Below are positions 1-41,053 of a stretch of DNA of 41,053 nt, one piece after another. Positions within the stretch are counted from its first letter, which is position 1, and each line of letters opens with the position of its first letter. Source of the DNA: Armatimonadetes bacterium 55-13 (GTDB lineage Bacteria > Armatimonadota > Fimbriimonadia > Fimbriimonadales > Fimbriimonadaceae); the NCBI GenBank assembly GCA_001898035.1, contig MKRX01000018.1, forward strand, positions 57,213-98,265. The letters are read 5' to 3'. The translations under genes and the position numbers were made by a program. The notes beneath the pieces are model-generated. The model ran no database searches, was not told the origin of the DNA, and saw nothing but the letters and a program-made list of their open reading frames with translations.

Positions 1-384
1 GAGGCGATCGGGTTTATCGATAAGAAGACCGCCGAGGGCAAGAAGAAGCTCCAAGATCTGATTCGGAATTCCCACTTCCTGCTGCTGCCGACCAAGGCAG
101 AGGCGTTTGGCATCGTTTACTGCGAGGCGGCGGCGTTTGGCGTCCCTTCCCTGGCCCCGGACGTGATGGGCGTGGGGAGCGCGGTGATCGATGGCAAGAC
201 GGGCGTTTTGCTCAAGAAGGACGCGCCTGCGGTGGAGTACGCGGATGTGGTGGAAAGGCTGATGAAGAATCCGGCGGTATACGAAGCGCTCTCGGAGTCT
301 TCCTACCACTACTACAAAGCGAACTTCACCTGGGAGCAGGTGGCGAAGAAGATTCGCGACTTCATGGTCGCTCGAACGAGTTAG
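1..384 (+). CDS. Glycosyltransferase family 4, C-terminal part (5' end outside window)
   Basis: The reading frame is open from the first base and ends at TAG 382-384, giving the last 127 residues. It contains the GT4/GT-B C-terminal signature: a run of hydrophobic residues 'FLLLPTKAEAFGIVYCEAAAFG' region (residues about 29-50), where the E-A-F-G-I-V-x-x-E-A pattern is the nucleotide-sugar-binding EX7E motif of retaining GT4 enzymes, followed by 'GVPS' and a short 'GSAVIDGKTGVLL' segment typical of the last Rossmann lobe. The family transfers a sugar from an NDP-sugar to a growing glycan at the cytoplasmic membrane face. Its stop codon overlaps that of the convergent ligase gene by 4 bases (381-384). 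Substrate cannot be told. The start and acceptor-binding N-terminal lobe are missing, so length cannot be judged. Confidence 0.85.
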   Translation, partial: EAIGFIDKKTAEGKKKLQDLIRNSHFLLLPTKAEAFGIVYCEAAAFGVPSLAPDVMGVGSAVIDGKTGVLLKKDAPAVEYADVVERLMKNPAVYEALSESSYHYYKANFTWEQVAKKIRDFMVARTS

Positions 385-1814
385 GCCGTTCCGCGCTTGC
401 CTTTGAGGCTAAGGGTTCGTCGACCCGCGACGAGCCTTCGGAGCGAGTTCCGCTCTTTATCGCGATGATATTTCCACACTTCGGCAACCTGAGGCGCAAT
501 GAGCGCGGCCAGAGTTAGGCCGTAATAGGTCATCAATTCGTTCTCGAGGATGTTGGTGATGTATAGGCCAACTCCAAGCGCGGTGACGTAATAAACCCCC
601 GCAAAGGCGGCCCGACGCCGGACCGGATCCGCGTCTGAATCTCCCGCCACTTTGAATGAAAGATACAGCGAGGAAAGGACAAGTAGAATGAGCAGGCCCA
701 GTTCGATGAACCCACCACTCACGCGTGCCATTCGATAGCCACTTTCCGTATAGAGCGTCCACCAGCGACCACCACCCGAAAGGTCCTTACCACTCCCAAA
801 GACCGTTTCCTTAGGCCCAATTCCCGTGATCGGAAACTCAGCCGAGAGTTCGTCGGCGCGCATCCACTGCGACATGCGGCCCTCGTTAATAGTGTTCTTA
901 CCACTCAGTCCATATGAGAGCTTCTCCGGGAAGATCACTACCAGCAGCACAATGACCGCCGCCATGACCGAGCAGACCTTGAAGAATTGGGCCTTGTCTC
1001 GCTTGTAGATCATGATGACGGTGATCAACGTCAAGACGGCCCAGGCGATATAAAATGAACGCGCTTGGGCAACGATCAAGCCTGACGACAGAATCGCGTA
1101 CATCAGGATTTCTGTTGTCTTCAGCTTGCGCGTCATCAGATTGGAAGCAACGATTCCCATTCCCAGAATGCACTGAGCCGAAAGGTGATAAGGGTGGGTG
1201 GAAAGGCCGTGAGAGCGTGATTCCAGGCCAAACGTCGCAAGATCATCCAGGTTAACGTAGAGGTTGGTCAAGCGGTCCATGCCGGGCAGTTTTAAGAACT
1301 GCATCAGCCCGACCACCGCACAGACAAGCGCGACTCCAAGGATGAAATTCAAGAGTCTGGACCGCCAGCGTGTATCGATGGCGCAGAGGACAAACGCCGC
1401 CAAGTACGGCATCATCACGAAGGTGGGCCACCAGATGTTTCGCCCGAGCTTCACATCCAACGCTAAGACAGGCGGCCCCAAGAAAACGGTGGCCGCGCTC
1501 CAAATTTGAATCAATCCCAGTACGAAGATGGGAAAAGTGATTCGAAAGCTATTGCGCAGAAACAAAAAGCCGATCAGCGAATAAAGTCCGAGGAGGATGG
1601 TGGATCCGCCGTTAAAGACGTTATTGGAGCGGATGACCGGCGGCAAGAGTTGAGCGACAAGGGCACCCACAAGGAGAAGAAATCCCCAGATTGCCAAGGG
1701 CCGGTTGGTTGCCCGAAAGTAGCTTCGAGCCTGATTCATCCGCTCGGCGCCGTGGCCGGGCATAGCGGAGGGCACGGGTTTTGTCCGATTGAATATCCCG
1801 CGCCCTAAAGTCAT
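381..1814 (-). CDS. O-antigen ligase / Wzy-like polymerase family membrane protein
   Basis: A 477-residue polytopic membrane protein with about 11 hydrophobic segments beginning near residue 37. Between two of them lies a loop with 'SRSHGLSTHPYHLSAQ' (about residues 200-215), resembling the Wzy_C (O-antigen ligase/polymerase) pattern R-x-x-G-x-x-x-H-P. A larger polar loop near residues 305-360 contains further charged residues and 'GIGPKE', also typical of the family. It would polymerise or ligate lipid-linked glycan units on the outer side of the cytoplasmic membrane. The ATG at 1812-1814 lies 7 bases after the stop of the Wzz-like gene, with GAGG about 11 bases upstream, so the two are probably co-transcribed. 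Another in-frame ATG at residue 26 is possible. Whether it is polymerase or ligase cannot be decided by sequence alone. Confidence 0.8.
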   Translation of the reverse strand: MTLGRGIFNRTKPVPSAMPGHGAERMNQARSYFRATNRPLAIWGFLLLVGALVAQLLPPVIRSNNVFNGGSTILLGLYSLIGFLFLRNSFRITFPIFVLGLIQIWSAATVFLGPPVLALDVKLGRNIWWPTFVMMPYLAAFVLCAIDTRWRSRLLNFILGVALVCAVVGLMQFLKLPGMDRLTNLYVNLDDLATFGLESRSHGLSTHPYHLSAQCILGMGIVASNLMTRKLKTTEILMYAILSSGLIVAQARSFYIAWAVLTLITVIMIYKRDKAQFFKVCSVMAAVIVLLVVIFPEKLSYGLSGKNTINEGRMSQWMRADELSAEFPITGIGPKETVFGSGKDLSGGGRWWTLYTESGYRMARVSGGFIELGLLILLVLSSLYLSFKVAGDSDADPVRRRAAFAGVYYVTALGVGLYITNILENELMTYYGLTLAALIAPQVAEVWKYHRDKERNSLRRLVAGRRTLSLKGKRGTA

Positions 1815-1821
1815 GTTTCGC

Positions 1822-3900
1822 TTAACCTCGCGCCGAAGCGAAGTTGGCCTGCTTCATAACGGCCTCTTCTCCACGGCTTCCTTTGGTCATGACAAACTTG
1901 ATCGAGGCCGCGCTTGCAAGCGTGAGCACGTCGATGGCCGCCGCCACATTCCTCATGTTGGCCGATTTCGCGCTCACCACCAGATAAACCTCGTCAACGT
2001 AGGGAACGAGTCGGGCGGCGTCTGAGGAGGAAAGACACGGCATGGTGTCAATCACGACGAAATCGCAGGAACTGGCCAAGGCGCCGATCATGCCGTTGAT
2101 ATTTTGCGTAGGCGCGACTTTGATCGCGTTCTTGCCTTCCGTACCGGCGCCGATGACGCGAAGGTTTGGCGTGCTGGTTTCCGTGCCCACGGTGGATTCG
2201 GAAGAAGGAAGTTGGGTCTGGCTGAGGATATCGCTTACGCCCGACTTCTGCTCCAAGCCAAAGACTCGGGTGATCGTCGGATCATCCAACGCGCAGTCCA
2301 CGAGGGCAACGCGGGAACCGGATTGAGCGAGCGCAGTGGCGAACTGAGCCGCGGTGGTGGAACACCCGGCCTTTCCATCGGCGCCGGTCAAGAGGATAGT
2401 TCTCGGTCCCTCCGCCTTCTTGGAAGTGCCAGCAAAGGCGAGGAATCGATAGCTCTCGGCCACCAGCGGCGTCGGTTCTCGCAGGCTCGTCAGCAGGCGT
2501 CTTGCGGTAGGACCGGGAAGGTCGTGCACCACTCCGACAACCGGCAATCCGGTGATCTCCTGAAGTTGCGTGGAGGAATAGATTCTCAGGCGCATCGCTT
2601 CGATGGCGAAACTGACGAGCATGCCAAAGATCGCTCCGCAGAGAATTGAGACAACGTAGATGACCGGCGGGCGAGGGAGAACCGGATTTTCGTCCGGAAC
2701 CGCCGTGTCAACGATTTGAGCGGCGGCGGCGATGGATTCCGTTCGGTTCTTAAGGTCTTCCGACTGGACTTTAAGACGCTTGTAGTTGGCGTCCGAGATG
2801 TCCACATCACGGGCCAAGTCGACCAATTCCATGTTGGTTTGTGGCAACGAATTGATCACTTGCTCGTGCTGGCGCTGGGTCGCTTCGAGGGAACTGACTC
2901 TCTGAAGCATGCCGTCCTTCTGAATTTTAAGGTTGGCGAGGTTGGCTTCGAGCGATTTACGAATGGTATCCGGTCGATTGTTTCGAACCGTGTTCTCAAA
3001 CTTTGCCGACTCTTTGATGGTCTTGATTTGCTTCTTGACGGATTCGATCGATCCATCGATGTTCTTGACCGGGATAGCGTCTGGATAGTACTGAACCAAA
3101 AGGGTGGTGCGATTTCGCTCCAGCTCCGCGAGTTGATTCTCTAGCTGTTGGAGCGTTTGGCTCTTCTGTTCGGACATATCGCCAGCTTCCGTCTTCGGAC
3201 GCTCTTCCATTTGAGCCTGAGTCTGGCGGATCTGCTCATCGATTCCAGAAAGCTCGGCCTTGGCGGAATCTAGGCTTGCTCTCAGTTGTGATTCGTACTC
3301 GACGTCTCGAACAACTTTGGCCGTGATATCCGGAGCGCCGACCTTTACCTTGGCGTCCTTGAATTTCTTTTCCGAGGCTTCCAGATCCTGCTTGGCTTTG
3401 ACAATCTGATCTTGGAGATACTCCAAGGCTCGAGCAACGGCGGCGCGCTGGTTGTTCTGACGCAGTTCGTTGTACGTTTCCGCGATCGTGTTCGCAAGGT
3501 CGGCGGCGTCTTGTGCGCTATAGGCGCGCGCCTTGATCAGCGCGGCGCTGGAGTCCGTTGAGCTCTGGACATCGTACATTCGATAGTAGTCTTCGAACTG
3601 GGAAGACATCGCAGGCTGACCTTTAGCGGCCGCGACTTTTGCCAAGGAATTACGAAATACGCCTTCACCGCGAAGGATTTGGGCTTCCGTTTGTGGGTTG
3701 GACGCAAGACCGGTTTGCAGAATGTCCATAACATCCTGGTTCAACACCGTGCTGTAGAAACGTCCGTTCGGGGTTTGACTTCCCAAAACGAGCTGGGTTC
3801 GCCCTTCATAAATCTTGGGGCTCTGCGATAGGATGAAGAACCCTATTGCCAACCCGATAAGGGCAAAAATTACCGTCCGAATGATGTGAAGCCTAATCAT
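1822..3900 (-). CDS. Wzz/GumC-type polysaccharide co-polymerase fused to a degenerate BY-kinase-like domain
   Basis: A 692-residue protein. Residues about 5-27 are a first membrane helix, followed by a long periplasmic region rich in coiled coil (about 150-385) and a second helix near 408-430 preceded by the proline-rich 'PVLPRPP' that is typical of Wzz/PCP proteins. Residues about 495-692 match the cytoplasmic bacterial tyrosine-kinase (BY-kinase) fold: a P-loop-like 'GADGKAGCSTT', a Walker A'-like 'VALVDCALDDP' (Asp535) and a Walker B-like 'FVVIDTMP' (Asp618). The invariant P-loop lysine is Cys513, and the last 22 residues contain no tyrosine cluster, so it probably does not autophosphorylate. 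Role: chain-length control and assembly of exopolysaccharide with the ligase gene just downstream. A candidate promoter lies at 3966-3993. Confidence 0.85.
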   Translation of the reverse strand: MIRLHIIRTVIFALIGLAIGFFILSQSPKIYEGRTQLVLGSQTPNGRFYSTVLNQDVMDILQTGLASNPQTEAQILRGEGVFRNSLAKVAAAKGQPAMSSQFEDYYRMYDVQSSTDSSAALIKARAYSAQDAADLANTIAETYNELRQNNQRAAVARALEYLQDQIVKAKQDLEASEKKFKDAKVKVGAPDITAKVVRDVEYESQLRASLDSAKAELSGIDEQIRQTQAQMEERPKTEAGDMSEQKSQTLQQLENQLAELERNRTTLLVQYYPDAIPVKNIDGSIESVKKQIKTIKESAKFENTVRNNRPDTIRKSLEANLANLKIQKDGMLQRVSSLEATQRQHEQVINSLPQTNMELVDLARDVDISDANYKRLKVQSEDLKNRTESIAAAAQIVDTAVPDENPVLPRPPVIYVVSILCGAIFGMLVSFAIEAMRLRIYSSTQLQEITGLPVVGVVHDLPGPTARRLLTSLREPTPLVAESYRFLAFAGTSKKAEGPRTILLTGADGKAGCSTTAAQFATALAQSGSRVALVDCALDDPTITRVFGLEQKSGVSDILSQTQLPSSESTVGTETSTPNLRVIGAGTEGKNAIKVAPTQNINGMIGALASSCDFVVIDTMPCLSSSDAARLVPYVDEVYLVVSAKSANMRNVAAAIDVLTLASAASIKFVMTKGSRGEEAVMKQANFASARG

Positions 3901-3965
3901 GATTGGTTCGCGTTCTTCGCTAAGCTCAGTTTCAACCTTGGCGCACTGCGCAATTCATCTTACAC

Positions 3966-3993
3966 GTTATAGGACGCTCGCTAAGTAAGACAA
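3966..3993 (-). promoter_or_regulatory. Candidate sigma70-type promoter of the wzz-like/ligase pair
   Basis: On the minus strand TTGTCT (3988-3993) and TATAAC (3966-3971) are separated by 16 bases, 66 bases before the ATG of the Wzz-like gene. The -10 matches five of six consensus bases and the -35 three to four. It sits in the 154-base gap between the upstream capsule operon and this gene, where a separate promoter would be expected. Seen by eye only; the housekeeping promoter of this lineage is not known to me. Confidence 0.35.
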
Positions 3994-4054
3994 GCGTCAC
4001 GGATATTCCTGTTAGGTTACCTTTCGGTTCAAGGGAACCGCCCGTGAACTTACG

Positions 4055-4777
4055 CTAAATGCAATCTTCGGGCCAAATTGGACGACTTAATGAGGTCGCC
4101 TCCTCTAAATCTTCTGGCGTGCCCAAGATCGTTACCGCTTCTTTCGGAAGTCGATGGAGGAAAGTAGGGTGCCCCTCCGCCATCCATTGATTGTAAAGTG
4201 GTGCGACGTAGAGTTCCTTATCCGTTTCCGCGCGAGCGACCAGATCTCGATAGGAGAAGAAGGAATCGAAGTAGTAGACCCCGACACTACAGTTGTCAGA
4301 AATTCGCTCTTTCTCCGTGGTTCGGACGGCTCTGCCGTCGGCGTCGGCATCCACGAAGCTCCATTTTTCGCCGGGAGCCTCGAACGTGGGAATCCAACCG
4401 GCACCCCGGATTTGGTCCGGACGCATTTCACGGGGATCGATGAAGGTGTCGGTGTTGAAGATGAGAATGGAATCGTCTTCTTCAAAGAAGGGAGCGGCCA
4501 GAACTGCCGTTTCAGCTTGCCCACGAGTGACATAGTCGATGACTTGCAGCTTGGGCTCGGCAAACCCAAGGTTCTTGGCAATTCTGGGAAGTTCTTCCTC
4601 GATTCCTTCGAATCGTCGGGTGATCAGGATAAGTTCTGAGCCTCGAAAGCTCAGCAAACTGGCCAGCGACCATTCGAGGAGGGTGTGACCCTGGAATTCG
4701 ATGGCGTACTTTTCATGGGTGTAGCCCGCCGTTTTGAATCGGCTGCCCAGGCCCGCCATGGTGAGAAGGATTTTCAT
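4055..4777 (-). CDS. Sugar nucleotidyltransferase-like protein
   Basis: A 240-residue protein with the nucleotidyltransferase (RmlA/MobA-like GT-A) N-terminus: 'LLTMAGLGSRF' carries the G-x-G-x-R nucleotide-binding pattern at residues about 4-14, and 'KYAIEFQGHTLLEW' matches the following K-P-x-x-x-x-G-x-x-x-L segment with Lys24. 'LIFNTDTFI' (about 104-112) supplies the metal-binding D-x-D-like acidic pair. It likely activates a sugar phosphate, or a related capsule precursor, with an NTP. Its ATG overlaps the stop of the upstream fused gene by 4 bases (4774-4777), so it is translationally coupled and the last gene of a four-gene operon. The transferred group cannot be named from sequence. 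Confidence 0.75.
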   Translation of the reverse strand: MKILLTMAGLGSRFKTAGYTHEKYAIEFQGHTLLEWSLASLLSFRGSELILITRRFEGIEEELPRIAKNLGFAEPKLQVIDYVTRGQAETAVLAAPFFEEDDSILIFNTDTFIDPREMRPDQIRGAGWIPTFEAPGEKWSFVDADADGRAVRTTEKERISDNCSVGVYYFDSFFSYRDLVARAETDKELYVAPLYNQWMAEGHPTFLHRLPKEAVTILGTPEDLEEATSLSRPIWPEDCI

Positions 4778-6423
4778 TGGTTCCCCGCATGAGCCTGGAA
4801 AAGCCCGAGTCCGCGCAGGAGCATGGCCAATTGGCGCTCCGGTCGATCCTTGTGAAGGGGGACCATGGAGAGGAAGAGGAGCGATTCGATCAACCGGACG
4901 CGATCCAGATCAAATCCCTCTTGCCGCAGATACTTCTGGAAGATCTGGCCGACCGTCGCGTGGTACGGCGAGGTCTTGCAGCGGAGGACGTAGCCGCCTT
5001 GCTCATCCTTTTCGACCTTGAACCGGTCCGACATGATGAAGTCGTAGTAGCCGAGGATGCTGTGGGACAGCTTGGCGAGGTCGTAGTGGACGTCTCCGTA
5101 GATGTCGTACCGACCGAATCGACCGCGGGCATCGATGAGTTTGATGAGGCAGTGCTTGGCGTCGTAGAGGATGTTGCCCAGGCACATGTCGCCGTGGATG
5201 ACTTGGAACTCGTTGGTGGCGAAGGCGGTGCGGCGATTCAAGGCGGTTTCTAACCCTTCGCGAACTCGGGAGATTCCCGCGCACTCTTGACCGTCGATCA
5301 CGAGTTTGTCGTTCCAGAGCGATTGATCGAGAACGGTTTTGTCGATGGCGTCTAGTCGAGAGAGCGTCTTGTCCAGATACATCTCTCGAAGGTCATCGGT
5401 GAGGGCGGGGTCGCTGACGGTGTACTTGCCCGCGATCCGGATCAGGCTGAAAACCTTATCGAACAGCTTTTCCCAGGCATCGAAGTCGAAGCGGGCGCTG
5501 ACGAAGGATTCGTCCAGCGAAGGGTAGCTGTAGAATTCCATCTCGACGAAGGGTTCGAGGGGGTCCTTCGAGTAGTCGTAGACGGCGGGAGTACAGGATT
5601 TCAGCTCTTTCGGAATGGCCTGGAGCCAGTGGATCTCGTCCACCAGCTTTTCCCGGTTTCCGCTGGTCTTGCGGATGGTGCCGGACATCTCGTTGAACTT
5701 GAGACTATTGAAGAAGCGAGCGTTGATGAGCCTTCGACGAGCCGCATAGTAGTTGTCCGCATGGCCGCAGTCCACGTAGTTGCTGGACTCGATGAGGCTG
5801 GCAGGCTTGGGGAGGCCGTTGTAGTAGGCGATCATCGCCTCGTAGAAGCTGTGCTTGTTCTCCTCGGGGGACTTGGAGAGCAGGACGTCTCGGTAAGCCG
5901 CGCCCGATTCGAAGCCCCACACGCCGAGGAGCATCATCCAACTGGTGGGATCGAGTTGGAATTCTTTATCCGAGAGTTCGGTGATCCGGCCGTCCTTCTG
6001 CTTAAAGAGGGTCCAGCGCTGGGATTCGATGGTGGAGGCGTAGGAGATGAAGTCGTGCCCTACGGCGGAATCCGGGAGGTCTTCCACGATGGTGTCGGCG
6101 AAGTTCAGCACGAGTGGGCCCTCGGCGGCTTCCGGTCTTAGTTCGAATATCTTGGCGAGGGTGTGGCCGATGCTGATGGTCTTGCCGACCCGGACGAGGT
6201 GGACGCGGGGGTCCGGGAAGAACTCGAAATGTTCTTCGACAAACTCGGCGTTGTCCTCGATGGCGATGTAGAACGAGACTTCCTGGTTGGCGTAGCGCTC
6301 GAAGATTCGCTCGGCCACGACCTTGCCGCCGATGGGAACCAGGGCGGGCGGGATGGGGCCGAAGTCCACTTCCATCTCCGGGCTGACCCGGATGGCGCTG
6401 GGGATGATGACGGAGAGCTTCAT
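4774..6423 (-). CDS. Nucleotidyltransferase / aminoglycoside-phosphotransferase-like fusion, capsule type (BcbE-like)
   Basis: A 549-residue two-domain protein. Residues about 1-230 resemble a nucleotidyltransferase core (starts 'KLSVIIPSAIRV', 'LVPIGGKVVAERI', acidic 'LNFADTIVED'), although the glycine-rich NTP loop is weak. Residues about 240-549 are a choline-kinase/aminoglycoside-phosphotransferase fold with the Brenner motif 'HGDMCLGNIL' and a metal-binding 'IDARGRFG' in place of DFG. From memory, this architecture next to a small HAD phosphatase resembles the BcbE/BcbF capsule gene pair of Pasteurella; that link is inference. Its start is 3 bases after the HAD gene and its stop overlaps the next nucleotidyltransferase, so the products probably act in sequence on one capsule precursor. 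Confidence 0.7.
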   Translation of the reverse strand: MKLSVIIPSAIRVSPEMEVDFGPIPPALVPIGGKVVAERIFERYANQEVSFYIAIEDNAEFVEEHFEFFPDPRVHLVRVGKTISIGHTLAKIFELRPEAAEGPLVLNFADTIVEDLPDSAVGHDFISYASTIESQRWTLFKQKDGRITELSDKEFQLDPTSWMMLLGVWGFESGAAYRDVLLSKSPEENKHSFYEAMIAYYNGLPKPASLIESSNYVDCGHADNYYAARRRLINARFFNSLKFNEMSGTIRKTSGNREKLVDEIHWLQAIPKELKSCTPAVYDYSKDPLEPFVEMEFYSYPSLDESFVSARFDFDAWEKLFDKVFSLIRIAGKYTVSDPALTDDLREMYLDKTLSRLDAIDKTVLDQSLWNDKLVIDGQECAGISRVREGLETALNRRTAFATNEFQVIHGDMCLGNILYDAKHCLIKLIDARGRFGRYDIYGDVHYDLAKLSHSILGYYDFIMSDRFKVEKDEQGGYVLRCKTSPYHATVGQIFQKYLRQEGFDLDRVRLIESLLFLSMVPLHKDRPERQLAMLLRGLGLFQAHAGNQ

Positions 6424-6426
6424 CGG

Positions 6427-6822
6427 CTAGGCTCCCGCTCCCCCGACCCGCTCCATGATCTCCTCGTAAGATAGCGAGGTAAATTCATTAGGTCGGATTG
6501 CCTTATCGTCCACATAAAATCCTTCAAACCCACACCAGGGCTTGCCGACGTGGACTTCATCAAACGGCACTTCGTGCTTTTTCAGCCAATCTAAAAGGAC
6601 CGGCAGGGTATTGGCTTGGAGTAGGCCCATATTGTTATCGTATGTTCGCATATTTCTTGCAGAACATACGATGATGTAAAAGCCTTGTTCTCGATATTCT
6701 TTGAGCTTATCCAGCACTTCTTGATTGGGAAGAATGTCGGAGTAGGTCTCTTCCTTCTTTTTGAACTGGGCGAGCGTTCCATCAACGTCGATTACGATTC
6801 TAAATCGGTCTTTTGAATCCAT
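6427..6822 (-). CDS. HAD-superfamily capsule biosynthesis phosphatase (BcbF-like)
   Basis: A 131-residue compact HAD protein. Motif I is 'VIDVDGTLA' with catalytic Asp13 and Asp15 as nucleophile and acid/base; 'IIVCSARN' (Ser/Ala-Arg) matches motif II; Lys in 'HVGKPWCG' matches motif III and 'FYVDDKAI' supplies the acidic motif IV. The lack of a large cap fits small phosphatases of the EcbF-BcbF capsule group. A good ribosome site (AAGGA, 8 bases before the ATG) lies upstream. It sits between a putative glycosyltransferase (5 bases) and the phosphotransferase fusion (3 bases). A sample line of this gene (6481-6540) is about 42% GC, well below its neighbours, suggesting transfer from elsewhere. 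Confidence 0.75.
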   Translation of the reverse strand: MDSKDRFRIVIDVDGTLAQFKKKEETYSDILPNQEVLDKLKEYREQGFYIIVCSARNMRTYDNNMGLLQANTLPVLLDWLKKHEVPFDEVHVGKPWCGFEGFYVDDKAIRPNEFTSLSYEEIMERVGGAGA

Positions 6823-6827
6823 TAAAT

Positions 6828-7685
6828 TTAGTCCTTTAACTCACGAATATAGGTGCGCAAGGGGTGATCAAGTACGCGGGGAATGGGGCGGATTGCGTAG
6901 AGTTGCTTTCCTTCCCAAACCTGGGCAGTAACTTCCCTTCCGAGCTTCCATCTCGTTTTGAAATGATCGGGCAGATCGCCAGCCCGAATTTTGTCGACCA
7001 ACGTTGAATCGAACTTCGGTAAATCTGTTTTATCTTCACGGAGCAAGATCGGAAATCCGCGTTTAGCGGTTAATACCGATGCAATGGTTGGATAGTAAAG
7101 CTCCTCGTGAATGTAGGGTAGCTTGGGGTCGAACCGGTGGTACTTCTCAATGACCTTGAGCATGTCCGCAAAGACCTCTTTTCGGTAGAAAGTGCCCTCC
7201 ACTTGGCTGGTCCATAGCTCCTTTGCCCCGACCTCCTTCATGATGTTCTGAAAGACCGGATCCGCCTCGGCAACCATCGGCGCGCCCCAGTTCGGTTGAG
7301 GGGGAAGGATGGATACCCCCATATCCCACTGGTCGATGTATTCCGATGCCCCTTTTCTTACAAAGAGGTCCGAACTACTGTGCAGTAAGAAGTAGTCAAA
7401 ATCGATTTGGGTGGCCGCGTAGTGAAAGTTGGCGTTGTGGGCATGATGGAGATTGCCCCACTCCGTTCGATGACTTACCGGATTGACCAAAACGCGATCG
7501 TACTTCGTGAAATCAACTTTCTCCGCATCGGAGTAGCCTCGGAACCTACGAGGCGGTCCCCAGGCGAACTGGCGATGCAGGTGCAGAACGATCCAAGCAT
7601 CAGGCAGATACTTTGAGATGTTGTTTATTTGATCTATAACGATCTCAGGTTTTTCGTGCGCCAAGATTGAAACCAGATATTTCAA
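6828..7685 (-). CDS. Putative capsule glycosyltransferase, weakly core-2/I-branching (GT14)-like
   Basis: A 285-residue soluble protein beginning 'KYLVSILAHEKPEIV', which resembles the opening of core-2/I-branching type GT14 enzymes ('ilaH..p.....li..l'). 'YFLLHSSSDLFVR' (about residues 98-110) would correspond to the 'lisGqD.Pl' segment and 'IHEELYYPTIAS' to the later acidic 'DE..fqT' segment. The assignment is weak and the acceptor is unknown. The start is a TTG at 7683-7685 with a strong GGAG site about 10 bases upstream; no ATG is available nearby. It is the first gene of the tight minus-strand operon 7685 to 4055. Base composition is lower in GC than the genome around it. Confidence 0.5.
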   Translation of the reverse strand: MKYLVSILAHEKPEIVIDQINNISKYLPDAWIVLHLHRQFAWGPPRRFRGYSDAEKVDFTKYDRVLVNPVSHRTEWGNLHHAHNANFHYAATQIDFDYFLLHSSSDLFVRKGASEYIDQWDMGVSILPPQPNWGAPMVAEADPVFQNIMKEVGAKELWTSQVEGTFYRKEVFADMLKVIEKYHRFDPKLPYIHEELYYPTIASVLTAKRGFPILLREDKTDLPKFDSTLVDKIRAGDLPDHFKTRWKLGREVTAQVWEGKQLYAIRPIPRVLDHPLRTYIRELKD

Positions 7686-7809
7686 ATCTCGCCTCTCCTA
7701 ACCCTTAATCTTGCGCTTCCCGCAGCAGTATTCACGACGACGATTTGCTCTCCAGTTCAACCAATTTCCTCTCTCAATTTTCCCACTAACAATTACCAGG
7801 CTTTGGTGA

Positions 7810-7830
7810 TTTTGCGGGTGAAACGCAAAA
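7810..7830. promoter_or_regulatory. Perfect 7+7 inverted repeat in the divergent intergenic region, possible operator
   Basis: TTTTGCG (7810-7816) and CGCAAAA (7824-7830) are separated by 7 bases. The site lies in the AT-rich 227-base gap between the minus-strand capsule operon and the plus-strand exported hydrolase. A dyad of this size in such a gap could be a regulator site for one or both genes, but no regulator gene is nearby and the match could be chance. Confidence 0.25.
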
Positions 7831-7912
7831 ACAATGCCTTTCGATAAATCTTCATCAATAAGCCCGTATCCTTGCGTGCTCTTTGAGTTCAACGGTTCGG
7901 AAAGACAACCGC

Positions 7913-10480
7913 ATGAGACTCTCCCGCGTCGTCACGAGTTCAGCCCTCTTGGCGTCCCTCAGCATCCCGATTTTGGCTCAAACGCAGCCGTCGCTGAATA
8001 CAATTATTCAGAGCGACGGCACCGTCAAAGCCCTTTATGAAAGCCAACCCGTTCTGACCGCTCAGGTTTGGATGTTCGCCGAGAACTGGAACCGCATTAC
8101 ATCTTGGCAGACAATGGGTAACGGATCGTCAACCTTTGCCCGCGACGGTCAACTTAACCCAGGCATTTTAAACACGAGCACAACCTATGCCAATTCAGGC
8201 GGCGGCACGACTTTCACCTTCAAGGCGACTCCTAGCCGATACGTCACCTCCAGCAGCGACCACGTCAACATTAGCCTCGACGAGTCGTTCTGGGCTGGCG
8301 CAACCCTTTCCGACGGATCTTCCAGTACCGTTTTGAACGCCGACTTTCTGTCGAGCTTCAGCGCGCGATCTGCAAATGCCCGCACCATCACCATCACCCG
8401 TCCCGATGGCTTTAAGGCCACCATCACGGCCCCCGGCACGGTTCGGTACGTCATCCAGGACTCTCGGTACAACGGATTTGGGTTCGAACTCCGGTTTGAC
8501 GAGCGCACGGGTGGGTGGGCTTCTGGAACGTCCCACACCTATGCCGTCACCATCAAGTACTCCACGAGCACGACGACGACTCCCGATAGCCCGGTGGTCG
8601 TTAATGAAGGGTCGAACTGGGTGCAACTTCCCCAGTCTTTGTCGGTTCAGACTGGCTCCGCTTTAGACTGGAGAGACACCTTCGCTCAGCCAGCAGGCTC
8701 GAAGGGTTGGCTCTCCGTCAATTCAGCGGGCAAGTTTGTTTTCCAGAACGATTCGAGCAAGCCGCAGCGATTCTACGGAGCGAACTTGGCGCACTACGCT
8801 TGCTTCCCCAGTAAAACCGAGGCAACGCAGTTAGCGGACAACCTGGCGAAGATGGGCTACAACACGGTCCGACTTCACCACATCGACTACATCTTGACGG
8901 AGGGCACCTCGGCGAACTCCACGACGATCAATCCCACTCGTTTGGATCAGATCAACTATTTGATCGCCAAACTCCGTGAGCGAGGCATCTACGTCAGTAT
9001 CGACCTCTACAGCCTGCGTTCGCCGAAGAGTGGAGAAGTGATCTCGGGCGTTCCGTCATTCAACGATTACAAGGCTCTCTTGCTCGTCAGCAACTCGGCT
9101 CGTCAGAATTGGCTCTCCTATTCCACTAACCTGCTCAACAGCATGAATCCCTACACCGGTTTGCGCTGGAAGGAAGACCCTGCCATCGCTTGGATCTGCT
9201 TGGTGAACGAGAGCACTCCTCTGTGGTACACCGGCCTGAGATACGACGTGAAACTGTTGTTGGACAATGCCGTGGGTGGCAGTTGGGACCCCTGGTCCGA
9301 CGCGGGTTCCCGAGCCGCCGTCAACCTCTCGCGCAGCACTTCCAACTGGATGGCGAGTCAGATGCGGTCCCTTGGCGTCAAGGCTCTGCTCTCCGATGTC
9401 AATGCAGGATTCGAAAAAGTTCTGTCCGTGGCTCGCCAAGACTACGACTATGTGGACAACCACATGTACTTTGCTCACCCAAGCTCCGGATTTGGCTTGC
9501 CGCTTCAACAGCGCGCTACCAGCCCGCTTCGCCAGATCAAAGAAGAAGGTTGGTTCGCCGCCTCGCGAATTCAAGGAAAGCCGTTCACCGTTACCGAGTT
9601 CGATGGCGTGGCACCGAACCAATTCCGCGCTGAATTTGGCCTGATGGCCGGCGCGATGGGCGTCGTTCAACACTGGGACGGCATGTGGCGATTCCAATGG
9701 GCAGACAACATGGGCCGGGCCCTGACCGTGGGCGCCATGGGACTCTTCTCCTTGACCGGCGACCCGCTGAATATGGCTACAGAGCGCGCAACGGTTGCCA
9801 TGTTCCTGCGAGGCGACTTGACGAATTCAGACACGCCCTACGTCATCGGAAATCCCGCTAACGTTGCCAACTCGGCCATCTTCAACATCCATCCGGCAGT
9901 TCAACAGTCGGTATTGGCTCGCCCCATCGCCCAAAGCGTTGTGTCTGGAAGCTCTCCCACGGCCTACATTCGAGATGGAAACAGCACCACGAACGATGGC
10001 AGCGTTCTGACGGACTTAAACAGACTGACGATGCGGGTCAATACGCCGTGCACGGCGGGTCTCATCGGGGGCGAAGGGAGCACGCTCAGTTCCGGTTGTC
10101 TGTCGGCAACCTTCACCAAGTCCCGAGCGACCATCTACCTGAGTTCGATCGACCGGCGACCGCTTACCTCCAGCCGACGAATGCTGCTGGCTCACCTGAC
10201 GGACGTTCAAAACTCCGGGGCAACGTTTACGGGCCAAGAGAGAAGCACCATGACCGATTGGGGACATCTTCCTCACTTGGCCAAGGATGGCGCGGCCAAG
10301 GTAACGATCAACGTGGCCAACCCGTCCATCATGCGGGTCTATCGAATCGACCTGACGGGACGACGAGTCGCCGTGGTTCCCTTTACCCGGGCGAGCAAGT
10401 CGATCAGCTTCGACGTAACCACCCGAGATCCGAACAGCAACACGGCTACGATCTACTACGAGATCGTGACCACCAAGTAG
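7913..10480 (+). CDS. Exported GH5/cellulase-like glycoside hydrolase
   Basis: From the ATG at 7913 the protein has 855 residues. Residues 1-23 are a signal peptide (basic 'MRLSR', hydrophobic 'SALLASLSIPIL', then AQ), and an in-frame TTG 30 bases upstream is less likely as start. After an N-terminal beta-rich region (about 25-250), a TIM-barrel domain begins at 'FYGANLAHYACF' near residue 287 and includes 'LADNLAKMGYNTVRLHH'. Clan GH-A catalytic residues are visible: acid/base Glu433 in 'LVNEST' and nucleophile Glu562 in 'FTVTEFDG'. A beta-rich tail follows to the end. It would cleave a beta-linked polysaccharide outside the cytoplasm, perhaps the glycan made by the adjacent locus. The family within clan GH-A is not certain. 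Confidence 0.75.
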   Translation: MRLSRVVTSSALLASLSIPILAQTQPSLNTIIQSDGTVKALYESQPVLTAQVWMFAENWNRITSWQTMGNGSSTFARDGQLNPGILNTSTTYANSGGGTTFTFKATPSRYVTSSSDHVNISLDESFWAGATLSDGSSSTVLNADFLSSFSARSANARTITITRPDGFKATITAPGTVRYVIQDSRYNGFGFELRFDERTGGWASGTSHTYAVTIKYSTSTTTTPDSPVVVNEGSNWVQLPQSLSVQTGSALDWRDTFAQPAGSKGWLSVNSAGKFVFQNDSSKPQRFYGANLAHYACFPSKTEATQLADNLAKMGYNTVRLHHIDYILTEGTSANSTTINPTRLDQINYLIAKLRERGIYVSIDLYSLRSPKSGEVISGVPSFNDYKALLLVSNSARQNWLSYSTNLLNSMNPYTGLRWKEDPAIAWICLVNESTPLWYTGLRYDVKLLLDNAVGGSWDPWSDAGSRAAVNLSRSTSNWMASQMRSLGVKALLSDVNAGFEKVLSVARQDYDYVDNHMYFAHPSSGFGLPLQQRATSPLRQIKEEGWFAASRIQGKPFTVTEFDGVAPNQFRAEFGLMAGAMGVVQHWDGMWRFQWADNMGRALTVGAMGLFSLTGDPLNMATERATVAMFLRGDLTNSDTPYVIGNPANVANSAIFNIHPAVQQSVLARPIAQSVVSGSSPTAYIRDGNSTTNDGSVLTDLNRLTMRVNTPCTAGLIGGEGSTLSSGCLSATFTKSRATIYLSSIDRRPLTSSRRMLLAHLTDVQNSGATFTGQERSTMTDWGHLPHLAKDGAAKVTINVANPSIMRVYRIDLTGRRVAVVPFTRASKSISFDVTTRDPNSNTATIYYEIVTTK

Positions 10481-10486
10481 GTCCAT

Positions 10487-10535
10487 GGCTTTCCTGCCAT
10501 CGAATCGCCTAAGCTAGATTCGATGGCAGAAAGCC
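10487..10535 (+). promoter_or_regulatory. Long hairpin spanning the gmhA start codon
   Basis: Bases 10487-10506 and 10517-10535 are complementary over 19 pairs with a single bulged C and a 10-base loop. The right arm contains the gmhA ATG (10523-10525) and its first four codons. There is no T-run after the stem, so a plain terminator of the upstream hydrolase gene is not the best explanation. In mRNA this would hide the start codon, suggesting translational control of gmhA or a transcript boundary. Confidence 0.6.
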
Positions 10536-11095
10536 TTTCCATTATTGAAAAGTGCTTGGTCGAACATCGAGATGTTCTGGCCAAGCTCGATGCTATAAAA
10601 CCCCAAATCGCCCAGGCGGCCGACCTTGTCACCCAAAGCGTGAAGGCCGGCAAAACGATTCTCTTGGCCGGAAACGGGGGCTCGGCGGCAGACGCCATTC
10701 ACATTGCCGGTGAGTTTGTCGGGCGGTTCTTGATGGAACGACGAGGGGCTCCGGCCATTGCTCTGAACACCAACGATTCCTCGATGACGGCGATCGCCAA
10801 CGACTACGGCTACGAGGAGATCTTCGCGAGGCAGATCGAGGCCTTCGGTCCGATCAGTGGCGTCTTCATCGCTTACTCCACCAGCGGCAACAGCGCGAAC
10901 ATTCTGAAGGCGATCGAGAAGGCACGCGACTATGGCCTGAAGATCATCGGGATGAGGGGTGAAAATGGAGGAAGAATGAAGTCGCTTTGCGATGTATGCC
11001 TCTGTGCCCCTTCGAGCCACACCCCTCGCGTGCAGGAAATGCATGCTTTGATTGGTCACATCCTGTGCGAGATTTCTGAGCCGGCGATCGCTTGA
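10523..11095 (+). CDS. gmhA: D-sedoheptulose 7-phosphate isomerase
   Basis: A 190-residue single SIS-domain protein, the usual GmhA length. 'LLAGNGGSAADAIHIAGEFVGRF' region (about 47-69) holds the phosphate-binding G-N-G-G-S loop, and 'YSTSGNSANILKAI' (about 117-130) is the second S-T-S-G-N-S loop; His in 'QEMHALIGH' near the C-terminus fits the metal/catalytic histidine region. It converts sedoheptulose 7-phosphate to D-glycero-D-manno-heptose 7-phosphate in the cytoplasm, the first step to NDP-heptose for LPS or S-layer glycans. Its TGA overlaps the ATG of gmhB by one base. The start codon is buried in a long hairpin. The kinase HldE expected in the pathway is not in the window. Confidence 0.88.
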   Translation: MAESLSIIEKCLVEHRDVLAKLDAIKPQIAQAADLVTQSVKAGKTILLAGNGGSAADAIHIAGEFVGRFLMERRGAPAIALNTNDSSMTAIANDYGYEEIFARQIEAFGPISGVFIAYSTSGNSANILKAIEKARDYGLKIIGMRGENGGRMKSLCDVCLCAPSSHTPRVQEMHALIGHILCEISEPAIA

Positions 11096-11607
11096 TGAAT
11101 CAAATCGCATTCCTTGATCGAGACGGCGTCCTCAATATCGACCACGATTACGTGTACCGTCCCGAGGAGTTTGACTGGATGCCCGATGCCATCGAAGCGG
11201 TCCGCTGGCTCAATGAGCACGGGTTTCGGACGGCGGTGGTTACGAATCAATCAGGCATTGGGAGAGGGCACTACACCGAAGACGAATTTCACTTCCTCAT
11301 GAGGTGGGTTCAGCGGACCTTGGAGGAGCATGGGGCTCGGCTTGATACGTACTATTTTTGCCCGCACCATCCTGTCATGGCCAAGCCGCCCTATCGCCAA
11401 GAGTGCCCGTGCCGGAAACCCAATCCGGGAATGCTGCTTCAGGGGCTGCGCGATTTGGACGGAGACCCCAGGCGTTCGTTTTTGATTGGCGACAAGCCGA
11501 CGGATATTCAGGCAGCCGAGGCGGCGGGTGTGAAAGGGTTCCTGTATAAAGGCGGAAGCCTCTTAACCGCCGTGAGAAGCGCCGTTGAGACCCTTGAGCT
11601 GGTCTAA
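11095..11607 (+). CDS. gmhB: D-glycero-D-manno-heptose 1,7-bisphosphate 7-phosphatase
   Basis: A 170-residue HAD phosphatase counted from ATG 11095; an in-frame TTG directly before it is unnecessary. Motif I 'FLDRDGVLN' gives the nucleophile and acid/base Asp pair, 'VVTNQSGIGRG' is motif II, Lys in 'CRKPNPGM' is motif III and 'LIGDKPTDI' motif IV. The GmhB-specific zinc site C-x-H...C-x-C is visible as 'CPHHP' and 'ECPCRKP'. It removes the 7-phosphate of heptose bisphosphate. Translation is coupled to gmhA by the overlapping TGATG. The last 45 bases overlap the 3' end of the convergent WecG-like gene. The alpha or beta anomer preference cannot be read from the sequence. Confidence 0.88.
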   Translation: MNQIAFLDRDGVLNIDHDYVYRPEEFDWMPDAIEAVRWLNEHGFRTAVVTNQSGIGRGHYTEDEFHFLMRWVQRTLEEHGARLDTYYFCPHHPVMAKPPYRQECPCRKPNPGMLLQGLRDLDGDPRRSFLIGDKPTDIQAAEAAGVKGFLYKGGSLLTAVRSAVETLELV

Positions 11608-12324
11608 GGTCTCTCGCTTCAGGGCTCGGGCTCCGGGCGGGTATTCGACCAGATAGCGCCTCCACAGACGCTTGGGCTCTATGGCGAGCCGGTAGAACCA
11701 CTCCATGCCCGCCTTCTGCATCCAGAGAGGAGCACGGCTGGTAACGCCGGCGAGCATATCAAACGAGCCCCCGACGGCGACAAACACCGCTTGCGGCATG
11801 TGAGGTTTAAGCAGGGCGATCATTTGCTCCTGCTTCGGGCAGCCGAGCGCGACGAAGATCACGGTTCGGTCTTTCATCTGATCGGCCAAGCTCTGCGCCC
11901 ACGGTTCGGTCAATTCAACTTTCCCGTCAAAGATAAAGAAGTCGGCAGGGTTCTTCCCGACGGTCTCGATGGCCTTCTTGGGATCGGCCCCTCCCACCAC
12001 GGCGATGCGCTTGGGATCGACCTTTTTGAGAACCATGGGGGTCAGGTCGGCGCCAGTGGTGCGCATGAGACCTTCGAATCGGGAGTCGATCTTTTGACAG
12101 GCCCGGAGGATGGGCATGCCGTCGGCGGTGAAGACGTCCGCTTGCCGAAGCAGTTCGAGGAATTGAGGTTCTCTTACGCCTCGGGCATAGTAGTCGAGGT
12201 TAAGGGTGGCGATCCAATGACCCTCGCCCTTGGCGGACCACTGGTCGATCAGATCGCAAAGTTCCTCGGTGGAGACTCGCCACACGGGCAGACCGGCTAC
12301 CTTGACGGTCGGGAATTCTGGCAA
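11563..12324 (-). CDS. WecG/TagA/CpsF family glycosyltransferase
   Basis: A 253-residue GT26 protein. 'WIATLNLDYYARGVREPQ' (about residues 37-54) is the family N-terminal core with the conserved T-x-N, 'ADVFTADGMPIL' (about 63-74) carries the conserved catalytic-region Asp, and 'FVALGCPKQEQMI' (about 155-167) is the G-x-P-K-Q-E nucleotide-sugar motif. A basic and hydrophobic C-terminal stretch ('WFYRLAIEPKRLWRRY') fits membrane attachment. It would transfer the second sugar onto a polyprenyl-diphospho-sugar made by the phosphoglycosyl transferase encoded just upstream (2-base gap). The start is TTG at 12322-12324; no better ATG exists. Donor may be UDP-ManNAc(A) or a related sugar, not decidable here. 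Confidence 0.88.
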   Translation of the reverse strand: MPEFPTVKVAGLPVWRVSTEELCDLIDQWSAKGEGHWIATLNLDYYARGVREPQFLELLRQADVFTADGMPILRACQKIDSRFEGLMRTTGADLTPMVLKKVDPKRIAVVGGADPKKAIETVGKNPADFFIFDGKVELTEPWAQSLADQMKDRTVIFVALGCPKQEQMIALLKPHMPQAVFVAVGGSFDMLAGVTSRAPLWMQKAGMEWFYRLAIEPKRLWRRYLVEYPPGARALKRETLDQLKGLNGASHGG

Positions 12325-12326
12325 GC

Positions 12327-12992
12327 CTAGTAAGCGCCCTCGCCTCGAAGCACCGCCGCCGGTGTTTGAATGAGGATCTTTACGTCCGTCCAGAAGCTCA
12401 TATCCTGGATGTACTTGTTATCGAGCTCCATCCATTCTTCGAAGGAAAGATTGCTGCGGCCTTGAATCTGCCAGTAGCAAGTGATACCCGGCTTAACCGT
12501 AAGCCTTTGGCGCGCGAATTCGTCGTATTGCTCGACCTCGCGCGGGACCGGAGGCCGAGGGCCTACCATGCTCATCTCGCCTTTGGCCACATGGATCAGT
12601 TGAGGGAGTTCGTCAAGACTGTATTTACGAAGAAAACGCCCTATTGGAGTAATTCGGGGATCGTTCTTCATCTTGAAGATGGGACCGTCCTTTTCGTTCT
12701 GCGTCATCAGTTCGCCGAGTCGTTTATCGGCATCCTGATACATAGTGCGGAACTTGAGGAATTTGAACGGCTTACCGCACCGACCGATGCGCGTCGAAGC
12801 ATAGAAAACCGGACCCTTGCTCGTCAATTTGACTAACAAAGCAAGAATGATAAACAGCGGTAACAGCACAGCCAGAATGACTAGCGAAACTGCGAGGTCA
12901 AAACCCCGTTTCCAGACCCGGTACGGAACGGGCCTTCTCGGAATTTCTGCTCTTTTCATAGCTGCGGATTCGAACGCAGACTGCGTTTGCAT
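12327..12992 (-). CDS. Polyprenyl-phosphate phosphoglycosyl transferase (PssY/WbaP catalytic-domain type)
   Basis: A 221-residue monotopic phosphoglycosyl transferase, the small form without the extra N-terminal membrane region of full WbaP. Residues about 23-57 carry 'VWKRGFDLAVSLVIL' and a re-entrant hydrophobic helix with proline; 'GPVFYASTRIG' and 'FKFLKFRTM' follow, and 'YSLDELPQLIHVAKGEMSMVGPRP' region holds the catalytic Asp-Glu pair and the V-G-P-R-P phosphate motif. It attaches a sugar 1-phosphate from UDP-sugar to polyprenyl phosphate, starting repeat-unit synthesis. GGAGAG lies 5 bases before the ATG at 12990-12992. A second in-frame ATG at residue 12 is also possible. Downstream, the WecG-like transferase begins after 2 bases. 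Confidence 0.9.
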   Translation of the reverse strand: MQTQSAFESAAMKRAEIPRRPVPYRVWKRGFDLAVSLVILAVLLPLFIILALLVKLTSKGPVFYASTRIGRCGKPFKFLKFRTMYQDADKRLGELMTQNEKDGPIFKMKNDPRITPIGRFLRKYSLDELPQLIHVAKGEMSMVGPRPPVPREVEQYDEFARQRLTVKPGITCYWQIQGRSNLSFEEWMELDNKYIQDMSFWTDVKILIQTPAAVLRGEGAY

Positions 12993-13176
12993 CTCAACTC
13001 TCCAATAAATATATAGGCAGCGGACAAGCTCGTCACCACGGCGTTCCGAAACAGTCCTTTACGACCCGAGGATATCACATTCCTCGCTCTCTCCCTTGGG
13101 CGAGTCCCGGTATCCGTTTAGTTTCTTCGCTGAACCCTAACTGGTAGACGGAGCATAACCCGTGCCAGTTCGCTTT

Positions 13177-13182
13177 ATTATA
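13177..13182 (-). promoter_or_regulatory. Possible -10 box upstream of the phosphoglycosyl transferase operon
   Basis: A perfect TATAAT reads on the minus strand just after the glmS stop codon, about 185 bases before the start at 12992. No convincing -35 box is seen at 16-18 bases. The 193-base gap 12993-13185 holds nothing else I can name. Confidence 0.2.
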
Positions 13183-13185
13183 GAG

Positions 13186-15015
13186 CTATTCCACAGTTAC
13201 AGACTTGGCCAGGTTCCTGGGCTGATCAATTTCACAATTATTTAACCGAGCCACGTGATAGGCAAAAAGCTGAAGCGGAACGATCGATAAAACCGCATTC
13301 AGGAACTCAAAGGGGGTACTTGGAACCTTTAAGGTACGATCCGCGGCCTTCTGAATCGTAGTGTCGTCCTGAGTCGTAATTGCGATCACGGCGCCGCCCC
13401 GAGCCTGCACTTCCTTCATGTTTGAGACGACTTTATCTAGTGTACTGGGGTCGGTCGCTCCAAAAACTGACACGACGCCGGGTTGGACCAGCGCGAGGGG
13501 GCCGTGTTTCATCTCTCCGGCCGGGGACTCTTGGGTAGGTACGTAGGCAACCTCCTTGAGTTTGAGAGCCGCTTCTAACGCGACGGCGGCGTCTGCTCCC
13601 CGTCCCAAGAAGAAACAAAGGGGCATATTCTTGCACTCTTCGGCGACCTCTTTAACCTCCGATTCCAGATCAAGAGCGGCCTTTGCTTTTTCGGGAAGGC
13701 GAAGAAGTTCTTCGATCCATTCTTCCACTCGAATGCCCGGCGCCTCTTGAACCTGGGCGATGTGAAGGGCGAGGAGGGTGAGGACGAGGACCTGGGCGGT
13801 GTACGCCTTGGTGCTGGCCACACTGATCTCGGGACCGGCTTGGGTGAAGATGGTGCGGTCGCACTCCCGGGCGATGCTGGAGCCGATAACGTTGACGATG
13901 CCCAGCGTTCGGATTCGGCGGGATTTGCAGAGTCGGAGGGCGGCCAGGGTGTCGGCAGTCTCTCCCGATTGGCTCACAAAGATGGCGAGCGACTTGGGCG
14001 AAAGAACAGGATCGCCGTAGCGGAATTCGCTGGAGTAGTAAACGTCGGTGGGGAGGCGGAGAACTTTCTCGAACAGGTGCTTGCCCATCAGACCGGCGTG
14101 GTAGGCAGTACCGCAGGCGATGATGTTGACCCGGTCGATTTCGTTCCAGACGTGCTCGCTAAAGATGCTCTCGAAGCGAATGCCTTCGGCTTCGTCGATC
14201 CGTCCGGCCATGCACTGGCGGATGACTTCCGGCTGTTCGTGGATCTCTTTGAGCATGAAGTGCTCGTAGCCTCCGCGCTCAGCGGCGGCCACGTCCCACT
14301 CGACGTGCTGGACCTTGATCGGCAGCTCTCGACCGTCGCCGTCCATCAGGCGGACCTTGTCGTCTTCCAGGACCGCGATGGTGTCCTCTTCCAGGATGAT
14401 GATTTCTCGGGTGTAAGGCAGCAGAGCCGGAATATCGCTGGCCAGCATGTTCTCGCCCTTGCCCAGGCCGATGACGAGGGGGGAGGCGTTGCGAACGGCG
14501 ACGATCTTGCCGGGTTCTTTCTTGGAAACCACAACGAGGGCATAGGCGCCGCGCAGTCGCTTCACGCCGCGCTTGACCGCTTCTTCCAGAGAATCGGCGC
14601 GCTGGTATTCCTCGCCGATGATGTGGGCGGCGACTTCGGTATCGGTTTGGCTGCGGAATTTGTGGCCGTTGGCAAGAAGTTCTTCCTTGAGTTCAAGGTA
14701 GTTCTCGATGATGCCGTTGTGGATGATGGCAATTTGTTCGTAGGCGTCGTAGTGGGGGTGGGCGTTCTCGTCGGTGGGTCCGCCGTGGGTTGCCCAACGA
14801 GAGTGGGCGATGGCGAGATGCGCGTCTGACGGGTGCTCTTCCAGCAGGCTGCCCAGTTCTTTGAGTTTTCCGGCTCGCTTCAGGACCTTGATCTGGTCCT
14901 TCTCCATCACTGCGATTCCCGCGCTATCGTAACCACGATATTCAAGGCGCTTGAGTTGGTCGAAGACGATGCCGACGGCCGGCTTAGGCCCTACGTAGCC
15001 TGCAATTCCACACAC
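13186..15015 (-). CDS. glmS: Glutamine--fructose-6-phosphate aminotransferase (isomerizing)
   Basis: A 609-residue full-length GlmS. The N-terminal glutaminase begins 'MCGIAGYVG' so Cys2 is the nucleophile after Met removal; 'HSRWATHG' and 'HNGIIENY' are class II amidotransferase motifs. Two SIS domains follow, with 'SQSGETADTLAAL' and 'STKAYTAQ' for sugar phosphate, and the C-terminus 'LAKSVTVE' matches the family's D-x-P-R-N-L-A-K-S-V-T-V-E end. It makes glucosamine 6-phosphate, feeding UDP-GlcNAc for peptidoglycan and glycans. The start is GTG at 15013-15015 with no clear ribosome site and a short leader. No glmS ribozyme-like element is evident upstream. Confidence 0.97.
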   Translation of the reverse strand: MCGIAGYVGPKPAVGIVFDQLKRLEYRGYDSAGIAVMEKDQIKVLKRAGKLKELGSLLEEHPSDAHLAIAHSRWATHGGPTDENAHPHYDAYEQIAIIHNGIIENYLELKEELLANGHKFRSQTDTEVAAHIIGEEYQRADSLEEAVKRGVKRLRGAYALVVVSKKEPGKIVAVRNASPLVIGLGKGENMLASDIPALLPYTREIIILEEDTIAVLEDDKVRLMDGDGRELPIKVQHVEWDVAAAERGGYEHFMLKEIHEQPEVIRQCMAGRIDEAEGIRFESIFSEHVWNEIDRVNIIACGTAYHAGLMGKHLFEKVLRLPTDVYYSSEFRYGDPVLSPKSLAIFVSQSGETADTLAALRLCKSRRIRTLGIVNVIGSSIARECDRTIFTQAGPEISVASTKAYTAQVLVLTLLALHIAQVQEAPGIRVEEWIEELLRLPEKAKAALDLESEVKEVAEECKNMPLCFFLGRGADAAVALEAALKLKEVAYVPTQESPAGEMKHGPLALVQPGVVSVFGATDPSTLDKVVSNMKEVQARGGAVIAITTQDDTTIQKAADRTLKVPSTPFEFLNAVLSIVPLQLFAYHVARLNNCEIDQPRNLAKSVTVE

Positions 15016-15150
15016 CCGGCTAGTTTATCGGTTTCTAAAGCGATTCTTAACGCTTCCTGAAAGGATTGGGTCCGATTGAGCGCTTAGGATGGGCTTGGCC
15101 CGCTAATTGCGTCAGATTCCCGTGAGTCTAGAACTAACCTGCCAACGTCT

Positions 15151-16047
15151 TTGTTTCAAAATCCAGTGATCGCACACATTCTGCTCCTCCGACCCAAACA
15201 GTGGACGAAGAACCTTTTGGTCTTCGCCGCATTGCTGTTTGTAGGGGCATTCCGAGATGTGGCGATGGTTCAGCTGTCGGTCTTGGCGTTCATTGCCATG
15301 TGTCTGGCCAGCTCCACGGTCTATGTGTTCAACGACCTGCGGGACATCGAACGCGACCGCAAACACCCTCGTAAGTGCAAACGGCCGTTAGCCGCCGGGT
15401 TGGTCAAGCCTTCGGTGGCGGTCGTCATTGGCATCGTTTGCCTCGTTTCTTCCCTGCTCTTGGCTTGGTACGTTGGGCGAGCGGCGCTGGGGATCATCGC
15501 GATTTATCTGGTGATCCAGGGGCTTTACAACAATTGGCTGAAGAACGTGGCGGTAGCGGACGTGTTCTGCATTGGGCTGGGATTCGTGCTTCGCGCGGTG
15601 TTGGGAGCGGCGGCGTTGAGAGTCGAGATTTCCGGTTGGCTGCTGTTCTGCACGGGCGCGCTTGCGTTGATGCTGGGATTCTCGAAGCGTCGCAATGAGT
15701 TCATCACGATGGGCGATGGCGGCGAGACGCGGGAGAGTCTGAGCGACTACACTCGGCCCGCTCTGGACGCGCTAGTCAGCATCTTTGCCTGTGGCGCGGC
15801 GATTTGTTACGGGATTTACAGTTTGGAGAGCCCGACCGCGCGGAAGTATCCGGGGCTGATTCTCACTTCCCTTTTCGTGTTTTACGGCATCGCCCGGTAC
15901 GTGCTGATCGTGTTCAGCAAGAACGAGGGCGGGGAGCCGGAGACGTTGCTTTATAAGGACCCTCACATCCTGATGAGCGTAATCTTGTTCATTCTCACTT
16001 CGATTCTTGCCCTCAGCGGGTTCCGTATTCCGCTGGTTACCGGCTAA
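15151..16047 (+). CDS. UbiA-family polyprenyl-phosphate phosphoribosyltransferase (Rv3806c-like)
   Basis: A 298-residue membrane protein with about nine helices. 'FNDLRDIERDRKHPRKCKRPLAAG' region (about residues 61-84) has the N-D-x-x-D-x-x-x-D metal-diphosphate motif followed by H-P-x-K-x-x-R-P, the pattern of decaprenyl-phosphate phosphoribosyltransferase rather than UbiA of ubiquinone synthesis. The second motif, 'GGETRESLSDYT' (about 190-201), also fits that group. It would join PRPP to a polyprenyl phosphate, giving polyprenyl-phosphoribose 5-phosphate. The following DprE2 and DprE1 genes strongly support this. The start is taken as TTG 15151. A separate 5'-phosphatase (Rv3807c-like) is not in the window. 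Confidence 0.85.
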   Translation: MFQNPVIAHILLLRPKQWTKNLLVFAALLFVGAFRDVAMVQLSVLAFIAMCLASSTVYVFNDLRDIERDRKHPRKCKRPLAAGLVKPSVAVVIGIVCLVSSLLLAWYVGRAALGIIAIYLVIQGLYNNWLKNVAVADVFCIGLGFVLRAVLGAAALRVEISGWLLFCTGALALMLGFSKRRNEFITMGDGGETRESLSDYTRPALDALVSIFACGAAICYGIYSLESPTARKYPGLILTSLFVFYGIARYVLIVFSKNEGGEPETLLYKDPHILMSVILFILTSILALSGFRIPLVTG

Positions 16048-16059
16048 CCTTTCTTGCTC

Positions 16060-16788
16060 ATGGCCAAGTTTAAGCACGCAATCGTCGTTGGAGCCTCCTC
16101 GGGAATCGGGCGAGAGATCGCTCGCCAGTTGGCGGCGTCCGGTTGCCGCGTAGGAGCGGTGGCGAGGCGGGGTGAGCGTTTGGCCGAGCTTGAGAAGGAG
16201 TTTCCGCAACTCATCGTGCCGTGCGTGCATGACGCGACCGACTACGACTCCGTGCCCAAGGTGTTTCAAGACTTGACCGGCCAAGTGGGCGGGCTGGATC
16301 TGATCGTCTACGCCAGCGGCGTGATGCCGATTGTGGAAGTGGACGAGTACTCCTTTGAAAAGGACAAGGCGATGATCGATACCAACGTGCTGGGGGCGAT
16401 CGCGTGGCTGAACCAGGCGGCGGAGCGGTTCTCGCATACCGGCCATGGGTCGCTGGTGGGAATTGGCAGCGTGGCGGGGGACCGCGGGCGCATGAAGCAG
16501 CCGGTCTACAACGCCAGCAAGGCGGCCCTTCATACCTATCTGGAAGCCTTACGGAACCGGTTGGACCGTAAGGGGGTTAAGGTGGTGACGATCAAGCCGG
16601 GACCGGTGAAGACGGAAATGACCGCCGGGTTGGACATGCCCGGCATGATGGAGCCGGAACAAGTGGCCGCGTTTGTCATTAAGAAGGCTTCCAAGACGGG
16701 CGAACACTACGTCTCTCCGAAGCATGCCGTGATCTTCGCCATTATTCGAAACATTCCCTCATGGATCTTCCGACGCCTCAACATCTAG
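16060..16788 (+). CDS. dprE2: SDR reductase, DprE2-like (decaprenylphosphoryl-2-keto-ribose reductase)
   Basis: From ATG 16060 the protein has 242 residues (a TTG two codons upstream is less likely). 'VVGASSGIGREIA' (about 10-22) is the Rossmann TGxxxGIG loop, the catalytic tetrad is visible as Asn in 'MIDTNVLG', Ser in 'GIGSVAGDRG', and Tyr/Lys in 'VYNASKAAL'. It would reduce the 2-keto intermediate to polyprenyl-phosphate arabinose with NAD(P)H. The C-terminal 'AIIRNIPSWIFRRLNI' is hydrophobic and basic, suitable for membrane contact. It begins 12 bases after the UbiA gene and its end overlaps the DprE1 start by 28 bases. The symbol rests on family features plus the neighbouring DprE1. Confidence 0.82.
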   Translation: MAKFKHAIVVGASSGIGREIARQLAASGCRVGAVARRGERLAELEKEFPQLIVPCVHDATDYDSVPKVFQDLTGQVGGLDLIVYASGVMPIVEVDEYSFEKDKAMIDTNVLGAIAWLNQAAERFSHTGHGSLVGIGSVAGDRGRMKQPVYNASKAALHTYLEALRNRLDRKGVKVVTIKPGPVKTEMTAGLDMPGMMEPEQVAAFVIKKASKTGEHYVSPKHAVIFAIIRNIPSWIFRRLNI

Positions 16789-18188
16789 CGCTCCCCGGCG
16801 ACAAGATTCGCGAGATCACGGGATTCGGCATGAGCTTTCGTGCCGACAGCTACGTGTTTCAGCCCACTACCCTTGACGAGGTGCGCGAGGTGTTTGCGCT
16901 GGCCCGACAGGTGGGGCGGAACATAGTGTTGCGGGGCGCGGGGCGGAGTTATGGGGATGCGGCGATCGACGCCGAATCTATCGCCCTGGACTTCACCCAG
17001 ATGAAGCGATTCCTCTCCTGGGACCCCGAAACGGGAATCGCGGAGTGTGAGCCGGGGGTCACCATCGAAGACCTTTGGCGAACCGGCCTCCCGCATGGCT
17101 GGTGGCCGAAGGTGGTGAGCGGAACGATGTTTCCGACCTTGGGTGGTGCGCTGGCGATGAACATCCATGGGAAGAACAACTTCCGGATGGGCACGCTGGG
17201 CGATAACGTGCTGGAGATCGACCTGATGACGGTCGATGGCAAGGTCCGCACGCTCACCCCCGATCAGGAGTTGTTTTACGCGGCCATCTCCAGCGCGGGC
17301 CTGCTTGGCGTGATCACGCGGGTCAAGCTGGGGATGAAGAAAGTTCACTCGGGCGACCTCAAGGTTTACGCGGAATCTCTACCGAATTGGGACGCGCAGA
17401 TCGAGGCGTTTGAGAAGCGGGCGGAGAACGCGGATTACATGGTGAGCTGGGTGGACTGCTTCGGCAGTGGGGCGGGCGCGGGGCGGGGGCTTTTCCACGC
17501 GGCGTGGCACTTGCCCGATGAAGATTCAGAGAGCCTGCTTCCCTTCCACCAGGACCTACCGGAGAAGATCGCCAAGGTTGTGCCGAAGAGTCAGGTTTGG
17601 CGGATCTTGAAGCCGCTGAACAACCGATTCGGGATGAAGTGGCTGAACGCGGCCAAGCACCTCTCCGGCAAGTTCGTGGGCAACAGGAAGATGCACACCC
17701 AGAGTCTGGTGGCGTTCTCCTTCTTGCTGGACTACGTGCCGAACTGGCGGAACGCCTACCTGCCGGACGGATTCATTCAGTACCAAACCTTCGTGCCGAA
17801 GGAAGCCGCCAAGCGGGTGTTCGCCAAGCAGATCGAGATGACGCAGGAGGCGAAGATGGAGCCGTTCTTGGGGGTCTTGAAGAAGCACAAGCCGGACCGG
17901 TTCTTGCTGAGCCACTCCCTGGACGGCTACTCCTTTGCCCTGGACTTTAAGGTTTCCGAGGAAACCTGGCCCCGGTTGCAGCGGCTCTGCCAGCGGATGA
18001 ACGAGATGGTGATTGAGTCGGGCGGGCGGTTCTATTTGGCCAAGGACGGCACCCTGACGCCGGAACACGCTCAGGCCTATCTGGGCGAGAATTTGACGAC
18101 TCTCCAGCTTCTGAAGAAGGAGTTGGACCCCGAGGGATTGTTAACGTCCGGACAGGCCCGAAGACTGAAGCTGTTCGAGTCCGCCTAG
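16761..18188 (+). CDS. dprE1: FAD-dependent decaprenylphosphoryl-ribose 2'-oxidase, DprE1-like
   Basis: A 475-residue FAD_binding_4 oxidase. 'LRGAGRSYGDAAI' (about residues 56-68) is the FAD pyrophosphate-binding loop nearly as in mycobacterial DprE1, 'NIHGKNNFRMGTLGDNV' region (about 133-150) matches the D-I-H-G-K-N segment, and 'FYLAKDG' keeps the active-site lysine (Lys428, equal to Lys418 of M. tuberculosis). At the position of the benzothiazinone-target Cys387 the sequence reads G-Y-S-F-A-L-D-F, so Ala393 replaces Cys. It oxidises the 2'-hydroxyl of polyprenyl-phosphoribose, and DprE2 completes epimerisation to arabinose. It is coupled to dprE2 by a 28-base overlap and is followed by galE after 22 bases. 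Confidence 0.88.
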   Translation: MDLPTPQHLALPGDKIREITGFGMSFRADSYVFQPTTLDEVREVFALARQVGRNIVLRGAGRSYGDAAIDAESIALDFTQMKRFLSWDPETGIAECEPGVTIEDLWRTGLPHGWWPKVVSGTMFPTLGGALAMNIHGKNNFRMGTLGDNVLEIDLMTVDGKVRTLTPDQELFYAAISSAGLLGVITRVKLGMKKVHSGDLKVYAESLPNWDAQIEAFEKRAENADYMVSWVDCFGSGAGAGRGLFHAAWHLPDEDSESLLPFHQDLPEKIAKVVPKSQVWRILKPLNNRFGMKWLNAAKHLSGKFVGNRKMHTQSLVAFSFLLDYVPNWRNAYLPDGFIQYQTFVPKEAAKRVFAKQIEMTQEAKMEPFLGVLKKHKPDRFLLSHSLDGYSFALDFKVSEETWPRLQRLCQRMNEMVIESGGRFYLAKDGTLTPEHAQAYLGENLTTLQLLKKELDPEGLLTSGQARRLKLFESA

Positions 18189-18210
18189 TTCGCAGGTAGG
18201 CTTTGAGGCA

Positions 18211-19197
18211 ATGATTTTGGTCGTAGGCGGAGCCGGCTACATCGGCTCACACATGCTCAAGCTGCTTCGGGATCAGCAAGAGCCCCACGTTGTATTCGAT
18301 AGTTTGGAGAACGGCCACCGCACGGCCCTACAGAGCAGCCTCTTCGTTCAGGGGGACCTGCGCAACCCGGACGATCTGAAGCGCGCCTTCGACGCCTATC
18401 CCGAAATCGACCTCGTCATGCACTTCGCCGCCTACATCTCGGTGGGCGAGAGCGTGCGAGAGCCGGGCAAGTATTACAACAACAACACGGCGGGCGTTTT
18501 GAACCTGCTGGAAGAGATGAAGTCGCGGGGCATCGGCAAGTTCGTCTTCAGCTCCACGGCGGCGGTTTTTGGGAATCCTCAGTACGTGCCGCTGGATGAA
18601 GTGCACCCGAAGGGTCCGCTGAATCCGTACGGCCACAGCAAGCTGATGGTGGAGCAGATGCTGGACGACTACGATGTAGCCCACAGCTTCAAGAGCGTGT
18701 GCCTGCGCTACTTCAACGCGGCAGGGGCCGATCCCGACGGAGTTTTAGGCGAGGACCACGAGCCGGAAGAGCACCTGATCCCGGTGGCGCTCTTGGCGGC
18801 GCTGGGCCGAAGGCCGACGATGAAGGTGTTCGGCACCGACTACGACACCCCCGATGGCACCTGCGTTCGAGACTACATCCACGTCTTGGACTTGGCGCAG
18901 GCTCACCTTTTGGCGGTACGACACCTGCGAGCGGGCGGCGATTCTCGCAAGTACAACCTGGGTAACGGCGAGGGGTTCTCGGTGAAACAGGTCTTAGAAA
19001 CCACGGAAAAGGTGATCGGGCGAGAGGTTCCCAAGGAGTACGGCCCCCGGCGACCAGGCGATAGTCCGAAGCTTATTGCCGACAGTTCGCGCATCCGCCA
19101 GGACTGGGGTTGGCAGCCTGCTTATCCCGACCTTGAACAGATCATCGACCACGCTTGGAAGTGGCGGCTGGCCCACTTGGAAGGCTTTGGCGATTGA
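18211..19197 (+). CDS. galE: UDP-glucose 4-epimerase
   Basis: A 328-residue extended SDR. 'ILVVGGAGYIGSHMLKLL' (residues 2-19) is the G-x-x-G-x-x-G NAD loop, 'FSSTAAVFG' gives the catalytic Ser/Thr, and 'YGHSKLMVEQML' the Tyr-x-x-x-Lys pair. 'CLRYFNAAGADPDG' and 'GTCVRDYIHVLDLAQAH' are GalE-specific. It interconverts UDP-glucose and UDP-galactose in the cytoplasm, supplying sugars for the polysaccharide locus. It is the last gene of the plus-strand cassette starting with the UbiA-type enzyme; the 22-base gap suggests co-transcription. A 65-base gap with nothing notable follows before nrnA. Confidence 0.93.
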   Translation: MILVVGGAGYIGSHMLKLLRDQQEPHVVFDSLENGHRTALQSSLFVQGDLRNPDDLKRAFDAYPEIDLVMHFAAYISVGESVREPGKYYNNNTAGVLNLLEEMKSRGIGKFVFSSTAAVFGNPQYVPLDEVHPKGPLNPYGHSKLMVEQMLDDYDVAHSFKSVCLRYFNAAGADPDGVLGEDHEPEEHLIPVALLAALGRRPTMKVFGTDYDTPDGTCVRDYIHVLDLAQAHLLAVRHLRAGGDSRKYNLGNGEGFSVKQVLETTEKVIGREVPKEYGPRRPGDSPKLIADSSRIRQDWGWQPAYPDLEQIIDHAWKWRLAHLEGFGD

Positions 19198-19262
19198 AAC
19201 CCAGCAATCTGGGAGTAAACTAACCTCGCTTTGACGACGCTCAAACGACCAGGGAGCCGTGT

Positions 19263-20240
19263 GTGGGGATAGTCGAAACGCTCGCCCCCGAGTTCGTAAG
19301 CGCCGTGAAGTCGGCGTCTTCCGTGCTCATCGGGACCCATTTAAATCCTGACGGAGACGCTCTTGGGAGCGCGCTCGCGGTTTCTCATTACCTGGATGGC
19401 CTGGGAATTCCGAACGAGGTGCTGTGCCACCACATGCCCCCTCGCAACCTTCGGTTCCTGCCCGGCGTTTCCCGCATTCGGCAGACGCCCAAGGAAGAAA
19501 AGTACGACTTAGGCATCGTGGTCGATCTGGATTCGCCGGATCGATTGGGCAACACCGAGTCGTTCTTTGCGAACTGCGAGAAGACGATTTTCATCGATCA
19601 CCACGTTCCGCATGACGCTCCGGGCGATATTCGGATCGTCGACACCACCGCCCCGGCAACCGCGGTCATCTTGGCCCGACTGTTCAACTTCTTGGGCGCC
19701 GAGGTGACGTCAGACATTGCCACTTGTCTCATCACGGGAATCGTGACGGACACCGGCAGCTTCCGGTTCCGAAACACCACGCCGGAGTCGCTAAGTTTGG
19801 CGGCGTGGCTCTTGGAGCAGGGTGGAAACATCAACCTCGTCAGCGAGCAGGTGTTCCAGAGCAAGCCGATTTCCAGCGCCCGACTGCTGGGCTACACGCT
19901 GGAGCGGATGCAGTTGGACTGCAACGATCAACTCTGCTGGTCGGTGCTGACAAACGAAGACTTTGAAACCAACCACGCGGTGGACGAGGACACGGAAGGG
20001 TTTGTCAACGAACTGCTCTTCATCGAGACCGTTCAGATCGCGGCGATTTTCCGAGAACCGAAGCGGGGCAAGATTCGTTGTTCCGTGCGGTCGCGAGGGG
20101 ATTACGACGTGGCGGCGGTGGCAAGAATCTTTGGCGGTGGAGGACACCGCAATGCGGCAGGCTGTACTTTTGAAGGACCAGTGGAAGAGGCGGTCGAAAA
20201 GCTTGTCGATGAGTTACGACGTTGCTTGGAATCATCCTAA
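19263..20240 (+). CDS. nrnA: DHH/DHHA1 phosphoesterase, NrnA-like oligoribonuclease / pAp phosphatase
   Basis: A 325-residue protein with 'THLNPDGDALGSALA' (about 24-38), 'VVDLDSPDR' , the name-giving 'IDHHVP' (about 114-119) and 'GIVTDTGSFRF' metal motifs of the DHH domain, then a DHHA1 domain ending with 'GGGGHRNAAGC' for substrate binding. It degrades 2-5-mer RNA and 3'-phosphoadenosine 5'-phosphate. The start is GTG 19263-19265 with AGGGAG a few bases upstream. The gene overlaps truB by 19 bases, the classic rbfA-nrnA-truB type order, but rbfA and infB are absent here and galE precedes instead. Confidence 0.88.
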   Translation: MGIVETLAPEFVSAVKSASSVLIGTHLNPDGDALGSALAVSHYLDGLGIPNEVLCHHMPPRNLRFLPGVSRIRQTPKEEKYDLGIVVDLDSPDRLGNTESFFANCEKTIFIDHHVPHDAPGDIRIVDTTAPATAVILARLFNFLGAEVTSDIATCLITGIVTDTGSFRFRNTTPESLSLAAWLLEQGGNINLVSEQVFQSKPISSARLLGYTLERMQLDCNDQLCWSVLTNEDFETNHAVDEDTEGFVNELLFIETVQIAAIFREPKRGKIRCSVRSRGDYDVAAVARIFGGGGHRNAAGCTFEGPVEEAVEKLVDELRRCLESS

Positions 20241-21094
20241 TCAACAAGGAGAAGGGTTGTACTTCTCACGACGTAGTCAACGCCGTTCGTCGCAAATTTA
20301 GCACGCGGCGTGTTGGCCATGCCGGAACCCTCGACCCCTTGGCGACCGGCCTTTTGGTAGTGGCGGTGGGTCCGGCCACCCGGTTCCTGCAATATCTTCC
20401 CCTTGAACCCAAGGAATACGTGGCCCAAATCAAGTTTGGCAAGGCAACGTCCACCTTTGACGAGGAGGGAGAAGTCACCAGTGAGGGGCCTGTCCCAGAC
20501 GATTTGAGCGGGGCGATCCAAGAGGTCATGCCGCAGTTCTTGGGTCTGATCTCGCAGCTACCGCCCATGTACAGCGCGGTGAAGATCGACGGTAAGCCGC
20601 TGTATCACTATGCCCGCCAGGGCAAGACGCTGGAGCGGGAGCCCCGGCGGGTTCACATCGAGCAGTTTGAGATCACCCAAATGTCCCAGGATTCTGTGGA
20701 GGCACGCATCCTTTGTTCCGGCGGGACGTATATCCGATCATTGGCTCACGACTTAGGCGAGGCGATAGGGGCGGGCGCGCACCTGACGGGACTTCATCGA
20801 TCGCGTGTCGGGCGATTTACGGACGGGCAAGCAACGGCGCTTACCGACGCGACGCCCGACATGCTGATCTCCCTACGAGAGGCGCTTCCCCCCATGCCGT
20901 TGATCCAACTCGACGAGACCCAGGTTCACCAAATTCGGGAAGGAAGGCAGATCGGTCTTGAGTCCCCAACCGGAAGTCGGCTAGTGGCTTTGCTTGAACC
21001 GGGAGGTAACGTATTTAGCGTGGCAAGAGTCCTGGACCACATGGTGCAACCCGAATGCGTGATTCCGGCGGAGGCGACGCATGGCGTTTCTTGA
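20222..21094 (+). CDS. truB: tRNA pseudouridine(55) synthase
   Basis: A 290-residue TruB. The N-terminus 'LGIILINKEKGCTSHDVV' fits the family start 'G-x-x-x-I-x-K-x-x-G-x-T-S-x-D-V-V', and 'VGHAGTLDPLATGLLVVAVG' region carries the catalytic Asp of motif II. 'RVHIEQFEI' and 'CSGGTYIRSLAHDLG' are the later conserved segments. It converts U55 of tRNA to pseudouridine. The start must be TTG 20222, since the conserved N-terminus begins immediately after it; this overlaps nrnA by 19 bases, so translation is probably coupled. Its end overlaps the DUF2752 gene by 14 bases. Confidence 0.95.
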   Translation: MLGIILINKEKGCTSHDVVNAVRRKFSTRRVGHAGTLDPLATGLLVVAVGPATRFLQYLPLEPKEYVAQIKFGKATSTFDEEGEVTSEGPVPDDLSGAIQEVMPQFLGLISQLPPMYSAVKIDGKPLYHYARQGKTLEREPRRVHIEQFEITQMSQDSVEARILCSGGTYIRSLAHDLGEAIGAGAHLTGLHRSRVGRFTDGQATALTDATPDMLISLREALPPMPLIQLDETQVHQIREGRQIGLESPTGSRLVALLEPGGNVFSVARVLDHMVQPECVIPAEATHGVS

Positions 21095-21566
21095 GCCCTG
21101 CGATGATAAGAAAATTCTAAATGGCCAACTGGTCACCTTTGCAATCTGGCTGGCGATTACGGCATTCGGAATCTACCTTTCACCGAGCCCTCACGGTCAC
21201 GGGACGCACGAACAGCTTGGACTTCCTCCCTGTCCTAGCGTTTTGTTCTTCAATCGCCCTTGCCCCGGCTGTGGTCTGACCACCAGTTGGACGGCCACGA
21301 TTCACGGTCGGTTCATCGAGGCATTCCACGCGCATCCCTTGGGGCCGTTACTGTACTTAGGCTTCACGTATGTTGCCCTCGTGGGCCTGTGGGCGTACAC
21401 CAAGAAGCTTCGCATCGATACGGGCGGACGCGCTTGGAGCGTTGGGATGATGGTGGGAGCGCTTGTCTTCTTCGGATTCGGCTTTATCCGGTTCGCATTG
21501 AACGACCACTTCGCGGCCCCCGACGAGATCACGAATTACGTTCAGCGTCTTTCTCGGAAATCGTAA
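21081..21566 (+). CDS. DUF2752 family membrane protein
   Basis: A 161-residue protein with a first membrane helix near residues 16-35, the family signature 'FFNRPCPGCGLTTSW' (about 55-69), then helices at about 90-107 and 125-145. The P-C-P-x-C-G-L-T-x-x pattern defines DUF2752; the two cysteines could bind metal, but the function of the family is not established to my knowledge. GGAGG lies 8 bases before the ATG, and the gene overlaps truB by 14 bases. It converges on the decayed HEAT gene, whose ancestral 3' end overlaps it. Confidence 0.75.
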   Translation: MAFLEPCDDKKILNGQLVTFAIWLAITAFGIYLSPSPHGHGTHEQLGLPPCPSVLFFNRPCPGCGLTTSWTATIHGRFIEAFHAHPLGPLLYLGFTYVALVGLWAYTKKLRIDTGGRAWSVGMMVGALVFFGFGFIRFALNDHFAAPDEITNYVQRLSRKS

Positions 21567-22383
21567 GTCCCTCAAGCTCGGCCAGGAGGGCGCTGAATAT
21601 CTCGTCGATGTACTCCGGATTCTCTTACTGGAGCAGTTCATCCACCGCGTCGGCGACTTCTTGCCGGTAGGTTTGGAGATACGGTCTCCCTTCTTTGAAA
21701 TCGTTCAATAACAGGCCTTTGACGATCCCGCACTTCCACGAAGAATGGATCGGCGATGAACTTGATCCAAATCGGAATCGCGGGTTCATAGCCGAAGAGG
21801 GTGAGCGTGTGGCTGATCCCCATGATCACGTCCTCATCCTTCTCTTTGTCCAGTCGTTCGATCAAGAAGTCTTGGACCTCCGTCGGATGGTAGCGATCCA
21901 TTTCTACCGTTGCGTTTCGACGAACCACCCAATGAGAATCTTTGACCGCAGCCGTCTTTAGATATCGCATGGCTCTCTTGAGACTTAGCTGAGGGAGGAC
22001 GTCAACCACGGACGATCTGACGAACCACGAAGAGTCTTCCAAAAGGCGAAGGACGCGGTAGAAATCGGTCGAATCTCCAATCTCCGCGAGGGCATCGACC
22101 CCCACCATCCTAACGAATTCGTTACTGTCCGAAAGGCAGGAACGTAGGGCGACCAACGCCAGTGATTTGGGCATCTTGTCATTGGCGGCAAGGTCCCAGA
22201 TGTGATCAGCGGTATTTTCTCGGTCCCTTGCGGACCGAGAATCGAGCTTGGCCAGAAGCTCGTCAAGCTTTTTCCTTTCTTCAATTGAGCGAGCTTCATA
22301 GGTGTAGGTCCCCTCAGGGGACTCCCATTTTAGTCCGCGATGGCCTGACGACCAAGATCAAAGGTCCTTAGTTCAAGAGCCAT
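21529..22383 (-). pseudogene. Decayed HEAT-repeat protein gene
   Basis: The longest intact piece is 21638-22174, coding for alpha-helical repeats such as 'FVRMVGVDALAEIGDS', 'SSWFVRSSVVDVLPQLS' and 'SHWVVRRNATVEMDRY', which are HEAT/PBS-lyase-like. Coding similarity does not stop there. Upstream, the same frame continues with 'RENTADHIWDLAANDK' and 'EARSIEERKKLDEL' but has no start codon; an ATG at 22381-22383 opens a short piece 'MALELRTFDLGRQAIA' in another frame, so one frameshift is needed near 22340-22355. Downstream, the frame must change near 21735-21750 to give 'GIVKGLLLNDFKEG', then an in-frame TAA at 21625-21627 interrupts 'VDELLQ' and 'ENPEYIDEIF', and the reading ends at TGA 21529-21531. 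Two shifts and one stop point to decay rather than one read error. Confidence 0.65.
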
Positions 22384-22384
22384 T

Positions 22385-22576
22385 CTATTGACGAAGGAAG
22401 AAGACCGTTGGGAAGCGGCAGCAGAAGTAGTCGCACCGAATATCCCACAGGATTCCATCGGCATCCTCAATCCATCGGAAAGCATCGCCCCTTGTGTCAT
22501 CAAAGCCGAGCTCTTCTTCTAGCTCTTCGATGTCCTCATAGACCTGAGAGGAGAAGACGCTCTCGAACCGATTCAA
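22385..22576 (-). CDS. Small acidic hypothetical protein, possibly a gene remnant
   Basis: A 63-residue reading frame, rich in Asp and Glu ('DIEELEEELGFDD'), ending one base before the possible start of the HEAT gene. The only start is a TTG at 22574-22576 without a usable ribosome site. The same frame stays open upstream ('PEPKLPLTFWELNRF') back towards the E1 stop, but contains no start codon there. I do not recognise it. It may be the 3' part of a gene whose 5' end was lost, in keeping with the decayed neighbour. Confidence 0.3.
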   Translation of the reverse strand: MNRFESVFSSQVYEDIEELEEELGFDDTRGDAFRWIEDADGILWDIRCDYFCCRFPTVFFLRQ

Positions 22577-22629
22577 CTCCCAAAAGGTGAGGGGGAGTTT
22601 GGGTTCGGGAACGCCCTCCTTCAGAACGC

Positions 22630-24618
22630 CTACTCCATGGTGACGCGGATGGCGTCTACCACCTGGCCCACATCGGGCAGGGCGGCGTATTCGTAGATGG
22701 GGTTGTAACCGATGTGAACGTCTTCTCGGGCCACCAACTGGGGCGGCGAGAGGAAGAGGTTCCAGCGGTCGGGGATGCGGGTCATCTCGGCGATGACAGT
22801 CTGGCCGAAGCCGCCGGTGCGGTTGTCCTCGTGAACGACCACCAGGCGACCGGTCTTCTCGACCGACTTGGTGATGGTCTCGTAGTCGCAGGGGACAATG
22901 GAGCGGAGGTCGATGATCTCAACCGAGCACTCACTGGCAAGCTTGGTCGCCGCTTCGTCGGCAAGTTCGAGACAGTTGCCCCAAGTGACCAGGGTGACGT
23001 CGGAGCCTTCCTTCACCACTTTGGCCTTGCCAAACGGCACCGGCTCGACCGAGGAGACGTCCATCTGCTTGCGGAAGATGTGCTTCGGAATGAGGATGAA
23101 GTGAGGATCGTCGCCGTGGATGGCGGTCCAGAAGAGGCCCGCCGCGTCTTCGGGAGTCGAGGGAATCGCCACCTTGAGGCCGGGGGTGTGTGCGAGGTAC
23201 GCCTCGTTCGCCTGGCTGTGCCAGAGGGAGCCTCCGGGCAGGTAAGCGCCGTAGGGAGCGTAGATCACGCACGGACACTTCCACTGGTCGAAGGTTCGCC
23301 AGCGCAGGGTGCTCATGTTGGCGGTGATTTGGTTCCAGCCGGGAGCGATGAAGTCGATGAACTGAAGCTCGAAGACGGGCTTCATGCCGTAAGACGCCAT
23401 GCCGACCGCCGCGCCCATGATGGTCGCTTCGGCGAGAGGCGAGTTGAAGACTTGCTTCGGGAACGACTCGCTCAGGCCCTTGGTCAAGCCGAACACGCCG
23501 CCCTTGGGGTCCTCGATATCCTCGCCAAAGAAGACGATCTTGGGATCGCTTTCCAGCGCCTTTCGGAAGACCTGGTTGATGGTGGCGACCATGGTTTGGC
23601 GACCGGTTTGGATCGGTGGGGCTTCGGCGGGGGCGTCTTCACCGAAGTTGAAATAGAGGGTCTCGGAGGCGAGGGGGTCTTGCTGCTTCTCCGCCTTCAG
23701 GTAGTCCTCGTCCACCTGCTTCACCACGTCTTCCTGCATCTTGGCGAAGTCGGCTTCGGTCAGTTCTCCGCTCTTGATGAGTTCTTCGCTCAGCAATCGG
23801 ATCGGGTCGCGGTGGGCCATCTCCTCGATGTCCTCCAGCTTTCGGTAGACGCGGTGGTCGTCCGAGGAGGTGTGGGAGGAGAGGCGGTCGATATCGCACC
23901 AGAGGAGCGTGGGGCCTTCCCCACTCTTGGCGCGGGCGACGGCGGTCTGACCGGCCTCAAAAACGGTGTCTGACTGGCGGCCATCGATCTTGACGATGTG
24001 ATCCGGGTTGATGATGCCGAGATTGAACGGAAGAAACTTCTCGGTAGGGGTGGAGATGCCGTACTTGTTATCTTCGACGGCGATGATCAGCGGGAGCTTC
24101 TCTTGGACGGCAAAGGCGAGGGCTTCGTAGAATTCACCCTGTCGGCTGGCCGCATCGCCCACGCTGGCAAATGCGACGGAGTCCTTTCCGGTGAGCTTCA
24201 TGCTCCATGCCGCGCCACAGGCGGGAATGAGCGAACCTCCGGTGGGGGTACAGACACTGAAAACGTTGTGCTCGCGGCTACTGTAGTGGCCGGGCATTTG
24301 GCGTCCGCCCGAACTGCTCTCTCGCTTGGCGAAGTAGGCCAGGGCGAGTTCGTAGTTGGTGAGGCCACGGGCGAGCATGATGGCTCGGTCGCGGTAGTAG
24401 GGAAAGACGTAGTCGTCTTCGGTGAGCGCAAAAGTAAAGGCGCCCAGCGCCTCGTGTCCCATACCGCTCACTTGGAACCAGCCCTTGCTCTGGCGAAGTA
24501 GGATGCCCTCTCGGCGATCCCCCTCGCGGCTCAGGAGCATGAGGCGAAGGTAGTCGAGCTTGCTGTAGGACTTGCTTGCGGGAATTACGGACATTGGAAT
24601 CGTTGGACCTCGTTTCAT
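22630..24618 (-). CDS. Thiamine-dependent 2-oxoacid dehydrogenase E1, fused alpha and beta subunits
   Basis: A 662-residue fusion. The alpha half (about 15-330) has 'SGMGHEALGAF', 'GRQMPGHYSSRE' and the thiamine diphosphate motif 'VGDAASRQGEFYEALAFA...VEDN' (G-D...N). The beta half (about 340-662) has 'FFGEDIEDPKGGVFG', 'NSPLAEATIMGAAVGMA' and 'QFIDFIAPGWNQI'. The fused layout is that of branched-chain or 2-oxoisovalerate type E1. It decarboxylates a 2-oxoacid and passes the acyl group to E2 lipoyl domains; no E2 or E3 gene is in the window. Start is ATG 24618 or the in-frame ATG 24594, the second having GAGG about 12 bases upstream. Downstream lies the decayed region. Confidence 0.87.
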   Translation of the reverse strand: MKRGPTIPMSVIPASKSYSKLDYLRLMLLSREGDRREGILLRQSKGWFQVSGMGHEALGAFTFALTEDDYVFPYYRDRAIMLARGLTNYELALAYFAKRESSSGGRQMPGHYSSREHNVFSVCTPTGGSLIPACGAAWSMKLTGKDSVAFASVGDAASRQGEFYEALAFAVQEKLPLIIAVEDNKYGISTPTEKFLPFNLGIINPDHIVKIDGRQSDTVFEAGQTAVARAKSGEGPTLLWCDIDRLSSHTSSDDHRVYRKLEDIEEMAHRDPIRLLSEELIKSGELTEADFAKMQEDVVKQVDEDYLKAEKQQDPLASETLYFNFGEDAPAEAPPIQTGRQTMVATINQVFRKALESDPKIVFFGEDIEDPKGGVFGLTKGLSESFPKQVFNSPLAEATIMGAAVGMASYGMKPVFELQFIDFIAPGWNQITANMSTLRWRTFDQWKCPCVIYAPYGAYLPGGSLWHSQANEAYLAHTPGLKVAIPSTPEDAAGLFWTAIHGDDPHFILIPKHIFRKQMDVSSVEPVPFGKAKVVKEGSDVTLVTWGNCLELADEAATKLASECSVEIIDLRSIVPCDYETITKSVEKTGRLVVVHEDNRTGGFGQTVIAEMTRIPDRWNLFLSPPQLVAREDVHIGYNPIYEYAALPDVGQVVDAIRVTME

Positions 24619-24730
24619 CGTTGAAACCGGCTCGCCCGATACTGGCGGCCCTTAGGGCCAGTATACCGACCGGGATGGCCCGAACTTCGGTACCGGTCCA
24701 TAACAGTTTGGGTCCAATCTGTGCTTGTTT

Positions 24731-24762
24731 TGGCGACTTGGGATTGGCGATTGGTGATTCGG
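24731..24762. repeat. Dispersed intergenic repeat, copy A
   Basis: This stretch begins TGGCGACTTGGGATTGGCGA and continues with GATT-containing heptads. It matches the reverse complement of 26333-26362 at about 26 of 30 bases and shares the GATTCG/GGCGA core with two stretches at 33581-33697. It lies in the 248-base divergent gap between the E1 gene and the DJ-1/PfpI gene; the rest of that gap (24619-24866) shows no other feature I can support. Confidence 0.5.
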
Positions 24763-24866
24763 ATTTGTTTTTTGGGGACCGGGCGCTTTGTGGCTGCCTA
24801 GACAACTTTTGAGATCATTTTCGGACGCTTGATCCCTTTGAAGGGCGGTGAACCCTATTCGCAAGG

Positions 24867-25466
24867 ATGGAGTCAACGGGAGACATGGGAACGCAAATTA
24901 CAGGAAAAAAGGTGGCGTTTCTTGCCACAAATGGATTCGAAGAATCGGAGTTGATGGAGCCTAAGAAACTCTTGGAAGAAGCGGGAGCGGAGACGACCGT
25001 CATCTCTCAGAAAGATGGAGACATTCAAGGCTGGAAGGACAAGAATTGGGCGGGAAGCATTCATGTCGATCAGACATTAGATCAAGCCAAGCCAGAAGAG
25101 TTTGATGCTCTGGTGATCCCGGGCGGAACCATGAACCCGGATGCGTTGCGCATGGACCCCAAAGCGGTGAAGTTTGTCCGGGAGTTTATGAGCTCGGGCA
25201 AAGTGGTGGGGGCGATCTGCCATGGACCGTGGCTCTTGGCGGAAGCGGACACGATCCGTGGTAAGCGTCTCACCAGTTGGCCGTCTTTGAAAACAGATCT
25301 GACCAACGCGGGTGCGGAATGGACCGATCAGGCGGTGGTTACCGATCAAGGCATGGTCACCAGCCGAAAACCGGACGACATTCCGGCTTTTGCCAACAAG
25401 CTCATTGAAGAAATTGCCGAGGGACGGCATACGCGGCGCGAGATTGCCTCTGGCGTCCGCGTCTAA
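24867..25466 (+). CDS. DJ-1/PfpI family protein (general stress protein 18-like)
   Basis: A 199-residue type 1 glutamine-amidotransferase-fold protein. 'KKVAFLATNGFEESELMEP' region (about 14-32) has the conserved Glu of the family, and 'VVGAICHGPWLLAEAD' holds the nucleophile-elbow Cys118 followed by His. 'DALVIPGGTMNPDALR' is the usual strand-loop before it. Such proteins act as glyoxalase/deglycase-like or stress enzymes; a protease role is doubtful. Start is ATG 24867, or ATG 24885 where GGGAG is too close to be ideal. A strong terminator follows 4 bases after the stop, so it is monocistronic. Confidence 0.85.
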   Translation: MESTGDMGTQITGKKVAFLATNGFEESELMEPKKLLEEAGAETTVISQKDGDIQGWKDKNWAGSIHVDQTLDQAKPEEFDALVIPGGTMNPDALRMDPKAVKFVREFMSSGKVVGAICHGPWLLAEADTIRGKRLTSWPSLKTDLTNAGAEWTDQAVVTDQGMVTSRKPDDIPAFANKLIEEIAEGRHTRREIASGVRV

Positions 25467-25470
25467 ACGC

Positions 25471-25503
25471 AAGGGCCCCTGACACCGTGGTCAGGGGCCT
25501 TTA
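25471..25503 (+). terminator. Rho-independent terminator of the DJ-1/PfpI gene
   Basis: A 13-pair stem (25471-25483 with 25490-25502, one G-U pair) closes on a 6-base loop and ends in TTT. It starts just after the stop codon. It separates the gene from the tandem array that follows. Confidence 0.8.
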
Positions 25504-25510
25504 GGTTTGT

Positions 25511-26262
25511 GAGCGTGATGTAGACGACGGTTCTACCGTCGTGAGCGCTCTGGTTTTGACAGATCGCTCTGTTTCAGAACACGCTCACGTCAGAAGGACT
25601 GACGCCTACATTGCGCTCGGCGATTGATTGCTTGTTGGAAACACAGAGCTTTATGCAGGCGACGGTCCTACCGTCGTACGTGCTCTGGTTTTTGCAGGGC
25701 GATCTGTTTCAGAACACGCTCACGTCAGAAGGACTGACGCCTACATTGCGCTCGGTGATTGATGGCTTGTTGTAAACACAGAGCGTGATGTGGGCGACGG
25801 TCCGACCGTCGTGAGCGCTCTGGTTTTTTATAAGGCGCTCTGGTTCAGATCGCGCTCACGTCAGGGGGACTGACGCCTACATTGCGCTCGGAGATTGATG
25901 GCTTGTTGTAAACACAGAGCGTGATGTAGGCGACGGTCCTACCGTCGTACGCGCTCTGATTTTGACAGGGCGCTCTGGTTCAGATCGCGCTCGCGTCAGG
26001 GGGACTGACGCCTACATTGCGCTCGGTGATTGGTTGCTTTGTTGTTCAGAGCGTGATGTGGGCGACGGTCCTACCGTCGTGAGCGCTCTGGTTTTTTTAC
26101 AGGGCGCTCTGGTTCAGAACACGCTCACGTCAGGGGGACTGACGCCTACATTGCGCTCGGTGATTGGTTGCTTTGTTGGTTCAGAGGGCGGATTGGGTGA
26201 TGGGTCTTCCGTTGTAGGCGCTCTGGTTTTTTACAAGGCGCTCTGGTTCAGATCGCGCTCAC
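25511..26262. repeat. Tandem array of a ~135-bp palindromic unit, 5 full copies and one degenerate partial
   Basis: Units start at 25511, 25646, 25781, 25917, 26049 and 26184, so spacings are 135, 135, 136, 132 and 135 bases; the last copy is degenerate and stops near 26262. In each full unit a ~108-base element is followed by a 24-27 base linker. The element has outer arms GAGCGTGATGTAGGCG and CGCCTACATTGCGCTC (14 of 16 complementary), and inside them three hairpins: GACGGT-N3-ACCGTC, CGTGAGCG...CGCTCACG, and CGTCAG-N5-CTGACG. Between copies the loops vary (TTCTA, TCCTA, TCCGA; AAGGA, GGGGA) while the stems stay fixed. No open reading frame of its own. It fills most of the 948-base gap 25467-26414. 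It resembles REP/BIME or MITE-like cruciform elements, but no RAYT or transposase is nearby. Confidence 0.85.
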
Positions 26263-26332
26263 CTTTGGATGAATGGCCGATTACACGGCCGGTGGCCGGA
26301 CAGGCGGCCTCCTCGTCCTGTTTTCCCCAATA

Positions 26333-26362
26333 CGAATCGCAAATCGCAAATCCCGAGTCGCC
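26333..26362. repeat. Dispersed intergenic repeat, copy B (inverted relative to copy A)
   Basis: On the minus strand this reads GGCGACTCGGGATTTGCGAT followed by TTGCGATTCG, matching copy A at 24731 in about 26 of 30 positions. It sits immediately beyond the eno terminator on that strand. It is a separate family from the 135-bp array next to it. Confidence 0.5.
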
Positions 26363-26365
26363 AAA

Positions 26366-26398
26366 CAAAAATCGCCCCCGGTCCCGAGACCGAGGGCG
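26366..26398 (-). terminator. Rho-independent terminator of eno
   Basis: On the minus strand the stem CGCCCTCGGTC / GACCGGGGGCG (26373-26398, with a short TCGG-type loop) is followed by ATTTTTG. It lies 17 bases after the eno stop codon. Confidence 0.75.
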
Positions 26399-26414
26399 TT
26401 TCGTTTCTGAGCGT

Positions 26415-27725
<1,311 letters not shown>

Positions 27726-27849
27726 TTAAATCTTCTTTGAGGTAGTGGGAATTCACCTCAACTGATGGTCGACGTTAGCCTAGGGGCGAACTCCAAAAGC
27801 GAGAATACCCCTCAAGAAACGCCGCCTCTAGGTAACATCTGGAGAAGCT

Positions 27850-28581
27850 ATGTCGCTCGCGATCAATCGAGAAAACTACTTCTGGCACAAACTGCACTCG
27901 CTGACGGGCATTATTCCGGTCGGTTTTTATATGCTGCAGCACCTAACGCTGAACTCTTTCGCGTTCGATAGTCCAGAGAAATTCAACGGAGTCGTGGGAT
28001 TCTTCGAGACCCTGCCCAAACACTTTTTGCTGGTCCTGGAGATTGTGGCGATCTGGTTACCGCTGCTTTTTCACGCGGTATATGGCCTCTTCATCGCCAA
28101 TCGAGGCGAAGTGAACTACTTCAACAAGAAATACGGTTGGTCACAGAACCGCATGTACACCTTCCAACGTTGGAGCGGCATCTTCTTGTTCTTGTTCCTG
28201 GCTTACCATATCGCGACAACGACGATTGCCAAATACATGACCGGCAACATCAAAGTCATTGAGTTCGCGGCTTGGCACGAGAAGTTGACACAGTACGGCT
28301 ATATCTTCTTAGTCATATACGCCTTGGGCGTGTTGACCGCCAGCTACCATCTGTGTTACGGCATTTGGAACTTCTGCATTCGCTGGGGAATCACGATCTC
28401 CGATAAGGCGCAGGAGCGCATTCAGAAGTTTTCCTTCGGCATGTTCATCGTGGTGACCCTGTTAGGTTGGGCCGCGTTATTCGGATTTCTTCGGCACAAC
28501 CCTTCGGAAGTGAGCGTTTCAAATGAGTCGGAAGCGGTGCACGTCATGAACTTCCCTCTTCCTCAGTTTCCCTTCGCTTAA
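27850..28581 (+). CDS. sdhC: Succinate dehydrogenase cytochrome b558-type subunit
   Basis: A 243-residue membrane protein with five helices of the SdhC/FrdC b558 family. 'HKLHSLTGIIPVGFYMLQHL' region (about 13-32) has the S-x-x-x-G-x-x-P-x-G-x-x-x-x-x-H pattern with a haem-ligand His; 'LFHAVYGLFI' (about 76-85), 'FQRWSGIFLFLFLAYHI' (about 107-123) and 'TASYHLCYGIWNF' add the other conserved histidines. It anchors succinate dehydrogenase or fumarate reductase and passes electrons to quinone. Unusually, sdhA and sdhB do not follow; a terminator comes 20 bases after the stop. GGAG lies 6 bases before the ATG. Confidence 0.85.
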   Translation: MSLAINRENYFWHKLHSLTGIIPVGFYMLQHLTLNSFAFDSPEKFNGVVGFFETLPKHFLLVLEIVAIWLPLLFHAVYGLFIANRGEVNYFNKKYGWSQNRMYTFQRWSGIFLFLFLAYHIATTTIAKYMTGNIKVIEFAAWHEKLTQYGYIFLVIYALGVLTASYHLCYGIWNFCIRWGITISDKAQERIQKFSFGMFIVVTLLGWAALFGFLRHNPSEVSVSNESEAVHVMNFPLPQFPFA

Positions 28582-28600
28582 GTCTTTGGCTTAACATCAC

Positions 28601-28635
28601 AAAAGGCCGCCTCGAAGGATCGGAGCGGCCTTTTT
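28601..28635. terminator. Bidirectional rho-independent terminator between sdhC and the PEP-CTERM gene
   Basis: AAAAGGCCGC (28601-28610) pairs with GCGGCCTTTT (28625-28634) across a 14-base loop that can extend the stem by CTC/GG. Runs of A and T on both sides let it serve sdhC on the plus strand and the PEP-CTERM gene on the minus strand. Confidence 0.8.
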
Positions 28636-28652
28636 GTTAACTCAACCGAAAG

Positions 28653-29555
28653 TTAGGACTTGCGATTTCGTCGCTTGCGGATGAGGGCGAGAGCGCCGAG
28701 ACCGAGTGCGGCCATAGAGGCGGGCTCGGGAACGGGCTGAGTCTCGAAGTTCCAGGTGTGGCTCATGCCGCCGGTGAAGCTGATGGAGATATTGTCCACC
28801 GCGCCATCGAAGCTGCCCCAACCAGATCCCACGCCGGAACTCACTCCGAAGATCGCCGTTTGAGCGCTCAGGGAGGGGTAGTTGCCATTGGGATTGGCCG
28901 AGTTGATCCAGTCCTGAATCGTCCGGTTATAGACTTCCTCGACGGAGCCATTGCTATTGCCGAAGTTGACCATCCAGACGTTGGCGCTCAGGCCAGCGCC
29001 ATTCCAGTTGAAGACGTCGTCCGAGATCCAAGCGTCGGTGGGGACGGCGGCGGTGTTCGGGTTGTAGGCGCGCTCGAAGACGAGGTAGCCCTGGTCCGTA
29101 GTTGTCGCGAAGTTGCCATCCGCATCGAAGTACACGCGGAGTGCCGGGTGCAGGTGGGCGGCGGCGCCGCTGCTGCTGTTTCGATACCAATCGTAGCTGA
29201 GTCCGCTTAGCGAACCGAGCGTGCCCATGGCGGCAAAACCCGAAGTGGGCGCGCCGGGAGTATTGAACTGGTAATACTCAACGTCGGCTTTGGAGTTGCC
29301 AGCGCCACTCGTTGAGAGGTGCGCGGAACCGTTGCCGGATCGAGCGTAGTCGGTGTTGATCCCGGCGACGCCATCGGTTCGAACGTTGGTGTAATACCAG
29401 CCGCTGGCTCCGACCGCCTGGGTGATCCCAGAACCGCCAGGGTTGGTGAAATTATCCCCAGTGGGATTGTTGCTATATACCGTTTGCGCCGAAGCTAAGG
29501 CACCAAACGCGACCACGGTACTTGCCGCGACGATGCGACGGAAGGTTGTAGACAT
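28653..29555 (-). CDS. Secreted PEP-CTERM sorting-domain protein
   Basis: A 300-residue protein with a signal peptide (residues 1-23, 'RRIVAASTVVAFGALASA' then Q) and a C-terminal PEP-CTERM tail: 'VPEPASMAALGLGALAL' followed by 'IRKRRNRKS'. The body is rich in Gly, Ser, Asn and aromatic residues and contains 'VDNISISFTGG', resembling beta-sandwich surface proteins. Such tails are cut by exosortase in bacteria that also make extracellular polysaccharide, which fits the first third of this window; no exosortase gene is present here. GGAGAG lies before the ATG (29553-29555). The specific function is unknown. Confidence 0.85.
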   Translation of the reverse strand: MSTTFRRIVAASTVVAFGALASAQTVYSNNPTGDNFTNPGGSGITQAVGASGWYYTNVRTDGVAGINTDYARSGNGSAHLSTSGAGNSKADVEYYQFNTPGAPTSGFAAMGTLGSLSGLSYDWYRNSSSGAAAHLHPALRVYFDADGNFATTTDQGYLVFERAYNPNTAAVPTDAWISDDVFNWNGAGLSANVWMVNFGNSNGSVEEVYNRTIQDWINSANPNGNYPSLSAQTAIFGVSSGVGSGWGSFDGAVDNISISFTGGMSHTWNFETQPVPEPASMAALGLGALALIRKRRNRKS

Positions 29556-29666
29556 CCTTCACTCTCCAAAAATCAGGATTTATGTCTAGGCGACACCACC
29601 TAAGACTGAACAAGTCTAAGCAATAACACAGGCAATTGAGACACATTTGCTCTAAAAACCGGCAGA

Positions 29667-30461
29667 TTAACCGGGTAAGAGCAGAGGTAAGAGCGCCGAC
29701 AATTCGCCGACAATCAAATCCGGCAGTGGCTGACCCGTCTGGATTTCTTTGGGCTTTGCCGGTAGAGCGGGATCGGCACTGGGCGGTACGTCACTGGGGC
29801 GACGAACCCATGCGGTGCGCCATCCAGCGTTGATCGCCGGCGCAATGTCATGGTCGTAGCTGTTGCCTACAAAGAGAATCTCATGGGGTTGAAGCCCGAC
29901 AGCTTTCTCCGCACGACGAAAGACCGTGAGGTGCGGTTTTCCCTCACCCATCTCCCCTTCAATAAAAACGTTCTGAAAGAACTCGCCGATATTGAGAGTG
30001 GCGATCTCTTGGCGTTGGATATCGGCTGGCCCGTTCGTGATCAGACCCAGGGGATACTTCGGACTCAGTTGCTCCAAAACCATCCATGCATCGGGGAAAA
30101 GAGCGAGAGCTTGATCCCGAAGGCGCATGTACTCATCGCTCAACCGCTCCGCGTGGGAAAGGTCATCGACTCCCGCTCGCAGCAGAGTCAAACGCATTTG
30201 CTCCAACCGAGTGGGGGCTCCGCTCTTGAGGTAGCGGTCGTACCATCCCTTGTCTTTGAGCGTGGGTGAATACTCCCGAAATGCCGCCGCCCAATGCCGG
30301 ACCATCTCAGAAGCGGGAATGTTTGCAATGGGGTGAGCTTCAAAGGCCCCTTTAAGGCCGACCTTGGACGCATCCCAATAGGCACAGAGGGTGTCGTCAA
30401 GATCGAAGTAAACGGCTTTGATAAGAGAAAAGTCGGGGGTTTTACGGTCGGGATCGCTCAC
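29667..30461 (-). CDS. HAD-superfamily hydrolase, subfamily IA (YjjG-like)
   Basis: A 264-residue HAD-IA phosphatase. 'VYFDLDDTLCAYW' gives the Asp20/Asp22 nucleophile and acid pair, an alpha-helical C1 cap spans about 35-110, 'LGLITNGPADIQR' is motif II, Lys in 'GEGKPHLTVF' motif III and 'LFVGNSYDHDIAPAINAGWRTAWV' region is motif IV. Resembles YjjG-type nucleotidases or 2-haloacid-like phosphatases; substrate not known. Start is GTG 30459-30461. It is the last gene of a probable minus-strand group lysA - M50 protease - trpS - HAD, 40 bases after trpS. Confidence 0.8.
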   Translation of the reverse strand: MSDPDRKTPDFSLIKAVYFDLDDTLCAYWDASKVGLKGAFEAHPIANIPASEMVRHWAAAFREYSPTLKDKGWYDRYLKSGAPTRLEQMRLTLLRAGVDDLSHAERLSDEYMRLRDQALALFPDAWMVLEQLSPKYPLGLITNGPADIQRQEIATLNIGEFFQNVFIEGEMGEGKPHLTVFRRAEKAVGLQPHEILFVGNSYDHDIAPAINAGWRTAWVRRPSDVPPSADPALPAKPKEIQTGQPLPDLIVGELSALLPLLLPG

Positions 30462-30501
30462 AACTGGTTTATTATGCCCGACTTAACTCTTAACCTGCGG
30501 C

Positions 30502-31497
30502 TTAGTAGATGCCCATGGCGGAGCGAACCTCGTCCATGGTGGCGGAGGCGACTTCCCTGGCCCGCTTGGCGCCATCGCGAAGAATATCTTCGATGGTGGC
30601 ATCGTCCAGTTGGGCGCGTCGCTCGCGCATCGGTCGGAAGTATTCGTTGATGATCTCGGTGAGCTCCTTCTTGTTCTGCATGCAGCCGCGCTCACCGTTC
30701 CGATCCTCTTCCCACTGCTGTTCCCAGTTGGGTGAATAGATTTTGAGATACTGGCAGACCGCGCATCCTTCGGGGATTCCGGGATCGGTCTTTCGCATCT
30801 TGGTGGGGGTGGTGAAGGCGCTCTTGATCTTGGCGGCGGTCTCGTCTTCGGTATCGCTGATGTTGATGCCGTTGTCGTAAGACTTGCTCATCTTGCGCAT
30901 GTCCAGGCCGGGGAGCTTGGCGCGATTCTCGTCCTCGGGGATCATGTACTTGTACGGCTGGAACACGTCCTTGTTGTACAAGCGGTTGAATCTCTGGGCG
31001 ATGTCGTTTCCGATTTCCAGGTGAGGCGCTTGGTCTCGGCCGACGGGGACGCCGAACGGCTTGTAGAGCAGGATGTCCACCGTTTGAAGCACGGGATAGC
31101 CCAGCAGGCCATACGGCTCTCGCTCGGCGCTGCCCAAGTCTTGCTGCTTCTCTTTGTAGGTCGGCGTTCGCTCCAACCATCCCAGGGGGGTGATCATGCT
31201 GAGCAGGAGGTGGAACTCGGCGTGCTCTTTGATGTGGCTCTGGATAAAGACGGGCGACTTTGCCGGGTCGATTCCGGCAGCGATGTAATCCTTGGCAACC
31301 TCGCGGGCGTTCACGCTCACTTCGTGCGGGTTCTCGTACATGGTGGTCAACGCATGCCAATCGGCAACCATACAGAACATGTCGTAACCTTGGTTCTGCA
31401 GATCTACCCAGTTACGAAGCGCGCCTTCGTAATTGCCGATGTGGAGTTGGGGATTCGTCGAGCGCATCCCACTTAATATGCGTTTGTTATCACTCAT
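30502..31497 (-). CDS. trpS: Tryptophanyl-tRNA synthetase
   Basis: A 331-residue class I synthetase of normal length. 'SGMRSTNPQLHIGNYEGAL' region (about 9-27) holds the HIGH-like H-I-G-N, 'FCMVADWHALTT' the tryptophan pocket region, and 'DMRKMSKSYDN' the KMSKS loop. It charges tRNA-Trp. The insert 'EGCAVCQYL...GERGCMQNKK' keeps some of the cysteines that in Thermotoga-type TrpRS hold a [4Fe-4S] cluster (C-x22-C-x6-C-x2-C), but here only a C-x2-C pair and one later Cys remain. It starts 4 bases after the M50 protease gene, so the two are co-transcribed. Confidence 0.95.
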   Translation of the reverse strand: MSDNKRILSGMRSTNPQLHIGNYEGALRNWVDLQNQGYDMFCMVADWHALTTMYENPHEVSVNAREVAKDYIAAGIDPAKSPVFIQSHIKEHAEFHLLLSMITPLGWLERTPTYKEKQQDLGSAEREPYGLLGYPVLQTVDILLYKPFGVPVGRDQAPHLEIGNDIAQRFNRLYNKDVFQPYKYMIPEDENRAKLPGLDMRKMSKSYDNGINISDTEDETAAKIKSAFTTPTKMRKTDPGIPEGCAVCQYLKIYSPNWEQQWEEDRNGERGCMQNKKELTEIINEYFRPMRERRAQLDDATIEDILRDGAKRAREVASATMDEVRSAMGIY

Positions 31498-31501
31498 TTG
31501 C

Positions 31502-32194
31502 TTAGAGATGGATTCCGGTCAGTAGCCTGAAGAGCGGCAACACAATGCGCCCAACAAACATGCCCAGTAGGTCGAAGCCAGAGTCGGCAGGGATGAAGAC
31601 GAGGATCAGGAAGAGAATTCCTCCGATGCCTCGGTTGAACTGATACCATCTGATTCGGGCCGGTTCCGGCAGGAATGCGCCGACCAGCCAATGCCCGTCC
31701 AGGGGGCCAAGCGGGATCAGGTTGAAGGCGAAGAGGCTGAGATTGATCAGGACGCCCGTAAACAAGAAAATGACAAAGATGTTATTGAGGTCGTGGCCCA
31801 GAAACGCGCCTACGGAAGCGGCGGCGGCACCATTTGCCACCATCATCAACCTTAAGATCAAGGCATACACCGCGGCTTGAAGCAGGTTTGAAAGGGGCCC
31901 GGCGGCGACGCTGAGGAAGTGATCCCAACGTGGATTCCTCATTTTATCCGGCCTCACCAACACGGGCTTGCCCCACCCGATGCCGATTCCGGCGATCGAA
32001 GTGATCACCAACATGATGGTGCCGATCGGATCTAGGTGAGCGAGAGGATTAAGGGTGACGCGCCCCATCATTCGGGGAGTTGGATCTCCCGCTAAGTCCG
32101 CAAACTTCGCGTGGGCGAACTCGTGAAAGCCAATGGCAAACACGATGACGACCATCGAGATGAGGAAGTAAGTCAGATCAAAGTGGGAGAACAT
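31502..32194 (-). CDS. Site-2 protease family (M50) membrane metalloprotease without PDZ
   Basis: A 230-residue, six-helix protein. 'GFHEFAHAKFADLAGDPTPR' region carries the zinc motif H-E-x-x-H (His24, Glu25, His28) and 'NLIPLGPLDGHWL' the third ligand Asp166. The short form without PDZ and the 'A-D-x-x-G-D-P-T' segment fit the SREBP-like/YwhC-type group often found beside trpS in bacteria. It would cut a membrane-embedded substrate, not known. The ATG lies one base after the lysA stop codon, and trpS begins 4 bases after its own stop. Confidence 0.87.
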   Translation of the reverse strand: MFSHFDLTYFLISMVVIVFAIGFHEFAHAKFADLAGDPTPRMMGRVTLNPLAHLDPIGTIMLVITSIAGIGIGWGKPVLVRPDKMRNPRWDHFLSVAAGPLSNLLQAAVYALILRLMMVANGAAAASVGAFLGHDLNNIFVIFLFTGVLINLSLFAFNLIPLGPLDGHWLVGAFLPEPARIRWYQFNRGIGGILFLILVFIPADSGFDLLGMFVGRIVLPLFRLLTGIHL

Positions 32195-32195
32195 C

Positions 32196-33509
32196 TTAGA
32201 CCAATCCCTCCGGAACGATCTCTCGAGCGAGCATCTCTTCCCAGGTATCGCGCCGTTGGACCAGCGAGAACGAGCCGTCCTTTCGGATCAGCGCGGTAGC
32301 CGGTCGCTGGTAGCGGTTGTAGTTGCTGGCCATGGAGCTGTTGTAAGCGCCGGTGCAGAGAACCTGGATCAGGTCTCCCGCTTGAACGTCGCTCGGCAAC
32401 TGGATGTCCTCGAACAACTTGTCGGTCTCGCAGTGCTTGCCAGAGACGGTGACCGGGCTGGCGTCGGCGCTTCGGGAAGGTGACACCAGTTCGACGGTGT
32501 ACTTGGAGCCGTAAAGCGCAGGGCGAGGGTTGTCGCTCAGGCCGCCATCGACGCATACATAGGTTCTGGTCCCGCGCTCCTTGGCGGGGACGGTCTTCAC
32601 GACACCGACTCGGTAGAGGGTTACGCCGCTCTCCGCGATCAGGGATCGGCCGGGCTCCTGGGCAAGCTTGGGATCGAGCCCCGTACCTTCCAGCGCCTTG
32701 GTGACGGCGGCGACGATGGCCTTGCAGTACTCGGCGTGGCTCATCGGCACATCCTTCTCGGTGTACATGACGCCCAGACCGCCGCCTACGTTGAGGTAGG
32801 TGGTCTCGAAGCCATGGTTCGCCTTCATGTCGGCGGCGAACTTGGCGATCAGTTCTCCACCGGAGATCTGCGCCTCGGGATCGAGTAGTTGCGAACCGAC
32901 ATGGCAGTGGAAACCAATGGTGGGAAGCCCCAGTTCCATGGTCCGCTTCAGCGCCTTCTCGCCGGATCCATCCACGATATTGAAGCCGAATTTGGTATCG
33001 GCCTGGCCGGTGGAAATCTTGGCGTGGGTGACAGGGTCGACGCCGGGAGCGAGTCGGATGACGAGCTTGACGCCCTTCTCTTCGACCAAAGCCTTCATGC
33101 GGCCAAAGAGTTCGATCTCCTCGAAGTTGTCGAGGACGATCATGCCGATTCCCTGCTCGACCGCGAACTGGATCTCGGATTCCTGTTTGTTGTTTCCGTG
33201 CAGGTGGCAGGCGCTGGCGGGGACTCCGGCCATGAGGGCGGCTCTCAGCTCGCCTTCGGAGGCGACGTCGATGGAGCACCCTTCTTGGTAGGCGATTTTG
33301 AGGAGCGCGACGGTGGAGTTCGCTTTGGATGCGAAGCTCAATTCGCCCTTGGGCGAGGCGGCGCGGAATCCTTCGTAATACTGCTGGATACGCTGTCGAA
33401 AATGGCCTTCGTCTACGACATACAGTGGCGTTCCATAGGCCTGCGCAAGTTCACGAGCTTGCTCTTCACTCAGCCTAAAGCGAGTGTCTTGCAGGGGGGC
33501 TGCGGTCAT
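32196..33509 (-). CDS. lysA: Diaminopimelate decarboxylase
   Basis: From the ATG at 33507-33509 the protein has 437 residues; a longer in-frame start at 33719 would add 70 residues made of intergenic repeat sequence and is rejected. 'LSFASKANSTVALL' has the PLP lysine (Lys62), 'GFHCHVGSQ', 'EPGRSLIAESG', 'GKHCETDKLF' and 'GAYNSSMASNYNRY' are the conserved substrate and cofactor motifs of the fold-III family. It converts meso-diaminopimelate to lysine. It heads the lysA - M50 - trpS - HAD group. A 233-base divergent gap with dispersed repeats separates it from dxr. Confidence 0.95.
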   Translation of the reverse strand: MTAAPLQDTRFRLSEEQARELAQAYGTPLYVVDEGHFRQRIQQYYEGFRAASPKGELSFASKANSTVALLKIAYQEGCSIDVASEGELRAALMAGVPASACHLHGNNKQESEIQFAVEQGIGMIVLDNFEEIELFGRMKALVEEKGVKLVIRLAPGVDPVTHAKISTGQADTKFGFNIVDGSGEKALKRTMELGLPTIGFHCHVGSQLLDPEAQISGGELIAKFAADMKANHGFETTYLNVGGGLGVMYTEKDVPMSHAEYCKAIVAAVTKALEGTGLDPKLAQEPGRSLIAESGVTLYRVGVVKTVPAKERGTRTYVCVDGGLSDNPRPALYGSKYTVELVSPSRSADASPVTVSGKHCETDKLFEDIQLPSDVQAGDLIQVLCTGAYNSSMASNYNRYQRPATALIRKDGSFSLVQRRDTWEEMLAREIVPEGLV

Positions 33510-33580
33510 TGGGCGATTATGGCACGGAGCCCGGTTCAGGATGGGACTCGGCTTACCGGGAATTGGGGATCGGAACGGGT

Positions 33581-33697
33581 GATTGGCGACTCGCGATTCG
33601 CACAGATTGAGATTCGGTGACCATCGAGCCGCCGAGCGCTTTAATCCACCCCAGGCCCAGTCGGCATCCGAATCGCCAACCTCGAATCGCGAATCGC
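33581..33697. repeat. Dispersed intergenic repeat pair forming an inverted repeat
   Basis: GCGACTCGCGATTCG (33586-33600) and the reverse complement of 33683-33697, GCGATTCGCGATTCG, match in 14 of 15 bases in inverted orientation about 80 bases apart. They share their core with copies A (24731) and B (26333). The pair fills the middle of the lysA-dxr divergent gap (33510-33742), in which I see no convincing promoter boxes. Confidence 0.5.
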
Positions 33698-33742
33698 GGC
33701 CCCAATCCACCCGTCCCAACCTCGGCGGCTACAATCTTGAGC

Positions 33743-34864
33743 ATGAAGCGCGTCGTGGTGCTTGGCTCCACCGGGAGTATCGGCACCCAAACCCTCGACA
33801 TCATCGCGCAGCACCCCGACCGATTGCAGGTAGTGGGTCTGGCCGCTCACTCTAATCGCGACCTCCTGGCGAAGCAGGCGGCTCGATTTGGCGTGAAAGA
33901 GACGGCATTATTCGCGCCGGTCGATCCTCAACCGGGCGAACGTACGGGTGTAAATGGCTTGATTGACCTGGCGATCCACTACGAAGCGGATATCGTGGTC
34001 GTCAGCGTGGCGGGAGTGATCGGCCTTCTTCCGACCATTGCGGCCATTCAGGCGGGCAAAAACATCGCTTTAGCCAGCAAAGAGGTCTTAGTTGCGGCGG
34101 GCGAATTGGTCATGCCGATGGTTCAGAAGTACGGCGTGACGATGACGCCCATCGACAGCGAGCACTCGGCCATCTTCCAGTGCGTACAGGGATACAAACC
34201 TGAACAGATCGATATGTTGATGTTAACGGCCAGTGGTGGTCCATTTAGGGGCAAAACGCGTGATGAACTTGGACAAATCACCGTCGAGCAAGCCCTCAAT
34301 CATCCCACTTGGCGCATGGGGGGAAAGATCACGATCGATTCCGCGACCCTCATGAACAAGGGACTGGAAACCATTGAGGCGCGATGGTTGTTCGATGTAG
34401 ATATCGACAAGGTTGACACGGTAATCCACCCCCAGAGTGTGATCCACTCGATGGTTAAGTATAAGGATGGCTCCGTCTTGGGGCAGCTCGGCTGGCCGGA
34501 TATGCGGCTACCCATACAATACGCGCTTCTGTACCCAGAACGAAAGCCCAATGAAATGAAGCCTTGGAATCCGCTGGAGACGCCCAACCTCACTTTCGAA
34601 CCCGTGGACCATCAGACTTTTCCGTCGATTGGGATCGCTAAGAAAAGTGTCAAGATAGGCGGCACCGCGCCCTGTGCGATGAATGCGGCCAATGAGGAAG
34701 CTGCCAACGCGTTTTTGCGGGGCGAAATTCCCTTCTTGTCGATTTCGGATATCGTTGGCGAGACTCTTGCCCGTCATGAGCGAAAAGACCCTTCGCTAGA
34801 CAATCTGCTCGCTACAGACGCACACGCGCGGGAAATTGCGCGTAACCTAATGCAGACCGTTTAG
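33743..34864 (+). CDS. dxr: 1-deoxy-D-xylulose 5-phosphate reductoisomerase
   Basis: From ATG 33743 the protein has 373 residues, the usual size; an in-frame ATG at 33617 would add 42 residues of repeat-derived sequence. 'VVVLGSTGSIGTQTLDII' region is the NADPH loop, 'IALASKEVLVAAGELV' and 'PIDSEHSAIFQCV' hold the metal-binding Asp/Glu set, and 'LTASGGPFRGK' and 'MNKGLETIEARWLFD' are further Dxr motifs. It makes 2-C-methylerythritol 4-phosphate, so this organism uses the MEP route, which also feeds the polyprenyl carriers used by the glycan genes here. rseP follows after 13 bases, the common dxr-rseP pairing. Confidence 0.96.
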   Translation: MKRVVVLGSTGSIGTQTLDIIAQHPDRLQVVGLAAHSNRDLLAKQAARFGVKETALFAPVDPQPGERTGVNGLIDLAIHYEADIVVVSVAGVIGLLPTIAAIQAGKNIALASKEVLVAAGELVMPMVQKYGVTMTPIDSEHSAIFQCVQGYKPEQIDMLMLTASGGPFRGKTRDELGQITVEQALNHPTWRMGGKITIDSATLMNKGLETIEARWLFDVDIDKVDTVIHPQSVIHSMVKYKDGSVLGQLGWPDMRLPIQYALLYPERKPNEMKPWNPLETPNLTFEPVDHQTFPSIGIAKKSVKIGGTAPCAMNAANEEAANAFLRGEIPFLSISDIVGETLARHERKDPSLDNLLATDAHAREIARNLMQTV

Positions 34865-34877
34865 GTTTACACACCCT

Positions 34878-36164
34878 ATGGATTTCGGAAGCCTCTTTAA
34901 CGTCGTCAAAGTCGCCCTGGTAATGATCGTCATGATCTCCATCCTGGTCGCCGCCCATGAATACGGGCACTATCTCTTCGCGCGAATCTTTAAGATGGGC
35001 GTTGAGGAATTTGCGATCGGGTTCGGTAAGAAGCCGATTTGGACCTGGATGCGCAAAACCTACGAGGTCGAAGGGATTCCTGGACCGGCGGGCGCCGGGG
35101 CTCAAGCCATGAGCTATCCAACCGACGGCTCCGGCGCACTCGCCCCGGAGCCTGCGCCAACTCCGTCCGCTACCAAGCTGACGGTGACGGAAACTACCGA
35201 TTTCACCGTTCGCCCCTGGCCCCTGGGTGGGTTTGTTCGAATCAAGGGCATGATGCCGGAGGACGATGGCAGCGAGACCAAGATTCCGGGCGGTTTCTAC
35301 AGCAAAGCGCCTTGGAAGCGGTTCCTGGTTCTTCTCGCCGGTCCTCTCTTTAGCGTTTTGGCAGGGTGCATCATCCTCTTCTCTACCGCTGTCCTGGTGG
35401 GAGCGAAGGAAGACGAAAAGCGACCTATCCTTGGCATGGTCCAGTCGGGGATGCCGGCCGCCAAAGCCGGGTTAGCGGAAGGCGACAAGATTGTCGAACT
35501 TGACGGACAGAAGATTGAGTCATTCGTGGCTCTCGCCGCTTACATTCGAGAGCATCCCGAGCAAAACATCAAGGTCACGTTCGAGCGAGAAGGTGTCACC
35601 AAGACGACGACGGTCACGCCTGAGAAAGCTGAGAAGGTCCCCGTTTACACCGACGATCCCAATGCAGCCGTTAAAGTCGTGCCCGGGGGCAAAATCGGCA
35701 TTGGCCGAGGAACCGTTCGCGTTCCGGTCGCGGCAGGCAAAGCTCTTGAGGAGTCGGCGATTATTCCGGTCAAGGTGATCGGCGGCCTTGTTTCGATGCT
35801 CAGGACGCCCTCGCAGTTCAAGGAAAACGTCGGCGGACCCGGAACGATCGCCATGGCGACGAACGAGGCTGCCAAGCGAGGCGTGGTGGACGTGATCGAA
35901 CTGGCCGCGATCCTGAGCATCTCGGTGGGCATCTTCAACCTTCTGCCCATGCCCCCGCTAGACGGAGGACAAATGCTGGTGGCGGTCGCAGAGATGCTCC
36001 GACGCGGCAAGCGACTGAGCATGAAGGTTCAACAGGCGTTCACCGCGGTGGGACTGGCCCTGGTGATGATGCTGGTGGTCAGCGTGATTCTGGTGGACGT
36101 GGGCCGGATTACCGGCGGCGACAAAAAGGATGCCAAGCCCTCCCAATCGGCTCCCGCTAAGTAA
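34878..36164 (+). CDS. rseP: RseP-type site-2 protease with PDZ domain
   Basis: A 428-residue intramembrane metalloprotease. 'VAAHEYGHYLFARIF' gives the zinc motif (His27, Glu28, His31), 'FAIGFGKK' follows, a single PDZ domain lies at about 180-260 ('GLAEGDKIVELDG'), and 'NLLPMPPLDGGQML' near residue 355-368 is the third-ligand motif. Between the first helix and the G-G-F-V segment there is an extra proline/alanine-rich insert of about 45 residues ('GSGALAPEPAPTPSATKL') on the side expected to be extracytoplasmic or loop. It likely cleaves an anti-sigma factor or remnant signal peptides. A clear terminator follows. Confidence 0.92.
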   Translation: MDFGSLFNVVKVALVMIVMISILVAAHEYGHYLFARIFKMGVEEFAIGFGKKPIWTWMRKTYEVEGIPGPAGAGAQAMSYPTDGSGALAPEPAPTPSATKLTVTETTDFTVRPWPLGGFVRIKGMMPEDDGSETKIPGGFYSKAPWKRFLVLLAGPLFSVLAGCIILFSTAVLVGAKEDEKRPILGMVQSGMPAAKAGLAEGDKIVELDGQKIESFVALAAYIREHPEQNIKVTFEREGVTKTTTVTPEKAEKVPVYTDDPNAAVKVVPGGKIGIGRGTVRVPVAAGKALEESAIIPVKVIGGLVSMLRTPSQFKENVGGPGTIAMATNEAAKRGVVDVIELAAILSISVGIFNLLPMPPLDGGQMLVAVAEMLRRGKRLSMKVQQAFTAVGLALVMMLVVSVILVDVGRITGGDKKDAKPSQSAPAK

Positions 36165-36178
36165 AGACAATTAAGAAA

Positions 36179-36212
36179 GGGGCGCTCTCGGCAATGAGAG
36201 CGCCCTTTTTTG
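36179..36212 (+). terminator. Rho-independent terminator after rseP
   Basis: GGGCGCTCTC (36180-36189) and GAGAGCGCCC (36196-36205) form a perfect 10-pair stem with a 6-base loop, followed by six T. It may also stop the convergent lipoprotein gene, though the T-run on that strand is weak. Confidence 0.9.
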
Positions 36213-36222
36213 TTTCATAGAT

Positions 36223-36606
36223 TTACTGCTTGACCATCTTGCCCATTCCCGCGCTGTTGGGCACCTCGAACGACTTCATATCGTCGGACAAAGTTACCGT
36301 TTCCGGCTTCTCGGTGGAGGGCTTGCCGTCTTCGGTCTTGGTGATCATGGTGAGGGACTTATCGGTCAGGGTATAAGTTCCTTCGGCCTTATTCTCCTTT
36401 CCGAACATCTTCACGTTAGCCGCGAAGGTTCCCCCCTGCTTAAATTCAACCGTAATATCGGGTGGGGCCACGGATGCAGGCATTTGCTTTTTGGCTGCCT
36501 CGGACAACTCCAGTTTCCAGGTGCCGACCATGGGGTCAGACTTTCCGCACCCGACTAGGAGCACAGAACCACACAACAACATCATCGAAACAATTCGAGT
36601 AACCAT
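36223..36606 (-). CDS. Small lipoprotein of unknown function
   Basis: A 127-residue protein with a type II signal peptide: 'MMLLCGSVLLVGCGKS' puts the lipobox L-V-G-C at Cys20, so it is lipid-anchored. The mature part is a short beta-rich domain starting 'MVGTWKLELSEAAKK', a lipocalin-like 'G-T-W' opening, with 'GTYTLTDKSLTMI' later. I do not recognise the family. It stands alone, converging on rseP, with 67 bases to the esterase gene upstream. Confidence 0.7.
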   Translation of the reverse strand: MVTRIVSMMLLCGSVLLVGCGKSDPMVGTWKLELSEAAKKQMPASVAPPDITVEFKQGGTFAANVKMFGKENKAEGTYTLTDKSLTMITKTEDGKPSTEKPETVTLSDDMKSFEVPNSAGMGKMVKQ

Positions 36607-36673
36607 ATCAAATCCTCACATTCGGAGCGAATGGGCTAGATTAGCACGACCGGGACTCTGAACAAGTGAAGAT

Positions 36674-37369
36674 TTAGTCCCTTCTGTGCGCCAGAAGCCA
36701 ATCGTAGATTTCTTGTCCCTTGTAGATGTCTGTCCAGACATCGTGTTGGCCGTCCTTGATGACGGTGAATCGAATGTTTCCCTTGCTCGCGGTAACCCAG
36801 TCCACCATGATCTGGCTGTTCTGGATGGGGACGACCGGATCTTTGTCGCCGTGGAAGCACCAGATGGGGATCTTGGCGAGCGCTTTGGCGGTGACGGGGT
36901 TTCCGCCGCCGCAGATAGGGGCGATGGCGGCAAAGCGGTTGGGCTGGGCAGCGGCCAGGGCCCAGGTTCCGTAACCGCCCATGCTAATGCCGGTCAGGTA
37001 TTCCCGGCTCTTATCCACCCGATACTTCGATTCGATATGGTTGAGCAGGCCGATCAAGACATCCGTGTCCCACCACCCGTCGGTGGGGCACTGCGGAGAA
37101 ATAGCGATAAACGGGAACTGGCGTCCCTCGGCGATCTCTTTAGGGATTCCGTGGACTTTGACCTTCTGAATGTCGGCGCCTCGCTCGCCCGCGCCGTGGA
37201 GGAAGAGGACCAAGGGCCATTCTTTCTTCTTGTCTTGGTCGTAGCCTTCTGGAACATAGGCCAGGTACCGGGTCGTAACATTGTGGGTGACTCGGCCGGT
37301 AAACGATTCTGCCTTTTGATCTTGCCCACCCGAAGCAAGGACCGCGAAAGAGACGATAGCTGCCAACAT
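36674..37369 (-). CDS. Exported alpha/beta-hydrolase (esterase/PHB-depolymerase-like)
   Basis: From ATG 37369 the protein has 231 residues; the upstream in-frame extension lacks a signal peptide and overlaps the divergent GNAT gene. Residues 1-17 look like a signal peptide ('LAAIVSFAVLASGGQ'). 'LFLHGAGERG' forms the oxyanion loop, Ser129 in 'LTGISMGGYGTWALA' is the nucleophile, with Asp177 in 'HGDKDPVVP' and His209 in 'DGQHDVW' completing the triad. It resembles the Esterase D/PHB depolymerase group of secreted carboxylesterases acting on acylated glycans. Its start is only 23 bases from the divergent GNAT gene. Confidence 0.82.
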   Translation of the reverse strand: MLAAIVSFAVLASGGQDQKAESFTGRVTHNVTTRYLAYVPEGYDQDKKKEWPLVLFLHGAGERGADIQKVKVHGIPKEIAEGRQFPFIAISPQCPTDGWWDTDVLIGLLNHIESKYRVDKSREYLTGISMGGYGTWALAAAQPNRFAAIAPICGGGNPVTAKALAKIPIWCFHGDKDPVVPIQNSQIMVDWVTASKGNIRFTVIKDGQHDVWTDIYKGQEIYDWLLAHRRD

Positions 37370-37392
37370 GATGGAGTGACGGTACCCAACCC

Positions 37393-37980
37393 ATGACCTT
37401 TGAAACAGAACGACTAATTGCCCGCCCCTGGCGGCTGGACGATGCCGACGTATCCGCGGCATACCGCATGTACTCCGATCCCGAGGTCATGCGCTTCTTA
37501 GGGCGAAATGGAGCCTCTGATGTGGTGACCAGTCTGGAGGAGCAGCGAGAGCGGCTAGAGAAGTTCGAGGAACGTTATCGCACACTACCTGAGCTTCAGG
37601 GCTGGTTCGTCAACCCCTTAGAACTCAAGGCCACGCAAGAGGTGGTGGGCGTCATCCTGCTCAAGCCTTTGCCCGATGAAAACGATGTCTACACCTCGGA
37701 TATCGAGATTGGGTGGCACTTGGCAAAGGCTCACTGGGGGTCTGGCTACGCCACCGAGGCGGCGAAGGGCGCCCTGCGGGTGGGATTTGAAGAGCGAGGT
37801 TTGACGGAGATTCACGCCATCGCCTATGCGGAAAACCTGCGGTCGCTCGAGGTGATGAAGCGGCTGGGCATGACTTATCTCGGACCGACCAGCGATTACT
37901 ACGGCGTGACCGCCGAGCACTTTCTGCTCAATCGCGAGGACTGGTTTAGATCTCGAGAGAGCGGAAGCGCTTCTCAGTAA
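37393..37980 (+). CDS. GNAT family N-acetyltransferase (RimJ/RimL-like)
   Basis: A 195-residue protein beginning 'FETERLIARPWRLDDAD', the usual opening of RimJ/RimL-like acetyltransferases. 'IEIGWHLAKAHWGSGYATEAAKGAL' region (about 98-122) contains the acetyl-CoA binding R/Q-x-x-G-x-A-like loop 'WGSGYA', and 'IHAIAYAENLRSLEVMKRLGM' is the later motif with Asn-x-x-S. Substrate unknown. The last 35 bases overlap the 3' end of the convergent J-like gene. Confidence 0.85.
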   Translation: MTFETERLIARPWRLDDADVSAAYRMYSDPEVMRFLGRNGASDVVTSLEEQRERLEKFEERYRTLPELQGWFVNPLELKATQEVVGVILLKPLPDENDVYTSDIEIGWHLAKAHWGSGYATEAAKGALRVGFEERGLTEIHAIAYAENLRSLEVMKRLGMTYLGPTSDYYGVTAEHFLLNREDWFRSRESGSASQ

Positions 37981-38359
37981 CGTCCATGCCTTCGGTCAAC
38001 ACGCCGTAGGCCCACTGGACGCGGCGCTGAATCTCAATGGCCTGGGCGGCTTCGGGCGAACCGCTGGGGAAATTGCTGGCATCGCTTCGCTTGTTCAGTC
38101 GATCAAACGACTTCTTGATCTCATCGAAGGGGGCGTTGATGGCCACGCCGAGGATTTTGCTCGCCAGGAGCTGACGGTCCAAGGTTTGTTCTTCGGAAGC
38201 GGCGGGGACAGTGGAGTCTCCAGAGACACGTTGGGTCGGGCGTTCGAGGGCTTCCTGAAGCTCCTGCTCGGCGGTCGAGAACTCGACCCCTTTGATGCGG
38301 TCCCATTCGCGGTTGACGTATCCGCGCAAGATGTCATAGGCTCGTCGCCCCGTGCTCAT
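37946..38359 (-). CDS. J-domain-like protein lacking the HPD motif
   Basis: From ATG 38357-38359 the protein has 137 residues (a longer start at 38419 adds 20 basic residues). Residues about 66-130 look like a J domain: 'ASKILGVAINAPFDEIKKSFDRLNKR' region matches the 'Y-x-x-L-G-V-x-x-x-A-x-x-x-E-I-K-K-x-Y' helices and 'QRRVQWAYGVLTE' the last helix 'I-x-x-A-Y-x-V-L'. The H-P-D loop that activates DnaK is R-S-D here, so it is unlikely to stimulate DnaK. The N-terminal part ('GRRAYDILRGYVNREWDRI') is helical. The function is not known; it lies divergent to rpsU. Confidence 0.6.
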   Translation of the reverse strand: MSTGRRAYDILRGYVNREWDRIKGVEFSTAEQELQEALERPTQRVSGDSTVPAASEEQTLDRQLLASKILGVAINAPFDEIKKSFDRLNKRSDASNFPSGSPEAAQAIEIQRRVQWAYGVLTEGMDVTEKRFRSLEI

Positions 38360-38448
38360 GCGGTGTAAGGTACCTCGCAGAGCGGGTGGGCCTAGCGAAG
38401 ATCGAAATCCTTGTGCCATAATCTTCGCTTCGGAGGCTACGAACCAGC

Positions 38449-38619
38449 TTGATTTACGTAAATGTCCAGCCCAATGAGTCGATTGACTCGGCCCTTAAGC
38501 GCTTCAACATGAAGTTGCAGCAGAGCGGCCTGCTTCGCGAACTGAAGGAGCATGCCCACTACGAAAAGCCGAGCGAGAGGCGACGCCGCATGAAGCGACG
38601 ACGCGCTTCCCGAAGCTAA
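38449..38619 (+). CDS. rpsU: Small ribosomal subunit protein bS21
   Basis: A 56-residue basic protein reading 'IYVNVQPNESIDSALKRF' and then 'LLRELKEHAHYEKPSERR', ending in an Arg/Lys-rich tail. These are the conserved bS21 features: V-x-V-x-x-N-E-x-x-x-x-A-L-x-R-F, R-E-x-K-x-x-x-x-Y-x-K-P-S-x-x-R. The start is TTG 38449-38451, with GGAGG at 38432-38436, 12 bases upstream, a slightly long spacing. It is too short and starts with TTG, so it is easily missed. rpsU upstream of ybeY-dgkA-corC agrees with common ordering. Confidence 0.92.
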   Translation: MIYVNVQPNESIDSALKRFNMKLQQSGLLRELKEHAHYEKPSERRRRMKRRRASRS

Positions 38620-38777
38620 CTTCGACTTTTTGATACCGATTTCCGTCTCTTCTTTGTGATGAGTTTGTTCTTCCGCAAGAACGAGACTTCGGTCCAACAG
38701 ACCCTGAAGGCAATATCTGACCGATGCCTTCGGGGTTTCTCGTGCTTTATGGAGTTCCTGCCGGTCACCGCGACTCA

Positions 38778-39278
38778 ATGATGAGTGCACCGATCGACAC
38801 CCCTATGGATCCCAGTAGTACGCGCACCATCTCCATCGTGAATCAGTCGGGTCGCCGCGCGCCCCGGCAATTGATTCATCGAGCTTTGGAGGCGGTTTTT
38901 TCTCAGCACCCGACACGATCCGGCGACGTGTGCGTCTTGCTCACGGACGACGCCGAGATTCAGGACCTCAACGCTCGGTTCCGTAATTTGGACGAGCCAA
39001 CGGACGTGCTGACCTTCCCTGCGCCGGAGGGCGAGATGCTGGGCGATATCGCGATTTCCATTCCTTATGCTGAACGGCAAGCGCGGGCTCGTAACGTGAG
39101 CCTTCAGCAGGAAATTGGCTTCCTAGTCATTCACGGCGGATTACATTTGCTTGGATTCGACGACGAAACAGAGGATGATAAAAGGGTGATGGTCGATGAA
39201 ATGAACCGAGCGGCGGCGGCTGCCGGGCTCAAACAAGACCACGAATGGGCTTCCCTCTTGCACGGAGACAATCGTTGA
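38778..39278 (+). CDS. ybeY: Endoribonuclease / rRNA maturation factor YbeY
   Basis: Taken from ATG 38778 the protein has 166 residues; an in-frame ATG at 38724 and a later one at 38805 are alternatives and no start has a good ribosome site. 'TISIVNQSGRR' opens the fold, 'VCVLLTDDAEIQDLNARFRNLDEPTDVLTFP' region is the conserved N-x-x-x-R-x-x-x-x-x-T-D-V-L-S/T-F-P core, and 'VIHGGLHLLGFDDE' the metal site. His119 and His123 match, while the third ligand is Asp129 where H-G-x-L-H-x-x-G-Y-D-H enzymes have His. It acts in 16S rRNA 3' maturation and ribosome quality control. It overlaps the DgkA fusion by 4 bases. Confidence 0.93.
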   Translation: MMSAPIDTPMDPSSTRTISIVNQSGRRAPRQLIHRALEAVFSQHPTRSGDVCVLLTDDAEIQDLNARFRNLDEPTDVLTFPAPEGEMLGDIAISIPYAERQARARNVSLQQEIGFLVIHGGLHLLGFDDETEDDKRVMVDEMNRAAAAAGLKQDHEWASLLHGDNR

Positions 39279-39991
39279 GCGGATCTCGGCGAGATATCAT
39301 TGGCCCCTTCCGCGTCGCCCTTGGCGGGTTGGTTTACACCTTCAAGACCCAGCGCCACATGCGCTTCCACCTGTATGTGGTGCTCATCGTGGTGATGCTT
39401 GGTATCTTGATTGGCCTTCAACTCCGCGAGATGCTGGTGCTCTTGTTCACGATCTCGTTGGTCCTGGTCGCGGAGATGTTTAACAGCGCGATCGAGGCGA
39501 CGGTGGACTTGGTTTCCCCGAATTACAGCCCCATGGCCAAGTTCGCCAAGGACATTGCGGCGGGCGCCGTCCTCATTACCACCATCATCGCCCTTGCGGT
39601 GGGCGGACTGCTGATCTTGGGCGATAGTCGGTGGGAACAGCTCAAGATCAACTTGACTTCCGACACTCCGGGAATCCCTTTTGCCGGTCGGCTCGTATTG
39701 GGATTCATCGTGGTGTTTACGGCCGTGGTTATCGGCAAAGGTTTAGGCAAGCGCGGACAGGTTCTGCGCGGAGGCTTGGTCAGTGGCCATGCCGGGTTCG
39801 CCTTCCTGTTGGCCACGTCCTGCATGTTCCTCACTGAGAACGCTTTAGCAACGGCAATTGCCTTTATGTTGGCGGCATTGGTCGCTCAGAGTCGCTGGGA
39901 AGCCAAGATCCACTCCGTGGTGGAACTTGCCCTCGGCGCGGCAGTTGGCGTCATTACAGGCCTGTTGATTTTTGGCCTTTTACCGAAATAG
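39275..39991 (+). CDS. dgkA: Diacylglycerol/undecaprenol kinase (DgkA) fused to a PAP2 phosphatase-like domain
   Basis: From TTG 39275 the protein has 238 residues. The choice rests on GGAG at 39264-39267 with a 7-base spacer and a TTGA overlap with the ybeY stop; an in-frame ATG at 39245 lacks a ribosome site. The first half is DgkA: 'AEMFNSAIEATVDLVSP' with the catalytic/metal Glu and Asn and 'AKFAKDIAAGAVLI'. The second half has PAP2 motifs 'SGHAGF' and 'SRWEAKIHSVVELALG', though the last acidic residue is Glu rather than Asp and motif 1 is unclear. The pair could phosphorylate and dephosphorylate undecaprenol for carrier recycling. Membrane protein with about six to seven helices. Confidence 0.85.
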   Translation: MSGSRRDIIGPFRVALGGLVYTFKTQRHMRFHLYVVLIVVMLGILIGLQLREMLVLLFTISLVLVAEMFNSAIEATVDLVSPNYSPMAKFAKDIAAGAVLITTIIALAVGGLLILGDSRWEQLKINLTSDTPGIPFAGRLVLGFIVVFTAVVIGKGLGKRGQVLRGGLVSGHAGFAFLLATSCMFLTENALATAIAFMLAALVAQSRWEAKIHSVVELALGAAVGVITGLLIFGLLPK

Positions 39992-40011
39992 GAGAGCATA
40001 CGTACGCAAGA

Positions 40012-41053
40012 ATGAAGGATAAACCTCCAGAACGTAACCGGCAGAGCGAACTACCGCTCCGCCGTCTTGAAACGAATATCGTCTTGATCCTTGGCTTCGC
40101 CATGGTGTCGCTGATTGTGCTTGGGCAAAAGAGTTCCGAGTTCAGCCGATACATGGCGGCTACGCCGACGGCCAGTGTGCCCTCCGTGGGCTTTTACCCG
40201 GTCCTTGGCGTACTCGGCGTCATTTTCCTAAACGGCCTTTTTGTGGCGGCAGAGACGGCGATCGAGCTTCTGCGCTCGGTCCATGTGAAGTTCGCAAAGG
40301 ACAATATGCCGGAGCAGGCGGATCGACTCCAAGCGATTCTGGATCGCAAGGCCAAGTACGTGGCCGCCTGTACTCTGGCCAGTCATTTCTGCCGCGTGGC
40401 CATGCTCCTCATCGGCTTGCTCCTTGCTCCGGGGGTGGCTCAATGGCTGGGAGTGAAGTTTGGGCAAGAGGGTTCGCCATGGCTGTTGGCGGTGGCGGCC
40501 GTGGTGGTTTCCCTTCCGATTGCGCTCTTGAACCTGATGTTCGAGCTGGTGCCAAAGAGCTATGCGGCTCTGGCCCCCCACCGCGTCGCCCTGCGCCTGT
40601 ATGGCGTGGTTCGCGGCGTCTCGGCAATTCTCTCTCCGCCCGCTTCTCTGCTCTCCTCCATCGCCGGTCTGCTGACCGCTCGATTCGGCGGACGAGCGAG
40701 CTTTACCATGGCGAACCAGGCGGAAGAAGAGATCAAGAACCTGGTGGAAACCGCCCAGGAGACCGGCGAAATCGAAGTGGACGAGAAAGAACTGCTTCAC
40801 TCCGTCTTTGAATTCTCCGATACCGTGGCTCGCGAGGTCATGACGCCCCGTGTGGACATGGAGGCGATGCCGGTGACCAGCGACCCCATGGAAGTGGTGG
40901 AGGTCATCAAGAAGTCCGGTAAGTCCCGCATCCCGCTTTACGAAGACACCGACGACCAAATTGTGGGCATCGTCCACGCGAAGGATTTGCTGATGGCGGT
41001 TCTTCGGAACCAGACGGTCAATCTGCGCAAGCTGATGCGCCCCGCGATCTTTG
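40012..41053 (+). CDS. CNNM/CorC-type (hemolysin-like) transport protein, 3' end outside window
   Basis: An open frame from ATG 40012 to the window end (347 codons). Residues about 22-38 form a first helix, and a CNNM/DUF21 domain spans about 60-230 with 'FLNGLFVAAETAIELL' (F-x-A-x-E-x-A), 'LPIALLNLMFELVPKSYA' (E-x-x-P-K) and further helices. 'AEEEIKNLVETAQETGEIEVDEKELLHSVFEFSDTVAREVMTPRVDM' region is the typical linker into the CBS pair, beginning 'SRIPLYEDTDDQIVGIVHAKDLL'. The family is linked to magnesium/cobalt export. It starts 20 bases after the DgkA fusion and is probably in the ybeY-dgkA operon. The extra N-terminal segment before the DUF21 core is longer than usual. Confidence 0.9.
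   Translation, partial: MKDKPPERNRQSELPLRRLETNIVLILGFAMVSLIVLGQKSSEFSRYMAATPTASVPSVGFYPVLGVLGVIFLNGLFVAAETAIELLRSVHVKFAKDNMPEQADRLQAILDRKAKYVAACTLASHFCRVAMLLIGLLLAPGVAQWLGVKFGQEGSPWLLAVAAVVVSLPIALLNLMFELVPKSYAALAPHRVALRLYGVVRGVSAILSPPASLLSSIAGLLTARFGGRASFTMANQAEEEIKNLVETAQETGEIEVDEKELLHSVFEFSDTVAREVMTPRVDMEAMPVTSDPMEVVEVIKKSGKSRIPLYEDTDDQIVGIVHAKDLLMAVLRNQTVNLRKLMRPAIF

Follow-up and report, generated by a model that had tools for sequence, protein, structure and literature searches.

A tandem array of REP doublets in Armatimonadetes bacterium 55-13, very probably moved by a RAYT gene elsewhere in the genome

In Escherichia coli, BIME-2 elements are built from REPs that alternate in inverted orientation, repeat in tandem and occupy intergenic DNA, and host roles of the gyrase, IHF or terminator kind have been proposed for some enterobacterial BIMEs. 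The array described here shares the alternation of inverted REPs with BIME-2 but differs from it in REP sequence.

Tandem clusters of REPINs or BIMEs, including clusters beside RAYT genes, are described in the sections of PMC3116915 and PMC8266576 drawn on here, and in Pseudomonas fluorescens SBW25 one such REPIN cluster adjoins each RAYT gene (PMC3116915). The GTAG REP super-family, as portrayed in the sections of PMC3733652 drawn on, comprises short hairpins with an unpaired GTAG end. Its HH-type heterodimers carry the GTAG outside and its spacers measure 20–100 bp, some of them with small hairpins, while the phyla named in those sections are Proteobacteria, Cyanobacteria, Chloroflexi and PVC, Armatimonadota not being among them. 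What marks out a REPtron is that enzyme and repeat match each other.

The window, that is the whole stretch of 41,053 nucleotides that was analysed, contains a tandem array at 25511–26262 on the plus strand, delimited by TRF (period 135, 5.6 copies, 86% matches, score 1001), the unit profile and the genome census. Full units start at 25511, 25646, 25781, 25917 and 26049, followed by a partial, degenerate sixth unit at 26184–26262 (plus strand), in which TRF and the sequence reveal no recognisable REP B. The spacings given in the earlier note (135, 135, 136, 132 and 135) hold when the units are cut out, and TRF agrees that the array is real. In all likelihood this array is a tandem cluster of GTAG-type REP doublets (REPINs/BIMEs) that is non-autonomous and served by a RAYT elsewhere in the genome, a reading under which the puzzle gives way to an ordinary mobile-repeat system. 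Upstream lies a DJ-1/PfpI family gene (24867–25466, plus strand; PF01965, 193 bits), and downstream a convergent enolase gene (26415–27713, minus strand; PF00113, PF03952). A GC-rich, terminator-like hairpin read from the sequence separates the PfpI gene from the array (25474–25499), and a second follows the enolase gene beyond the array (26373–26398, minus strand). Further along, 28653–29555 encodes a protein with a PEP-CTERM motif at its C-terminus.

Scanning the window with Rfam returned no family at threshold, and a tRNA/tmRNA search of it found none. CRISPR was rejected, as spacer variation of the right kind is absent. Integron sites of the attC kind came into consideration on account of the long imperfect palindromes, but the units have no genes between them and run head to tail with GTAG feet, so that this reading was dropped.

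Comparison of units across arrays revealed two nearly invariant elements of 22 nt each, composed of a GTAG foot, one base designated S and a six-pair stem. The first, REP A, reads GTAG-S-CGACGGTCCTACCGTCG, and the second, REP B, reads GTAG-S-CGTCAGTCCCCCTGACG and is inverted at the other end of the unit; the two are distinguished by their loop and by two base pairs, both compensated. In the window, the REP A copies lie on the plus strand at 25520–25541 (unit 1, foot GTAG), 25655–25676 (unit 2, foot GCAG), 25790–25811 (unit 3, foot GTGG), 25926–25947 (unit 4, an exact match to GTAGGCGACGGTCCTACCGTCG, converted from C18:83138-83159) and 26058–26079 (unit 5, foot GTGG, converted from C18:83270-83291). 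Their inverted REP B partners, on the minus strand and likewise converted from contig coordinates, occupy 25588–25609 (unit 1, C18:82800, minus), 25723–25744 (unit 2, C18:82935), 25859–25880 (unit 3, C18:83071), 25994–26015 (unit 4, C18:83206) and 26128–26149 (unit 5, C18:83340). From GTAG to CTAC the foot-to-foot length is 88–91 bp in 82 of 90 A/B pairings, and neighbouring REP A copies are spaced 133–135 bp apart in 46 of 64 pairs. The GTAG feet of an A/B unit point outwards, the spacer is about 45 bp and the whole period of about 135 bp repeats head to tail. Since every full unit holds this nearly invariant inverted pair, each is a REP heterodimer with its feet outside (a REPIN/BIME doublet) and not a lone cruciform.

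These features agree with what defines the known elements. REP A is a palindrome within the 20–40 bp range of GTAG REPs, preceded by unpaired GTAG and present in many extragenic copies, and the units combine two inverse REPs across a near-constant spacer with tandem clustering that includes the flanks, as in REPINs and BIMEs. What the array has in common with the GTAG REP super-family, which counts 24 families (PMC3733652), is by description a short hairpin ending in unpaired GTAG, a spacer in the 20–100 bp range and, as in the HH-type heterodimers, GTAG on the outside. With the REPIN clusters of SBW25, as set out in the sections used of PMC3116915, the array shares inverted-REP doublets repeated in tandem with their flanks, but it belongs to another phylum and has another REP sequence, and arrays in this genome reach up to 9 units and, on the contig that carries the RAYT gene, crowd towards that gene. 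The earlier note was right to consider the array BIME-like, the units being dispersed tandem REP doublets, but judged it far longer than ordinary REP units by setting a doublet plus spacer against a single REP.

Conservation extends beyond the GTAG feet into GAGCG.AAT arms, which count against the doublet reading in that a simple two-REP element could do without them; they would be accounted for if the entire period was amplified in tandem. A chimeric REP is found at L035:1659-1680, its stem broken because the 5' arm comes from A and the 3' arm from B.

A different account of the unit is that its whole 135 bp has a function as a four-arm cruciform, or as a cloverleaf in RNA, with the fold under selection, as the earlier note had suggested. 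When four of the five full units were folded singly as ssDNA, the z-scores ran from −4.9 to −6.4 on either strand and no shuffled sequence did equally well, so that the folding potential exceeds chance. Alignment shows that the stems GACGGT/ACCGTC and CGTCAG/CTGACG are indeed unchanged in all five full units while the loops vary. The outer arms, put at 14 of 16 complementary positions, reach that figure in some units only, the range counted by eye being 12–14 of 16, and two of the three smaller hairpins described are the REP hairpins, the central one being poorly kept. Covariation was judged by pair counts on alignments, the main one taking no more than two units from any array, 53 in all from 31 arrays, out of 85 that had both REPs. 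In it the outer stem is still 77.6% paired, but columns 15/98 are unpaired in 42 of the 53 units, and the four-helix model yields 15 compensated double-change cells against 26.6 in shuffles. An alternative central stem found no better compensatory support in this alignment, and RNAalifold retained the two REP hairpins only, with a covariation term of 0.04. Neither the outer arms nor the central hairpin thus show the compensation expected of a conserved cruciform, and this account is largely refuted and now very improbable.

The REP hairpins themselves behave differently from the whole unit, being paired at 96.2% and 98.7% across the 53 units. The REPs of this genome, compared over 52 of 58 distinct sequences (five REP A with a replaced or badly broken foot and one listed as both A and B being excluded), are 94.6% paired and differ from A to B at the two compensated pairs, as expected of a hairpin kept by selection for pairing, although this compensation goes back to two changes that many copies have inherited, in effect two events, and the shuffles ignore kinship. 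The REPs of a same-family genome, G078, give a covariation score of 0.170 against 0.051 in shuffles, with none of 500 as high, over 24 distinct sequences and not every listed copy. Only the REP hairpins have kept their pairing, as supported by the A and B comparison and, independently, by the REPs of G078. Dispersed copies with covarying stems and a RAYT flanked by the same repeats, which had been proposed as support for a mobile or functional cruciform family, are accordingly present for the REP hairpins and lacking for the unit as a whole.

Copies were located by BLAST, profile and pattern searches. REP A occurs at 109 places in the 4.5-Mb genome with up to 3 mismatches, while the reversed control pattern occurs at none. 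The census counted 169 units in 49 arrays on 13 contigs, with 1–9 units per array and a single unit in 14 of the 49; it is a lower bound, covering 618 kb of 4,525 kb in regions chosen for bearing hits. Within those 618 kb alone, REP B has 131 copies. Downstream of the RAYT gene, the array contains a run of N (L033:12725-12781), and 12 contig ends fall inside arrays, so that true copy numbers are higher. It had been allowed that a unit occurring only here would be a local tandem duplication without wider meaning. The units of the window array are more alike than units from different arrays, as such a duplication would have them, but the dispersal of REP A to 109 places and of arrays to 13 contigs refutes it, leaving this the least credible of the explanations weighed.

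Beyond this genome the repeat is scarce. A two-unit BLAST query matched none of 60 relatives, and the REP A pattern, searched in 100 relatives, found just 1–2 matches per genome, at 2–3 mismatches, in 15 genomes. Movement is not observed, and no empty site was found in a close relative (0/60 BLAST matches, the two same-genus genomes being just 74–75% complete). The family appears species-specific as far as the genomes examined show, the two same-genus genomes among them being 74–75% complete. A literature search, including the sections used of PMC12306157, found no REP report for Fimbriimonadaceae; the REP family with its RAYT is new, in kin of Fimbriimonadaceae (Armatimonadota), while the kind of element is already well known.

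The earlier note saw no RAYT nearby, which is true inside the window, but the genome does carry one, and the note's suggestion of a non-autonomous element spread by an unlinked enzyme is borne out by a RAYT on another contig that is flanked by the same repeats. Profile search of the genome gave seven Y1_Tnp matches. One of these, C25:51939-52484 (181 aa), scores 87.1 bits with the NCBIfam REP_Tyr_transpos model, above its cut-off of 80, and matches E. coli TnpA-REP 4er8 (E = 1.7e-7) with the WQ..H..R stretch aligned. Its protein (P0001) contains DHVH, WQ...DHVIR and Y126, and so has both the HUH motif and a single catalytic Tyr; the roles of the HUH and Tyr residues and of the GTAG-reading WQ..(E/D)H..R residues are taken from the sections used of PMC6006769. 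An array ends 140 bp upstream of the gene and another, in the opposite orientation, starts 4 bp downstream, giving the arrangement of a REPtron with REPs of its own family on both sides. These flanking arrays are weaker evidence than the genome average suggests, because the gene sits in the array-richest contig. The other six Y1_Tnp matches have no REP A or REP B within 1.5 kb (up to 5 substitutions).

The gene resembles the REPtrons of TnpA-REP subclass 2.7, as characterised in the sections used of PMC6006769, in its motifs DHVH, WQ and Y-x-L-N-N-P, an assignment made by motif only, and in the GTAG REPs on both sides. It departs from that subclass in having T, not I, as the second residue of the Y motif, and in its length of 181 aa against a median of 213 (PMC6006769).

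The units are very probably moved by this matching RAYT. By analogy with other TnpA-REP proteins, the enzyme would act on single-stranded DNA, reading the GTAG foot together with its hairpin and cleaving alongside, the basis for the analogy being the action on foot and hairpin described in the sections used of PMC8266576 and PMC6006769. The doublet might then be moved or copied by the RAYT into new intergenic sites, and arrays could grow by recombination or replication slippage between units. The array in the window would represent one non-autonomous insertion between two convergent genes. The imperfect 16-bp outer inverted repeats might alternatively be read as the long terminal inverted repeats of a classical MITE, dependent on a DDE-type transposon. 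Against this speak the head-to-tail arrangement, the position of the GTAG feet immediately ahead of the hairpins, and the fact that the enzyme bracketed by these repeats is of the Y1 (HUH) type; a MITE is accordingly a highly unlikely identity for the units.

A second intact RAYT, 54% identical to the first, is encoded on contig C26 (L088:8969-9472) and is one of the other six Y1_Tnp matches. Beside it lie two copies of a different REP, GTAGGCGCGGTTCCGTCCGCG, which has four copies genome-wide; two of the four, on C20 and C6, adjoin a REP A or REP A-like copy. In G078, a RAYT 40% identical is flanked by GTAGCCGCCGGTTCCGTGCCGGCG, which occurs there in 100 copies (up to 3 mismatches) against 0 for the control. 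At 42 of 80 loci in the wider set of RAYT homologues (80 kept of 346, from named genomes), two or more GTAG/GTGG hairpins that resemble one another lie no further than 600 bp away, against 0 of 800 shuffled flanks, and several homologues, for example L138, L153 and L162, have evenly spaced hairpin series nearby. Genomes G012 and G063, both of the same family, contain eight and eleven RAYT-like matches, respectively, several of them at contig ends and mostly without clear GTAG hairpins under the criteria used. The paralogue pair, with more than 100 against 4 REP copies, together with a relative holding 100 copies of its own REP, offers a natural comparison of REP success.

Another possibility is that the array is maintained because it serves the host, whether through binding of the gyrase or IHF type, as a terminator or as an mRNA stabiliser, with RAYT mobility secondary. 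All 49 arrays are extragenic, none overlapping a called gene (by the codon-score gene caller of this study), and among the 36 with genes on both sides 16 lie between codirectional, 14 between convergent and 6 between divergent genes. For comparison, the 477 called gene pairs comprise 301 codirectional, 91 convergent and 85 divergent ones, so that the convergent setting accounts for 39% of arrays against 19% of pairs, a point in favour of such a role. A host role would less readily accommodate the 6 arrays between divergent genes, a copy number that varies widely by site (1–9 units) and the absence of the repeat from relatives. The window array itself lies between two terminator-like hairpins already serving both genes, and since the PfpI and enolase genes each have such a hairpin of their own, no sign of a host function was found at the site. 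A primary host role is therefore rather unlikely, if less so than a cruciform or a MITE.

Within the REP doublets the base S is distributed by strand. After the GTAG foot it is G where the REP sense strand is the G-rich strand and C where it is the other, in 202 of 226 REPs with C or G at this position. By array, 39 of 43 follow the rule, with 3 against and 1 tie, independently of the direction of the A/B unit; the test took in REPs whose foot was near-intact, in arrays where local skew reached 0.03 or more, and 6 of the 49 arrays lacked enough skew or a readable S. That the G-rich strand is the leading one is assumed on the basis of GC skew. The skew at S exceeds that of four-fold sites (64% G); in non-array intergenic DNA the figure is 54%. 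Exceptions include the window array, all five of whose REP B copies carry the "wrong" base, and S is mixed in the arrays at C13:34749, C19, C11:126288 and C7. Among the listed copies of the G078 REP, S is almost invariably C, so that the strand mark may be limited to this species.

The pattern could mean that the RAYT acts on one exposed strand at the fork, S separating active from silenced REP ends, with spreading partly local, but this is a speculative and rather improbable reading. The same lean is seen in the unit's other variable columns, with S the most polarised; their keto excess is 0.394, and none of 2000 permutations at array level went above 0.309. Because these columns share the lean, ordinary strand-biased mutation is the sober explanation and is preferred. 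If S were linked to the RAYT, it would provide a readable trace of the strand used by the enzyme; the array itself is of modest interest, which the strand pattern raises somewhat.

Arrays are also crowded near the RAYT gene. Contig C25 makes up 1.8% of the genome, yet holds 14 of the 49 arrays found. Of its 46 intergenic gaps 12 are occupied, at a mean distance to the RAYT gene of 11.5 kb against 26.3 kb for unoccupied gaps (p = 0.001), and the effect persists without the two flanking gaps (p = 0.005). Local spread is one reading of this crowding and differential loss is another. Across C25:25961-81938 an array appears in every few intergenic gaps, more densely towards the RAYT gene.
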